Source: Polynucleobacter sp. Adler-ghost (GTDB lineage Bacteria; Pseudomonadota; Gammaproteobacteria; Burkholderiales; Burkholderiaceae). From it: a DNA stretch of 64,000 bases. The notes under the pieces are model-generated. The model was not told the DNA's origin. It worked only from the letters and a program-made list of their open reading frames with translations, and did no database searches. The translations under genes and the position numbers were made by a program. Within the stretch, counting starts at the first letter, position 1, and every line of letters begins with the position of its first letter. Below, in pieces: positions 1 to 64,000 of this stretch. The stretch is from the NCBI RefSeq assembly GCF_018688495.1, contig NZ_CP061320.1:1336586-1400585 (forward strand), in the 5' to 3' direction.

Positions 1-516
1 TCTTGCAGCATAGACTTGGCACGGTATTCCCACCATCGCTACTTTTTTATATCCTAACTCTCTTGCCTGCTCAAGATACTGAATGATAGGTGCATAGCCC
101 ATCTTCATACCTCGACACTGAGCCATATCTTCTGCTTTAGTGACGATTACTGGGCTTGGCTTCCAGCGATCCTTGGGGTCAGAACGCATGGTAATGACAG
201 CATCTATTTCCCCTCTCTCCAACAGAACCTCACATAGCCTACTAATAATCCCTGTCCATTGCGCACCAGGCAATGGGTTAATTAGTCGAGCCCTAAACAT
301 GTGGAGATAGGCGCCAAAAAATACCTCATCCGAGTTTTCTAGCTTCCGCTCTCTCCCATGAGCTGATAGTTCGTATTTTGGGTAATCAGGTTGAATAAAT
401 TGGCAAGCAGTAGCGCAGCGCTTGGGAGTTGAGGTGCGTGACACTCCACAATCAGTGCATAAGTCCCGATAGGGAAGATCTTGAGTTAAATCATTTCCTA
501 CCAATGCTTTATCCAA
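1..516 (-). CDS. bciB: 8-vinyl reductase BciB, FrhB/FdhB-type iron-sulfur flavoprotein (partial, C-terminus off window)
   Basis: I read this frame by hand on the minus strand; it is open from the window edge to about 516. The N-terminal part contains [19 protein letters not shown], the cysteine-rich motif typical of the FrhB-family ferredoxin-dependent 3,8-divinyl (proto)chlorophyllide 8-vinyl reductase BciB. It later has [10 protein letters not shown]-like and [11 protein letters not shown] segments, also FrhB-like. The role would be reduction of the C8 vinyl group during bacteriochlorophyll synthesis. It is the last visible gene of the bchG operon and overlaps or abuts the dxs stop (509-511). 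No ATG is available at the start. In-frame candidates are GTG at 531, TTG at 516 and TTG at 504 (weak GGAT upstream). The family call is fairly sure; the exact start is not. Confidence 0.75.
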
Positions 517-2392
517 ATCTAGAAATAACACTCTGCTTTATCTTTTGAGCAGAGAGTCCGTAATGATCTAATAGCAGATTGACATCGCCGTGCTCTACAT
601 ACTCATCAGGCAATCCAAGTTGGAGGGTTTCTATTTGAATATTCTTGTTAGACAACACCTCAAGGCAAGCACTTCCAGCACCCCCCTGAATTGCGCTATC
701 TTCAATCAAGACCAGAGCGTCGTGAGACTGGGCAATAGTCAGAAGTAACTCTTCATCAAGCGGCTTAACAAAGCGCATGTCTACTACAGTCGCATTAATC
801 TCTTCTGCTACGTCTAAGGCGGAATATAAGATTGGTCCAAAGCAGATGAAAGCGATTTTTTTCTTTGGAGGCGCTTCATGACTAATGCTGCGGACTATTC
901 TGCCCTTACCGATGGGTAGCGTATCTAATGAAGATTCAACTGGAGTTCCAACTCCGGAACCACGTGGGTAGCGGACAGCTGCTGGGCCATCATGCCTATA
1001 AGCAGTGCTTAACATTGCACGGCATTCTTGCTCATTCGAAGGGGTCATCAGAACTAAGTTTGGCAGGCAACGTAAGAAGGCAATATCAAATGCACCAGCA
1101 TGCGTTGCACCATCTGCACCAACAATACCAGCGCGATCAATCGCAAAAACAATCGGGAGGTTCTGCAAGGTGACATCGTGAATTAGCTGATCATAGCCGC
1201 GCTGTAAAAAGGTGGAGTAAATCGCAACTACTGGCTTTAAGCCTTCACAGGCAATTCCAGCGGCAAAGGTAACAGCATGCTGCTCTGCAATTCCAACATC
1301 AAAGTAGCGATCTGGGAAGCGCGCCTCAAACTCATTTAATCCAGAACCCTCACGCATGGCTGGCGTAATCGCAATCAGTCGCTCATCAGCAGCCCCCATA
1401 TCGCACAACCATTCACCAAATACTTGAGTAAAGGTTTTCTTACTTGCTTTGCCTGCTTGAATCCCTACGCTTGCATCAAATTTACCTGGTCCATGATAAA
1501 GAATGGGATCCTCTTCCGCCCTAGAATAACCTTTACCTTTTTTCGTAATGATATGAAGAAACTGGGGCCCCTCAGTTTGAGCAAGATGTTTGATGTTTTC
1601 TAGAGTAGGAATTAATACATCTAAATTATGTCCATCAATCGGGCCGTAGTAATCAAATCCAAATTCCTCAAAGATCGTGGCTGGACCAACCATGCCTTTT
1701 GCATGACCCTCGAGTCTTTTTGCAAACTCTCGTATTGGGGGAGCAACAGATAGCACCTTATCGATACCTCTTTTGGTTGCCGCATACATCGAGCCTGAAA
1801 TGAGTTTGACTAAATATCGATTGAGTGCTCCAACTGCTGGTGAAATCGACATCTCATTGTCATTGAGTATGACTATCAAAGGCACTTTTTTATTGACGCC
1901 AGCATTGTTCATGGCTTCAAACGCCATACCAGCACTCATAGCGCCATCACCAATAATAGCCACCACGCTGCGCTTTTCATTTTTAGTCTTCGCTGCTACA
2001 GCCATTCCCAGTGCAGCTGAAATACTCGTTGAAGAATGTGCAGTTCCGAAAGCGTCATACTCGCTCTCGCTTCGCTTTGGAAATCCTGAGATGCCACCGT
2101 ATTGACGCAGAGTAGACATTCCCTCACGTCGCCCCGTCAATACTTTATGGGCATAGCTTTGATGGCCTACATCCCAAATCATTCGGTCATGAGGGGTATC
2201 AAATACGTAATGCAGGGCAATAGCTAGCTCTACCGTTCCAAGATTAGAAGATAAATGTCCGCCAGTACTAGAAACAGAATTGAGAATAAAGCTGCGTAAT
2301 TCTTGAGCTATTTGAGGGAGCTGATTAGATTCATAGGCCCTCAAATCAGCAGGGCTAGTAATCGTCTCGAGAAGATTGGTGACCTTGAGCAT
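509..2392 (-). CDS. dxs: 1-deoxy-D-xylulose-5-phosphate synthase
   Basis: The 627-aa protein is full length for Dxs, which condenses pyruvate with glyceraldehyde-3-phosphate using thiamine diphosphate, the first step of the MEP isoprenoid pathway in the cytosol. The TPP motif starts with GDGAMSAG at about residues 148-155 and ends with the Asn-Asn pair near 162. The transketolase-like [10 protein letters not shown] segment lies at 74-83. The central pyrimidine-binding domain has [13 protein letters not shown]. It follows hemA by 6 bp and precedes bciB, so it is co-transcribed with bacteriochlorophyll genes and probably supplies the geranylgeranyl/phytyl tail and carotenoids. It may be a second, phototrophy-dedicated copy, but the rest of the genome is not visible here. 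Confidence 0.97.
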
Positions 2393-2398
2393 AGTAAT

Positions 2399-3709
2399 TT
2401 ACTTTGACGTATAGATTGTCGAAATAATCTTCTTGAAATCTTCCAGATTTTCATGGCTAGAATTCTGAAGCGCACAAATTGGGGCGTGCATAAATTTGTT
2501 GGCTAGTGCGCTAGCCATTTGAGAAAGAACAATCATGGGATCTTCTCCTTTGGCAATTCTTCTGCCTGCTTTTTCCAGTTCAATTTTTTGATACCGCTCA
2601 CCCACATCCTGAATGGATTTAATGATGGGCACTACTGCTCTTTTTTCTAAGGCTTGATAAAACTCAATCACTCCCTTTTCAATGATTTTCTCTGCCTCAT
2701 GAACAGATTCTGTGCGATTGGCTTTGCCTGCACTCACAATCTCGCCCAGGTCATCGATAGAATATAAATAGGCATCTTTTACACTCTTAATCTCAGACTC
2801 AAAGTCTCTTGGAACTGCTAGGTCTATTAAGACCATGGGGCGAAACTGTCTTGCCTTCAAGGCCGTTTTAACCATACCTAGACCGATAATGGGCAATGAA
2901 CTTGCTGTGCAAGATACCACTACATCGTATTCATGTAGGTGCTGGGCTAACTCGTGCAAGGGGAATGCTTCAGTTACTAAATTTTGATCAGCGAAGGCTT
3001 TGATTAATTCACTACCCCTATCCACCGTACGATTAGAAATCGCAATCTTTTTGGGCTTCTTGCCCGCAAAATGACTTGCACAAAGACCAATCATTTCTCC
3101 TGCGCCGATGAACAGCACATTACATCCATTGATATCGCCAAAAATACGCTGAACCAGTTTGATTGAGGCGCCAGCCATTGATACTGAGTGAGCACCAATT
3201 TGTGTGTTGCCACGAACCACTTTAGCTACAGAGAAAGTCTTATCAAATAATGGCTTTAGATATGCGCCAACAGTTCCTACTTGATTAGCGCAGTCAATTG
3301 CCTTCTTCATTTGCCCCAGAATTTGGGTCTCTCCCAGCACCATAGAATCTAGCCCACTACCCACCCTAAAGGCATGCTTGACAGCATCTGCTGATGTTGC
3401 AGAGTAAATATAGGGACGCAGTGCATTACCTTGAACATTATTTTGCGCTGCTAACCAGTCAAAGGCTCTTTTTTCAAAATCATTATCTGCATACTCAATA
3501 TCGTTTGCAGCGCAGTAAATTTCCATACGGTTGCAAGTCGATAGAATTGCCACCTCAGGACTACTACTTGAGTTTTTTCCCTGCAAGTACTTACGCAAGT
3601 CAATTAATGAATCTTGCAAAATCTCAGGAGCTACAGCAACACTCTCTCGAATATCTATCGGAGCAGTGTGATGATTGACACCAAGATTGAGTAGTTTCAT
3701 GCTGGCCAT
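2399..3709 (-). CDS. hemA: Glutamyl-tRNA reductase
   Basis: HemA reduces glutamyl-tRNA to glutamate-1-semialdehyde with NADPH, the entry to tetrapyrrole synthesis by the C5 route. The 436-aa length fits the family. The N-terminal GVNHHTAP and the STCNRMEIY block with catalytic Cys59 are clear, as are FIGAGEM of the NADPH domain and the GETQILGQMK segment. The ATG at 3709 lies 3 bp after the tspO stop; Met4 (MKLLNLG) is an equally good biological start. Its place between tspO and dxs ties precursor supply to the bacteriochlorophyll operon. Confidence 0.97.
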   Translation of the reverse strand: MASMKLLNLGVNHHTAPIDIRESVAVAPEILQDSLIDLRKYLQGKNSSSSPEVAILSTCNRMEIYCAANDIEYADNDFEKRAFDWLAAQNNVQGNALRPYIYSATSADAVKHAFRVGSGLDSMVLGETQILGQMKKAIDCANQVGTVGAYLKPLFDKTFSVAKVVRGNTQIGAHSVSMAGASIKLVQRIFGDINGCNVLFIGAGEMIGLCASHFAGKKPKKIAISNRTVDRGSELIKAFADQNLVTEAFPLHELAQHLHEYDVVVSCTASSLPIIGLGMVKTALKARQFRPMVLIDLAVPRDFESEIKSVKDAYLYSIDDLGEIVSAGKANRTESVHEAEKIIEKGVIEFYQALEKRAVVPIIKSIQDVGERYQKIELEKAGRRIAKGEDPMIVLSQMASALANKFMHAPICALQNSSHENLEDFKKIISTIYTSK

Positions 3710-3712
3710 AAT

Positions 3713-4198
3713 TTAATAAGCCCCCGGATTGAGAACCAGAGTCTCCCAGTTCAAACACATCGCGATAGTGACCCAAATCAAATAGGGCAACATTAAAAAG
3801 GCAGCTAACTTGCGAATAGGCCACATGACCACCATGATTCCTAAGACTGATAGCCACAGAAAACCAGCTTCTATCAAAGACCAATCTGGGTGGTGCATAC
3901 GAAAGTAGAAGATGCTCCAGAGTATATTGAGGAAGCTATTGAGCACAAATAGCCCAACCAAAGAAATTCTCTGCGACCTTGTTGGGCGATTGTTAAAAGC
4001 AATCATCCAAGCCGCTGCTGATAGTATGAAAATAATGGTCCAGATCAAACCAAAGGCCCAATCTGGTGGTTTCCATGCAGGCTGCTTTAATGAGAAATAC
4101 CAAGGCCCGATTTCTGTCGCCAATCCACCCGCAACAGAAGTAATGATCATCCATGCGGCAATCATCAGCAGGTACTTGCATTCAAAGAAAATTCTCAT
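3713..4198 (-). CDS. tspO: TspO/MBR-family tryptophan-rich sensory protein
   Basis: The 161-aa membrane protein has five hydrophobic segments, many Trp residues and the TspO signatures GGLATEIGPWYFSLKQPAWKPP near the start and WTIIFILSAAAWM. TspO proteins bind porphyrins. In Rhodobacter, TspO acts in the outer membrane as a negative modulator of photosynthesis gene expression (established knowledge). The ATG overlaps the bchP stop as ATGA, so translation is coupled. A location between bchP and hemA suggests sensing or export of tetrapyrrole intermediates. The family assignment is secure; the precise role is inferred. Confidence 0.93.
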   Translation of the reverse strand: MRIFFECKYLLMIAAWMIITSVAGGLATEIGPWYFSLKQPAWKPPDWAFGLIWTIIFILSAAAWMIAFNNRPTRSQRISLVGLFVLNSFLNILWSIFYFRMHHPDWSLIEAGFLWLSVLGIMVVMWPIRKLAAFLMLPYLIWVTIAMCLNWETLVLNPGAY

Positions 4199-5400
4199 GC
4201 CTTAGCTAATCCCAATAAATGCCCCATATCTTTAAAGAAGATCTTGATATGAGCTAAAGGCTTTTTGCGCACGAGTTTTTTATTCATATAAGACTCGAAG
4301 GTCAGCTTCTGAACGTCCTTGTCTTCACACATTTTGACAAAACTCTCGCGACGCTTGTCAGTTGTGTACCAGAAATACTGCATGATCCCTAAAACCCAGA
4401 AAGTCATGCGATGCTCTTTCATAAAGCGCTTTCTAGCCAACTGCAACTTTGCGGGATCATTGCTCTCTACAAATTCATATACAGCCTCACCTGCTAACTG
4501 ACCACCTAGCATGGCGTAATAAATCCCCTCGCCAGATGCTGGCGCGACCACGCCTGCTGCATCACCAGCCAACACAACCTGCTGTCCATCATCCCATTTT
4601 TTAAGAGGCTTCATTGGTAAAGGTGCGCCCTCATGGCGGATGAGTTCTGCACCCTCAAGACCCACATCTGAGCGCAGCTTAGCTACGGCATTCCTCAAGG
4701 AGAAGCCTTTGTCAGCACTGCCAGTACCAATACTGATCGTATCCCCGTGAGGAAATACCCAGCCATAAAAATCGGGTGAGATCGGCTTTTGATACACCAC
4801 ATCACATCGGGTGGAATCAAAATGATGCGGGGTGTTTGGAGGTGTTTTAATAATTTCGTGATACGCAAAGACGTAATTGGCTTCAGCACAACCCTTTACT
4901 CCAGCGCTTCTTCCAACTTGAGACTTAGCACCATCAGCACCAATTACCGCTTTAGTAAGAACGCTTTTAATGGCACCAGAATCACCATCACGCGCACCTC
5001 TTGTGCGGTAATGAATACGAGCAAGTGGACCTTCACGTGTCAGGCTTTCAAAAAGGCCATCTTCTCGAGTCGCTCCAGCAGCGACAGCGCGCTTGCGCAG
5101 CCATTCATCGAATTGGGCTCGATCGACCATGCCAACAAAACCATTATCAATCGGAATGTCAACTGCTTTGCCAACAGGCGAAACCATACGTGCTGATTTT
5201 GCCTTGGCAACTAACAGCTCATCGGGAATCTCAAAGTCTTTGATTAAGCGCGGAGGAATAGCTCCACCGCAGGGTTTCACCCTGCCTCGCTTATCCAGCA
5301 ATAAAACTTGCTTTCCTTTTTTAGCCAGGGTTTGGGCTGCCGTAGCTCCTGCCGGACCGCCGCCGATCACCACCGCATCATAAATAAATTCTGTTCCCAT
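4195..5400 (-). CDS. bchP: Geranylgeranyl diphosphate/geranylgeranyl-bacteriochlorophyll reductase
   Basis: BchP is an FAD-dependent reductase that saturates the geranylgeranyl tail of bacteriochlorophyll to phytyl. The 401-aa sequence opens with the FAD-binding VVIGGGPAGATAA at about residues 10-22. It has KPCGGAIPPR at about 42-51 and a second nucleotide motif, VVLAGDAAGVVAPASGEGI, typical of the ChlP/BchP family. It sits 5 bp after the stop of the PucC-like gene and overlaps tspO by 4 bp. The order bchG, MFS gene, bchP is classic for purple bacteria. Confidence 0.96.
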   Translation of the reverse strand: MGTEFIYDAVVIGGGPAGATAAQTLAKKGKQVLLLDKRGRVKPCGGAIPPRLIKDFEIPDELLVAKAKSARMVSPVGKAVDIPIDNGFVGMVDRAQFDEWLRKRAVAAGATREDGLFESLTREGPLARIHYRTRGARDGDSGAIKSVLTKAVIGADGAKSQVGRSAGVKGCAEANYVFAYHEIIKTPPNTPHHFDSTRCDVVYQKPISPDFYGWVFPHGDTISIGTGSADKGFSLRNAVAKLRSDVGLEGAELIRHEGAPLPMKPLKKWDDGQQVVLAGDAAGVVAPASGEGIYYAMLGGQLAGEAVYEFVESNDPAKLQLARKRFMKEHRMTFWVLGIMQYFWYTTDKRRESFVKMCEDKDVQKLTFESYMNKKLVRKKPLAHIKIFFKDMGHLLGLAKA

Positions 5401-5405
5401 TCGCT

Positions 5406-6743
5406 TTACCTCGTTTGACTCGTAATGCTATTTTTTCTCTCAACTAGAGAGGCCATATATGCTGAAACAACGAACAACAGTGCTTCGATAAAAAAGACGC
5501 TGGAGTATGCAAAAGCAGGGTTAGTAAAAATGGATCTTGCTAAATCACTAGCTCCAGCACCAATTAATCCACCCAAGCCAAAGGCAATGGCTTGCGCACC
5601 ACCCCAAAGACCGATGCGCACACCCTCTTTGCCGGCTCCACCCACTACTGCTAATCGCATCATGGAGGCAATCGCCGCAATTGAAAAAGCGCCGTTTGCT
5701 AATCCAAGCAGAAATACATTAGGCTTTAATGGCCAATCACCTTCTAGCAAACCAGCGAGCACCAATCCGAACATGGCCAATGCGGATGCGAGACAGCCGT
5801 AAATCATCCATGAACGTAGCGAGCCAAAATATTTGCGTAATCGACTCGATCCACAGACGGCGACTAATAACATTCCGGTCAAAACACCAGCATGCTGAAT
5901 ACCTGAGAGGCTAGTTGTCTCACCCAAGGTATATTTAAAAATCATTCCTGCAAATGGCTCCAGAATCAAATCTTGGGCACTAAATGCCAGCATCGACAAA
6001 AAGATAAAGATCGTAAATCGCTTGGTATCTGGATCAGCCAAGATATCGCTCAGGGCTTTTTTGAAGGGGACTTTTTTATCTATATTCGCTCTACTATTTT
6101 GTAGATCATGACCTTCTAGCTTGAACAGAGCTGCAAAAGAAAGTGCCATAGCAGAAAGAGAGATGACGCCGGAGATCAAGATCACTTTTTCTGGCTCGTA
6201 TGGGTCTAAAAATTTTCCAGCAATACCGCTCGTCATAGCAAAACCAAAAATCATCATGAGCCATACCGTTGTAGCAGCAGCTGCTCTACGCTCGTCGCTC
6301 ACACCCTTAGCTAGTAGAGCTAACAGGGATGTACCGCTCATACTGACGCCAACACCAATAAAGAAGAAAGCAATAATGGCGGAGGCAATCCCTAAGAGAA
6401 GATGCACTCCCATTAATGCTGTCGCGATAGCAGCACCAAAACCACCCATCGCCAATAAAGTGATGCCACCTAATATCCAAGGCGTTTTCTTAGCCCCACT
6501 ATCGGACTCAAAGCCCATTCTTGGACGAATGACTTGCACAAAATAATGAATCGCCACTAAGAAGCCTGGGAGACTCGCTGGCAAGGCTAGCTCTACTACC
6601 ATGATTCGATTTAGAGTTGATGTGGTCATCACCACAATGGCGCCGATACAAGCTTGAACAAGCCCAATACGTACGATACTCAACCATCCGAATGTCGAGA
6701 GATTTAATAGTGGTTGACTGATTGCTATGCTCATATTAGCCAT
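5406..6743 (-). CDS. PucC/LhaA-family MFS protein between bchG and bchP
   Basis: This 445-aa polytopic membrane protein, with about 12 hydrophobic segments, belongs to the bacteriochlorophyll delivery (BCD/PucC) family of the major facilitator superfamily. It is related to LhaA at 12782-14212: both have a motif of the type LNRIMVVEL near residue 45 and a QDLILEPFAG/QDIILEPYGG block in the middle. The same position in other purple bacteria holds orf428/bch2. The likely role is handling of bacteriochlorophyll or assembly of antenna complexes in the inner membrane. The ATG lies 8 bp inside the end of bchG. I give no symbol because names for this paralogue differ between species. Confidence 0.9.
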   Translation of the reverse strand: MANMSIAISQPLLNLSTFGWLSIVRIGLVQACIGAIVVMTTSTLNRIMVVELALPASLPGFLVAIHYFVQVIRPRMGFESDSGAKKTPWILGGITLLAMGGFGAAIATALMGVHLLLGIASAIIAFFFIGVGVSMSGTSLLALLAKGVSDERRAAAATTVWLMMIFGFAMTSGIAGKFLDPYEPEKVILISGVISLSAMALSFAALFKLEGHDLQNSRANIDKKVPFKKALSDILADPDTKRFTIFIFLSMLAFSAQDLILEPFAGMIFKYTLGETTSLSGIQHAGVLTGMLLVAVCGSSRLRKYFGSLRSWMIYGCLASALAMFGLVLAGLLEGDWPLKPNVFLLGLANGAFSIAAIASMMRLAVVGGAGKEGVRIGLWGGAQAIAFGLGGLIGAGASDLARSIFTNPAFAYSSVFFIEALLFVVSAYMASLVERKNSITSQTR

Positions 6744-7614
6744 CCATTCCTGTTACTGCAAAAGCAGAAACCATCATTCCGGTAACTAAGACAGGAACTC
6801 CAAAGCCACTATAAAAAAGTGCTTTCTCTATGGGCCGCTTTAAAAAACCTCTTAATAAAATTACTTGCGCTACGATCAGTAGGCCAATGACTAAGGCATA
6901 CATTTCCTTATTCCAAGATAGCAGCAGGCATAGCACCACTATCTGCGGAATCAACATGAATGCTGCAGCAACTTGCGCCGCTCTTTTGGCTCCGAGTTGC
7001 ACGGGTAAGGAGCGCACACCCATTTGCCGATCACCCTCAATCGCTTTAAAGTCATTCAAAGTCATGATGCCGTGAGCACTTGCGCTATAAAGGCCGGCAA
7101 GTATTAGCGATGGTTTATTTGGCATTAGACCGCCTGATAGCAAGGTGGCACCCGTGACCCATGCCAAACCTTCGTAACTAATTCCGCACGCAAGATTTCC
7201 AAGCCAGCCATTATTTTTAAAGCGGATCGGTGGCATGCTGTAGAGCCAGGCAAGCACTAAGGCTAATAAGGTTGCGGCGAATCCAATCGGACCCAAGTAA
7301 CTTCCAACCCAGATAGAAATCAAAGACCAAATGATCGCGATGTATAAACCCCAGCGACCAGGTATGCGACCAGAAGGTATTGGCCGCATAGGTTCATTGA
7401 TCGCATCTACGTGTCGATCAAACCAATCATTGACCGCCTGACTAGAAGCACAAACTAGCGGACCAGTGAGAGCCAATCCGACAAGAAAAATCGGTAAATT
7501 GTCAGCAATTTTTTCACTGCCAGTGATAGAGCCACAAGCAAAGGCCCACATTGGCGGGAACCAAGTGATGGGCTTTAAAAGCGTCAAAATTGCTTTAGGA
7601 TCAGGCAGATTCAT
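6736..7614 (-). CDS. bchG: Bacteriochlorophyll synthase (chlorophyllide esterification)
   Basis: BchG is the membrane UbiA-type prenyltransferase that attaches geranylgeranyl diphosphate to bacteriochlorophyllide a. The Asp-rich motif NDWFDRHVDAINEP lies about 80 residues in, and a second motif, LNDFKAIEGDRQMGVRSLP, is also visible. I place the start at ATG 7614 (MNLPDPKAI). The frame extends upstream to a TTG at 7650, but that codon lies inside the PpsR-type operator and promoter. No Shine-Dalgarno sequence precedes the ATG. The gene heads the operon bchG, MFS gene, bchP, tspO, hemA, dxs, bciB. Confidence 0.95.
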   Translation of the reverse strand: MNLPDPKAILTLLKPITWFPPMWAFACGSITGSEKIADNLPIFLVGLALTGPLVCASSQAVNDWFDRHVDAINEPMRPIPSGRIPGRWGLYIAIIWSLISIWVGSYLGPIGFAATLLALVLAWLYSMPPIRFKNNGWLGNLACGISYEGLAWVTGATLLSGGLMPNKPSLILAGLYSASAHGIMTLNDFKAIEGDRQMGVRSLPVQLGAKRAAQVAAAFMLIPQIVVLCLLLSWNKEMYALVIGLLIVAQVILLRGFLKRPIEKALFYSGFGVPVLVTGMMVSAFAVTGMDG

Positions 7615-7621
7615 GTAAATG

Positions 7622-7662
7622 ATTTTGTCATTGACATTTAAAAGTGTCAATTAAATTTGACA
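7622..7662 (-). promoter_or_regulatory. bchG promoter with PpsR/CrtJ-type operator array
   Basis: TGTCAATTAAATTTGACA (7645-7662) is a perfect TGT-N12-ACA dyad, the consensus of the PpsR/CrtJ repressor. A second pair of half-sites, TGTCA and TGACA, lies at 7626-7636, so four half-sites are arrayed. Reading the minus strand, TTGACA (7650-7645), 17 bp, then CAAAAT (7627-7622) resembles a sigma70 promoter covered by these dyads. The repressor gene ppsR is in this window. The dyads are seen directly; repressor binding and the promoter are inferred. Confidence 0.7.
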
Positions 7663-7728
7663 TTTTTATTGCCTGTTTTTACAAGTGAAAACCCTTATAG
7701 ATCATCACTTAAGGGGAAAAGGAGGGGT

Positions 7729-8670
7729 TTAGGCTGCCCTGAGAAGCTCTTTTGGGAGAGAAAAATTCACTGTTTCCTCAATTCCCTGGAGTGGCGAAAC
7801 AGTTCCACTAGAAAATAGACCAATAGCTTCGACGATTTGCGCTGTTAATGCCTCTGGGGCGGAAGCCCCTGCTGTTACGCCAATATTACGAACCCCATCA
7901 AACCACTCGCCTTCAAGTTGAGATGGGTCATCTACTAAATAGGCGGGTACATGCATGCTTTCAGCAAGCTCTTGAAGACGCTTAGAGTTAGAGCTGTTTG
8001 GACTACCCACCACCACCACTAAATCTACCTGAGGAACCATTGCTTTGACGGCATCCTGACGATTCTGAGTGGCATAGCAAATGTCTTGGCGTTTTGGTGC
8101 ATGAATATTGGGGAACTTTTCCACCAATGCTTGAGTGATTTCTTGTGTTTCATCAACCGATAAGGTTGTTTGAGTGACATAAGCTACTGGCACATTTTCT
8201 TCAAAGTGCAGCTGGGCAATATCTTGTACGCTCTCAATGAGATAGATCGAAGAATCAATCTGACCCATCGTACCCTCAACTTCCGGGTGACCACGATGTC
8301 CAATCATGATGATTTGATATCCACGCTCTTTTAAGCGGACCACTTCAGCATGCACCTTGGCTACCAAAGGGCAAGTCGCATCAAATACCTTGAATTGACG
8401 ATTATCTGCCTCAATTCTGACGGCCTGTGAAACCCCATGCGCACTAAAAATCAGAATGGCACCCTGAGGAACATGCTCCAATTGATTAATGAAGACTACA
8501 CCACGAGATTCGAAATCTTTAACAACATAGGCGTTGTGAATGATTTCATGCCGAACATATATGGGGGCACCATAAATTCTGAGCGCCTCCTCAACTATCA
8601 AAATAGCCCTTTCAACTCCGGCACAAAAACCGCGGGGTTGCGCTAAGAAAATAGTTTTTTTTGAAAGCAT
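7729..8670 (-). CDS. ispH: 4-hydroxy-3-methylbut-2-enyl diphosphate reductase
   Basis: IspH (LytB) is the [4Fe-4S] enzyme that makes IPP and DMAPP in the last MEP step. At 313 aa it has normal length. It has the cluster cysteines in AQPRGFCAGVERAI (residues 10-23), DATCPLVAKVH, and the CYATQNRQ block, plus the conserved TQTTLSVDET and GSPNSSNS motifs. It follows puhE by 12 bp at the end of the bchF-to-ispH operon. Together with dxs it frames the isoprenoid supply for carotenoids and phytyl tails. It could be a second genomic copy, which cannot be judged here. Confidence 0.97.
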   Translation of the reverse strand: MLSKKTIFLAQPRGFCAGVERAILIVEEALRIYGAPIYVRHEIIHNAYVVKDFESRGVVFINQLEHVPQGAILIFSAHGVSQAVRIEADNRQFKVFDATCPLVAKVHAEVVRLKERGYQIIMIGHRGHPEVEGTMGQIDSSIYLIESVQDIAQLHFEENVPVAYVTQTTLSVDETQEITQALVEKFPNIHAPKRQDICYATQNRQDAVKAMVPQVDLVVVVGSPNSSNSKRLQELAESMHVPAYLVDDPSQLEGEWFDGVRNIGVTAGASAPEALTAQIVEAIGLFSSGTVSPLQGIEETVNFSLPKELLRAA

Positions 8671-8682
8671 ATTCGAATCAAA

Positions 8683-9441
8683 TTAGTGATTTTTTTTGTA
8701 GCCCCACTTCCAAAGTAATTCACTTGGAAAGGGCAGAATTAAAAAGAGGTGCTCTAATAAACCAAGGGCTAACAGGGTTCCTAGCAAAGCATATGAGGCC
8801 CTATCGAAGGGCGAAGAATCCAATCCTGCACTTGACCAAATCGGGATCAATATCATCACCGAGACTAAAACAGAAAATGGCATCAGGAAGTTCATTGCCC
8901 TACGTCTGAAGTAGGTGACTAAGTACTGTAGGTGCTGCGGCAAGAAAGACTCATTAAAATTAAGGACGCCCAAAAAGATATTGATCTTCGTACTCTGGCG
9001 CATTCCCCATAGGATGACAAAGGTCCAAAATCCAGTTTGATTCACTGAATCTAAGTTAATGAAAAATAGAATCATTCCTAAGCTCAGTAATGCCAGCTCG
9101 TGATAATTGATCGTCTGAAATGCATACCATGCTCTGGTCATGGGGCTCAGCCCATTAGGACATTCCGAACGTCGTGATCCAGTGATGTAGCCCAAAAGAA
9201 AGGCCAGCTCTTGCCATCCCCAAATGATGATGGCACAAGTAAATGAACAGTAAGCACCAGCAATCGTCGCCTGCTGACTGGAGATAGACAAACCCCAAAA
9301 GGCAAGCAATAAAACGCCAACCGAGACTACAAATATGGATTTAAAAAAACGCTTAGGAAGGCTATGCACCTTCAAAATAAGCCCTGTGCTAAACCACCAT
9401 ATAAAAACGGTGAATATCAGCGGGCTTATCCAAAAATACAT
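8683..9441 (-). CDS. puhE: Putative photosynthetic complex assembly protein PuhE
   Basis: This 252-aa integral membrane protein has about seven hydrophobic segments and matches the PuhE family (DUF3623) by pattern. It has a WISPLIFTVFIWWFSTG opening, a central RMAW/RAWYAFQTINYHELALL stretch and LNFNESFLPQHLQYLVTYFRRR. PuhE modulates bacteriochlorophyll and reaction-centre assembly in Rhodobacter (established). It is 6 bp downstream of acsF in the puh cluster, the normal position. Confidence 0.88.
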   Translation of the reverse strand: MYFWISPLIFTVFIWWFSTGLILKVHSLPKRFFKSIFVVSVGVLLLAFWGLSISSQQATIAGAYCSFTCAIIIWGWQELAFLLGYITGSRRSECPNGLSPMTRAWYAFQTINYHELALLSLGMILFFINLDSVNQTGFWTFVILWGMRQSTKINIFLGVLNFNESFLPQHLQYLVTYFRRRAMNFLMPFSVLVSVMILIPIWSSAGLDSSPFDRASYALLGTLLALGLLEHLFLILPFPSELLWKWGYKKNH

Positions 9442-9447
9442 AGTGAA

Positions 9448-10524
9448 TTACCAAACAGGTGCCATACGAATATCACTCGGTAATTCATTTGGCACTACTG
9501 GCAACATATAAAGACGTAAGAAGGTAGCAGTAGCCGCAATTGCTAGAGCACCTCGTTTGATAGCTGAAAAGACACCACCAACCTGCTTCAAATGATCTAC
9601 CTCATCTGAAATTTTTCTCAGCTTTTCAAAACACTCCCAAATTCTTGGATCATCTAAATTGATAGTGAAAGGGAAAACCTGCTTAGTGATATCAGAAGTA
9701 ATTTCTAGTACCTTGCGGTCATAGTCTGTTGGTGATACCCCAAGCGCTTTATGGAACTCTGGTCTGGAATGATCGCGCACATACATTGTTGCGTATACCG
9801 CCAATAAAAAGAAGCGAATCCACAGTCGATTACCACCACTGAGTAACTTTGGAGTAGAACGCATTAATAAAGCAAAGGCCTCACCATGACGGAATTCATC
9901 ATTACACCATTTCTCAAACCAGAGAAAAATCGGATGAAAGCGCAATTCTGGTTTGTTTTGAATGATTCGATAAATCGTGATGTAGCGGGCATAGCCAATT
10001 TTTTCAGACAAATAAGTTGCATAAAAAATAAACTTTGGCTTAAAGAAGGTATATTTTTTAGTTCTTGCCAAAAATCCTAGATCAACCCCAATACCAAAAT
10101 CTTTGAGCCACTGATTAATAAAACCGGCATGTCTACTCTCATCACGAGCCATGTATGAGAACAAGTCTTTTAAGTCGGGATTCTTGATCGACTTTTTAAT
10201 CTCTGAATAGAGAACACAACCTGAGAACTCTGAAGTAATTGAACTAATTAAGAAATCTAAAAACTCTTGGTACAAGCCCTCTGGCAAGTGGGAGTAGTCC
10301 TTAGACATATCATCAGGACGCTGAAAGTGAGCCTGATTAATATCGGAATCAAATTCTTGCATGAGCTTATCCCACTCGGGCTTTACTGAGCTGATATCAA
10401 AACGATCCATCTCATCAAAATCAGTGGTGTAAAACCGAGGACTTAGGATCGTACTCTCTAGTGCGCGATCGGTTGATTCATTAATGGGGCGAAGCGCTTC
10501 CATGGTTGGGGCATTAGCACTCAT
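9448..10524 (-). CDS. acsF: O2-dependent Mg-protoporphyrin IX monomethyl ester cyclase
   Basis: AcsF is the diiron cyclase that forms ring E of chlorophylls using O2. The 358-aa protein carries two Glu/His helical motifs of the ferritin-like fold, [11 protein letters not shown] (about 99-109) with ARDESRH (127-132), and later [16 protein letters not shown]. Its ATG overlaps the stop of the preceding 118-codon gene as ATGA. No bchE (anaerobic cyclase) occurs in the window, which fits an aerobic phototroph. Betaproteobacterial AcsF of Rubrivivax is reported to work without an extra subunit, unlike alphaproteobacterial enzymes that need BciE. Confidence 0.97.
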
Positions 10525-10877
10525 ACTTCAATACCTTTAGTCACAATAAGGGGTTGTGTGTGCACTACTGGGCGCACTCTTGGATATTTTTTCGCTTGAC
10601 TGAATCGAGTAGTAGAAAAGCTGACCTCGTATAACAAGGTAATTTCGAGTCTTGCAGTGAGATATACCCACAAACGCGATAACCAGCCAGCCTTAGAGAC
10701 AGTTGCTGTTCTTTGATAGCTCAAAACCTCACCAAACGGCAGCTCTACAATCGGATCATGGACGAGCACCTGATCTCCTGGGCCGACTTGAACGCCGTCA
10801 AGATCCACATGGGCATATAGATACTCTGAAGTATTGGACATATCTACAGAACATTTAACCAGCTGTTTAGACATCAT
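10521..10877 (-). CDS. Conserved small protein between puhC and acsF, function unassigned
   Basis: The 118-aa soluble-looking protein has no clear membrane segment and is rich in predicted beta strands. Visible features are a [20 protein letters not shown] stretch and [11 protein letters not shown]. It overlaps puhC and acsF by 4 bp each (ATGA), so its translation is tightly coupled to both. A small gene at this place recurs in purple-bacterial puh-acsF clusters. In alphaproteobacteria a gene next to acsF encodes BciE, a cyclase subunit, but I cannot show homology from this sequence. A role in cyclase function or reaction-centre assembly is inferred from position only. Confidence 0.85.
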
Positions 10878-11320
10878 TGCCCCGCGCTATTTAAAAATGC
10901 AGCAAACTGCGCTGCGTTATCTCGACCAAATGACTCCAAATCAATGCGATTGCCTGTTGCTAGATCTACTAAAGTCAATCTACCATCAGAACGACTAATT
11001 AATTCAAATGCATCATCGCTGGTAATTTGGCGAATGCGACGTTCACGAGCCAATGCTCGCAAAATCCCCCTTACAAAACCAGCCTGACCCTCTACTTGTG
11101 CAATCATTCTCCCATTAGAAGCTGATATAACCCCTACTGAGCCATCAGGGAGATCCCTAAAAAACAATGTTTTTTTCGCGATCACACTGGCGTCTACCTG
11201 CGTTTCCGCTTTACCAGACTGAACGGCATTGGCAACCACGAACACTACCCCCACCAAAACGATGACCACAAATACTGCAATATAGTTTTGAATACGGATA
11301 GGATTCATGCGCAAAATCAT
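10874..11320 (-). CDS. puhC: Photosynthetic complex assembly protein PuhC
   Basis: PuhC is a single-span inner-membrane protein needed for normal RC-LH1 assembly. The product is 148 aa when begun at ATG 11320, which overlaps the puhB stop as ATGA. A longer in-frame extension upstream lies wholly inside puhB and is not credible. After a short N-terminus (MILRMNPIRIQNY) comes one membrane helix (about residues 12-31), then a periplasmic domain with LFFRDLPDGSVGV and LTLVDLATGNRIDLESFGRDN, both typical of PuhC. Confidence 0.92.
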   Translation of the reverse strand: MILRMNPIRIQNYIAVFVVIVLVGVVFVVANAVQSGKAETQVDASVIAKKTLFFRDLPDGSVGVISASNGRMIAQVEGQAGFVRGILRALARERRIRQITSDDAFELISRSDGRLTLVDLATGNRIDLESFGRDNAAQFAAFLNSAGQ

Positions 11321-11997
11321 GCTGCCTCTGCCCCTGAGTAAGGTGTATTTACCATCGATGGATTGCGTTGAGCAGCTTGAACTGATCGAGCAATGACATT
11401 GTTCTGGGTAGCCCAAGCATCAACCAAAATTTTGGCAACTTCGGAGCAGTTTTTAATGCACCGGAGAGTAGGCTGAGGGCTGGCCCAATGTGATGGTCTG
11501 GAATGAGGCCATAAGTGAAATATCGCAATTTTTGTATCTTTACTTAACTTCAGAGAAATATCTCCCGTACCCTGCTTGGTGACACAGCAATCTGCCGACT
11601 CAATCATCTTGAGCGGGAAATTAAAAGTCATATTCAACACAATTCCAATACGCATGACTACGCGCTTATTGGTGATGGTGTAGACCGCAGTTGATGCCAT
11701 CAAATAAGCAAGCAGAGCAACTAGGGATAAACCAATGGCTGAAAAAATCGTAATCCTTAAGGAGGAGAAAAATATCGCACTGAGGGACTCTCCATCAGTA
11801 ACGCCAGTAACAATCTGATAGAGCAAGATCAAGCCAAAATAAATCAAGAGCCCTTTGAGGTGAAACACTCGCAGAAGCATCGCCTTTACATCAGGCGAGC
11901 CCTGCCACAAAATACGCTCGCCCTCAGGCAACTTTTCAGGAAGTCCTAGCTCTGGTTCAAATTCATGCTCTGGACTACTAGGAATGTTCAGGCTCAT
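11317..11997 (-). CDS. puhB: Photosynthetic complex assembly protein PuhB
   Basis: PuhB is a membrane protein with a PH-like domain that aids reaction-centre assembly. The 226-aa sequence has the family's opening, GLPEKLPEGERILWQGSPD, two central hydrophobic segments, and YTITNKRVVMRIGIVLNMTFN followed by the LKMIESADCC block. It starts in the 4-bp overlap (ATGA) with the end of puhA and ends in the same kind of overlap with puhC. The puhA-puhB-puhC order is standard. Confidence 0.94.
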   Translation of the reverse strand: MSLNIPSSPEHEFEPELGLPEKLPEGERILWQGSPDVKAMLLRVFHLKGLLIYFGLILLYQIVTGVTDGESLSAIFFSSLRITIFSAIGLSLVALLAYLMASTAVYTITNKRVVMRIGIVLNMTFNFPLKMIESADCCVTKQGTGDISLKLSKDTKIAIFHLWPHSRPSHWASPQPTLRCIKNCSEVAKILVDAWATQNNVIARSVQAAQRNPSMVNTPYSGAEAA

Positions 11998-12758
11998 ATT
12001 AACGGCTCCTGACGATCGGGAGTGGCATATAAAGTGCCGGCACCAAAGTACGCCATGATCTTCTCTTCTTCCAGCAAGGTGATTTCCTCTGGATTTTTTG
12101 TTTTTGGCACAGCTGCAAACTGATCTGCAAGAATTGACTTCACCCGAATGTCTTGCTTGCCAATACGTGAAAAATTCACTGGCAATAGGACTGTCGCACC
12201 CTTTGCATCAACCTCTAGGTAGCGAATCATCATTTCCATATGATCAACCCAGACATCTTTCACAACGCCGGCTTTATGACCATCTGCACCGATGACACTC
12301 AAGCCAATCGGATTAATATCCTGCTTTGCAATTGCGAAATCATTTAACTTTCTCAGTGGACGAATTCGCGCATGACCCTCTAGATCATAATCAACATGAT
12401 CAGCGCGGTTAGCATAAGAACCTGGCCCAACTCCTGCTAATAATGGATTGCCAATTGGGGCAATAGGCGCGCCATTCCATGGATGAATTGGCTCCGCTGA
12501 TAGGCGCTCAGTTTCAGGCGGGGTTTCTAAGGGAGCGTAATAAGTTTTGCCAAATTCTGTGACAAATTTTTTCACCCTTGGCATGCCAAGAATTCCGTCT
12601 TCACGTCGAACCTTACCGAAGCGCTCAGTTTCCAGTGGAAATCCTTCTCGTTTACTTTCCAATGTTAGGTATATAACAAGACCCACAAAAAAAAGTAGGA
12701 ATAGATAGAACACCACTTGAGCGACATCTATATATTGTGTAATTGCACCAGTACCCAT
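11994..12758 (-). CDS. puhA: Photosynthetic reaction centre subunit H
   Basis: Subunit H caps the cytoplasmic side of the reaction centre and controls proton transfer to QB. At 254 aa it has the usual size. It has one N-terminal membrane helix (about residues 10-31, ending YLTLESKREGFPLE) and a PRC-barrel cytoplasmic domain with DLEGHARIRPLRKLNDFAI and VKDVWVDHMEMMIRYLEV. A strong AAGGAG lies just before the ATG, and 23 bp separate it from lhaA, the widest gap in this stretch of the operon. Confidence 0.98.
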   Translation of the reverse strand: MGTGAITQYIDVAQVVFYLFLLFFVGLVIYLTLESKREGFPLETERFGKVRREDGILGMPRVKKFVTEFGKTYYAPLETPPETERLSAEPIHPWNGAPIAPIGNPLLAGVGPGSYANRADHVDYDLEGHARIRPLRKLNDFAIAKQDINPIGLSVIGADGHKAGVVKDVWVDHMEMMIRYLEVDAKGATVLLPVNFSRIGKQDIRVKSILADQFAAVPKTKNPEEITLLEEEKIMAYFGAGTLYATPDRQEPLI

Positions 12759-12781
12759 TTTTTCTCTCCTTCTTTAATAAA

Positions 12782-14212
12782 CTAGCTTGGAAAATCCGCT
12801 AGGCCAAACTTACTCATTTTTGAAATATCCAGGTTTCGCTTTTGGGCTACTAGTGGACCTAACGCGATCAAAGTAATAAACAACAAATAAATCTCAATGT
12901 GATAAACAAAGCTATAACCAGTAGCAGGGCTCATTAACGTAGAACCAATCATTCCGCCCATTGCTAAATCCGAGATCAGATCACGAATAACTCCACCCAG
13001 TGACATACCAATTCCGGAGCATGTAGCTGTTACCGCTCCCCAAGCACCAATGACCATCCCAGTTTTGTTCTCCTGATCCATGCTCATCGCAATAGTGAGC
13101 GTACTGACTGCGAATAGGCCGCCACTAAAACCAATCAGAAGTGCGCCCAATCTGAAGAGATTAGGTGAACCTAATGGCTCTGAAAATATCACCATGGAGA
13201 AGGCAATCAGCCCAAGCAGGAGGCCGGCTGCAGAAATTCTGTAGGCGTTATAGCCCTTGCTTAGCCAGCGTGCAGAAAGCGTAAATGCCAGTAAAGATCC
13301 ACAGGCAATCAGTGCGGTCAAAAAGCTGGTGGCAGATACATCCAGTAGAAGTATTTCTCCGCCATAGGGCTCCAAGATAATGTCTTGCATGCTAAAGGCA
13401 GTGGTTCCAAGACCTAGCATGATGAGGAAGCGACGAACCTGTGGCGCCTTAATAAACTCACTCCAACTTTGTGAGAATTTTGGCTGAACAATAGATGGCG
13501 CAGTATTTTTAGGTTGCCTTGCTTCTTGCTTCCACAAGGCAAATAAATTGAGCAGTAAGGTAATGAGCGCAACTCCCTGAATCACCTTAATTAACTGAAT
13601 CGGGCTAAATGGGTCCAGGAAGACGCTAAACATGACGCCGCTCAAGACCATACCAAAGAGCAGCATGACGTACATCATGGCAACAACACGGGGGCGATTT
13701 TTTGCGTCTGCCAAATCTGTAGCAAGAGCTAAGCCAGCAGTTTGAGTAGTTTGCATACCCGCGCCAACCAGTAAAAATGCCAACGCACTGCCAAGGTAGC
13801 TAAACCAAGCGGGCCAGTGAGTATCTCCAGATAGGATGATGAGGGCAAAAGGCATGATGGCTAAACCACCAAACTGCAACCAAGTCCCAATCCAAATATA
13901 AGGAACTCTTCTCCAACCCAATATGGATCGATGGGTATCTGACCTATGGCCAATCAAGGCTCTAAATGGTGCAAAGATTAATGGCAAAGCAACCATTAAG
14001 GCCACCATCCAAGCCTCCATGTGTAACTCAACAATCATGACTCGGTTTAAGGTGCCAACCAATAAGGCAGTAGCCATACCTACTGAAACTTGAAACAAAG
14101 ATAGTCTTAAGAGGCGGCTCAGAGGTAAATCTGGGGTCGCCACGTCAGCAAAAGGCAGAAAGCGAGGATCAATCCTCGTCCATGTCTTAGCCATCTTTGA
14201 CAGATTGATCAT
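12782..14212 (-). CDS. lhaA: Light-harvesting 1 assembly protein LhaA (PucC-family MFS)
   Basis: The 476-aa polytopic membrane protein belongs to the BCD/PucC family, and its position between bchM and puhA is that of lhaA, required for LH1 assembly. Family motifs seen are FQVSVGMATALLVGTLNRVM near the N-terminus, GHRSDTHRSILGWRRVPYIW, and QDIILEPYGGEILLL. Its ATG overlaps the bchM stop as ATGA. The second family member in the window is at 5406-6743. Confidence 0.93.
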   Translation of the reverse strand: MINLSKMAKTWTRIDPRFLPFADVATPDLPLSRLLRLSLFQVSVGMATALLVGTLNRVMIVELHMEAWMVALMVALPLIFAPFRALIGHRSDTHRSILGWRRVPYIWIGTWLQFGGLAIMPFALIILSGDTHWPAWFSYLGSALAFLLVGAGMQTTQTAGLALATDLADAKNRPRVVAMMYVMLLFGMVLSGVMFSVFLDPFSPIQLIKVIQGVALITLLLNLFALWKQEARQPKNTAPSIVQPKFSQSWSEFIKAPQVRRFLIMLGLGTTAFSMQDIILEPYGGEILLLDVSATSFLTALIACGSLLAFTLSARWLSKGYNAYRISAAGLLLGLIAFSMVIFSEPLGSPNLFRLGALLIGFSGGLFAVSTLTIAMSMDQENKTGMVIGAWGAVTATCSGIGMSLGGVIRDLISDLAMGGMIGSTLMSPATGYSFVYHIEIYLLFITLIALGPLVAQKRNLDISKMSKFGLADFPS

Positions 14213-14910
14213 GATACTTTTTCAATCTCCATCAGTTGTGACTTATAAAAACCGCTGGAAACTAATTGGGTATGGGGAATCTTCCAATCCACAAACCAGG
14301 GTGATTGATCGATTAACTTACTTAGCTTATTTTGACTTATAGGCTCTATAAAAGGAGCCCGATCTTTTCTAGGAAATAGACGGCCAACACGAATCATCAC
14401 CTCAAGCGGTAAGGTACTTGGCGCAAAAGTAAATACAATCTTATTTCTAACTCGCGGGGCCAACTTTTCCAGCACAACTAACATATCAGTCGCGCAATAA
14501 TGGATCATCGAATCCATGCCCACAACATAATCAAATTCACCTAAGCTGTCATCAAGCATATCGCCAGATCTAAAATCAATATTTTGACGATCAGCTGGTG
14601 CAATCCTTTCTTTAGCCAGCTCAATGAGATTAGGCGATAAGTCAATCGCAACAATACTCGCCCCTTTTTTCGCTAACTCGAGGGCCAAAGCGCCGGTGCC
14701 GCAGCCCGCATCCAAAATCCGCTTGCCAGCCAATGACTCTGGTAAGCGAGCAATTAGATTTGAGCGCATTTGATCACGCCCTGCCCTGACTGTTGCCCTG
14801 ATTCCACTAACTGGAGCATCAGAAGTTAATTTTGCCCAAGCATCATTTGCAGTCCGATCAAAATAGTCCTGCAACTTACTACGTCTATTTAAATAAGAAA
14901 TAGCACTCAT
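14209..14910 (-). CDS. bchM: Mg-protoporphyrin IX O-methyltransferase
   Basis: BchM transfers a methyl group from S-adenosylmethionine to the C13 propionate of Mg-protoporphyrin IX, producing the substrate of the AcsF cyclase. The 233-aa protein has the SAM motif ILDAGCGTGALALELAKKGA (about residues 65-84), followed by VAIDLSPNLIELA and FDYVVGMDSMIHY. The gene lies 2 bp downstream of bchL and overlaps lhaA by 4 bp. Confidence 0.96.
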   Translation of the reverse strand: MSAISYLNRRSKLQDYFDRTANDAWAKLTSDAPVSGIRATVRAGRDQMRSNLIARLPESLAGKRILDAGCGTGALALELAKKGASIVAIDLSPNLIELAKERIAPADRQNIDFRSGDMLDDSLGEFDYVVGMDSMIHYCATDMLVVLEKLAPRVRNKIVFTFAPSTLPLEVMIRVGRLFPRKDRAPFIEPISQNKLSKLIDQSPWFVDWKIPHTQLVSSGFYKSQLMEIEKVS

Positions 14911-14912
14911 GA

Positions 14913-19595
<4,683 letters not shown>

Positions 19596-19606
<11 letters not shown>

Positions 19607-21227
19607 AGTGAGCCTTTGCATCGTAGAGCGTTTCAATAGTGATATGGCTAATACCATGCTCAACTGCAAATTTCTCAGTATTGCGTCGTGCTTTTCCTCT
19701 AACAAAGAATGGAATTTTTCCCAATTCTTTTTCCGCTTCTACATCCCATAATTTTGCTGGCTCTGTACCGCTAAATGTCTCTGCATTTACCTGGGTATGA
19801 CTGACAACTGGAGCGACCTCATTGGATTGTGCATCCGGTGAGTGCAGATTTTCTTTCACGGCTGCTGAATGACCTAGATGAGAAGGTGCTGCCTTAGCAG
19901 TAAATTCAAAATCATCGCGGAACATCATAATTAGATGCTCTTCAAGACCCATCATAAGTGGATGAATCCAGGTATCAAACAATACATTGGCGCCCTCAAA
20001 TCCCATCTGTGGTGAGTAGCGCGCTGGAAAGTCCTGAACATGGACTGGCGCAGAAATTACAGCACAAGGAATGCCGAGTCTTTTAGCGATGTGGCGCTCC
20101 ATCTGCGTACCCAAGACCAAGTCTGGAGTAAGTTCAGCTACCTTTGCCTCAACCTCTAAATAGTCATCGGTAATTAAGGCTTCTACCTCGTACAGCTTGG
20201 CAGCTTCACGGACTTCGCGGGCAAATTCACGACTATAGGTACCTAAGCCAACTACCTTAAAGCCTATTTCTTCTGATGCCACTTTTGCGGCCGCAATCAC
20301 ATGACTTGCATCACCAAATATAAATACGCGCTTATCGGTGAGATAAGTGGAGTCGACTGATTTTGCATACCAATGGGCCCGCTCATCTTGAGACTGTAAA
20401 AAAGTCTCTGGATTGATATTGGCCAATGCAGCCACTTCTTGAACAAAGGCTCTAGTTGCTTTAGTACCAATCGGAATGGTCTTTGTGAAAGGCTGCCCAA
20501 ATGTTTTCTGTAGCCAAGTGCATGTGAGTTGAGCAACTTCTGGATACAGCATGACATTAAAATCTGCCTGAGGTAATTGGGTGATATCTGCAACTGAGGC
20601 ATTGAGCGGTGCAACCACCTTCACCTCAATACCCATCGCCTCTAATAGAGACTTGATTTCTTGAATATCGTCGCGATTTCTAAACCCTAATGCAGTAGGT
20701 CCAAGAATATTGCAGCTAGGCTTTTGATCTTGTTTTGCATTATTAGCTCGTACCTCTTGATACTGCTGAGCACTCACGGACTTATCAACTGGAAGCAATC
20801 CACGAACAATGTGATAGAAAGTTTCTGAAGCACCCCAATTTTCTTTTTTCTGATATGAAGGCAATTCCAGTGCAATGACAGGAATCGGCAAAGTAAGCGC
20901 TCTTGCCAAACCACCTGGATCATCCTGAATTAACTCTGCAGTGCATGAAGCGCCCACGATCATGGCTTTAGGCTGGAAACGTTCATATGCAGAATTGACA
21001 GAATCCTGGAACAACTGCGCCGTATCCCCACCTAAATCTCTTGCCTGAAATGTTGTGTAGGTAACAGGTGGACGGGTTTTAGCGCGTCCAATCATCGTAA
21101 ACAATAAGTCAGCGTAAGTATCACCCTGTGGCGCATGCAAGACATAATGCAAATCGGTCATGGAGGTAGCGATTCGCATGGCACCAATGTGTGGCGGGCC
21201 TTCATATGTCCAAAGTGTCAGTTGCAT
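19596..21227 (-). CDS. bchB: Light-independent protochlorophyllide reductase subunit B
   Basis: BchB pairs with BchN to form the NifDK-like catalytic component of DPOR. The 543-aa protein begins [20 protein letters not shown] and has [16 protein letters not shown], the region that holds the unusual Asp cluster ligand. [16 protein letters not shown] and the C-terminal PCP-red domain (last about 60 residues, [16 protein letters not shown]) are both present. It follows bchN by 9 bp. Confidence 0.97.
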
Positions 21228-21236
21228 GTGAGCCCC

Positions 21237-22999
<1,763 letters not shown>

Positions 23000-23025
23000 T
23001 TTTGGACGTCATATATTTGGCTATG

Positions 23026-23052
23026 TGTAAACAAAACTTTACGCCAATTAGA
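23026..23052 (-). promoter_or_regulatory. bchF core promoter: -10-like hexamer next to a PpsR-like dyad
   Basis: On the minus strand TCTAAT (23052-23047) is a good -10 candidate. It is followed within 3 bp by the dyad at 23026-23043 (plus-strand TGTAAACAAAACTTTACG), which is TGT-N12-ACA with one changed base. The expected transcription start falls inside the dyad, about 40 bp upstream of the bchF ATG. The layout matches the bchC promoter. It is inferred from pattern. Confidence 0.6.
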
Positions 23053-23060
23053 ACTTACTA

Positions 23061-23100
23061 ATACTAGTACTTTCCCTAATTTATACTAGTATTTACCCTA
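23061..23100. repeat. Tandem 18-bp direct repeat, 22-bp period, in the bchF-aerR intergenic region
   Basis: ATACTAGTACTTTCCCTA (23061-23078) and ATACTAGTATTTACCCTA (23083-23100) differ at two positions. Each contains the palindrome-like ATACTAGTA. On the minus strand they read TAGGGWAARTACTAGTAT, and the promoter-proximal copy ends 14 bp from the bchF -10. The 22-bp spacing places both on the same DNA face, which suggests an activator site; the protein is unknown. Confidence 0.65.
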
Positions 23101-23136
23101 GTTAATAGAAAATAATTGCCATTATTAGATCTCTAG

Positions 23137-23154
23137 TGTAATAATTATTTTACA
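23137..23154. promoter_or_regulatory. PpsR/CrtJ-type operator upstream of aerR
   Basis: TGTAATAATTATTTTACA is an exact TGT-N12-ACA dyad with AT-rich centre. It lies about 45 bp upstream of the aerR start and about 140 bp from bchF. A weak sigma70-like TTGCCA (23116-23121), 17 bp, TAATAA pairing on the plus strand overlaps it. This suggests that the aerR-ppsR-crt operon is under PpsR control, giving autoregulation. Confidence 0.65.
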
Positions 23155-23197
23155 TATGTTTGTAAATAACACAACAATTTAGATCAAGGGCCATTTG

Positions 23198-24028
23198 GTG
23201 AATCCATCTTTTAAAAAAGAACTCATCATGGAAGTGTTCAGTACGCAACTACCCCGCTTAGTTGAGGAAATTGAACGCAAAGTTGAGGGAGCCAATCAGC
23301 CCAAAGCCTCTAATGAAGATGGTTGGATTGAGTCTCCAGCACCTACCCTGGGTAAAAAGGGGGGCATGCTGGATGATGAGGAGATTAATCGGATCACCCA
23401 ATTACTACTATCTACTGAAGATGGTGCCTTTGAACTCGCAATCACAGTACTCAAAACTCATGGGGTATCAATCAATTACATCGTCTTAGATCTGATACCC
23501 ACTATTGCAAGAAGATTAGGCAAACAATGGGAAGATGACACTCTGAGTTTTGCTGAGGTATCGATTGGCGTCAATAGACTTGAGCGGGTTATTCATAAGC
23601 TCGACTACCTTTTTCAGGTGACTCAGCTAGAAAAAAGGGGGGATCATTCAATTCTCATCTCGGTTTTTCCAGAATCGCAGCACTCTTTAGGTACGCTCAT
23701 TCTTTCCAATTACTTTATTCATTCCGGCTGGCGTGTTTATCGTCCAGAAAATACCAGCTTAAAGTCCATCAGCCGAGAGCTTGAGTCAAATAAGCATGAT
23801 GCTATTGCCATCTCAATATCGTGTGACGAGCAATTAGAGCGGCTACCAAATACCATTAATGTCCTGAGGGAAAAATCGAAGAACCCGAAAATCATCGTTC
23901 TTATTGGTGGCCCGCTCTATAATAAAGCGCCTGCAAAATTTGATCACATTCAGGCAGATATAAAAGCATTTACCCCTGAGGAATGTGTCGAAAGATTAAA
24001 TCTTGTGCTCAGTCAAATACAAAAATAA
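23198..24028 (+). CDS. aerR: AerR/PpaA-type B12-binding photosynthesis regulator
   Basis: The protein (276 aa from GTG 23198) has a variable N-terminus, a four-helix cap with WEDDTLSFAEVSIGVNRLE at about 111-129, and a C-terminal Rossmann-like B12-binding domain beginning FPESQHSLGTL. His162 in QHSLG matches the conserved ligand region of AerR/PpaA proteins. AerR/PpaA bind cobalamin and act as light-dependent antirepressors of PpsR/CrtJ (established). It lies 29 bp upstream of ppsR. Starts are uncertain: GTG 23198 has AAGGG upstream, TTG 23195 is adjacent, and ATG 23228 is the first ATG. Short and long forms of AerR exist in Rhodobacter. Confidence 0.85.
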   Translation: MNPSFKKELIMEVFSTQLPRLVEEIERKVEGANQPKASNEDGWIESPAPTLGKKGGMLDDEEINRITQLLLSTEDGAFELAITVLKTHGVSINYIVLDLIPTIARRLGKQWEDDTLSFAEVSIGVNRLERVIHKLDYLFQVTQLEKRGDHSILISVFPESQHSLGTLILSNYFIHSGWRVYRPENTSLKSISRELESNKHDAIAISISCDEQLERLPNTINVLREKSKNPKIIVLIGGPLYNKAPAKFDHIQADIKAFTPEECVERLNLVLSQIQK

Positions 24029-24057
24029 TTATTAGAAAAATCGGTAAATAAAATATA

Positions 24058-25482
24058 GTGGCCAAAATTTTTAATCTAGATCCTCAAGCAATCGATGCCT
24101 TAGATGTGCATCAAGCAGCCGCCATGCTGTCGCTTTCAGTCGATCTTGTTCTTGTGATGAATAATTCAGGCTTAATAGAGAATGTATTAAACGGATCAAA
24201 GCCGATTGCTAACAATACACAGTCTTTAATCGGGAAAAATTGGCTCGATACTGTGGCTATTGATAGTCAACCAAAAGTAAATGCCTTGCTAAAGACAGGT
24301 GAGGATGATTCCGAACAAAAGTGGCGCCAAGTAAATCAATGGGTTGAAGGCTCGCCCTCTCTTCCAATTCAATTCAGTACGATTTTTTTTTCAAAAGAAA
24401 ATAAGCTGGTTGCCATTGGCAAAGATCTCAGCAGTATCTCCACGCTGCAGCAAAAGCTTGTAGAGTCTCAACAAGAAATTGAGCGTGACTATGCCAATCT
24501 TCATGCAATACAAAATCGTTACGTCCAACTATTTAATAATATTGATCAAGCCTATTTAATAGTAGACAGCCAAACTTTGAAGATTCTTGAGGTCAATAAA
24601 TCCGCAGGCTTTTTAGTAGGCGATTTAAAAAAGATTCAAGGGAAATTATTTACTAATTTATTTCCTGTAAAAGATTATGAAGCGATCCAGACCTACTTGG
24701 CAGATTCAAAATCCGGAATTATGCAGTCTTCAATTCAATCAACGCTTGAGAATCTCAAGGAGAATGTAGAAATCTCTAGCGTCTTATTGCGTGAAGGCAA
24801 TCAAAATATTTGCCTTGTATCTATTAAGCCAAGATCGAAGAGCGTCCAGACTAATAATCTGAATGAGCAAACCACTTTACTTACACAGGCCATTGAAGAC
24901 TTTCAAGATGGCTTTATTGTCTGCAGTACTAGCGGCGTCATTTTGACCGCCAATAGCACCTTTGTTTCTATGTCTCAATCTGCCCAGAAAGAAAATATTC
25001 TCGGCAAGTCTTTGGAAGTATGGCTTGGAAGAGCAGGTATTGATTTAAAAATAATTCTTGGCACCGTACGTGAATATGGTTCCATCAAAGACTACTCAAC
25101 AACCATTACCGCTGATGATGGTAGCTCACCACGAGAAGCCCAAATTTCAGCAGTCAGCTTTATTAGTGGAAAACTTTCAGCGGTTGGCATCAGCATTCAT
25201 CTAATCTCGAAATCTGTGCAACAACCCAGCGCTAAATCTGAGAACTTGGGAAAGAATGCAAAAGAACTGACCCAATTAGTTGGGAAAGTTCCTTTAAAGC
25301 AAATCGTTACTGAGACTACTGACATTATCGAAAAATTATGTATTTTGGCTGCTTTAGATCTGACTATGTCCAACAGAGCATCAGCAGCTGAATTACTTGG
25401 CTTATCTCGACAAGGTCTTTATATCAAAATGAGACGTTTTGGCATCGTTGATGGTAATGCTGCCGAAGATCTTGATGCCTAA
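24058..25482 (+). CDS. ppsR: Photosynthesis gene repressor PpsR/CrtJ
   Basis: The 474-aa regulator starts with GTG and contains an N-terminal region, two recognisable PAS-type domains (about 155-260 and 275-385) joined by a helical linker, and a C-terminal Fis-type helix-turn-helix, NRASAAELLGLSRQGLYIKM at about 439-458. Three Cys are present. Cys428, just before the HTH, corresponds in place to the redox-active Cys424 of Rhodobacter PpsR (inference by motif). The target sequence TGT-N12-ACA occurs at several promoters here. Co-transcription with aerR and crtACD is likely, as gaps are 29 and 6 bp. Confidence 0.93.
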   Translation: MAKIFNLDPQAIDALDVHQAAAMLSLSVDLVLVMNNSGLIENVLNGSKPIANNTQSLIGKNWLDTVAIDSQPKVNALLKTGEDDSEQKWRQVNQWVEGSPSLPIQFSTIFFSKENKLVAIGKDLSSISTLQQKLVESQQEIERDYANLHAIQNRYVQLFNNIDQAYLIVDSQTLKILEVNKSAGFLVGDLKKIQGKLFTNLFPVKDYEAIQTYLADSKSGIMQSSIQSTLENLKENVEISSVLLREGNQNICLVSIKPRSKSVQTNNLNEQTTLLTQAIEDFQDGFIVCSTSGVILTANSTFVSMSQSAQKENILGKSLEVWLGRAGIDLKIILGTVREYGSIKDYSTTITADDGSSPREAQISAVSFISGKLSAVGISIHLISKSVQQPSAKSENLGKNAKELTQLVGKVPLKQIVTETTDIIEKLCILAALDLTMSNRASAAELLGLSRQGLYIKMRRFGIVDGNAAEDLDA

Positions 25483-25488
25483 TTTCTC

Positions 25489-26181
25489 ATGACTAATCAG
25501 ACAGCAGTATTAGCTTTAATTAATATTGCTGCTGGTTCTGGTGGATGGGGACTATCACGCTATATTCTGGGTAAATATCCCTTCACTGGAGTGCCCGGAC
25601 TTCAGTTCTGCAAAGTATTGGGCTCTGGATTTAACGGGGGATTTAGTACAAAACCAAGCCTCACGAAACAAGGCTTCTTTTGTGTATTTGATGAACCAGA
25701 AAATGCGGGTGCTTTCTTAAAGAAAGCTTCTATCGTGCGTGCATATCAAGATCATTCCAGTGAAATGTTTACCGCCACACTTCAGGCATACTCAAGTCGT
25801 GGTTCGTGGTCTACATTTTCAATTCAAGACTTGGTACAAAAACCCATTAGCGGACCTATTGCATCCCTCACTCGGGCCTCAATTAGACCTACTAAAGCGA
25901 TGCAGTTTTGGAACAAAGCAAAGCCTGCTGAAGATTCTATTAATAAAGCATCTGGAAAAGTACTGACCGCGGGACTTGGCGAAGCGCCCTATCTTCGCCA
26001 AGCCACGTTTACTATCTGGAATGATGAGCAATCTCTAGATCGCTATGCGCAGGAGGGGGCTCATCTCGCCGCTATTAAAGCTGCATACGGTAAAGACTAT
26101 TTTTCCGAATCGATGTTTACGCGCTTTGTAGTCAATTCAGCTCAAGGTGTATGGCAAGGTAAGCATGTTGACATCGCCTAA
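25489..26181 (+). CDS. crtA: Spheroidene monooxygenase
   Basis: CrtA introduces the C2 keto group into spheroidene with O2, giving spheroidenone, typical of aerobic growth. The 230-aa protein shows the family's VLALINIAAGSGGWGLSRY opening, FCKVLGSGFNGGFSTKPS, a RGSWSTFSI segment and GLGEAPYLRQATFTIW. It starts 6 bp after ppsR and overlaps crtD by 17 bp. Confidence 0.95.
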   Translation: MTNQTAVLALINIAAGSGGWGLSRYILGKYPFTGVPGLQFCKVLGSGFNGGFSTKPSLTKQGFFCVFDEPENAGAFLKKASIVRAYQDHSSEMFTATLQAYSSRGSWSTFSIQDLVQKPISGPIASLTRASIRPTKAMQFWNKAKPAEDSINKASGKVLTAGLGEAPYLRQATFTIWNDEQSLDRYAQEGAHLAAIKAAYGKDYFSESMFTRFVVNSAQGVWQGKHVDIA

Positions 26182-27658
26182 GGTTCTGATTGTTGGGGCA
26201 GGTGTCGGCGGTCTTAGTGCCGCCTTGGCGCTATCTCATCAAGGTCTCGATGTTACGGTAATCGAGAAGAATTCAGGGCCAGGCGGAAAGATTCGCCAAG
26301 TGCAAGCAGGTAATTCTTTTATTGATTCTGGTCCTACCGTCTTTACGATGAAATGGGTCTTTGAAGAACTCTTTGCAGATTGCGGAGAAGATTTTGATGC
26401 AGAATTTGAACTTGAGTCGCTAGACATTCTCGCAAGACATAGTTGGGGTGATGCTTACTTAGATCTCTACGCTGATAGCAAAAAAAGTGCTGATGCTATC
26501 GGTCAATTTAGTGGAGCAGAACAAGCAAGGCAATTTTTACAGTTTTGTAAAACAGCAAAAAAGGTATACCAAGCACTTAAAACGCCTTTTATTGAGTCCC
26601 CTCGCCCCAGCATGATGGGAATGATGTCCTCTTTAGGGCTAGCAAAAAGTAAAGTGCTTTGGGATATCGGCCCTTTTAGTAACTTATGGTCAGCATTGGA
26701 GCGCTACTTTCCCGATCCCCGTCTACACCAATTATTTGGTCGCTATGCAACCTACTGTGGCTCATCACCCTATTTGGCCCCAGCAACCCTGATGTTAATC
26801 GCCCAAGTAGAAATGGAAGGTGTTTGGTCTATTAAGGGCGGAATGATCAAAATCCCCGAGGTCATTGCACGCTTAGCCCAAAAGAAACAATGCAACTTTA
26901 GATACAACGCTGAAGTCCAATCATTGGATATTGCCGGGGATAAAGTAAAAGGTGTATTACTCTCTTCCGGCGAATATCTTAACTGTGATTACCTGATTTT
27001 CAATGGCGACATTAACGCCTTAAAGCATGGCTTACTGGGTGAACCAGCTAGTGAAGCAATTCCTAAAAATCTTCAACAGACAGACTCCCTGTCTGCAGTC
27101 ACTTGGTCAATGCAAGTAAAAGCATCTGGCTTTCCACTGGTCAGACACAACGTTTTCTTTAATCAACCTTACCGTAATGAGTTTTCGGATATTTTTTCTC
27201 AGAATAAGATTCCAGAAAATCCGACGGTGTATATATGTGCTCAAGATAGAACGGATCATGCGATCGAGAGCGACTCACATGAACGACTGCTTTGCCTGGT
27301 CAATGCACCAGCAAATGGTGGCAGTTCATCCTACGATACAAAGGAAATAGATCGATGCGAGCAAAAAATCTTTTCACTCATGAGCCAATATGGTCTTCAG
27401 CTTCAGAATCTGGAAATGACTCGAACGAGCCCTCAAGAATTCGCCAAACTCTTTCCAGGTCGTGGGGGAGCTCTTTATGGTCAAGCAACCCATGGATGGA
27501 TGAGCTCATTCCAGAGGCTCGGTTCTCAATCTCAAATCAGCAATCTACTGCTGACGGGGGGAAGCACCCATCCGGGTCCGGGAGTTCCCATGGCGGCTAT
27601 GTCCGGTCGCTTGGTGGCCGCAACCCTAATGGAACACCTCGGTTTGACCAAGCGGTAG
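26165..27658 (+). CDS. crtD: Hydroxyneurosporene (1-hydroxycarotenoid 3,4-) desaturase
   Basis: CrtD is an FAD amine-oxidase-fold desaturase acting after CrtC in the spheroidene route. The N-terminal dinucleotide motif VLIVGAGVGGLSAALALSHQ lies at about 8-27. The C-terminal flavin motif GGSTHPGPGVPMAAMSGR is intact, which is characteristic of CrtI/CrtD proteins. ATG 26165 with AAGG upstream is chosen over an upstream in-frame codon at 26147. Its last 163 bases are shared with the crtC frame in the -1 register, see crtC. Confidence 0.94.
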   Translation: MLTSPKVLIVGAGVGGLSAALALSHQGLDVTVIEKNSGPGGKIRQVQAGNSFIDSGPTVFTMKWVFEELFADCGEDFDAEFELESLDILARHSWGDAYLDLYADSKKSADAIGQFSGAEQARQFLQFCKTAKKVYQALKTPFIESPRPSMMGMMSSLGLAKSKVLWDIGPFSNLWSALERYFPDPRLHQLFGRYATYCGSSPYLAPATLMLIAQVEMEGVWSIKGGMIKIPEVIARLAQKKQCNFRYNAEVQSLDIAGDKVKGVLLSSGEYLNCDYLIFNGDINALKHGLLGEPASEAIPKNLQQTDSLSAVTWSMQVKASGFPLVRHNVFFNQPYRNEFSDIFSQNKIPENPTVYICAQDRTDHAIESDSHERLLCLVNAPANGGSSSYDTKEIDRCEQKIFSLMSQYGLQLQNLEMTRTSPQEFAKLFPGRGGALYGQATHGWMSSFQRLGSQSQISNLLLTGGSTHPGPGVPMAAMSGRLVAATLMEHLGLTKR

Positions 27659-28575
27659 ATCCAGGCAATTATCTCTGGTGGTATATCGATGGTCTGAGTG
27701 ATGATGGTCTTTATGGTTTTAGCATCATTGCATTTGTCGGCAGCGTGTTCTCGCCCTATTACGCTTGGGCTAATAAAAAACAGCCTGCCAACGCAAATGA
27801 CTACTGCGCTATTAATGTTGCGCTTTACACACCGAATTCAAAATACTGGACCATGACTGAGCGAGCTCAGAATGCAATCAAGAGAACAGAACATACTTTC
27901 ACGATTGGCCCCAGTCATTTACATTGGGACAAGGATGTATTAACAATCAATATTAAAGAGCGTGTGCCTTTACTGGGGCAAAAGGTAGAGGGAACAATTA
28001 AGGTATATCCAGATCAACTCTTTAATCAGGTTGTTGCATTAGATGATCTTGGAAAGCATCGCTGGGGGCCGATCTCTCCATCGGCAAGGGTCGAAGTCTC
28101 CTTTACCAAACCCAATTTACATTGGAAGGGAAGTGCCTATTTTGACTCGAACGAAGGCGATGAGGCAGTCAGCCAATCGTTTAGCGAATGGGATTGGTCT
28201 AGAGCACATCTTAAGGACGGTAGTACAGCCGTTATTTATGATGTCCGTCAAAGTAATGGCGTCGAGCGCATCATTGCCTCCAAATTTAATCTCGATGGCA
28301 CAGTTGAGCCCTTTGCAGCTCCCGAGAGAGTCTCTCTACGCAAAACTGGCTGGGGCATCAAAAGAAATATGCGCTCAGAAAAGTCTCAGTCAATTGAGCT
28401 CTTAAATACCTACGAAGATACCCCGTTTTATGCGCGCTCCAGAATCCAATCCCACCTACTTGGGGAGGAAGTCATTTCAATGCATGAGACCCTCAACGTG
28501 AATCGCTTAAAGTCCAATATTGTGCAACTCATGTTGCCTTGGAGAATGCCTAGAAACCCGACAATGATTTTTTAA
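27496..28575 (+). CDS. crtC: Acyclic carotenoid 1,2-hydratase (hydroxyneurosporene synthase)
   Basis: CrtC adds water across the C1-C2 double bond of neurosporene or lycopene. The conserved YLWWYIDGLSDDGLYGFSII and FVGSVFSPYYAWANKK blocks and the DYCAINVALY segment identify it. The conserved region begins almost at the crtD stop, and no ATG, GTG or TTG lies in frame between 27499 and the conserved block. The nearest start is ATG 27496 (359 aa), deep inside crtD and without a Shine-Dalgarno sequence. The frame is open still further upstream to 27292. The function is sure; the start is not. Confidence 0.9.
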   Translation: MDELIPEARFSISNQQSTADGGKHPSGSGSSHGGYVRSLGGRNPNGTPRFDQAVDPGNYLWWYIDGLSDDGLYGFSIIAFVGSVFSPYYAWANKKQPANANDYCAINVALYTPNSKYWTMTERAQNAIKRTEHTFTIGPSHLHWDKDVLTINIKERVPLLGQKVEGTIKVYPDQLFNQVVALDDLGKHRWGPISPSARVEVSFTKPNLHWKGSAYFDSNEGDEAVSQSFSEWDWSRAHLKDGSTAVIYDVRQSNGVERIIASKFNLDGTVEPFAAPERVSLRKTGWGIKRNMRSEKSQSIELLNTYEDTPFYARSRIQSHLLGEEVISMHETLNVNRLKSNIVQLMLPWRMPRNPTMIF

Positions 28576-28590
28576 GCTAATCGGGTTTTT
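28554..28590. terminator. Bidirectional terminator between convergent crtC and crtB
   Basis: AAACCCGA (28554-28561) pairs with TCGGGTTT (28581-28588), continued by TT, and the opposite strand reads out into A/T-rich sequence as well. The hairpin spans both stop codons (crtC TAA at 28573, crtB TAA at 28589). It would end the plus-strand aerR-ppsR-crtADC operon and the minus-strand superoperon. Confidence 0.6.
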
Positions 28591-29659
28591 AGGCTTGCTG
28601 CTGAGCCTTAGCATGATAGCTTGCTGTTTTTCGGAGTTCGACTTTTTCAAGTAGTCCTACAACCCAAATTAATCTTTCCTCGACACTTCCAGTGTAATGA
28701 GCGTAAGGCTCTTCTGGCCTGACGACATCAACTAAAAATTGAATAGAGGCAATCTGACTAAAGCTACGGTCTGGCTTTGCAGTAAAAATAGCGGTTCTAA
28801 AAGCCTTAACGAGTAAGAGTAGCTTTCTCTTTTTAGAGACTACAGCACGTCGGGAGACTGAATCATAAGCTTGTCGCTCTACCTGACGACTGATTTCCGA
28901 GTAAATAAAGCTAGCAGCGGCAATTGCTGACCTACAGTTACGCGGTAAGCCAGAGAATCCAAAGGAAGAACGGTTGTAAAGGTCATCCGCGTAAGTAATC
29001 AGTCTTTTCACTACTCTGGATAATGCAGGACTAAATTGTGGATCGAGTAGCCACTGATCCGGATCAATACCCTCCTCTTGAAGCCATTGCTTTGGAAGAT
29101 AGAGTCTGTGATTTTTTGCATCCTCACCAACATCTCTGGCGATATTACTTAGTTGCATTGCCAATCCGAGCTCGCATGCCCTCTCTAAGACAGCGCGATC
29201 TCTGACCCCCATGATTAAAGTCATCATGACTCCTACGGTAGAGGCCACTCTTGCCGAATAATCACAGAGTTCCTCTATCGTGTCATATTGCCTACCATGG
29301 CGATCCCACCTGAATCCCTCAACAAGAGCCTCTAGCAATTCCCTGGGAATCAAAAATCGTTCAACCACTAAGGCTAGCGCCCTGTCTGCAGGGATATCAG
29401 CGGGATTCTGCGCATAAATGCAATCGAGTCGATGCTCAATTTGTTTGATAACATCATCTGGAGCATAGGGGTCGTCCACCATGTCATCCAATAGTCGGCA
29501 AAAAGCATACAGGGCGATGGCAGAATCTCGTATTTTGCTGGGTAATATGCGTGAGGCAGAAAAGAATGACTTAGAGCCTTCTTTCATGAGATCTTCACAA
29601 GTCTGGAGATCTTGCTGAAATCCAAATTCAGCGGTAATTGCTCTATCGTGCACGGCCAC
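28589..29659 (-). CDS. crtB: Phytoene synthase
   Basis: CrtB condenses two geranylgeranyl diphosphates to phytoene. The first Asp-rich motif, YAFCRLLDDMVDDP, and the second, QLSNIARDVGEDAKNHRLYLP, are both present, as is GFSGLPRNCRSAI. The product is about 356 aa. No ATG is available near the start. GTG 29659 has AAGG 6 bp upstream and overlaps crtI by 17 bp; GTG 29653 is the alternative. It is the last gene of the minus-strand superoperon. Confidence 0.95.
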   Translation of the reverse strand: MAVHDRAITAEFGFQQDLQTCEDLMKEGSKSFFSASRILPSKIRDSAIALYAFCRLLDDMVDDPYAPDDVIKQIEHRLDCIYAQNPADIPADRALALVVERFLIPRELLEALVEGFRWDRHGRQYDTIEELCDYSARVASTVGVMMTLIMGVRDRAVLERACELGLAMQLSNIARDVGEDAKNHRLYLPKQWLQEEGIDPDQWLLDPQFSPALSRVVKRLITYADDLYNRSSFGFSGLPRNCRSAIAAASFIYSEISRQVERQAYDSVSRRAVVSKKRKLLLLVKAFRTAIFTAKPDRSFSQIASIQFLVDVVRPEEPYAHYTGSVEERLIWVVGLLEKVELRKTASYHAKAQQQA

Positions 29660-31202
29660 CTGCAACCTTGACGGGCTCGATTAAGGAATCAAGGGCTTTT
29701 GCTGAAGACAGCACTCCAGGTATGCCAGCACCAGGGTGGGTGCTAGCACCAACCATATACAGACCCTCAATGTCTTCGCTACGATTATGCGGTCTGAACC
29801 AAGCGCTTTGGGTTAGGAGTGGCTCAAGTCCAAATGCAGCACCCTTAAATGATAAGAGTCTGTCTTTGAAATCCTCCGGAGTCATCACAAAGGATTCCAC
29901 AAGATTTTCTTCTAAGCCAGGCAAAACCGTCTCTTCCAACATTTTGGCAATAGCCTGCCTATAGGGCTCAGCCTCTTTCTTCCAATCCGTTCCACTATCT
30001 AAATGGGGCACGGGAGACAAAACATAAAATGTGTCGCAGCCATCTGGTGCCAGACTAGTGTCGGTAGCAGTCGGTCGATGCAAGTAAAGACTGAAATCTT
30101 TTGCTAAGTGATGACGTTTAAAAATATCCTCTAGTAATTCTTTATAGCGTTTGCCAAGCAACATCATATGATGCGGGATTTGTGGATACTGTTTCTTGGT
30201 TCCAAAATACCAAACAAATAAACTCATGGAATACTTCCCATTGTTTATTTTTCTATCTGTCCAGATCTTTCTATGCTGCGGCTCAATGAGATTTTTATAA
30301 GTCCACGCAGTATCTGCATTGGATACCACCTTATCGGCGTAAATTACCTCACCGCTCTCTAGGGTAACGCCTGTGACCTTACGATCGACGATATTAATTT
30401 TCTTAACTGTGCTGTTATAACGAATTGAGACACCAAGCCCCTCTAACAAACCTACCAATCCTTTAATAATGGCGCCAGTGCCACCCATCGCTGAATGTAC
30501 GCCCCACTTACTCTCCAAGGAATTAATTAAGGCGTAGACAGCTGTTACTGAAAATGGATTACCGCCAATGAGCAAAGGATGAAAGCTCATGACCTCTCGG
30601 AGTTGAGGATCTTTCATATGCTTGGCTACCAAGCTGTAGAGAGTTTCCCATGCCCGCATTTTGATCAGACTGGGGAATGCCTTTGCAAGATCGGCCAGAC
30701 TATCAAAGGCGACATCGCCTAACTCTTCAAAACCCAACTTATAACGGTATTTGGCATCTTCCAAAAAGCGTAAATAACCCGGTAAATCCTTGGGATTAAA
30801 TTTACTGACCTCCCGCTTCATTTGCTCTAAATCGCCGGTGTAATTAAAGATCCGTCCATCAGCAAATCGTATTTGGTAGAAGGGATCCATGGCTCGAAGA
30901 TCAACATCGTCGGCCATTTTTTTACCGCACATCTCCCACAACTCTTCCAACAGAAATGGGGCAGTAATGATGGTGGGGCCAGCATCAAAGGTAAAGCCAT
31001 TCTTTTTATGAACGAATGCCCTGCCCCCTGGACTCTCAAGTCGCTCCAATACTTGTACTTGATACCCTTTTTTTGCCATGCGAATGGCGGAAGCTAGACC
31101 CCCAAATCCCGAACCTATAACTAGCACACGTTCAGCATGATGGCCGTCATTAAAGGTTGTGATTTGTTCCGGAATCTTAAATAGATCGACCTTTTGGTCC
31201 AT
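29643..31202 (-). CDS. crtI: Phytoene desaturase
   Basis: CrtI carries out the multistep FAD-dependent desaturation of phytoene to neurosporene or lycopene; the number of steps cannot be told from sequence by eye. The protein is 519 aa from ATG 31202, preceded by AAAGGAAG. The N-terminal VLVIGSGFGGLASAIRMAKK and C-terminal MVGASTHPGAGIPGVLSSAK flavin motifs are intact, as is GFTFDAGPTIITAPFLLEEL-type substrate-domain sequence. It follows pufC by 57 bp containing a hairpin. Confidence 0.96.
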   Translation of the reverse strand: MDQKVDLFKIPEQITTFNDGHHAERVLVIGSGFGGLASAIRMAKKGYQVQVLERLESPGGRAFVHKKNGFTFDAGPTIITAPFLLEELWEMCGKKMADDVDLRAMDPFYQIRFADGRIFNYTGDLEQMKREVSKFNPKDLPGYLRFLEDAKYRYKLGFEELGDVAFDSLADLAKAFPSLIKMRAWETLYSLVAKHMKDPQLREVMSFHPLLIGGNPFSVTAVYALINSLESKWGVHSAMGGTGAIIKGLVGLLEGLGVSIRYNSTVKKINIVDRKVTGVTLESGEVIYADKVVSNADTAWTYKNLIEPQHRKIWTDRKINNGKYSMSLFVWYFGTKKQYPQIPHHMMLLGKRYKELLEDIFKRHHLAKDFSLYLHRPTATDTSLAPDGCDTFYVLSPVPHLDSGTDWKKEAEPYRQAIAKMLEETVLPGLEENLVESFVMTPEDFKDRLLSFKGAAFGLEPLLTQSAWFRPHNRSEDIEGLYMVGASTHPGAGIPGVLSSAKALDSLIEPVKVAGGRAR

Positions 31203-31222
31203 CACACTTCCTTTAGTGAAAT

Positions 31223-31253
31223 CCCCCTCTTACTCCCGATGAATAAGAGGGGG
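31223..31253 (-). terminator. Strong hairpin between pufC and crtI
   Basis: Perfect 10-bp inverted repeat CCCCCTCTTA (31223-31232) and TAAGAGGGGG (31244-31253) with an 11-nt loop. Read on the minus strand it follows the pufC stop by 6 bp, but no T-run follows, only ATTTC and then the crtI Shine-Dalgarno. It may be a partial terminator or a 3-prime stabiliser of puf mRNA that still allows readthrough into crtIB. Confidence 0.65.
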
Positions 31254-31259
31254 TCTACA

Positions 31260-32303
31260 TCAATTCTTAGCGCTATGAATACTATCGCTCGGCTTAGTCT
31301 TAGCAGGTACGAGATATGGATAATCTTGCAGCATGCTTTTTCCTAATAGAGGCTTATTCACTCCTTGGTGGCAAGTTGCGCAATTGGCTTTGGCTACATC
31401 ACCAGTAGGTCCCAAACGATTTGCTGGGAATACATCCGTTAAGGAGCTAATGAAATTCGTATTAACATCCTTCAGCATTTGGATACCGTGCCAAGCCTGT
31501 ACGCGCTGCGGAGTACTTTGCTCCCAACTAGAGAAATTATTTGAGTTGTGGCAATAGGTGCAGTTCACATTCAGAGAAGTAGACATGTGAGTCATGAAGC
31601 CGTACACATTTTCAGTGCTCTGCAGGGTGGCCTTATTACCAGTCGGCAATGCGGTATCACCAATCACTCTTGCAGCCCCAGACTTACTTGTTAAATAGCT
31701 TCCAAAAGGTTGATTTGGCAATGAAGTGTATCCAACATTGCTTGAGGGATCATTTTGCCCATTAGCATTGCCGAGCATATTGCCGCCCCGCTTTTCTTCA
31801 GGATTAAACCAAACGTTTTGTGGAATATTATTACCTCGGTGACAGGTATAGCATGTCACCCCAGTAGTTTTCACGTGGTTATTCCAGGTGCCATTGATCT
31901 CTTGATTCATCAAGATCATTTTTCTAGCAACAGTCTTGGTGTACAAAGAATCATCAGCAAAGTTTTGAACGTTATGGCAGTATGCGCAACCCTCTTTTGG
32001 CGCAACCCAAGATGTCATCGACACCATGAAAGCACCAAACTGAGCGGTACTTAAGTTATTGAGTACCTTCACGTTCTTGTAAACAGTACCAGCCTTAGGC
32101 CCATCAGCCGATGCTGGAACTCCTGCTGGCATTTCATTAATCTTTGCCAGTTGAGCATCTGTTCTCGGATTATTGATCTGATCCATACCAGTTCCTCGGA
32201 AGCCAGTTTGCTTTGAATCTACTGGCGGCCGCTCGCATGCAGTCAGCATCAAAATACCGAGAATTCCCAATACAACTGTTAATTTATGGCGTAGGTTTTT
32301 CAT
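31260..32303 (-). CDS. pufC: Reaction centre tetraheme cytochrome c subunit
   Basis: PufC donates electrons to the oxidised special pair from the periplasmic side. The 347-aa product has a lipoprotein signal peptide with lipobox LTAC (residue about 22) and four heme motifs: CAYCH, CYTCH, CTYCH and CATCH. ATG 32303 overlaps the pufM stop as ATGA; a longer frame upstream lies inside pufM and is rejected. The presence of PufC is common in betaproteobacterial reaction centres. Confidence 0.96.
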
Positions 32304-33298
32304 TTTTTCTCCCCTATAGCAACTGGAGCAGCGGGCGCTGTAAGGGCAGGATCTGCCACTGTTCCATATATTGCTGGATAAGCGGGTGCAATGTTGTGCT
32401 TCACACCCCATAAATACCAGTTATCAACTACTGTTCCAGTTAACAAGATTCCAATACCACCTGTTAGCGGGGTAAGTACTGCAAACCACCAAGCCCAACG
32501 GTGAATGGATTCCATGGTTGCATTGAAACCCATGGTCCATCTCCAAAATAGTGCAGCGCGCTCTGAAGCTGTACCGCGATCAACAATTTGCTCGATTTCT
32601 CGCTCGCCACCAAATCGGCTTACCGCCAGAATAGTTGCTCCGTGCATTGCGAATAACAAAACGGATCCATACAAGAAAACAATCGAGAGCATATGGAAGG
32701 GGTTGTAAAACAAATTACCGTAGCGAATCGAAAATGCAGATACCCAATCTAGGTGGGAGAAAATTCCGAATGGTACTGCTTCACTCCAGCTGCCCATTAA
32801 GACAGGTCGAATGAGGCCGAGTACTAAAAATAACCAGATTGCGGAAGCAAATGCCCAAGGAACATGGTTACCCATACCCAGTGCTTGTGCACGACGGAAA
32901 GTTCTAAGCCACCACAACATAATGGAAATCGTAGAAAAGAGACCCACAATAAGCCACCAGCCGCCCTCATTTAGAGGTGGGAAGCTAAGGCCATATTTTG
33001 GCGAGGGAGCATCCAAGGAAAGCCAAAACAGTTTTTTGACAAACTGGAGTGGATTCCATCCTACCTGGGCCAGCATATTCATACCGATGATGAAAAATGC
33101 AGTCATGCCAAAGATAAGTGATGCGACGCCAAGTCGTCCCAGGTAAACCGGTCCGAGCTGAGCATTGCCCAGACGCCCCAGTAAATGGCTAAAGCCAATT
33201 GAGCGAGTTCGCTCACGCATATCGTATGCGTTTATGGGCACGCCATGACTAGCAGGTCCAGTTACTTGAGTTTGAGTAAATAAGTTTTGATATTCCAT
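32300..33298 (-). CDS. pufM: Photosynthetic reaction centre subunit M
   Basis: The M subunit binds bacteriochlorophylls, bacteriopheophytin, QA and the non-heme iron together with L. The 332-aa protein has five membrane helices. The characteristic [20 protein letters not shown] and [20 protein letters not shown] stretches include the special-pair His region. GGAGA precedes the ATG, and 32 bp separate it from pufL. Confidence 0.98.
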
Positions 33299-33330
33299 GA
33301 TGCTCTCCGCATATTTAAATCAGCTGAAAA

Positions 33331-34155
33331 CTACCCCCAGATAGGCAAATTCAACCACCACGTCCACCACTCAGGCCATCCTTTTGTCCAGAAAGGCCCG
33401 CTGATCACGATACAAACTGCACTCCAAAATACGGCTGCTAATGCCAGGAATAGACCAAGACGATGAATTCCCAAGGTTCCTACTGAATAACCAATAATGT
33501 CTCTGAAGAAGGTATCTTCATGCTCTGGGGTTTTTACAGTCTGACCTGGAGCAGGATTTGTAGAAGACAAAATCAAAGCGCCATGCAGCGCAAGCGCTAG
33601 TGTTGTGGTGAAAAATAAGGTCACCGCAATCATGTGCGCCGGGTTGTAATGAAAGTGCAGATACTGATAACCCGTATTGGATACCCAATCTAGGTGACTC
33701 AATATTCCGTATGGGAATCCATATCCCCAGGCACCCATCAGTACCGGACGAATGACCACCAAGGTAAAGTACGCAAAAATTGCCATGCTAAAGGCCAGCG
33801 GCACATGAAGGCCCATACCCAGTTTTCTGGAGATCTCTACCTCGCGCATAGCCCATGATCCGAATGCGCCCAATGCACAGATCGTAATGATCTGCCAAAG
33901 TCCACCCTCCATCATGGGAGCCGGTCCAAGACCATACTTTAGGTCTGGCGGGGCAATATTGATTTGCCAGGGATTAAATACCCCTGCGTGAGAGGCTCCC
34001 CAGAAAATCATTGCAGTCCCGAGAAACGTAAAGAAGACTGTAGTGACACCAAAAAATCCCACGTAAAACGGGCCTACCCAGAAATCAAATAGATCTCCAC
34101 CGATAAGCGTTCCGCCGCGTACGCGGTATTTCTTTTCAAAGTTGAGCATGGCCAT
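33331..34155 (-). CDS. pufL: Photosynthetic reaction centre subunit L
   Basis: The L subunit pairs with M to carry the electron-transfer cofactors and binds QB. The 274-aa sequence shows the opening [20 protein letters not shown], and [20 protein letters not shown] with [13 protein letters not shown], both diagnostic. AAGGAG lies 6 bp before ATG 34155. Two hairpins separate it from pufA. Confidence 0.98.
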
Positions 34156-34171
34156 TTAGCGCTCCTTGCAC

Positions 34172-34190
34172 TATGAGATTTTTTCTCATA
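34172..34190 (-). other. Second, AT-rich hairpin upstream of pufL
   Basis: TATGAGA (34172-34178) and TCTCATA (34184-34190) form a 7-bp inverted repeat with a 5-base homopolymer loop. It lies directly before the pufL ribosome-binding site and downstream of the larger pufA hairpin. It could influence pufL translation or mRNA decay. Confidence 0.5.
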
Positions 34191-34204
34191 ATTAATTAAT
34201 ATTG

Positions 34205-34240
34205 CGTAGACGAATTACTATCTCTAGAAATTCGTCTACG
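34205..34240 (-). other. Intercistronic pufA-pufL hairpin
   Basis: A perfect 12-bp inverted repeat, CGTAGACGAATT (34205-34216) and AATTCGTCTACG (34229-34240), flanks a 12-nt loop just after the pufA stop. In Rhodobacter a hairpin at this place blocks 3-prime decay so that the pufBA segment outlives pufLM, giving excess LH1 over reaction centre. The structure is seen directly; the role is inferred by analogy. Confidence 0.75.
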
Positions 34241-34254
34241 GTTGGTACATCTAC

Positions 34255-34431
34255 TTACTTCTTCGCTGCAGAAATTGCTGCTTTGTACTGCTCTTGACTC
34301 ATACCATCCAACCATTTGTATTGAACAGTGCTCAATAAAATGAGATGAATCATCGCTGCCAAAGCAAAGAGAAAAACTCCTTGCGCAACCATTGCACGTA
34401 GTGGGTCGTATAACTTCCAAATTCTCCACAT
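34255..34431 (-). CDS. pufA: Light-harvesting complex 1 alpha subunit
   Basis: This 58-aa gene was read by hand. The protein begins [20 protein letters not shown], the LH1 alpha signature, followed by a single membrane helix with His29 in AAMIHLIL as bacteriochlorophyll ligand, then [13 protein letters not shown] lies 9 bp before the ATG. The stop TAA is at 34255-34257. It is separated from pufB by a 73-codon gene, which is not the usual arrangement. Confidence 0.97.
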
Positions 34432-34441
34432 AATATTTCTC

Positions 34442-34663
34442 CTAATTTAAGTAAGACATAAAACCGTAAACACCTGATTCCACTGATTTGAAGAAGGATC
34501 CCCCATCAGATCCAGAAAATAACCACGCTTTCTGGGAAGCAGGCAATACAACCAAAAAGAGAGCCGCCATAAAGATCACTACATAGCTAATTACAAAAAT
34601 AATCTTGAACGACAATGTATCGGGAAGATGATTCTTATTCATTAAATCCGTATTGGTCTTCAT
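34442..34663 (-). CDS. Unidentified 73-aa single-TM protein between pufB and pufA
   Basis: The frame has AAGGAG 8 bp before ATG 34663, better than most genes here, and its stop lies 10 bp before pufA, next to the pufA ribosome-binding site. The product has a polar N-terminus with two Lys in MNKN, one membrane helix at about 19-40 ([19 protein letters not shown]), then a Gly/Ser/Phe-rich tail ([19 protein letters not shown]). The only His (residue 12) is outside the helix, so it lacks the buried His ligand of LH1 alpha and beta subunits. It may be a minor RC-LH1 component comparable in size to PufX, PufQ or protein W, but I see no clear homology. A Met at residue 8 is a weaker start. Confidence 0.8.
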
Positions 34664-34713
34664 ATAAAACACTCCTTTTAGTTGAATCTATTTACTATGT
34701 ACTTACTGCTGCA

Positions 34714-34860
34714 TCAAAAGAACCATGGACGCCATGCCCATACAAGTATGTGCGCGACGACTGCGATAGCAGTAAATCCAAGCAAACCTTGCACATAAAA
34801 TGCATGGAATTCTTGAGCTTCTGCATCGGTAAGCCCAGATATAGATCTGTTTTCACTCAT
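34714..34860 (-). CDS. pufB: Light-harvesting complex 1 beta subunit
   Basis: This 48-aa gene was read by hand. The protein runs [20 protein letters not shown], then [20 protein letters not shown] and WAWRPWFF. His37 in VVAHILVW is the bacteriochlorophyll ligand and His19 is the usual second conserved His; the C-terminal WRPW is diagnostic for LH beta chains. AGGAG lies 9 bp upstream of the ATG. It is the first puf gene after bchZ, separated by 123 bp with stem-loops. Confidence 0.97.
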
Positions 34861-34880
34861 GATGACTACTCCTTGAAACT

Positions 34881-34923
34881 GACCTTACGGTCTTTTCTAC
34901 ATCACCCCTGTAGATTTGGGGAT
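34881..34923 (-). other. Stem-loops in the pufB leader
   Basis: GACCTTACGGTC (34881-34892) is a short inverted repeat that on the minus-strand transcript forms a GACC stem with a GUAA (GNRA) tetraloop, about 20 bases before the pufB start. ATCACCCC (34901-34908) faces GGGGAT (34918-34923). A third hairpin, GCCTT/AAGGC, lies near 34950, just after bchZ. They may protect the 5-prime end of a processed puf mRNA. Confidence 0.45.
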
Positions 34924-34983
34924 ACAGCTTTACTACGCCATATACGTTTAGCCTTTTAATAAGGCAATTTCTTTTATCAAAAG

Positions 34984-36441
34984 TCATACTGTCTCTCCAC
35001 TCATGTGGGATAGCGTTGACTTTTGAACACAGTCGACTGTCACTCTTTCAATGTTTTGTTTGCGAGCCTCAAACTCAGCTTCATCACGAATTCTTTTTGC
35101 AGCTGATATTTGTGTGAGCACGGGCTGATTACTGATTAATTTGTTCATTAATGCTTGAGCTTCTTCTTCCCAAGGAATGGATGCGATCTGGCCCTGTATT
35201 CTTGCCGGGGTTGGATCCACCTTGTCCATCTCTGTGCCTAAAGGTAGGATGTGAAAAAGAGCATCAAATAATGAGTTACACACTTCTTGAATCAGATATA
35301 CCGCTCCGGAATAGCCCATAAATGGAGTTCCGGTATGCCGACGAATAATCGCACCAGGAAAGGAAGCGGGGATATAGGAAAAACGTGCATTCACTTCGCT
35401 GCCGTACATCCGTTCGTTATAGCTACCAAACATAACCAATGGTGTTTTTTTCTGAACCAGATCTCTAATTTCAACGTTATTCGTTTTATTACCTGGCAAT
35501 CTAGAAACAGCAAAGTTACAAGGAAGACCCATTTCCTCTTCTAGGAAATTTCGCACGCCGCGGGTATAGGTTTCGTTTGCAACGATGGCAAAGCTGGCGG
35601 TACCAAAGAAGTCTTGGGTTACAGAGCGCCATAAATCCCATGCTGGCTTGAGTGTGGTGTGCTTTTCTTTTTCAATAAAGCCTTCCACATCGATCTCACA
35701 AAGTTCGCCAAGCTTACGAAGGAAGGCTGTAGTGGATTGCATCCCAATTGGCGCTTGCAAATAAGGGCGCTCTAGCGTCTCACACAACAAGCGTCCATAT
35801 TCGCGATACATACAAATATTGACATCTGCATTGACTAACTTGGCAACATCGGCAAGATGAGAGCTCAATGGGAATACCATATTGACCTCTGCACCAATAC
35901 CTTCTACTAAACGTCTAATTTCTGCAAGGTCACTATATAAATTAAAGCTGCCATAGGCTGGTCCAATAATATTGACCCTTGGCTTTTCGCCCTCTGCTCT
36001 TTCGCGCTTTGGAATCTTTTTGAGGCCGTACTCTGTCCATAACCAATTCATGGCACGATTTGCGCACTGCCACTGATCTTCATCAATGGTTCTTGGTAAG
36101 AAACGCTTAATTCCAGTTCCTTCTGGTGTCACACCGCCGCCAATCATTTCAGCAATAGAGCCTGTAACTACTACTGCTGGTAAATTGGGATCGAGCACCT
36201 TATGGGCCCGCTTCATGGATTCTTCTGTGCCTTCTCTACCGAGCTGCTCTTCTGCTAATCCAGTAACCACAATCGGCAACTCATGCGGAGGCAATGCATC
36301 GGTGTAATGCAAGACTGAAGTCACTGGTAAATTTTCACAACCGACAGGTCCATCAATGACAACCTGCAGCCCCTTGATAGCTGTAAAGACATACACAGCC
36401 CCCCAATAGCCGCCAGCGCGATCGTGATCAATGACTAGCAT
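34984..36441 (-). CDS. bchZ: Chlorophyllide a reductase subunit Z
   Basis: BchZ is the NifK-like subunit of chlorophyllide reductase (COR), which reduces ring B to give the bacteriochlorin. The 485-aa protein has [20 protein letters not shown] near the start, [15 protein letters not shown] with a ligand Cys, and the [15 protein letters not shown]-terminal region with a DUF-like helper domain. Its ATG shares one base with the bchY stop (TAATG). Confidence 0.97.
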
Positions 36442-37964
36442 TAGCCCATCTCCTCCGCTTTTTGCTTAGCGATTGCCTTTTCTAACTTGCGGCGAACTTC
36501 AGCTTTGAATTCAGGGCGATCTACCGGCATGTCTTCCCACACACCAGTTGTGTGCTCGGTACCAACGCCTTCAAAGAATTCAGTCATGTTATTGAATCGC
36601 TCTTTGTTAGCTAGAGCTGCATTAATAACCTGGGCTAATGATCCCGCACCTGCGGCACCCATTAGCGGACGTGCAGAAATTAAATTCGTGAAATACAAGG
36701 ACGGTATGGCTAATTCTTTTGCTTTTTGAACTACTGGTGTTGTGCCAATAACCAAGTCCGGAGAAAACTCTTTCATTGCAGCAAGGTCTTGCTCAAGAGA
36801 AGCGCGGTATCGGACATGTATGCCACGGGATTCAAGCCAATCTAAGTCTTTGCTGCTCCAAATTGTTTTTGGACAAGCTGTTCCAACATAGCGAACATCT
36901 GCCCCACTCTCAACCAATAGTCGAGCAACCAGCAACTCTGATCCCTCGTAACCACTGACAGTAATTCGACCTTTGATGGGCTTAGCATCTAAGGCCGCCT
37001 TAATCATTGGTAGAAATTTTGACTTTGCATTGCCAATTTTTTCAGCACTGACACCACAGGCCTTGCCAATTTCATCAAGCCAGTCAGCTGTACCGTCATA
37101 TCCTATTGGTGCAGAGCCAACAATTTGTCTGCCTGCAGTCTGAAACTCACGAATACTAGCTGTATAAAAAGGATGAATAGCCGCAACCACTTTTGAATCC
37201 ATCGCTTGATACAGCTCGCGCCATTCTCTAGTGGGAACAACAGTTCCGACAGCCAAATCCATGGGCTCCAGCATCATCCCAATACTGATAGGGTCTACCG
37301 GGAACATTTCTCCAAGTAAAGTGATGGTTGGCTTCTCTGATACACCGTTACGAGGAGCTTGAACTGGTCCGCTTTCAATTTCATTCCGCGCATAGCGCAA
37401 CATAGCGCTGGCTAAAACATCTTTTGCCTCGGCATGGGTCGGAACTCCAAAGCCAGGAACATCGATACCAATGATGCGAACACCATTAATTTCTTTTGGC
37501 AGCAATTGAAGTGGTACACCACTTGCAGTCGGTACGCATAAATTAATAATGACGATGGCGTCGTAAAGCTCAGGGTTAGCCTCTTTGTAAACTGCTTCAC
37601 GAATGTCTTCGAATAACTTGCCAGTTACTAAGGATTCAGAATTAAATGGCACATAACCTACGCTGCGACGGGCACCATAAAAATGCGAGGTAAAAGTTAA
37701 GCCATAAACGCAACAAGCTGAACCTGACAGAATGGTGGATGTGCGACGCATTCTTAAGCCAACTCGTAAAGATCCAAATGCAGGGCACATACTCTGCGGT
37801 TGGTCATGAGGCCCCTTTGGGTAATCTTGAGCGTACTGCCCCAAGATCTCGCTCTTACTAGCATTTTTTGCTGCAGCGAGTAATCCTTCTGCGCCAGAAT
37901 GGCAAGCAATCCCCGATACATCGGCAGATGCATTTTGAATAGGAATTACTTTAGATGATTTCAT
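36441..37964 (-). CDS. bchY: Chlorophyllide a reductase subunit Y
   Basis: BchY is the NifD-like subunit of COR. The 507-aa protein has [31 protein letters not shown] and [12 protein letters not shown], whose cysteines fit the NB-type cluster ligands. It lies 14 bp downstream of bchX. Confidence 0.97.
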
Positions 37965-37978
37965 TTGGCTCTCAGTCT

Positions 37979-38986
37979 CTATGCTTTGTCATAAATGACT
38001 TCGAGAGTTGGCTTAATCACTTCATTTTTGCCAACCATGTCAAAAATAGTTGCGGGCTCTAGTACGACATCTCTACCGACTTGGCTTGCAGAAAATAGTC
38101 CTAGCAAATCATCTGGAGCCATTGGTTTTGGTCTTACAGGTGGCGCCTCTGCAACATTGCTAGCTAACTCTTCAAAGAGTGGGCCCCATTGTGAATCTGG
38201 TCGACCGATGATTTCGTAACTAGCACTCTTTCTTCTAATATCGTCGTTTGCAGGAATAACAGAAAGGATAGGAATTCCAACTTGTTCAGCGAAGGCGGTG
38301 GCTTCACCAGTGCCATCATCACGGTTGATAACCATACCTGCGACACCTACATTGCCGCCCAACTTCCTGAAATACTCCACTGCAGAGCAAACATTGTTTG
38401 CTACATAGAGAGACTGCAAATCGTTACTTGCCACCACAATGACCTTTTGGCACATATCGCGAGCAATTGGAAGACCAAAGCCACCGCAAACTACGTCACC
38501 CAAGAAATCAAGCAATACATAGTCAAAGCCCCAGTCATGAAAGCCAAGCTTTTCTAAGGTTTCAAAGCCATGAATGATTCCGCGTCCACCGCAGCCTCTG
38601 CCAACCTCAGGTCCACCAAGCTCCATGGCGTACACGCCATCGCGCTTAAAGCAGACGTCACCGATTTTGACTTCTTCGCCGGCTAATTTTTTCTTTGAGG
38701 ATGTTTCGATGATAGTTGGGCATGCCTTACCACCAAAGAGTAATGATGTCGTATCGCTTTTAGGATCACAACCAATCAGCAGTACTTTTTTACCTTGCTG
38801 TGCCATCATGTAAGACAGGTTGGCTAAGGTAAAACTTTTACCGATACCACCCTTGCCATAAATGGCAATGATTTGAGTTTCTTTTTTGATCTCGCCGGTA
38901 TGAACCTGATCAGGCTCGATAGCAGCCTCTTTCTTTAATGCTGCGAATTGAATCGTAATTTCTTTTGGGACGCTTGGCGCATTCAT
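37979..38986 (-). CDS. bchX: Chlorophyllide a reductase iron protein BchX
   Basis: BchX is the NifH-like ATPase of COR and the paralogue of BchL at 14913-15824. The P-loop [20 protein letters not shown] (about 38-57), GCDPKSDTT, and the cluster region ELGGPEVGRGCGGRGI with [15 protein letters not shown] are present. At 335 aa it carries the longer N- and C-termini usual for BchX. Its ATG overlaps the bchC stop as ATGA. Confidence 0.98.
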   Translation of the reverse strand: MNAPSVPKEITIQFAALKKEAAIEPDQVHTGEIKKETQIIAIYGKGGIGKSFTLANLSYMMAQQGKKVLLIGCDPKSDTTSLLFGGKACPTIIETSSKKKLAGEEVKIGDVCFKRDGVYAMELGGPEVGRGCGGRGIIHGFETLEKLGFHDWGFDYVLLDFLGDVVCGGFGLPIARDMCQKVIVVASNDLQSLYVANNVCSAVEYFRKLGGNVGVAGMVINRDDGTGEATAFAEQVGIPILSVIPANDDIRRKSASYEIIGRPDSQWGPLFEELASNVAEAPPVRPKPMAPDDLLGLFSASQVGRDVVLEPATIFDMVGKNEVIKPTLEVIYDKA

Positions 38987-39933
38987 GATGCTTCTCTCCA
39001 GTCAACAATCATTTTGAGACAGTTTGGATCCTCAAATGCGGTGTGATAAGCCTCACCAATTGAGCTTGGGGTTCTGTGATGCGTAATTAATCCTCGCAGA
39101 TTGAGGTGTCCGCTTGAGATCATTTGTTTAACATCGGCTAGATCCTGAGGCGCCCACTGAGCGGCAATTCGAAATCTCGCCTCTTTCATGAAAGCCTGCG
39201 GAAAGTTAAATTGAATATCTTTGTTATAAAAACCAGCCAAGGTAATTTCTCCGCCTGGCAACAGTTGTCCAACCAGTGAATTTAAGACGTCCACCTGGCC
39301 GCTAGCATCGCAAATGTTTTTATATTTACTCTCTTGATCTTCACTAGGATGAACGACGGTATAACCATCAGCCTTACCCATGCGATCTGAATTAATTTCC
39401 CAAACAACGGGGTGGCCACCTAGCATGACCGCAATTCTGGCGATCAAGCGGCCCAGTACGCCATGCCCAACAATTAAGTCTGGTTGCAAAGCCTTCTTAC
39501 CCTGAGTCACGTGATATGCAGTTGCTGCTAGAGCCAGCAATACGCCCTCCTCACCAATCGTTTCTGGGAGGGCAATAATTCGATCGCTTGGCACCACAAC
39601 ATGAGAAGAGGCACCGCCAAATAATCCCTTCACATCACCAAAGCATTTAGCGCCAGGCACGAACACCCGTTGGTTCAAGCTAAATTTGGATTTTTTACCA
39701 ACTTTAGTAATGCGGCCAACAGATTCGTATCCAGGCACTAATGGATAGCCCATGCCAGGGAAATCAGGCATGGTTCCATTCCAGAGTAATTTTTCTGTGC
39801 CAGTACTGATTCCGCTCCACTCAATCTGAACAACTACGTCCTCATCCCTTGGCTCATCAAGCAAAAGACGCTTCAACCGAAGCTCGCCTGGAGACTCGAG
39901 TAAGACTGCTGTTGAATGAAGTTGACTTGGCAT
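38983..39933 (-). CDS. bchC: 3-hydroxyethyl bacteriochlorophyllide a dehydrogenase
   Basis: BchC oxidises the C3 hydroxyethyl group made by BchF to the acetyl group of bacteriochlorophyll a. The 316-aa medium-chain dehydrogenase fold shows EWSGISTGTEKLLWNG, GYPLVPGYESVGRI and the nucleotide-binding VGHGVLGRLIARIAVMLG. It heads the bchCXYZ block, with its own promoter and operator in the 80 bp after crtF. Confidence 0.95.
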   Translation of the reverse strand: MPSQLHSTAVLLESPGELRLKRLLLDEPRDEDVVVQIEWSGISTGTEKLLWNGTMPDFPGMGYPLVPGYESVGRITKVGKKSKFSLNQRVFVPGAKCFGDVKGLFGGASSHVVVPSDRIIALPETIGEEGVLLALAATAYHVTQGKKALQPDLIVGHGVLGRLIARIAVMLGGHPVVWEINSDRMGKADGYTVVHPSEDQESKYKNICDASGQVDVLNSLVGQLLPGGEITLAGFYNKDIQFNFPQAFMKEARFRIAAQWAPQDLADVKQMISSGHLNLRGLITHHRTPSSIGEAYHTAFEDPNCLKMIVDWREAS

Positions 39934-39960
39934 TTGTATATTTTTATTTACTTTGCTGTA

Positions 39961-40009
39961 TGTAAACTAATTTATACACATTATAGGATATGAACATCAG
40001 TATTTACCC
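39961..40009 (-). promoter_or_regulatory. bchC promoter with PpsR operator and upstream GGGTAAATAC motif
   Basis: On the minus strand GGGTAAATAC (40009-40000) is followed after 14 bp by a perfect -10, TATAAT (39985-39980). One base further comes TGTATAAATTAGTTTACA (39978-39961), an exact TGT-N12-ACA dyad. The expected start falls in the dyad about 40 bp before the bchC ATG. No good -35 TTGACA exists, and the GGGTAAATAC motif sits in its place. The pattern repeats at bchF. Confidence 0.7.
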
Positions 40010-40013
40010 TTAA

Positions 40014-41177
40014 TTAAGGGCTAATTAGCAAAACTTGGGCGTTAATCGGCATATTGGAGGGAAGAACTTCCACTTTTTTGAAGCCTGAACCGATTGCCAG
40101 GGCCGAAATCTCAGAAATACTCCTGGGTTTGCCGCGACCCATAGCAAGTAGATAAAAACCAAAATAAGCGCGTCCCATTGCAGGATGCCCCGGAGTATCA
40201 GCCATCGGCTCAGCAATCAATAGCTTTCCATTGGGTGGGAGTGCTTCAAAAATTGAACGTAAAAGAATTTTGACTCGCGCATCATCATGATCAAAGATCA
40301 CCCGAATCAATGTAATCAAATCGGCTCCATGAGGCAGTGGATCCTTAAAAAAATCACCACCGAATACTTGAATATCTTTTTGTTTTTGGTCTTTCAAAAA
40401 ACCATCTTGTGCAAGCTCCGCTACGCCTGGAAGGTCAAATAGTTTTCTCTGCAAGTGAGGCGCATTCAGATGCACTCGTTTTAAAAAAGTTCCTTGACCA
40501 CCGCCAACATCCAGAAGACATTTGTGCCTAGAAAAATCGTATGCATCAACTACTTGGTCGGCGACTAGTGGGAGTGATGCAGACATCAAATCTGAATAAT
40601 TTTTTACCCGCTCTTTATTTAATAAGGATTCTTGTTCCTTTTCATCTTCAGAAACATAAGGCCAAAATTTTTCTAGATTTTTATTTTTAATTCCACCTGA
40701 TAGCAATAACAAAGGATCTTTAAGATCTTCATAAAGTACAGTGTGATGCTCGATCATGGCAGACAATGCGGTGTTACCAACCATGGGGGCGCCAAGTGTA
40801 CCCAAGCCATATCTTTGGTGAGAGCGCAGCTCTATTAGATCAATAGATACTGCGCCATCAAGTAACTTCTGTAGCGCACTCAACTCAAGACTGCAATTAT
40901 TTTTTATCTGCCCAATTTCTAATGGGCCATTTTTTAAGAGGTTAAATAGATTGATTCGAACGCAAGCAAGCAGTATTTGTGTGTAGACAAATCCGGCCAT
41001 TAAATCAAACAGTTGATTGGCTCTTTTTTTTGCAATTCGATTGATAAAAGGGATTTTTGAAACTGCATTTTGAAAACGACTATTTGCAATGAGCTTATCT
41101 CGATAGATACAGAGTTTGTCCCAAAGGCTATACTCCCCAAAGCCTGTATTGACCGCAGATGATTCTAGTAAGGACAT
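40014..41177 (-). CDS. crtF: Hydroxyneurosporene O-methyltransferase
   Basis: CrtF methylates the tertiary hydroxyl of hydroxylated acyclic carotenoids, as in spheroidene. The C-terminal SAM fold shows CLLDVGGGQGTFLKRV, FDLPGVAELA and the DLITLIRVIFDHDD stretch with catalytic His-Asp-Asp. The N-terminal part is a dimerisation domain. ATG 41177 (387 aa) is chosen; an in-frame TTG at 41204 overlaps crtE. Neither has a good ribosome-binding site. Confidence 0.95.
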   Translation of the reverse strand: MSLLESSAVNTGFGEYSLWDKLCIYRDKLIANSRFQNAVSKIPFINRIAKKRANQLFDLMAGFVYTQILLACVRINLFNLLKNGPLEIGQIKNNCSLELSALQKLLDGAVSIDLIELRSHQRYGLGTLGAPMVGNTALSAMIEHHTVLYEDLKDPLLLLSGGIKNKNLEKFWPYVSEDEKEQESLLNKERVKNYSDLMSASLPLVADQVVDAYDFSRHKCLLDVGGGQGTFLKRVHLNAPHLQRKLFDLPGVAELAQDGFLKDQKQKDIQVFGGDFFKDPLPHGADLITLIRVIFDHDDARVKILLRSIFEALPPNGKLLIAEPMADTPGHPAMGRAYFGFYLLAMGRGKPRSISEISALAIGSGFKKVEVLPSNMPINAQVLLISP

Positions 41178-41196
41178 ATTGATAAACGATTCGAGT

Positions 41197-42102
41197 TTAG
41201 GCAAGTTGTCTTTGGGTTGCTATCGCAATTTGTCTCTCGCCACGCTCGAACCAGGATGAAGGGAGTAGTCTCTCCGCCTCAAATGCTACCAGTTTTTTAA
41301 GTGCTACATCACCCGCACAACTTGGGATCGAAAGTATTGCTTTTCCAACGAGAGAGTCAAAGTGTTCAACAGCGCCATTGAGTCCCAATTCTTTTGCAGA
41401 ACTTGGACGATGGTGCTCTTCATCTTGTCCTGCTGGCTTACCAAGAAACTGAGCATCCCCCAAAACATCACGAATATCGTCGGCGATTTGATAGGCCTCA
41501 CCTAGCCATTCCCCCAAGCCCATCCAGGTTTGTGCATCAGCACCAGCAGCTTGTGCGCCGCTAGCTGTTGCTGCGGCAAACAGTGCTCCTGTTTTTGATC
41601 TTTGGTAGTCACTGAGAACTGCTTGCGATTCACACTCCCAGGATTGGCCAGCAATAATTCCGAAAGGCGCTCCTACTCCCTCAGAAATTGTTTTAATAAT
41701 TGGGGCTAGGCGTTGCGCTGATCTTCTCGAAGCAGCAGCAACTGTTTGGTATGCCATCACAATCAGAGCATCACCTGCAAGCACCGCTAGTCGCTCTCCA
41801 AACTCTTTGTGAACCGAGGTTTGACCTCGACGCATTTCCGCATCGTCAAAGCAGGGTAAATCATCATGCACCAGAGATCCGCAGTGAATCATCTCAATGG
41901 CAATTGCACTTGCCATTGATAGTTGTGGATCATCGTTACCGCAAGCATGAGCTACTGCCAAGGTAAGTTGCGGTCTAATGCGCGCACCTCCAGGAAACAC
42001 TGCATGTCTAATGGCTTTACTCAGTAAAGCTGGGCCTTTTACTGACTCATGTGATTTCAAGGCTTGCTCTAAGGCTCTATCCAAATGCTTGATTGGTGAC
42101 AT
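41197..42102 (-). CDS. crtE: Geranylgeranyl diphosphate synthase
   Basis: CrtE makes the C20 precursor for phytoene and for the bacteriochlorophyll tail. The 301-aa protein has the first Asp-rich motif in SLVHDDLPCFDDAEMRRG and the second in QIADDIRDVLGDAQFLGKP. AGGGG precedes ATG 42102. It is the first gene of the superoperon crtEF-bchCXYZ-puf-crtIB. Confidence 0.95.
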   Translation of the reverse strand: MSPIKHLDRALEQALKSHESVKGPALLSKAIRHAVFPGGARIRPQLTLAVAHACGNDDPQLSMASAIAIEMIHCGSLVHDDLPCFDDAEMRRGQTSVHKEFGERLAVLAGDALIVMAYQTVAAASRRSAQRLAPIIKTISEGVGAPFGIIAGQSWECESQAVLSDYQRSKTGALFAAATASGAQAAGADAQTWMGLGEWLGEAYQIADDIRDVLGDAQFLGKPAGQDEEHHRPSSAKELGLNGAVEHFDSLVGKAILSIPSCAGDVALKKLVAFEAERLLPSSWFERGERQIAIATQRQLA

Positions 42103-42132
42103 GTTCTTGCCCCTAAAAGGAATAAATTACTT

Positions 42133-42195
42133 TGTCAAAATAAGAATACGATTTAATATGTAAAAAAATATAGACACTATTTGGATGGCTGTCAA
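42133..42195. promoter_or_regulatory. Divergent crtE/bchO promoter region with PpsR-type sites
   Basis: For crtE (minus), TTGACA (42195-42190), 17 bp, TATATT (42172-42167) is a near-consensus sigma70 promoter. The exact TGT-N12-ACA dyad TGTAAAAAAATATAGACA (42159-42176) covers its -10. A second site, TGTCAAAATAAGAATACG (42133-42150), has one changed base and lies 31 bp before crtE. For bchO (plus), TTGTCA at 42132 and TAATAT at 42154 are a weaker candidate. Confidence 0.7.
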
Positions 42196-42247
42196 ACCAA
42201 TTTATTCGGGTAAACCCTTAATTTTTAAATGTAAGTTGCTGAGGATG

Positions 42248-43129
42248 ATGAAAAGAGTTCCAAAAGATTGGCCCAATAGCGCCTATAGCCAGGAAGTTCA
42301 GGTTGGGGATTTATTTTGGCATGTGCAAATTGTAGGAAATTCACCAAGTCATCTGCTCTTGCTTCACGGCACTGGATCATCAACACATACTTGGGGACAA
42401 ATCTTCACAGAGCTATCAATGCATTACACCGTGATTGCAGTGGACCTGCCAGGTCATGGCTTTACAAAAAACTTAGGCAATAAAACACTTAGCCTGGATC
42501 AATTGGCTGACAGGCTTACAGACCTGAGGAAGGCTTTAAAGATTGATTATTTCGACAGCATTGTTGGGCACTCTGCTGGAGCAACGCTGGCCTTAAGTTA
42601 CGCACTAAAAAATAAACAGCCAAAGACAATTATTGGACTAAATCCCTCGCTTATTAGCTTGCCCAATTTTTACAACAAGTTCATAGCTCCGTTTCTCAAT
42701 CCCATTGTGACCTCATCATTTTTTACGGCCGTGTTATCCGACTTTCTACCAAAGACAAAGATGATTGATAGCCTATTGGATTCGACCAAATCAGTCCTTC
42801 CGCCTGAAAAAAGAGAGCGCTATAAAACACTCTTCAAAAGTGCAGATCACCTCAATGGTTCCATGAGCTTCATGGCTGGGGCGGATATCCCGAGCCTACT
42901 CAATCAGTGCAAGAAAATTAACTCTAGATTGACATTTATCGTCACAGAGGATGATGGGTGGATTCCGATGAAGCAACTCTGTGAGGTGATTAGAAAAGAC
43001 TTTATCAATCCTCATATCCTAGAGAAAAAGGGTGGGCATTTATTTCATGAGGAATCAGAAAAACAAGCGCTTGAATTAATTATGGGCGCACTAACAGAAG
43101 AAGAGGTAAAGGATGTTCACGCTGACTAA
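42248..43129 (+). CDS. bchO: Alpha/beta hydrolase BchO, Mg-chelatase-associated
   Basis: The alpha/beta-hydrolase fold shows LLLLHGTGSSTHTWG (oxyanion region), VDLPGHG, and the nucleophile elbow VGHSAGATLA, followed by a late His in KKGGHLFHEE. BchO accompanies bchID in purple bacteria; its exact reaction is not firmly known. The MKRVPKDWPNSAYS beginning fits the family, so I start at ATG 42248 (293 aa); ATG 42245 is adjacent. A 20-residue upstream extension from ATG 42185 would run through the crtE promoter and is less likely. Confidence 0.88.
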   Translation: MKRVPKDWPNSAYSQEVQVGDLFWHVQIVGNSPSHLLLLHGTGSSTHTWGQIFTELSMHYTVIAVDLPGHGFTKNLGNKTLSLDQLADRLTDLRKALKIDYFDSIVGHSAGATLALSYALKNKQPKTIIGLNPSLISLPNFYNKFIAPFLNPIVTSSFFTAVLSDFLPKTKMIDSLLDSTKSVLPPEKRERYKTLFKSADHLNGSMSFMAGADIPSLLNQCKKINSRLTFIVTEDDGWIPMKQLCEVIRKDFINPHILEKKGGHLFHEESEKQALELIMGALTEEEVKDVHAD

Positions 43130-43235
43130 TGTTGGACTATGCCTAGGTGCTGCAATAGGACTAGGACTTTTTATGAATGCTTACCTTAAAGGCAAGAAAG
43201 TCTTGAGTAAGCTTTCTCAAAAGAAACCTTATTGA
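43113..43235 (+). CDS. Possible 40-aa membrane peptide after bchO
   Basis: Read by hand: ATG 43113 is preceded by AAGAGGTAAAGG and encodes MFTLTNVGLCLGAAIGLGLF, then MNAYLKGKKVLSKLSQKKPY. It has one Gly/Ala-rich hydrophobic helix with a strongly basic tail. It overlaps the end of bchO by 17 bp and the end of bchD (opposite strand) by 7 bp. There is no recognised family. It may be a coupled small membrane protein or chance. Confidence 0.4.
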   Translation: MFTLTNVGLCLGAAIGLGLFMNAYLKGKKVLSKLSQKKPY

Positions 43236-45040
43236 ACACTCGCAAGCTGTATAGCTGCATGCGAGATCATCTTGCCCGAGCCGTTATAGGGTAGAGCTAA
43301 ATATTGTGCAGCCATCATGTCAGAAAGCTCTTGCGCCAAGACTTCAGGCTGAGGCGAGGTATCAACAAACAAAACGCAGTGATTTTTTAATCTCAGCTCT
43401 TTAGCCGCTAACAGGGCATCACTGTGAGCCTCAGATCTACCGCCCACTCCCTTGAGATTCACGTTTGCTTTGCCGTCACTCAGGATGACAATGATGGGGG
43501 TTAAGCCTTTTCTCTTCAGCACTATAGCCATTTCATTTGCCGCTCTAAAGCCCGCTGCCAGAGGGGTGCCTCCACCGCCTGGGAGTGTCGCCAGGTTTCT
43601 TTTTGCCCTCACAAGTGATCGAGTCGGCGGCAGAATTAACTCCGCTTTAGAGCCTCTCATCGACAGCATGGCCACTTCATCACGACGAATATAGCATTGC
43701 GCCAGGAGCTGCTCCAAGGCCCCTTTTGCCTCAGCTAGGCGCTGTGTCGCAGAAGATCCTGATGCATCGACTAAAAAAATGGTGACCGTTCCCCGTCTTT
43801 TTAGATACTGTTTTATATGTAAATCTTCAGACCGAAAATCGATTTTATTTTTTCCGGAACTATATTGCTGTGAGCTGACCTGTCTCTCGCGCAAACGCTG
43901 CCAAGGAATCGCAGCTCGAATGCTCTTTAATACATCCAAGCGCCGGCCACCTCCTGGTTGACCCTTGCGTGAACTCATTGGTCTCCCACTGATAAAGCTA
44001 TTTTGAGACTCGCCAGATTTTCCAGAAATATGCGATGCTGCATTAGTCGAACGAGCGCCTTGTTTAGACTGAGCCAGGAAATCCTTGGGGACAGATGCCT
44101 TAGCCGCAGCAACTACGATATCTTCCAGCTCTTCCTGAGATGGTGGCTGGGGATTGGATTGCTGATCTTCAAGCTCTTGATTGTTGTCTACATCCTCTTC
44201 AGGACGATTACTTTCTGGATTCTGAGAATGACTCTCTTCATCTTTGGGGTTTTCTCCATCATCTTGATTTGGCTGCTCTGCCTCTGGTGGTGCATGTAGT
44301 ATTTTGGAAAAGGTATAGACCAAGCGCGCTGCATCAACGACCTCATCTTGGCCAACCTCCTGTAAACCGCGCAATGCTGCCAATGTCTTAGCAGTCTCCA
44401 CTGCAAATTGGTTGGCCCTAAAAGAGCCAATACCAATCTTGAGGGCTGATTTAGTCAATACCTCGATGAAATCAATACTACAAACTACTCGGGGTAATAA
44501 TGTTTTGGCGCTCTGAATGTCATCCGCATGAATCGCTAAATTTTGTTTCATGTCAGCGAGAGAAAATTGATCGAGATAGACTTCAAAAGCAAGTCTATCC
44601 ATCATCCTAGGGCTAAACCTATCGCCCGCAGCTTCTGATTCATCTAGGGCGATTACTCCAAATTCAGAACCCTGCAAATTGCCGCTATCCAATGCTTGCG
44701 AGATTAACGCTAGCACCTGAGTATCCATGCGCTCAGCCATTGATAACAATAAGAAGTTGCCTTGAGCCTTCTCTAAAAGTCCTTGACTAAGTGCTAAGGA
44801 ACCTTGATTGAGAGTAGCTTCAATATCTAAGGAGCCCATTAATTGCTCTGCCACTAGGTTGGCAGGCGCCTTGATTAAGCGAGCTGTCGGGGCACAGAGA
44901 TCTGAGAAATAACTAAGCCATGCCTCTCTCACCGGACCAAACTGACCCTTGAGGCAGATACCCTTAAGCCCCCGAGGATTAATCGCTACTAGTGCAGCAA
45001 CTATATTTGCATCAAACCACGCTACTTGATCTGAATTCAC
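43229..45040 (-). CDS. bchD: Magnesium chelatase subunit D
   Basis: BchD forms the double-hexamer motor with BchI for Mg insertion. The 603-aa protein has a degenerate AAA+ N-terminus, an acidic, Pro/Asn/Gln-rich linker (about 255-305) and a C-terminal von Willebrand A domain with MIDAS motif FLVDASGSSA and the later LSDGKANV. Its ATG overlaps the bchI stop (ATGA). Confidence 0.96.
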   Translation of the reverse strand: MNSDQVAWFDANIVAALVAINPRGLKGICLKGQFGPVREAWLSYFSDLCAPTARLIKAPANLVAEQLMGSLDIEATLNQGSLALSQGLLEKAQGNFLLLSMAERMDTQVLALISQALDSGNLQGSEFGVIALDESEAAGDRFSPRMMDRLAFEVYLDQFSLADMKQNLAIHADDIQSAKTLLPRVVCSIDFIEVLTKSALKIGIGSFRANQFAVETAKTLAALRGLQEVGQDEVVDAARLVYTFSKILHAPPEAEQPNQDDGENPKDEESHSQNPESNRPEEDVDNNQELEDQQSNPQPPSQEELEDIVVAAAKASVPKDFLAQSKQGARSTNAASHISGKSGESQNSFISGRPMSSRKGQPGGGRRLDVLKSIRAAIPWQRLRERQVSSQQYSSGKNKIDFRSEDLHIKQYLKRRGTVTIFLVDASGSSATQRLAEAKGALEQLLAQCYIRRDEVAMLSMRGSKAELILPPTRSLVRAKRNLATLPGGGGTPLAAGFRAANEMAIVLKRKGLTPIIVILSDGKANVNLKGVGGRSEAHSDALLAAKELRLKNHCVLFVDTSPQPEVLAQELSDMMAAQYLALPYNGSGKMISHAAIQLASVQ

Positions 45041-46071
45041 TTCGATGTATCGGCAAAGAATTCTTGCATTGCACGTTCAATGCGCACATTAGAGCTGCTG
45101 TCATCTAGTGGATTACGGCGTAGACGATGGCCTAGTGCAATAGGAGCAATTTTCTTTAAGTGCTCTAAGTTTGCTTTTTTCTTGCCCTCGAATGCGGCAA
45201 GTGCCCTTACCGCCCTCAACACAGTCAGCTCACCTCTTAAGCCATCTGTACCCAAGTGTGCGCAAAGCTTGGTTGCTAGCTCCAGAAGGCTGTCATCAAC
45301 CTCAACTTTATCCAGCATTTTTTTGGACTTACTAATTTTTTTCTTAAGCTCTAACTCTTCTGCTTGGCATTGAGCAATAAATTGTGCGGGATCACGCTCA
45401 AACTCATCACGTTTTTTAATAATCGATACCCGCTCTTTAAAGTCTGCAGGGGTTCGCACTTCAATTGATAATCCAAAACGATCTAGCATCTGGGGGCGAA
45501 GTTCGCCCTCTTCAGGGTTACCACTTCCAATCAAAACAAATCGTGCTGGGTGCCGAATACTCAAGCCCTCGCGCTCAATAATATTTTCTCCAGAGGCAGC
45601 AACATCAATGAGTAGATCCACCAAGTGGTCCTCGAGCAAGTTGACTTCATCAATATAAAGATAGCCACGGTTTGCTTTAGCCAGCAGACCCGGCTCAAAT
45701 GACTTGATTCCTTGTGTCAGCGCTTTTTCAATATCTAAGGCGCCAACTACTCTATCTTCAGTTGCCCCCAAGGGGAGATCAACTACGGGTACGGGAATTA
45801 GCTGTGATGTGAGCTTTTGCCCGCTTGCTTTTTTAGCCAAGCAGTCTGTACAAAGATTAGTGGAGTCTGGATCACAGTGATAGTGGCAAGCAGCAACCGA
45901 CTTCATTTCCGGGAGCAAGGAAGCTAAGGAGCGAATGGTAGTAGATTTTCCTGTACCGCGATCTCCAAAAATAAGTACTCCACCAATTGAAGGGTCGATC
46001 GTACAGAGTATGATGGCAAGCTTCATTTCAGCTTGTGAGACTATTGCTGTGAACGGAAAATTAAGGGCCAT
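45037..46071 (-). CDS. bchI: Magnesium chelatase ATPase subunit I
   Basis: BchI is the AAA+ ATPase of Mg-chelatase. The Walker A motif GDRGTGKSTTIRSL (about 37-50), Walker B YLYIDEVNLLEDHLVDLLID and the sensor GSGNPEEGELRPQMLDRFGL are all present in the 344-aa product. It is the first gene of the bchID operon. No exact TGT-N12-ACA site is found in the 226 bp before it, unlike the other bch operons here. Confidence 0.98.
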   Translation of the reverse strand: MALNFPFTAIVSQAEMKLAIILCTIDPSIGGVLIFGDRGTGKSTTIRSLASLLPEMKSVAACHYHCDPDSTNLCTDCLAKKASGQKLTSQLIPVPVVDLPLGATEDRVVGALDIEKALTQGIKSFEPGLLAKANRGYLYIDEVNLLEDHLVDLLIDVAASGENIIEREGLSIRHPARFVLIGSGNPEEGELRPQMLDRFGLSIEVRTPADFKERVSIIKKRDEFERDPAQFIAQCQAEELELKKKISKSKKMLDKVEVDDSLLELATKLCAHLGTDGLRGELTVLRAVRALAAFEGKKKANLEHLKKIAPIALGHRLRRNPLDDSSSNVRIERAMQEFFADTSK

Positions 46072-46297
46072 CGTTATTCCAGGGCAGTTTAGTATTGAGT
46101 TTTAATTTTACTTAGATTAGTGTAACTAAAAGTGTGCGGAACCTCTCAATATTTGAGGGTTTTCATATAGTTAGCATCAGAAATAAACGCGCTTAGCCTA
46201 TTCCTGCAACTGAAAGCCTCATTTCTAGGGACTTATCCTCCCCATTACCGATACCCTAAAGTGCACCCAGCACAATGCATCAATAAAAGAACTCTCA
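46072..46297. other. Divergent intergenic region bchI / ABC exporter
   Basis: The 226 bp hold an imperfect hairpin, CTCTCAA and TTGAGGG, near 46144-46160 followed by TTTT on the plus strand, and a TTAC-N10-GTAA inverted element near 46119-46136. I saw no PpsR consensus dyad and no clear gene. Confidence 0.5.
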
Positions 46298-48067
46298 ATG
46301 CCTGAAAACGAAATGCCAGCTAGCAATAAGCTAAAAGCCTTAAAAACGCTTTTACCATTTATAAAACCCTATAAAAGACAGCTTTTATTAGCAGCAATTA
46401 GCTTAATTCTTGCCGCTGGGGCAACTCTAGTCATTCCGCTGTGCTTTAGAACCATCATTGACCAAGGCTTTAGTGAGGCAAGCCAAACCCAAATAAACCG
46501 CACTTTTATTAATTTATTTGGGGCGGCAGTCGTCTTGGCATTTGCTAGCTCTCTGCGCTATTACATCGTCTCATGGCTCGGAGAAAGAATCACTTGTGAT
46601 ATCCGAAAAAAAGTCTACTCCCATATCATTTCTCAAAGTCCTGAGTTTTTTGAAACCCAGCAAAGTGGTGAAATCCTGTCACGAATCAATAATGACACCA
46701 CCATCATTCAAATCTTGCTAGGTACCAGCATTTCAATGGCATTAAGAAATCTATTTCTGTTGCTTGGCGGCATGGCGATGATGTTCATTACCAGTATTGA
46801 GCTATCCCTACTGATTTTATTAACTCTCTTACTTACGGTCATTCCCATCGTTTTGATGGGAAAGAAAGTTAGACAACTTTCTAGAAACTCTCAAGACAAA
46901 ATCGCCCTGACGTCCGCAATCGCTGGAGAAAAGATTAATGCAATCTTTACGGTGCAATCTTTTGCAAATGAAGAAAAAGAAATTAAAGTCTTCAATGAAT
47001 CAATTGAAAAATCATTTTTAGCGTCAAAAAATCGTAGTGCTGCACGTGGAAAACTGACTTTTGTTGCCATCCTTTTAGGATTTACTAGCATTATCTTAGT
47101 GCTATGGCTGGGCGCCTATGCCGTCAGCAATCAGGAGATATCTGGCGGTCAACTCACTCAGTTTTTTCTTTATGCGGTCATTGTCGCCGGTGCTATAGCG
47201 GCACTATCTGAAGTTCTCGGAGATACTCAAAGGGCGATGGGGGCGGGAGAGCGACTGCTAGAGCTTTTGAACTCTCAGTCCAAGGTGGTGAACCCATTAA
47301 CACCCCATATCAGGACTCAGAGTGCAGATAAAGCCATTCATGTTCAGATCGAGAACCTCAGCTTTGCTTATTCATCAAACCCCAATCTCGTGCTCTCTGA
47401 TATCAATCTGTCAATTAAGGCGGGTGAGAAAATTGCTCTAGTGGGCCCTTCAGGGTCTGGAAAAACAACCCTCTTTAAATTAATACAACGCTTCTATGAT
47501 CCCCAATCGGGTTGCATCAAATTTGATCATGTTGATATTAAAGAATTTAAGTTAGCGGATTTGAGAAGATTAATTGGTGTTGTGCCACAGGACATCAGTA
47601 TATTTTCTGAAAATGCACTTGAAAATATTCGCTATGGTAAAGAAGATGCGACTGATGATGAAGTACATGAGGCAGCTGTGCAAGCCGCTGTTGATGAATT
47701 CATTTCCAGGCTTCCAGAGCGCTATGAGTCCTTTTTGGGAGATCGAGGGGTCAGATTATCGGGAGGGCAAAAACAGCGTATAGCCATAGCCAGAGCGCTA
47801 CTTAAAAATCCTCCATTACTACTTTTAGATGAAGCAACGAGTTCCTTAGATGCAGAATCAGAGAGGCTTGTCCAACAAGCTCTTGAAATTGCCATGAAAG
47901 GAAGAACTACTATTGTGATTGCGCATAGACTCTCTACCGTTAAACAGGCAGATCGAATTATTGTGATGGAACATGGTCGAATTATTGAGACTGGCAACCA
48001 TGCAAGTTTGATAGCCCAATCAGGACTGTACTCACAGCTAGCAAAATTACAATTTACGGATTTGTAA
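46298..48067 (+). CDS. ABC exporter, permease fused to ATPase (MsbA-like)
   Basis: The 589-aa half-transporter has an N-terminal domain of about six membrane helices (about 25-310) and a C-terminal ATPase with Walker A LVGPSGSGKTTLFKL, Q-loop VVPQDISIFSENALENIRYG, signature LSGGQKQRIAIARALL, Walker B LLLLDEATSSLD and switch IAHRLST. The family exports lipids, peptides or drugs; the substrate here is unknown. It is transcribed away from bchI and is probably outside the photosynthesis cluster proper. Confidence 0.93.
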   Translation: MPENEMPASNKLKALKTLLPFIKPYKRQLLLAAISLILAAGATLVIPLCFRTIIDQGFSEASQTQINRTFINLFGAAVVLAFASSLRYYIVSWLGERITCDIRKKVYSHIISQSPEFFETQQSGEILSRINNDTTIIQILLGTSISMALRNLFLLLGGMAMMFITSIELSLLILLTLLLTVIPIVLMGKKVRQLSRNSQDKIALTSAIAGEKINAIFTVQSFANEEKEIKVFNESIEKSFLASKNRSAARGKLTFVAILLGFTSIILVLWLGAYAVSNQEISGGQLTQFFLYAVIVAGAIAALSEVLGDTQRAMGAGERLLELLNSQSKVVNPLTPHIRTQSADKAIHVQIENLSFAYSSNPNLVLSDINLSIKAGEKIALVGPSGSGKTTLFKLIQRFYDPQSGCIKFDHVDIKEFKLADLRRLIGVVPQDISIFSENALENIRYGKEDATDDEVHEAAVQAAVDEFISRLPERYESFLGDRGVRLSGGQKQRIAIARALLKNPPLLLLDEATSSLDAESERLVQQALEIAMKGRTTIVIAHRLSTVKQADRIIVMEHGRIIETGNHASLIAQSGLYSQLAKLQFTDL

Positions 48068-48074
48068 TATCAGA

Positions 48075-48090
48075 GCCCGATAGAGGGCTA
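48075..48090 (+). terminator. Weak hairpin after the ABC exporter
   Basis: AGCCC and GGGCT separated by six bases lie 8 bp after the exporter stop and are followed by ACTCTTT. The T-run is short, so the call is tentative. Confidence 0.35.
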
Positions 48091-48100
48091 CTCTTTACGC

Positions 48101-48232
48101 TCAGAAATTGAGTTTAGATACAAACCAAACGCAAGCAGCGATCGTTGAGAAAATGCCTGTAAATATCAAGATGCCTGTAAGGTAAATATTTCTTGATTTA
48201 TCGCGTATCAAGCTGATGCGTTTTTGATTCAT
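48101..48232 (-). CDS. Possible 43-aa membrane peptide
   Basis: Read by hand from ATG 48232: a basic N-terminus (MNQKRISLIRDKSRN) is followed by one hydrophobic helix (IYLTGILIFTGIFSTIAACV) and WFVSKLNF. Ribosome-binding sequence is weak (GTGGG). The pattern fits a small membrane protein, but no family is recognised and it may be chance in this 257-bp gap. Confidence 0.35.
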   Translation of the reverse strand: MNQKRISLIRDKSRNIYLTGILIFTGIFSTIAACVWFVSKLNF

Positions 48233-48324
48233 TCTTATGCCCACAGGTTCTATTAGTTAATGCATATTAATGCATTTAGCTGAATGACGCAGGCGCCTAG
48301 ATCACATCTCTGAAAAACTGCTCA

Positions 48325-48735
48325 CTAATTCAGCTTCTTACCTTCGCCGCGTAAGGCCAATAGCAGAGGGTGCCCAACTGGAAAATTAACCTCATCTATG
48401 GCAGCACTCACCTCAGGTAAGCCCTTGAATAATTCTTTATCGCCTTGAAACACCATGGTCCACTTTTCAAAGTTTCTAGCGTCAATACTTTTCTTCTCTA
48501 TCAATCGAATATTTTTATGGCGATCATCTTTTTGTATTTTTTCCCATAATGCATGAATCACATCCTCGGGACCCTCAATCACCTGACCAAATTGATTATT
48601 TTCGTAAATGAGTGCGCCAGTAATTTCTAATCTGAGATTTCTTAAATAGGAGTGATAGAGAAGCCGCATGAGACCTAAAAAGGACATTCCCTGAGCGGGC
48701 TCACTGACATAGGTTAATTCCATGAGTTTTGACAT
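48325..48735 (-). CDS. Stand-alone BLUF-domain blue-light photoreceptor
   Basis: BLUF proteins bind FAD and sense blue light. All key positions of the AppA BLUF domain are kept with a constant offset of 12: Tyr9, Asn33, Gln51 (in FGQVIEGP), Trp92 and Met94 (in EKWTM). The fold signatures RLEITGALIY and DDRHKNIRLIEKKSI also match. The 136-aa protein has no output domain, so it must act through a partner. ATG 48735 is used; GTG 48738 precedes it. Proximity to the photosynthesis cluster suggests a light input, but this is inference. Confidence 0.92.
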   Translation of the reverse strand: MSKLMELTYVSEPAQGMSFLGLMRLLYHSYLRNLRLEITGALIYENNQFGQVIEGPEDVIHALWEKIQKDDRHKNIRLIEKKSIDARNFEKWTMVFQGDKELFKGLPEVSAAIDEVNFPVGHPLLLALRGEGKKLN

Positions 48736-48828
48736 CACTCCATACTATGGAGGAATAATGATAGTTTCTGTAGGCATATACCCTAAAGTAGGTGCCCGAA
48801 AGATTTACATCTCCATTGCTGCCTTCGA

Positions 48829-49470
48829 TTAATCCCGAACTGTGATCAGGATTTCATTACGGCGCATGAAGGGTATAGACCAAGGAGGGTTATACCGGGC
48901 AAATTGTGGGTTGCCAATTGACTGCCATTGCTTACTTTTGATCCAAGCTTCCAATGCATTTGTTTTTTCAAGGACTTTCGCTTCATTATAAAAACCAGAA
49001 AAGGTAATTGCCGCGCGTCTTTGTGCGGGTAACTCCCGAATACTCACCAATGGATTTAATGGCTTGGGTAGTGTCGCCATAGTGTACTCAGAGGGCATTA
49101 CAAATGAGAATACCCATTGACTCACACCTTTCGCAGAATCCTTGCTAGCCTCAATACCTACTGGCACGGTCATCGCAATCTTAGTGCTTTGTGCTGTTTC
49201 AATCGCTACTGGAGCAGTCATGGATATTTTTTCACTAACTTGGTTCTGACCAAAAATGAAAGCTGCTATCAGACGAAATCCTTGACTGGAGGCTGTATCT
49301 AAATCACCCTCCACTTTGACCTCGGCAATCAACTGAGGAGCATAAGAACGAAGTTCAAAAGGTTCTGATTTTTCAATAATAGAAAATCGAGGTTCTTCAG
49401 TGGCCATTACAGTACTCGCAATCAATATGCTGGTCAGGAATACTAAGAGTCGGGAGATGGAAATGTTCAT
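48829..49470 (-). CDS. SOUL-family heme-binding protein, exported
   Basis: The 213-aa protein begins with a signal peptide (MNISISRLLVFLTSILIAS, cleavage near TVMA-TEEP). It contains SOUL motifs: FELRSYAPQLIAEV, a KISMTAPVAIE and KIAMTVPVGIE pair, and FSFVMPSEYTMATLPKPLNP. SOUL/HBP proteins bind tetrapyrroles. The close YNPPWSIPFMRRNEI C-terminus is also typical. It lies 10 bp downstream of ldcA on the same strand. The role is unproven. Confidence 0.88.
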   Translation of the reverse strand: MNISISRLLVFLTSILIASTVMATEEPRFSIIEKSEPFELRSYAPQLIAEVKVEGDLDTASSQGFRLIAAFIFGQNQVSEKISMTAPVAIETAQSTKIAMTVPVGIEASKDSAKGVSQWVFSFVMPSEYTMATLPKPLNPLVSIRELPAQRRAAITFSGFYNEAKVLEKTNALEAWIKSKQWQSIGNPQFARYNPPWSIPFMRRNEILITVRD

Positions 49471-49480
49471 GATTAATTAC

Positions 49481-51350
<1,870 letters not shown>

Positions 51351-51391
51351 GTTATGTTTTCTAAGTACTTAAAAATTACTTGATCCGACTC

Positions 51392-52045
51392 TTATCGGAT
51401 ACCAATGATCTTATGGGTTTGAACACTCAAACGCCACAAGGGGCGCTTCTGACAGAGGCGAACTGCCAATGCGAGGTTTTCTTGGAGATGTGGACCATCC
51501 ATCGCTTGCAAGAAACGGTTGCGATAATCCATCTTCTCAAACCGAGCTAATAAGGTTTCAATAGAAGTGTGTCCAGCTTGAGGTATTACCAACTTCATTT
51601 CATCAGCCTGCAACACAATTAGTTCAGAACCGGCTTTAGGACTGACACATACCCAATCAACCCCCTTAGGCACCTTGATTGTTCCATTCGTCTCAATGGC
51701 AATGGCAAAGCCCTTGGTATGCAAAGCATCGATCAAGGCAGCATCTAGTTGCAGTAGAGGCTCGCCACCCGTAAAGACGACGTAGCGTTGCTGTGGTCCT
51801 GCAGAAGTACTGCTCCATACTTCTTCAATGGTATCAGCCAATAGAGAGGCAGTTTCAAACTTTCCGCCACCAGCGCCATCACTTCCAACAAAGTCGGTAT
51901 CGCAAAATTGGCAAACCGCAGTAGCACGATCTTCTTCGCGACCGCTCCACAGATTGCAGCCAGAAAATCGGCAAAATACAGCCGCACGACCAGCGTGGGC
52001 GCCCTCACCCTGAAGGGTTGGAAAGAGTTCTTTTACGGTATACAT
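51392..52045 (-). CDS. queE: 7-carboxy-7-deazaguanine synthase
   Basis: QueE is a radical SAM enzyme that contracts the pterin ring to 7-carboxy-7-deazaguanine. The opening KELFPTLQGEGAHAGRAAVF and the CxxC-type cluster region with CNLWSGREEDRATAVCQFCD (a long first Cys spacing normal in this family), then VFTGGEPLLQ, are diagnostic. The length is 217 aa. Confidence 0.95.
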   Translation of the reverse strand: MYTVKELFPTLQGEGAHAGRAAVFCRFSGCNLWSGREEDRATAVCQFCDTDFVGSDGAGGGKFETASLLADTIEEVWSSTSAGPQQRYVVFTGGEPLLQLDAALIDALHTKGFAIAIETNGTIKVPKGVDWVCVSPKAGSELIVLQADEMKLVIPQAGHTSIETLLARFEKMDYRNRFLQAMDGPHLQENLALAVRLCQKRPLWRLSVQTHKIIGIR

Positions 52046-52073
52046 AGCTATGCCTCGATTTTAAGCGCTTTGC

Positions 52074-52802
52074 TTACTTCCAGGACACAAGCTCCCACTC
52101 TAAGTAATCTTCCCAAAGGGCACCCGCCCACGACATGCCACCCCATAAGTATTGTCCAGAGCTTCGTCTAATGACCCAGCGACCGATTTCTGGCGAAAGC
52201 CAGACGTCTTCTTGGCGATAATTAGCCACTCGTGAGAAGTCATTGCTAGTGAAATAAGGCGCCTCACTTTGATACTTCAAGACCGGAAATTGCCCTGCAG
52301 GAGTGCTGACACCCTCCCACCCTACTGCACTTATATTCAAGCCCCAGTAGTAATCATTGTCTGGATAAGCAAGCACCTGATAACGATTACGATAAAACCC
52401 AGACCATCCTGGAGCCAGTTGCTCAGGCCACAAAGGGATGGGCTGTAAAAACCGTTGAGGAGGATTCCAATGGGGATCTTGAACAATGTAGCCCCAAGGT
52501 TGCTGGATCTCATCCGGGAGCGGCCCAGCCTTCAGTCCACTGCGCTCAATCCGAACCTGAGGTCCAACCGAAACCACTTTCTCGGTAACGATATCCACTA
52601 GCTCTTGGTTAAACACATTGCGTACGTTATAGACCCACTGCTGACCAACTTGTGGCGACCTCACCTGAGGAGGGTTGATCGGTTGCGGTAAGGGTGTTGA
52701 AACTGGATAGGGCTGAGACGCAATACATGCCACCAGCAATGCTGGTGACAGCAGCACAACTAATCTACGTACGACACTTATTTGTAAGAGCTTAATTGCC
52801 AT
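52074..52802 (-). CDS. Putative lipoprotein of unknown function (paralogue A)
   Basis: The 242-aa protein has an N-terminal hydrophobic signal with lipobox LVAC at about residue 26, a Pro-rich stretch (STPLPQPINPPQVRSPQVG), then a domain beginning VGQQWVYNVRNVF. It shares with its neighbour at 52778 the pattern PQVGQ.W.Y..+N.F, PLWPEQL.P.W, GWE...PAG.F and P.IGRWV.R..SG. I do not recognise the family. The two genes overlap by 25 bp. Confidence 0.8.
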   Translation of the reverse strand: MAIKLLQISVVRRLVVLLSPALLVACIASQPYPVSTPLPQPINPPQVRSPQVGQQWVYNVRNVFNQELVDIVTEKVVSVGPQVRIERSGLKAGPLPDEIQQPWGYIVQDPHWNPPQRFLQPIPLWPEQLAPGWSGFYRNRYQVLAYPDNDYYWGLNISAVGWEGVSTPAGQFPVLKYQSEAPYFTSNDFSRVANYRQEDVWLSPEIGRWVIRRSSGQYLWGGMSWAGALWEDYLEWELVSWK

Positions 52803-53476
52803 TGATAACTACCCTCTAAAATCACTGGACCAATCTGCCCTTGAATTTGATAAGAACCAGATGCCTCACGCGCAACCCAGCGGCCAATCTGGGGAGCAAA
52901 CCAAACCGTTTCCTTACGGATGCAATCAACCTTGTTTGGATCTTCACTCTCATAACTAATCAGGGTCTGAAAACGTAGTGCCACAAACTCTCCGGCAGGA
53001 ACAGTAATTTTTTCCCAGCCCTGAACGGACATATATTCTTGCCAATTCATTCTTAAGTCTGAATAGCCAGCAATGCTGTATTTAGTATTGAACTGCTTAG
53101 CCCAGGTAGGGGATAGTTGCTCAGGCCAAAGCGGCAAGGAAGGACTGAAGTTGAGTAAACGTGACCACTGCGTATCGGTAGTAACCATTCCCCATGATGT
53201 TTGGATTTCACTGGGTAAGCGAGCGCCATCAGCCGTAGACCGGTCAATCACAATAGTTGAGCCAATATTAGCAACACGCTCAGTAATGACATCTAGCGTT
53301 TTGCCATCAAAAATATTTTTCTTAATATAGGTCCACTCCTGCCCCACTTGCGGAGGACGCACAACGGGCAGTGGTTTTGGTTGAGCAACTGGAATCCCAT
53401 GCTCATAAGACAGGCTTCCACAAGCTACAGGAGCTAGAGCGGCTGATACGATGAAAGATCGGCGAGATAAATTCAT
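52778..53476 (-). CDS. Putative exported lipoprotein of unknown function (paralogue B)
   Basis: The 232-aa protein, from ATG 53476 (a start at 53506 is less likely), opens MNLSRRSFIVSAALAPVACG. This combines a twin-arginine-like SRRSF motif with a lipobox-like VAC. The body repeats the features of the downstream paralogue: PPQVGQEWTYIKKNIF, LPLWPEQLSPTW, VPAGEFVALRF and APQIGRWVAREASG. Tandem duplication is evident. Function is unknown. Confidence 0.8.
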   Translation of the reverse strand: MNLSRRSFIVSAALAPVACGSLSYEHGIPVAQPKPLPVVRPPQVGQEWTYIKKNIFDGKTLDVITERVANIGSTIVIDRSTADGARLPSEIQTSWGMVTTDTQWSRLLNFSPSLPLWPEQLSPTWAKQFNTKYSIAGYSDLRMNWQEYMSVQGWEKITVPAGEFVALRFQTLISYESEDPNKVDCIRKETVWFAPQIGRWVAREASGSYQIQGQIGPVILEGSYQWQLSSYK

Positions 53477-53533
53477 ATTCTTACCCAAAATAATTAGACT
53501 TAACAACTACAGAAGTAATGCAGAAAATAAAGT

Positions 53534-55429
53534 TTATACATGCTTCAAAGCTTTTGCTATTTTATTGCGCCCCACCGAGGTCTTTGGGATATCAGGCATA
53601 TCAAACCACCGATGGGTTTCTTCCTCAAAGCCTACGCCATGCATAAAGTTGTATATCGCCTTTTTGAGGCCAATACCAAGATGATCGTGATCTACACCTG
53701 TGGGGTCGATAAAGGCAACATCATTTTTCGCAAAACTAATGGGCGGTAATGGGATGAGTTTGATGCCATAGGCTGCCGGATCAACACCTACTGGGGAATG
53801 GGCCGTACAAGTAAATCGATGAAAAAAGCCACTCTGAATACAGCCATTCTCGAAAAGCTGACGAACATACTCAAGAGAGTCAACAGTTTCTTGAACAGTT
53901 TGCGTTGGGAAACCATACATCAAATAAGCGTGCACCAAGATACCCGCGTCTGAAAATCCTTTTGTCACCTGGGCCACCTGCTCCACAGAAACGCCTTTTT
54001 TCATCAGATCAAGAAGTCTGTCAGAAGCCACTTCCAAGCCGCCAGACATCGCGATACAACCGCTCTGAGCTAATAATTCAGACAGCTCTGGAGTAAAGGT
54101 TTTTTCGAAACGAATATTACCCCACCAAGAAATTACCACCTTGCGCCGAATTAATTCTTCAGCAAGTGCTTTTAAGATCTTCGGTGGCGCAGCTTCATCT
54201 ACAAAATGAAATCCTGTTTGACCAGTCTCCGCAACAATCGCTTCGATACGATCTACCAATAAACTGGCTGAAGCAGTTTCATAACGAGAAATGTAATCTA
54301 GACTGACATCACAAAAGCTGCATTTTTTCCAATAGCAGCCATGTGCAACAGTGAGCTTATTCCAGCGCCCATCACTCCAGAGGCGATGCATGGGGTTGAG
54401 CATATCCAACAAGGATAAATAAGAATTGAGAGGCAGACCATCCCACGTGGCAGTGCCTACCTCTTCAAAAGGTATATCAGGCTCTTGCCAGTTGATGTAA
54501 CGCACTTCATTACCAGTAGTTCGGATAAAGGTACGAACCAATCTTTCCGCAGAGCGCTTGCCATTTAAATGTTCTAGCAATGCAAGCAAAGGTCGCTCAC
54601 CAGAATCTAAAGTGATGTAGTCGACAAAATCAAATAGGCGTGAATCGGTGAGCTCACGTAACTCGGTATTCACATAGCCGCCCCCAAGACCAATTTGGAT
54701 GCTGGGGTGATGTTGTTTGATGGTTTGAGCAATACGTAGTGCAGCATACATTGCCCCAGGAAACGGTACCGACAATAGCACTAAAGTTGGCTGATGTTTT
54801 TCTATGGAGGACTTTGTTAGATCCTGTAAATGCAAATCCATTAATGTGGGGCTTGCCGTCAAGGCATCTGCCAGCGGTGTAAAAGTAGGCTGACTACCTG
54901 CCAAGGATTCCGCATAGCGAACAAATTCAAAGCGCTCGTCCACCGCATCACGTAGAACGTCAGATAAATCGTTGAGATAAAGAGTAGCCAAATGACGTGC
55001 TCGATCCTGGGAACCTAGCGCACCAAAGGCCCATGCCAATGAATCCCCACCCTCTTCTTCCTCATAAGAATCTAAGGATGCAAAGCGTGGGCCTTCAGGT
55101 AACAAAGTACGACTATTAATGCGGTGGGCAAGCGTACTATCTCTTCCTTGCAAAAATGCAATAGCTATAGCAATGGTGCTTTGGTAATCTGCAAAATAAT
55201 CCAGAAAGAAGTTAACACTGGCACTACGATTTTCTTCAGAGAGCATCAAGGCTTGGCCTTTAATCTCTAGTAAGCCCTGGGGAGTAAAGAAACCAAGAAC
55301 CAAGGCCAAAGCTAAATCTTCTTGAGCCGCCTCAAAACCACGTGAACGTAAAAATCCCGTGAGATAAGCAGTTGATGGATACGGCGTATTGAGCTGCGTC
55401 ATTGGCGGAATGAGGCTCAGAATTTTCAT
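53534..55429 (-). CDS. B12-binding-domain radical SAM protein, function unknown
   Basis: The 631-aa enzyme has an N-terminal cobalamin-binding-like region (MKILSLIPPMTQLNTPYPST; IQIGLGGGYVNTELREL) and a radical SAM core with cluster motif CYWKKCSFC (CxxxCxxC, about 358-366). Downstream are FHFVDEAAPPKILKAL, the glycine-rich SGGLEVASDRLLDLM and a YLMYGFPTQT strand. Such proteins modify unreactive carbon centres by methylation or ring changes. Its ATG overlaps the stop of the DUF455 gene (ATGA), pointing to a shared pathway. Confidence 0.85.
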   Translation of the reverse strand: MKILSLIPPMTQLNTPYPSTAYLTGFLRSRGFEAAQEDLALALVLGFFTPQGLLEIKGQALMLSEENRSASVNFFLDYFADYQSTIAIAIAFLQGRDSTLAHRINSRTLLPEGPRFASLDSYEEEEGGDSLAWAFGALGSQDRARHLATLYLNDLSDVLRDAVDERFEFVRYAESLAGSQPTFTPLADALTASPTLMDLHLQDLTKSSIEKHQPTLVLLSVPFPGAMYAALRIAQTIKQHHPSIQIGLGGGYVNTELRELTDSRLFDFVDYITLDSGERPLLALLEHLNGKRSAERLVRTFIRTTGNEVRYINWQEPDIPFEEVGTATWDGLPLNSYLSLLDMLNPMHRLWSDGRWNKLTVAHGCYWKKCSFCDVSLDYISRYETASASLLVDRIEAIVAETGQTGFHFVDEAAPPKILKALAEELIRRKVVISWWGNIRFEKTFTPELSELLAQSGCIAMSGGLEVASDRLLDLMKKGVSVEQVAQVTKGFSDAGILVHAYLMYGFPTQTVQETVDSLEYVRQLFENGCIQSGFFHRFTCTAHSPVGVDPAAYGIKLIPLPPISFAKNDVAFIDPTGVDHDHLGIGLKKAIYNFMHGVGFEEETHRWFDMPDIPKTSVGRNKIAKALKHV

Positions 55430-56250
55430 GCTGCTTGCGTCCGCTTATCACCAAGGGATTCCAGCAACTCTAATTCTTCTGCAGTAAAGCCAGCCTGCTC
55501 ACGCGCTTCAAAATTAAACGGCCCCCTCAAAGTGGGTGCACGGTATTTATCGGCCAATTCTCGATAAGTCGTAATCGGAGATAAATTCTCATTAGCGCAC
55601 AAGAAGTTAAACCAGCGATTGCCAACGAGCACATGGCTGATTTCATCATGAAGAATAATTTCCAAAATCTCAACAGCACGTTCATCTTGAATTTGCTTAA
55701 ACCGATCCCGAATCTCTGGAACTGCATCAAGACCTCTTGCCTCCATGGTTCTGGGAACTAATGCCATACGAGCAATAACTGAATCTGAAGTTCTCTCTAC
55801 CATCTCCCACAGACTATTATGGGCTGGAAAATCACCATAGCCAAATCCAAAAGACTGTAAATGGGCATTGATCAAACTGAAGTGATATGACTCTTCCTTA
55901 GCTACCTTTAACCAGTCCTCGTAGTAGGTCTTAGGCATATTTGGAAAACGCCAAATCGCATCTAGAGCGAGATTCATGGCATTAAATTCAATGTGTGCCA
56001 GAGAGTGCCAAAGAATGGCTCTACCCTCAACTGTATCCATTTTTCTTTTAGGAACAAACTTCGGCGCTATTAAATCTGGCTTATTGGGACGACCAGGCAG
56101 ATGCAGATTCTGACTATCGAAGTTAACAGAAAGATTAATCGCAACACGCTGAGTCAAGTGATCATTGAACAAGCCAAATAGCTGGGCAACTTTAGATTGC
56201 GGGTCAGTATTTGCCAGTATTGCTAAGGCGGTTTCTCGTAACTCAAGCAT
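55426..56250 (-). CDS. DUF455-family ferritin-like protein
   Basis: The 274-aa protein matches the DUF455 family of ferritin-like di-iron proteins: LWHSLAHIEFNAMNLALDAI (about 92-111), KVAKEESYHFSLINAHL and ILHDEISHVLVGNRWF carry the Glu/His metal-ligand pattern. The reaction is unknown. It precedes and overlaps the radical SAM gene, so the two are likely translated together. Confidence 0.85.
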   Translation of the reverse strand: MLELRETALAILANTDPQSKVAQLFGLFNDHLTQRVAINLSVNFDSQNLHLPGRPNKPDLIAPKFVPKRKMDTVEGRAILWHSLAHIEFNAMNLALDAIWRFPNMPKTYYEDWLKVAKEESYHFSLINAHLQSFGFGYGDFPAHNSLWEMVERTSDSVIARMALVPRTMEARGLDAVPEIRDRFKQIQDERAVEILEIILHDEISHVLVGNRWFNFLCANENLSPITTYRELADKYRAPTLRGPFNFEAREQAGFTAEELELLESLGDKRTQAA

Positions 56251-56275
56251 GGGTATGGGTCGGACTTAACAAGGC

Positions 56276-57877
56276 CTATTGAAGAGCTAAGCCAAATCTA
56301 CTAGTTTGAGCCCTATCCCAGTACTGAACGTACTCTTGAGGTACATCTTTTTGCGAAGAAGCATCAGCACCTGGCAATAGCGCTCCAGCTGTTAGGGTTG
56401 GTAGCTGAGATGCCAATGAGGTTATCTTGCCTGAACCATCTCTGCATAATAGATAATCAGGCGTAATTTGATTAGGATGCATGAGACCTGCAGAGCCAAT
56501 TAAATCCGCCAAAGATGCAACAGTGTTCTGATGGAATGCAAATACTCGCTCAGCCTTATCAGGAACTACCAATGCTCTTTGACGACCCAAGTCCTGAGTT
56601 GCAACACCTGTAGGGCACTTGTCCGTATGACATGTTCGTGACTGAATGCAGCCTAATGCGAACATAAATCCTCTTGCAGAATTGCACCAATCGGCCCCCA
56701 ATGCAATGGCTCGAATGATGTCATAGCCAGAAATAATTTTTCCCGAGGCCCCGATCGCAATCTCCTTGCGTTTATTAATTCCGACTAAGGTGTTATGTAC
56801 CAATCTAAGGCCATCACGAAGCGGCATCCCCACATGATCTGTAAATTCAACAGGGGCGGCACCAGTACCACCCTCGCTGCCATCGACCACTATGAAGTCA
56901 GGACTAATGCCTGTCTCTAGCATCGCCTTAGCAATACCAAAGAACTCCCAGGGCTGGCCTACACATAATTTGAAGCCAACAGGCTTCCCACCACTCAACT
57001 TACGTAAGCGCGCAATAAATTTCATGAGCTCCAATGGAGATGAAAATTCAGCATGATGGGCTGGAGAGATGCAATCCTCACCGATGGGTACGCCTCTAGT
57101 AGCAGCAATTTCAGCAGTGACTTTAGCGCCAGGCAGGACCCCGCCATGACCAGGCTTAGCGCCCTGTGATAGCTTAATTTCTACCATCTTGATTTGCGGA
57201 TCAACTACTTGAGCAGCAAATTTTTCCTCCGAAAATCGACCATCTGCAGTACGACAGCCAAAATATCCAGATCCAATTTCCCAAATAATATCGCCACCGA
57301 ACTCGCGATGATATGAAGAGATTGAGCCTTCACCAGTATCGTGAGCAAATCCACCAAGCTTTGCACCTCTATTAAGTGCGCGAATTGCATTTGGTGAAAG
57401 TGACCCAAAACTCATCGCAGAAATATTAAATATGGACAAAGAGTACGGCTGAAGACAACTTGGGCCACCAACTTGAATACGAAACTGACTTGGGTCAGGA
57501 TGGCATGGGGAATTTGAGTGTCCTAACCATTCACCTTCAGAACCATACATTGACTTGATTGAACCAAATCCCCGCTTATCGTTATCCTTTTTGGAGCGGC
57601 TATAAACCATGGCCCTTTGATTTCTGGAAAAAGGAATTTTTTCCTCATCATCTTCTAAGAAATATTGGCGTATTTCGGGGCGGATATATTCAAGTAAGAA
57701 TCGAAAATGTCCTATCAAAGGGTAATTTCGCAATACTGAATGATGCTTTTGAATTGAATCTTTTAGACCAATCAAAAATAATACCAAGAAAAATATAGCT
57801 AAATATGGGCTATATGAAAAAGAAAGGGGAGCAAGTATGCCGGTTGAGAGCCAAAAAAAATATCTTGAATAATGCAT
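56276..57877 (-). CDS. FMN-binding glutamate synthase-like protein
   Basis: The 533-aa protein has N-terminal hydrophobic segments (about 5-40) followed by a GltB-type FMN barrel: ISAMSFGSLSPNAIRALNRG, GEGSISSYHREFGGDIIWEI, KLSQGAKPGHGGVLPGAKV, and VVDGSEGGTGAAPVEFTDH. Cysteines in GCIQSRTCHTDKCPTGVATQ fit an iron-sulfur site. It lacks the amidotransferase domain. The physiological reaction of this family is unclear. A perfect AGGAGGT lies 8 bp before the ATG. Confidence 0.9.
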   Translation of the reverse strand: MHYSRYFFWLSTGILAPLSFSYSPYLAIFFLVLFLIGLKDSIQKHHSVLRNYPLIGHFRFLLEYIRPEIRQYFLEDDEEKIPFSRNQRAMVYSRSKKDNDKRGFGSIKSMYGSEGEWLGHSNSPCHPDPSQFRIQVGGPSCLQPYSLSIFNISAMSFGSLSPNAIRALNRGAKLGGFAHDTGEGSISSYHREFGGDIIWEIGSGYFGCRTADGRFSEEKFAAQVVDPQIKMVEIKLSQGAKPGHGGVLPGAKVTAEIAATRGVPIGEDCISPAHHAEFSSPLELMKFIARLRKLSGGKPVGFKLCVGQPWEFFGIAKAMLETGISPDFIVVDGSEGGTGAAPVEFTDHVGMPLRDGLRLVHNTLVGINKRKEIAIGASGKIISGYDIIRAIALGADWCNSARGFMFALGCIQSRTCHTDKCPTGVATQDLGRQRALVVPDKAERVFAFHQNTVASLADLIGSAGLMHPNQITPDYLLCRDGSGKITSLASQLPTLTAGALLPGADASSQKDVPQEYVQYWDRAQTSRFGLALQ

Positions 57878-57978
57878 TTGTAGACCTCCTGCCCAAGATT
57901 TTGATAACCAGTATTGAAAAATAGATGCCTATTTAAATCTACAGCAAGAAGTACAGAAGCGATAACTTGATTGCGATT

Positions 57979-59586
57979 CTATTCCCACTCAATAGTTGCC
58001 GGCGGTTTTCCACTGATATCGTAGACCACACGATTAATGCCGCGCACTTCATTGATGATGCGATTGGATACTTTACCAAGTAGATCATGAGGCAAGTGAG
58101 CCCAGTGCGCAGTCATGAAGTCTTGTGTTTGGACTGCTCTAAGCGCAACAACGTATTCATAGGTTCTGCCGTCACCCATGACACCCACTGATTTCACAGG
58201 CAAGAAGACGGCAAAGGCTTGGCTGGTGAGGTCATACCAAGATTTTTGACTCGCTTCATCAATCGTATTACGCAGCTCTTCAATGAAAATAGCGTCAGCA
58301 CGTTGCAAGAGGCTGGCGAATTCTGCTTTCACTTCACCTAAGATACGCACACCAAGACCAGGTCCTGGGAATGGATGGCGATATACCATCTCGCGAGGCA
58401 AAGCTAATGCAACACCAAGTTCACGCACCTCATCTTTAAACAATTCACGTAATGGCTCAAGTAACTTGAGGTGCATATCTTCAGGCAAACCACCCACATT
58501 ATGGTGGCTCTTAATCGTATGCGCGCCCTTCTTACCCTTACCAGCAGACTCAATCACGTCTGGGTAAATCGTTCCTTGAGCAAGCCACTTGGCATTTTTA
58601 ATCTTGCCAGACTCAGTTTGGAAAATCTCTACGAATTCTTTACCGATGATCTTGCGCTTGGCCTCAGGATCTGCAACACCTGCGAGTTCAGACATAAACT
58701 TTTGTTTGGCGTCCACTCGAATTACCTTAACGCCAAGGTTTCGAGCAAACATTTCCATCACCATATCGCCTTCGTTCAAACGAAGTAGGCCATGATCAAC
58801 AAACACACAAGTGAGTTGCTCACCAATGGCGCGATGTATTAAAGCTGCTGCCACACTAGAGTCAACGCCCCCGGATAAACCGAGAATCACTTCTTCATCA
58901 CCAACTTGCTTACGAATATGCTCAACCGCTTCACTAATGTAGTCGCCCATGACCCAATCTGGTTTGCATTGGCAAATCTCATGCACAAAGCGACTTAAGA
59001 TGGCTTCGCCTTGCAATGTATGCGTTACTTCAGGATGGAATTGGAAAGCATAAAAACGACGCTCTTCATCAGCCATACCAGCAATAGGGCAGGAGTCAGT
59101 TGAAGCCATGAGTTTAAAAGATGGTGGCATTGTTGTTACAGAGTCACCATGACTCATCCATACCTTCAGAATGCCGTGGCCGTCACTAGTAGAAAAGTCC
59201 TGGATACCTTTTAATAAATTGGTATGGCCATGAGCACGTACTTCTGAATAACCAAACTCACGGGCCTTACCCAAAGACTCAGCAGAAGCCACGGCGCCAC
59301 CCAATTGGGTTGCCATGGTTTGCATGCCGTAGCAAATACCTAGAACGGGAACGCCTAATTCAAAAACGATTTGGGGTGCACGAGGACTACCGTCTTCTGT
59401 TACAGAGCTTGGCCCACCTGAAAGAATGATGCCTTTACCACCCTGCTCTTGAATGAACTTACGAATAAATTCTGGATCGCAATCGTAGGGATGAATCTCA
59501 GAATAGACGCGCGCATCACGCACACGTCGGGCAATCAATTGGGTAACTTGTGAACCAAAGTCGAGAATCAGTATTTTGTCGTGCAC
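57979..59586 (-). CDS. guaA: GMP synthase (glutamine-hydrolysing)
   Basis: GuaA aminates XMP to GMP. The class I glutaminase domain has catalytic Cys in [11 protein letters not shown] (about residue 85) and FHPEVTH. The PP-loop [17 protein letters not shown] and the C-terminal dimerisation domain ending [13 protein letters not shown] are intact. It is 535 aa and lies 36 bp downstream of guaB, the usual pairing. Confidence 0.98.
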
Positions 59587-59622
59587 GAAAGGATTACCTT
59601 AAATTCAAGCTGCTGTTACTTC

Positions 59623-61098
<1,476 letters not shown>

Positions 61099-61115
61099 CT
61101 AGTCGCAAAAACCGA

Positions 61116-61466
61116 TTATAGCCTCCTAGCCTTTCTTTTAGCTGCGGCAGCCTGGAATTTGGCATCTTGATTCTGATTGGCCTTCTTGCGACGGACAGCC
61201 TTAGGGTCAACTAGGAGCGCAGAATATAGCTCTAGGCGATCACCCTCATAAATAGGGCTGTCCCAATCCTTACGCTTGCCAAAGACGCCAAAACAGCCTT
61301 TTCTTGCCAAGATGGGATCATTTGGGCCTTGAGCAATTCCGGCTCTCAAAAGGGCAAGCCCTACAGTAGGAGCCTCGGAAGGCAATAAGTGCAGTGTGAA
61401 AGGGTTTAAACGAGGCTCACCTAAGCGGGCATCGCAAATCAGAATCTCAATAGACTGACTAGCCAT
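61116..61466 (-). CDS. rnfH: RnfH-family (UPF0125) protein
   Basis: The 116-aa protein begins MASQSIEILICD at ATG 61466, overlapping the ratA end by 8 bp; a longer frame upstream lies in ratA. It has the ubiquitin-like RnfH features: GLALLRAGI, GCFGVFGKRKDWDSPIYEGD and RLELYSALLVDPKAVRR. RnfH next to ratA is a common pairing in proteobacteria. Its function is unproven. Confidence 0.9.
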   Translation of the reverse strand: MASQSIEILICDARLGEPRLNPFTLHLLPSEAPTVGLALLRAGIAQGPNDPILARKGCFGVFGKRKDWDSPIYEGDRLELYSALLVDPKAVRRKKANQNQDAKFQAAAAKRKARRL

Positions 61467-61890
61467 AGAGGTCTTCAGCTCGTTTGACGAAGCAATCCAC
61501 AAAGGTGCCTGCAATATGTCCGAAGACCGGGCCAATGATCTTATCTAGGATGACGCTCTTGAACTCCCAGTGAAGTTTAAATTCCACCTTGCAGGCATCT
61601 TCCTTGAGGGGAATGAAGTTCCACTGCCCAGAAAAATGCTTGAATGGGCCATCCACAAAGACCATATCAATACTTTCAGGGCGACGATTGCTATTGCGAG
61701 TATGAAAATACTGATTAATACCCTTGAAGTGGATATTGATTTTGGCGTCCAAAATAGTCTCGGATTGCTCAAAAATTTCTACGCCACCGCACCAGGGCAA
61801 GAACTCTGGGTAGCGGGCAACATCAGTTACCAAACCATACATGCGGTCCGCGGATTGGCCAATTAAAACGGTCTTGTTGACGTCTGCCAT
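61459..61890 (-). CDS. ratA: RatA-type START/COQ10-family protein
   Basis: The 143-aa protein has the polyketide-cyclase/START fold motifs VTDVARYPEFLPWCGGVEI and SGQWNFIPLKEDACKVEFKL. It is related to RatA of E. coli, which affects 70S ribosome association, and to the quinone-binding COQ10. It diverges from smpB with only 26 bp between the starts, a conserved arrangement. Confidence 0.93.
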   Translation of the reverse strand: MADVNKTVLIGQSADRMYGLVTDVARYPEFLPWCGGVEIFEQSETILDAKINIHFKGINQYFHTRNSNRRPESIDMVFVDGPFKHFSGQWNFIPLKEDACKVEFKLHWEFKSVILDKIIGPVFGHIAGTFVDCFVKRAEDLYG

Positions 61891-61916
61891 AATCGATCTT
61901 GAGAAGCTAAATAAAT

Positions 61917-62369
61917 ATGAGTATCGTCGATAACAAAAAAGCCTTCTTCGATTATTTTATCGAGGAACGGTTTGAGGCAGGGCTGGTTCTGGAAGGCTGG
62001 GAAGTAAAAGCTATCCGCGCCGGTCGCGTGCACATCAAAGAAGCGTATGTTGTCATCCGTCGGGCGGAGCTGTTCCTGATCGGTTGCCATATCACCCCCC
62101 TGCTATCAGCTTCCACTCATATAGTTCCAGATAGCACCCGAACCCGCAAACTCCTCCTCAATGCAATTGAGATTAAAAAACTCATCGGCAAAGTGGAGCA
62201 AAAAGGCTATACCCTTGTTCCATTGAACCTGCATTTCTCCAAAGGGAATGTGAAGTGTGAGATTGGATTGGCCCGCGGCAAGAAGCAGCATGACAAACGC
62301 GCTGCCACCAAAGAGCGTGAATGGGAAGTCCAAAAGGGTCGAATTGCTCGAGGCGACCTCAACGCCTAA
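61917..62369 (+). CDS. smpB: SsrA-binding protein SmpB
   Basis: SmpB binds tmRNA for ribosome rescue. The 150-aa protein has the OB-fold motifs [19 protein letters not shown] and [19 protein letters not shown], and the basic tail [20 protein letters not shown]. The tmRNA gene is not in the window. Confidence 0.98.
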
Positions 62370-62454
62370 TTTCTTGCACCAATAAAGTGCATTGAAGCAC
62401 CAAGCTGCCCCATCCCTCTACACGAGGCCAATCTAAAGGCATTAGTTTGTAAGT

Positions 62455-63867
62455 ATGAAATTGCCTTTTGATGAAATGCTCGACGCCAGCGGAAAAGCGC
62501 GCCCCCATTACCAAGTTTTCCACCATTGGCTCAAGCAACAAAGCGATACCCTCATGGGTCTTAAGCGCGCCGAAGCTGACCTCATCTTCCGACGTGTTGG
62601 CATTACCTTTGCAGTCTATGGAGATGATCTTGGATCTGAGAGGACCATTCCCTTTGATCAAGTTCCCCGTATCTTTACTGCCAAAGAATGGGCGCAGCTA
62701 GAGGCTGGCTTACGTCAACGGGTTAAAGCACTCAATCGCTTTATCTACGACGTCTATCACGAAGAAGACATTATTAAAGCAGGCATTATTCCCGCTGAGC
62801 AAATTTATAACAACGCGCAATACCGACCAGAGATGCGCAACGTGAATGTGCCACGGGATATTTATGCCCAGATCGCCGGAATTGATATCGTGCGGGCTGG
62901 AGAGGGCGAGTTCTACGTCTTGGAAGATAACTTGCGTGTTCCGTCCGGCGTCTCTTATATGGTTGAAGATCGCAAAATGATGATGCGACTCTTCCCCGAC
63001 CTATTTCAACAATATCGTGTTGCACCTGTTGAGCACTATCCCGATTTTTTATTGGAATGTTTAAAGTCAGTAAAACCTGATGATGTCAAAAAGCCTAACG
63101 TCGTAGTGCTCACTCCGGGCATGTACAACTCTGCCTATTTTGAGCACAGCTACCTAGCCCAGCAGATGGGTGTTGAATTGGTTGAGGGCAAGGACTTGTT
63201 TGTGAAGAATGAGCAAGTCTTTATGCGCACTACCCAAGGCCCTGAGCGGGTAGACGTTATTTACCGCCGCGTTGATGATGACTTCTTGGACCCCCTGGCA
63301 TTTAGGTCCGACTCGACTTTAGGTGTTGCAGGACTACTTTCTGCACATCGCGCGGGCAATGTGACCTTGGCAAATGCCATTGGCACTGGTATTGCTGATG
63401 ACAAATCCATCTATCCTTATGTACCCGACATGATTGAGTTCTATTTGGGTGAGAAACCGATTCTCAATAACGTGCCGACTTTCCAATGCCGCAAGCCAGA
63501 TGACCTTGCTTACACCTTAGCGAATTTAGATAAGTTGGTTGTGAAGTTGACGCATGGTGCTGGTGGTTATGGCATGTTAGTGGGGCCGGCGTCGAGCAAA
63601 GCAGAGATAGAAGAATTCCGAAAGCATCTGATTGCCAATCCAGATAAATACATTGCCCAACCAACACTTGCACTATCCACTTGTCCAACCTTCGTAGAGT
63701 CTGGTGTCGCGCCCCGCCATATTGATTTGCGCCCATTTGTTTTATCGGGCAAAACTATCAAGATGGTGCCAGGCGGACTTACTCGAGTGGCGCTCAAAGA
63801 AGGCTCTTTAGTCGTGAATTCATCACAAGGTGGCGGCACTAAGGACACCTGGGTACTCGAAGAATAA
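62455..63867 (+). CDS. Circularly permuted ATP-grasp type 2 protein
   Basis: The 470-aa protein matches the DUF404/DUF407 circularly permuted ATP-grasp family: NRFIYDVYHEEDIIKAGIIP, YVLEDNLRVPSGVSYMVEDR, DVIYRRVDDDFLDPL, KLTHGAGGYGMLVGP and DLRPFVLSGK. The reaction may be peptide-like bond formation, but is unknown. It is followed by an alpha-E gene, the normal partner, 15 bp away. Confidence 0.92.
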   Translation: MKLPFDEMLDASGKARPHYQVFHHWLKQQSDTLMGLKRAEADLIFRRVGITFAVYGDDLGSERTIPFDQVPRIFTAKEWAQLEAGLRQRVKALNRFIYDVYHEEDIIKAGIIPAEQIYNNAQYRPEMRNVNVPRDIYAQIAGIDIVRAGEGEFYVLEDNLRVPSGVSYMVEDRKMMMRLFPDLFQQYRVAPVEHYPDFLLECLKSVKPDDVKKPNVVVLTPGMYNSAYFEHSYLAQQMGVELVEGKDLFVKNEQVFMRTTQGPERVDVIYRRVDDDFLDPLAFRSDSTLGVAGLLSAHRAGNVTLANAIGTGIADDKSIYPYVPDMIEFYLGEKPILNNVPTFQCRKPDDLAYTLANLDKLVVKLTHGAGGYGMLVGPASSKAEIEEFRKHLIANPDKYIAQPTLALSTCPTFVESGVAPRHIDLRPFVLSGKTIKMVPGGLTRVALKEGSLVVNSSQGGGTKDTWVLEE

Positions 63868-63882
63868 AATGGATAAGTCAAT

Positions 63883-64000
63883 ATGCTAAGTCGTACCGCT
63901 GATTGCCTTTACTGGATGGCTCGCTACACAGAACGCGCAGAAAATACTGCTCGAATGTTAGATGTCAATCACCAAACCTCCCTCCTCCCACAGCCTGCAG
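63883..64000 (+). CDS. Alpha-E domain protein (partial, runs off the window)
   Basis: The open frame starts [20 protein letters not shown] and continues [18 protein letters not shown] to the edge. [20 protein letters not shown] is the N-terminal signature of alpha-E proteins, which pair with the circularly permuted ATP-grasp gene just upstream. Only about 39 codons are visible. Confidence 0.88.

Follow-up and report, generated by a model that had tools for sequence, protein, structure and literature searches.

The puf locus and the frame between pufB and pufA

The window considered here is a 64,000-nt stretch of the genome of Polynucleobacter sp. Adler-ghost, in which the puf genes lie on the minus strand. 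The neighbour genes bchZ (34984..36441) and pufL (33331..34155) provide the operon context for pufB (34714..34860) and pufA (34255..34431), whose products pass the NCBIfam cut-offs for LH1 beta and LH1 alpha, respectively. PufB is short (48 aa) and terminates at WRPWFF without a C-terminal tail. The two genes are separated by a third frame, here termed X (34442..34663, minus strand), which runs for 73 codons from an ATG at 34663 to a TAG at 34444-34442. It is preceded by an AAGGAG ribosome-binding site (34672..34677) located 8 nt 5' of the ATG, and its stop shares bases with the AGGAG of pufA (34439..34443; TAGGAG), the ATG of which (34431) lies 10 nt past the stop of X. The first-pass annotation had described this frame with the same ribosome-binding site and the same spacings, and the coordinates agree.

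The X protein contains a single strongly hydrophobic stretch (residues about 19-41; 34541..34609), which aligns with the transmembrane (TM) helix of LH1 beta and lacks a buried His, as had been claimed. Where PufB carries its BChl-ligating His, X has Val38 in the aligned column (34550..34552; residue number counted by hand). AlphaFold2 places helices at residues 15-48 and 57-72 (mean pLDDT 64, pTM 0.34); the predicted TM helix is sound, whereas the tail helix, modelled at low confidence, is only suggested. The tail itself (residues 57-72; 34448..34495) is amphipathic, with a hydrophobic moment of 0.41 in the window (0.2% of shuffles as high) and of 0.32 in Rvi. gelatinosus (3.3%).

A protein search across 101 genomes, the source genome included, gave 26 hits with an E-value of at most 0.01, and 25 of them show the order pufB-X-pufA. 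One candidate (L026, in G066) was rejected as an unrelated frame of >300 aa in a stretch where no puf gene was found. Taking the reaction-centre family PF00124 as denominator (present in 48 of 399 Burkholderiales genomes and in 31 of 398 of the phylum), and leaving out two genomes of the order in which the reaction-centre gene is cut at a contig end (G239, G358) and two loci in which the contig stops before pufB (L031, L068), 44 decidable loci are obtained within the order. Of these, 36 carry X between pufB and pufA, each time with a short PufB (47-50 aa); five have a long, tailed PufB (76-78 aa) and no X, and three a short PufB and no X but an X-like ORF between bchZ and pufB. Outside the order, X is found between the two genes at none of 26 loci (of 27; G813 was left out, its scores being the same as those of G812). 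The view that pufB and pufA are normally adjacent therefore stands outside the order but fails within it, where X proves conserved across other betaproteobacterial puf operons. In the eight X-less genomes of the order (G089, G238, G311, G341, G224, G128, G247, G278), a search with the X profile yields, at the puf locus, PufB or the ORF between bchZ and pufB and, besides these, nothing better than E 0.095.

A scan of named genomes retained 80 of 111 confirmed loci, all 80 with pufB-X-pufA; as it relied on the tail motif [GA]VY[SGT]FMS[YH]L, tail conservation in these 80 loci is biased. Carriers include Polynucleobacter, Roseateles, Rubrivivax gelatinosus, R. benzoatilyticus, Rivibacter, Piscinibacter and Pseudorhodoferax. 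In Polynucleobacter bastaniensis (L095), X is 96% identical, and the gene was located between pufB and pufA in Rvi. gelatinosus (L159, L163) and in R. depolymerans (L152, 74 codons). The two collections together provide 137 X loci, some genomes being counted twice, and 109 distinct sequences. Two loci recorded as Thermoflexus hugenholtzii (L115) and Klebsiella pneumoniae (L168) carry pufB-X-pufA operons resembling those of betaproteobacteria and are probably misnamed metagenome bins.

By place and family, X is the gene known as ORF2 in Rubrivivax gelatinosus and as ORF74 in Roseateles depolymerans, and the claim that such a gene had not been described for this group does not hold. The available text of PMC12817894, citing Nagashima 1994, places two frames of unknown function in the Rvi. 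gelatinosus puf operon, ORF1 ahead of pufB and ORF2 ahead of pufA. There, ORF2 was compared with PufA and PufA2 (10.1-14.5% with PufA2) and rejected as the origin of pufA2; no comparison with PufB was found in that text (PMC12817894). For Roseateles, the locus tag of ORF74 falls between the tags of pufB and pufA, and a function of ORF74 is not given in the portion available (PMC10037100).

Two adjoining RNA hairpins lie immediately 5' of the pufB ribosome-binding site, both in the window (34881-34913, minus strand) and at many other loci, with the consensus CCGCGC-loop-GCGCGG followed by GGCC-GNRA-GGCC. The GNRA hairpin occurs 5' of pufB at 106 of 167 loci, as opposed to 13 of 675 control windows in bchZ. 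In an alignment of 42 leaders, two-sided changes are seen at 10/10 pairs, 94.7% of cells are paired and 0/500 shuffles score as high on all five measures, counts which lean towards structure because the 42 were picked by eye, from 58 non-redundant leaders, for having both hairpins. Rfam returned no match on window positions 33000-36500. The small ORF at this place in the window, and perhaps also ORF1 of Rvi. gelatinosus, may be the hairpin element read as a frame.

X is under purifying selection, as examined along the lines proposed by the first-pass annotation: its median pairwise dN/dS is 0.149 (113 pairs with usable dS), as compared to 0.105 for pufB (127 pairs; 18 close loci and the Nei-Gojobori method in both cases). 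Due to the bias of the motif-based scan, conservation of the tail was recomputed with two sets, the 36 loci of the order sample and L001-L009. Across the latter, pN/pS is 0.25 overall and falls from 0.41 at the N-terminus to 0.25 in the TM segment, 0.18 in the linker and 0.13 in the tail. The C-terminal V-Y-x-[FLV]-[MI]-S is kept in the 36 order-sample proteins, with V, Y and S invariant. In this sample of 36, column entropy is about equal in tail (1.06 bits) and linker (1.09 bits), so that the tail stands out by pN/pS only. Given its recurrence at the same place in 25 of 101 genomes, the median dN/dS and the kept C-terminus, X is a genuine gene, beyond chance.

Relation of X to the LH1 beta polypeptide

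Searches of Pfam, NCBIfam and the PDB with the single X sequence of the window returned noise only (CbiN 0.13, YmgF 0.016, PDB none). The LH1 beta family PF00556 likewise does not match the X of the window and matches two of 19 family members, at best with E 0.32, below cut-off. A family profile was therefore needed to reveal the relation to PufB. When the PDB was searched with a profile of 19 X proteins, 32 distinct sequences were returned at E up to 10, the top 30 of which are light-harvesting chains (LH1, LH2, B808-866), with an LH1 beta chain as the best match (E 1.1e-11); the last two are an exchanger (E 2.2).

A profile of the 109 distinct X sequences scores a median of 52 bits (maximum 87) on 17 of the 19 long PufB sequences (L076 and L081 left out), a value reached by 0/200 shuffles in which columns were permuted within the N-terminal, TM and post-TM blocks (largest shuffled median 9.6). 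The same profile scores 26 bits on short betaproteobacterial PufB and 18 bits on other short PufB (each 0/200 shuffles), whereas the PufA control scores 4.1 bits and is matched by 19/200 shuffles. Profile-profile comparison with hhalign gives E 5e-23 over 67 columns for X against long PufB, 8e-10 against short PufB and 0.09 against PufA. The alignment of X to long PufB needs no internal gaps, and the top pair reaches 50% identity over 74 columns. As the X of the window shares only 15% identity over 47 columns with its own PufB, the case leans on the X family and not on the window protein. For the tree, built on 86 rows and 74 columns, X was thinned to 30 of 109 sequences and short PufB to 27 of 78. 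A single branch with support 95/93 sets the 30 X rows off from the rest; 24 of 82 inner branches are starred and the finer order is loose.

X is thus almost certainly a paralogue of PufB. It has in common with long PufB a gapless full-length homology, the TM helix, the WRxWLPG segment, the tail and the junction with pufA; it differs from PufB by lacking the BChl-ligating His and the N-terminal SGLT..EA.EFH motif and by falling below the Pfam cut-off. None of the 137 X proteins shows [ST]GL[TS] in the first 25 residues. Although the ORF itself was already known, we did not find this identity in print: among the titles and abstract openings listed, with the subscription literature mostly outside reach, none announces ORF2 or ORF74 as a PufB paralogue.

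Two irregular pufB genes were encountered. The PufB of Piscinibacter aquaticus (L171:3754-3915) ends in VLVWAPAPLALN instead of WRPWL, indicating a frameshift or sequencing error near the C-terminus, and L145 contains an extra pufB-like match downstream of the reaction-centre genes.

PufQ, gap subunits and other readings of X

Small ORFs are also present at the position of pufQ, between bchZ and pufB (L070-L074, L078, L081, L091, L093, L094, L029, L037, L040; 12 of these 13 were used, the ORF of L073 being left out). Like X, PufQ (PF05398) and these ORFs are small one-TM puf proteins, raising the question of whether X is the betaproteobacterial PufQ, that is, not an LH1 subunit but a factor for regulation and pigment handling that acts on the flow of tetrapyrroles (ferrochelatase, delivery of chlorophyllide). 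Similarity to the pufQ-position ORFs is clear: the X profile scores a median of 22 bits on those from loci outside the order and from genus g65 (0/200 shuffles), and hhalign gives 3e-9. Furthermore, the three X-less order loci with a short PufB have such an ORF, as opposed to none of 29 examined X loci when probed with the X profile. A profile of these ORFs finds, at E 0.1, only X in G000, G321, G444, G123 and G199 (150 of 189 candidates scored in G321 and G444), but it misses X in G108 and also finds PufB in G380. Conservation of the TM segment and C-terminus of PufQ would fit the same reading, as would the control of the pigment branchpoint in organisms without PufQ, which is left open in the text available of PMC5725709.

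X is, however, far closer to PufB than to any PufQ, and in the tree the pufQ-position ORFs are set apart from X on another branch with support 100/99. The link to canonical PufQ (nine loci, family f95) is weak, with 8.3 bits (0/200 shuffles as high) and an hhalign probability of 16% (E 0.0016). PF05398 does not match the X of the window at E up to 10 and does not appear in the list of 11 families obtained for 19 members, and the place of X between pufB and pufA is not that of pufQ. Taken together, these observations make a PufQ role of X the less likely reading, though a serious one. The notion that X is a PufQ that has moved, first suggested by upstream matches in L029, L071, L091 and others, was rejected since tree and profile scores favour PufB.

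The pufQ-position ORFs are themselves related to long PufB (hhalign 2e-7, 0/100 shuffles as high), and PufQ-like proteins may therefore have arisen from LH1 beta. A derivation of canonical PufQ from PufB gained no significant support, the canonical profile scoring 3.5 bits on long PufB (4/100 shuffles as high; hhalign probability 0.9%) and 1.4 bits on short betaproteobacterial PufB (14/100 shuffles as high).

PufX, protein W, PufY/protein-U and the gamma subunits are small one-TM, non-pigment proteins of RC-LH1, and Pfam contains a PufX family. With one TM helix, no His and a gene in the LH1 operon, X could be a single-copy gap subunit comparable to PufX or protein W, leaving the LH1 ring open for the exchange of quinones, and a ligand-less beta-like subunit could conceivably terminate the ring. 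Yet neither PufX in Pfam nor any protein W, gamma or PufY chain in the PDB profile search is matched by X at E up to 10, though a kinship of fold without sequence similarity is conceivable. In addition, the location in the pufBA segment, not after pufLM, would predict an LH1-like over an RC-like dosage, and the gap function appears improbable on these grounds.

A different matter is whether X still binds pigment as an ordinary LH1 beta variant, using Gln or another residue as ligand. The BChl-ligating His is present in 110/110 PufB and in 0/109 distinct X sequences, where Gln is commonest in its column (65/109; 28/36 in the order sample) and could in principle ligate a chlorin; the WRxW segment is also mostly retained. 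However, Val occurs in 15/109, as in the window, and the remainder include L, I, K, T, A, G and S, which together with the uniform loss of the N-terminal motif renders this variant very unlikely. With Gln so frequent, a pigment-free protein is the safest assumption for the V, L and I lineages, that of the window included. Finally, X can hardly be a mere translational spacer or leader tuning pufA synthesis: coupling through the bases shared between its stop and the pufA ribosome-binding site is likely, but a dN/dS of 0.15, amino-acid constraint that peaks at the C-terminus and homology to PufB all argue against it.

Origin of X and its proposed place at the LH1 ring

A tandem duplication of pufB as the origin of X is shown as far as sequence comparison can show it. 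A long pufB would have been duplicated in an ancestor of the photosynthetic Burkholderiales-type betaproteobacteria. The downstream copy, X, would have retained the pufA junction and the post-TM segment (WLPGAEG and the amphipathic tail) and lost the BChl-ligating His along with the N-terminal SGLTxxEAxEFH motif; the upstream copy, PufB, would have retained pigment binding and lost the tail. At 118 of 137 loci, 9-12 nt separate the stop of X from the start of pufA; for long PufB, the corresponding spacing is 10-14 nt in 11 loci and 19 nt in one (start located in 12 of 19 long-PufB loci). In all 137 X loci, some genomes counted twice, the adjoining PufB is tailless (47-50 aa). A short PufB also occurs in the absence of X, at 12 of 26 loci beyond the order and at three of 44 within it. 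Few independent events underlie the association of X with tail loss: a phylogenetic test had a single independent pair on supported branches and no power. At L029, L037 and L040, a gap of 73 nt separates the short PufB from pufA, which roughly matches the missing tail in length; no tail remnant is recognisable there in three frames.

In Rsp. rubrum LH1, Gly51, Pro52 and Tyr55 of beta, just past the TM helix, form bonds with the adjacent beta and alpha at the periplasmic face, according to the part of PMC8454704 available. By alignment, the corresponding post-TM segment reads WLPGAEG in most X proteins and WLFSGSDGG in the window. As the partner PufB stops short of this segment, the alignment suggests that X provides post-TM contacts or a docking tail in trans.

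Expression is described for Roseateles depolymerans, where, in the available text, ORF74 is reported as co-transcribed with pufB and pufA in the major 1-kb puf mRNA (PMC10037100). In the SP70 sigma-factor mutant, the three loci hit hardest are pufA, pufB and ORF74, with 0.71%, 1.09% and 2.34% of transcripts remaining, respectively (PMC10037100). X would be synthesised together with the LH1 polypeptides and, like beta, be inserted N-in. By homology with PufB, the C-terminus of X would face the periplasm; for that of PufQ, PMC5725709 predicts the cytoplasm. It would then dock beside PufA in LH1, without a BChl ligand in the lineage of the window, its periplasmic tail giving in trans what long PufB bears in cis. 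The likeliest result would be that X aids LH1 or RC-LH1 assembly, or takes up a place without pigment within or beside the ring.

The first-pass annotation had proposed an accessory one-TM protein of the LH1 operon, a proposal supported in part: the protein is conserved, under purifying selection and without a Pfam match to PufX or PufQ, but its earlier notice as an ORF and its kinship with PufB had been missed. Judged from sequence, a non-antenna accessory role is very probable. The narrower proposal, a pigment-free beta-like LH1 accessory that acts in assembly or ring architecture and is possibly a counterpart of PufQ, is favoured with some reserve, and chances are about even that X stays associated with LH1 and does not act transiently in the manner of PufQ. 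No chain near-identical to Rvi. gelatinosus PufB is present in the PDB copy searched, so a cryo-EM structure of the RC-LH1 of this species would be informative at once.

In the available text of PMC12817894, an ORF reported in 1994 from a model purple bacterium is still of unknown function in 2025; it now has an identity from which direct predictions follow. As a tentative broader picture, the LH1 beta gene may repeatedly have yielded ligand-less proteins, namely X, the pufQ-position ORFs and perhaps PufQ, and betaproteobacterial LH1 may comprise, besides alpha and a beta without tail, a beta-like third component that carries no pigment and is made at LH1-like levels, with PufB keeping the pigment and X the periplasmic tail. 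The identity of X touches the origin of PufQ-like proteins and the supply of pigment in purple bacteria without PufQ, and it bears on the purpose of the C-terminal tail in long LH1 beta polypeptides.
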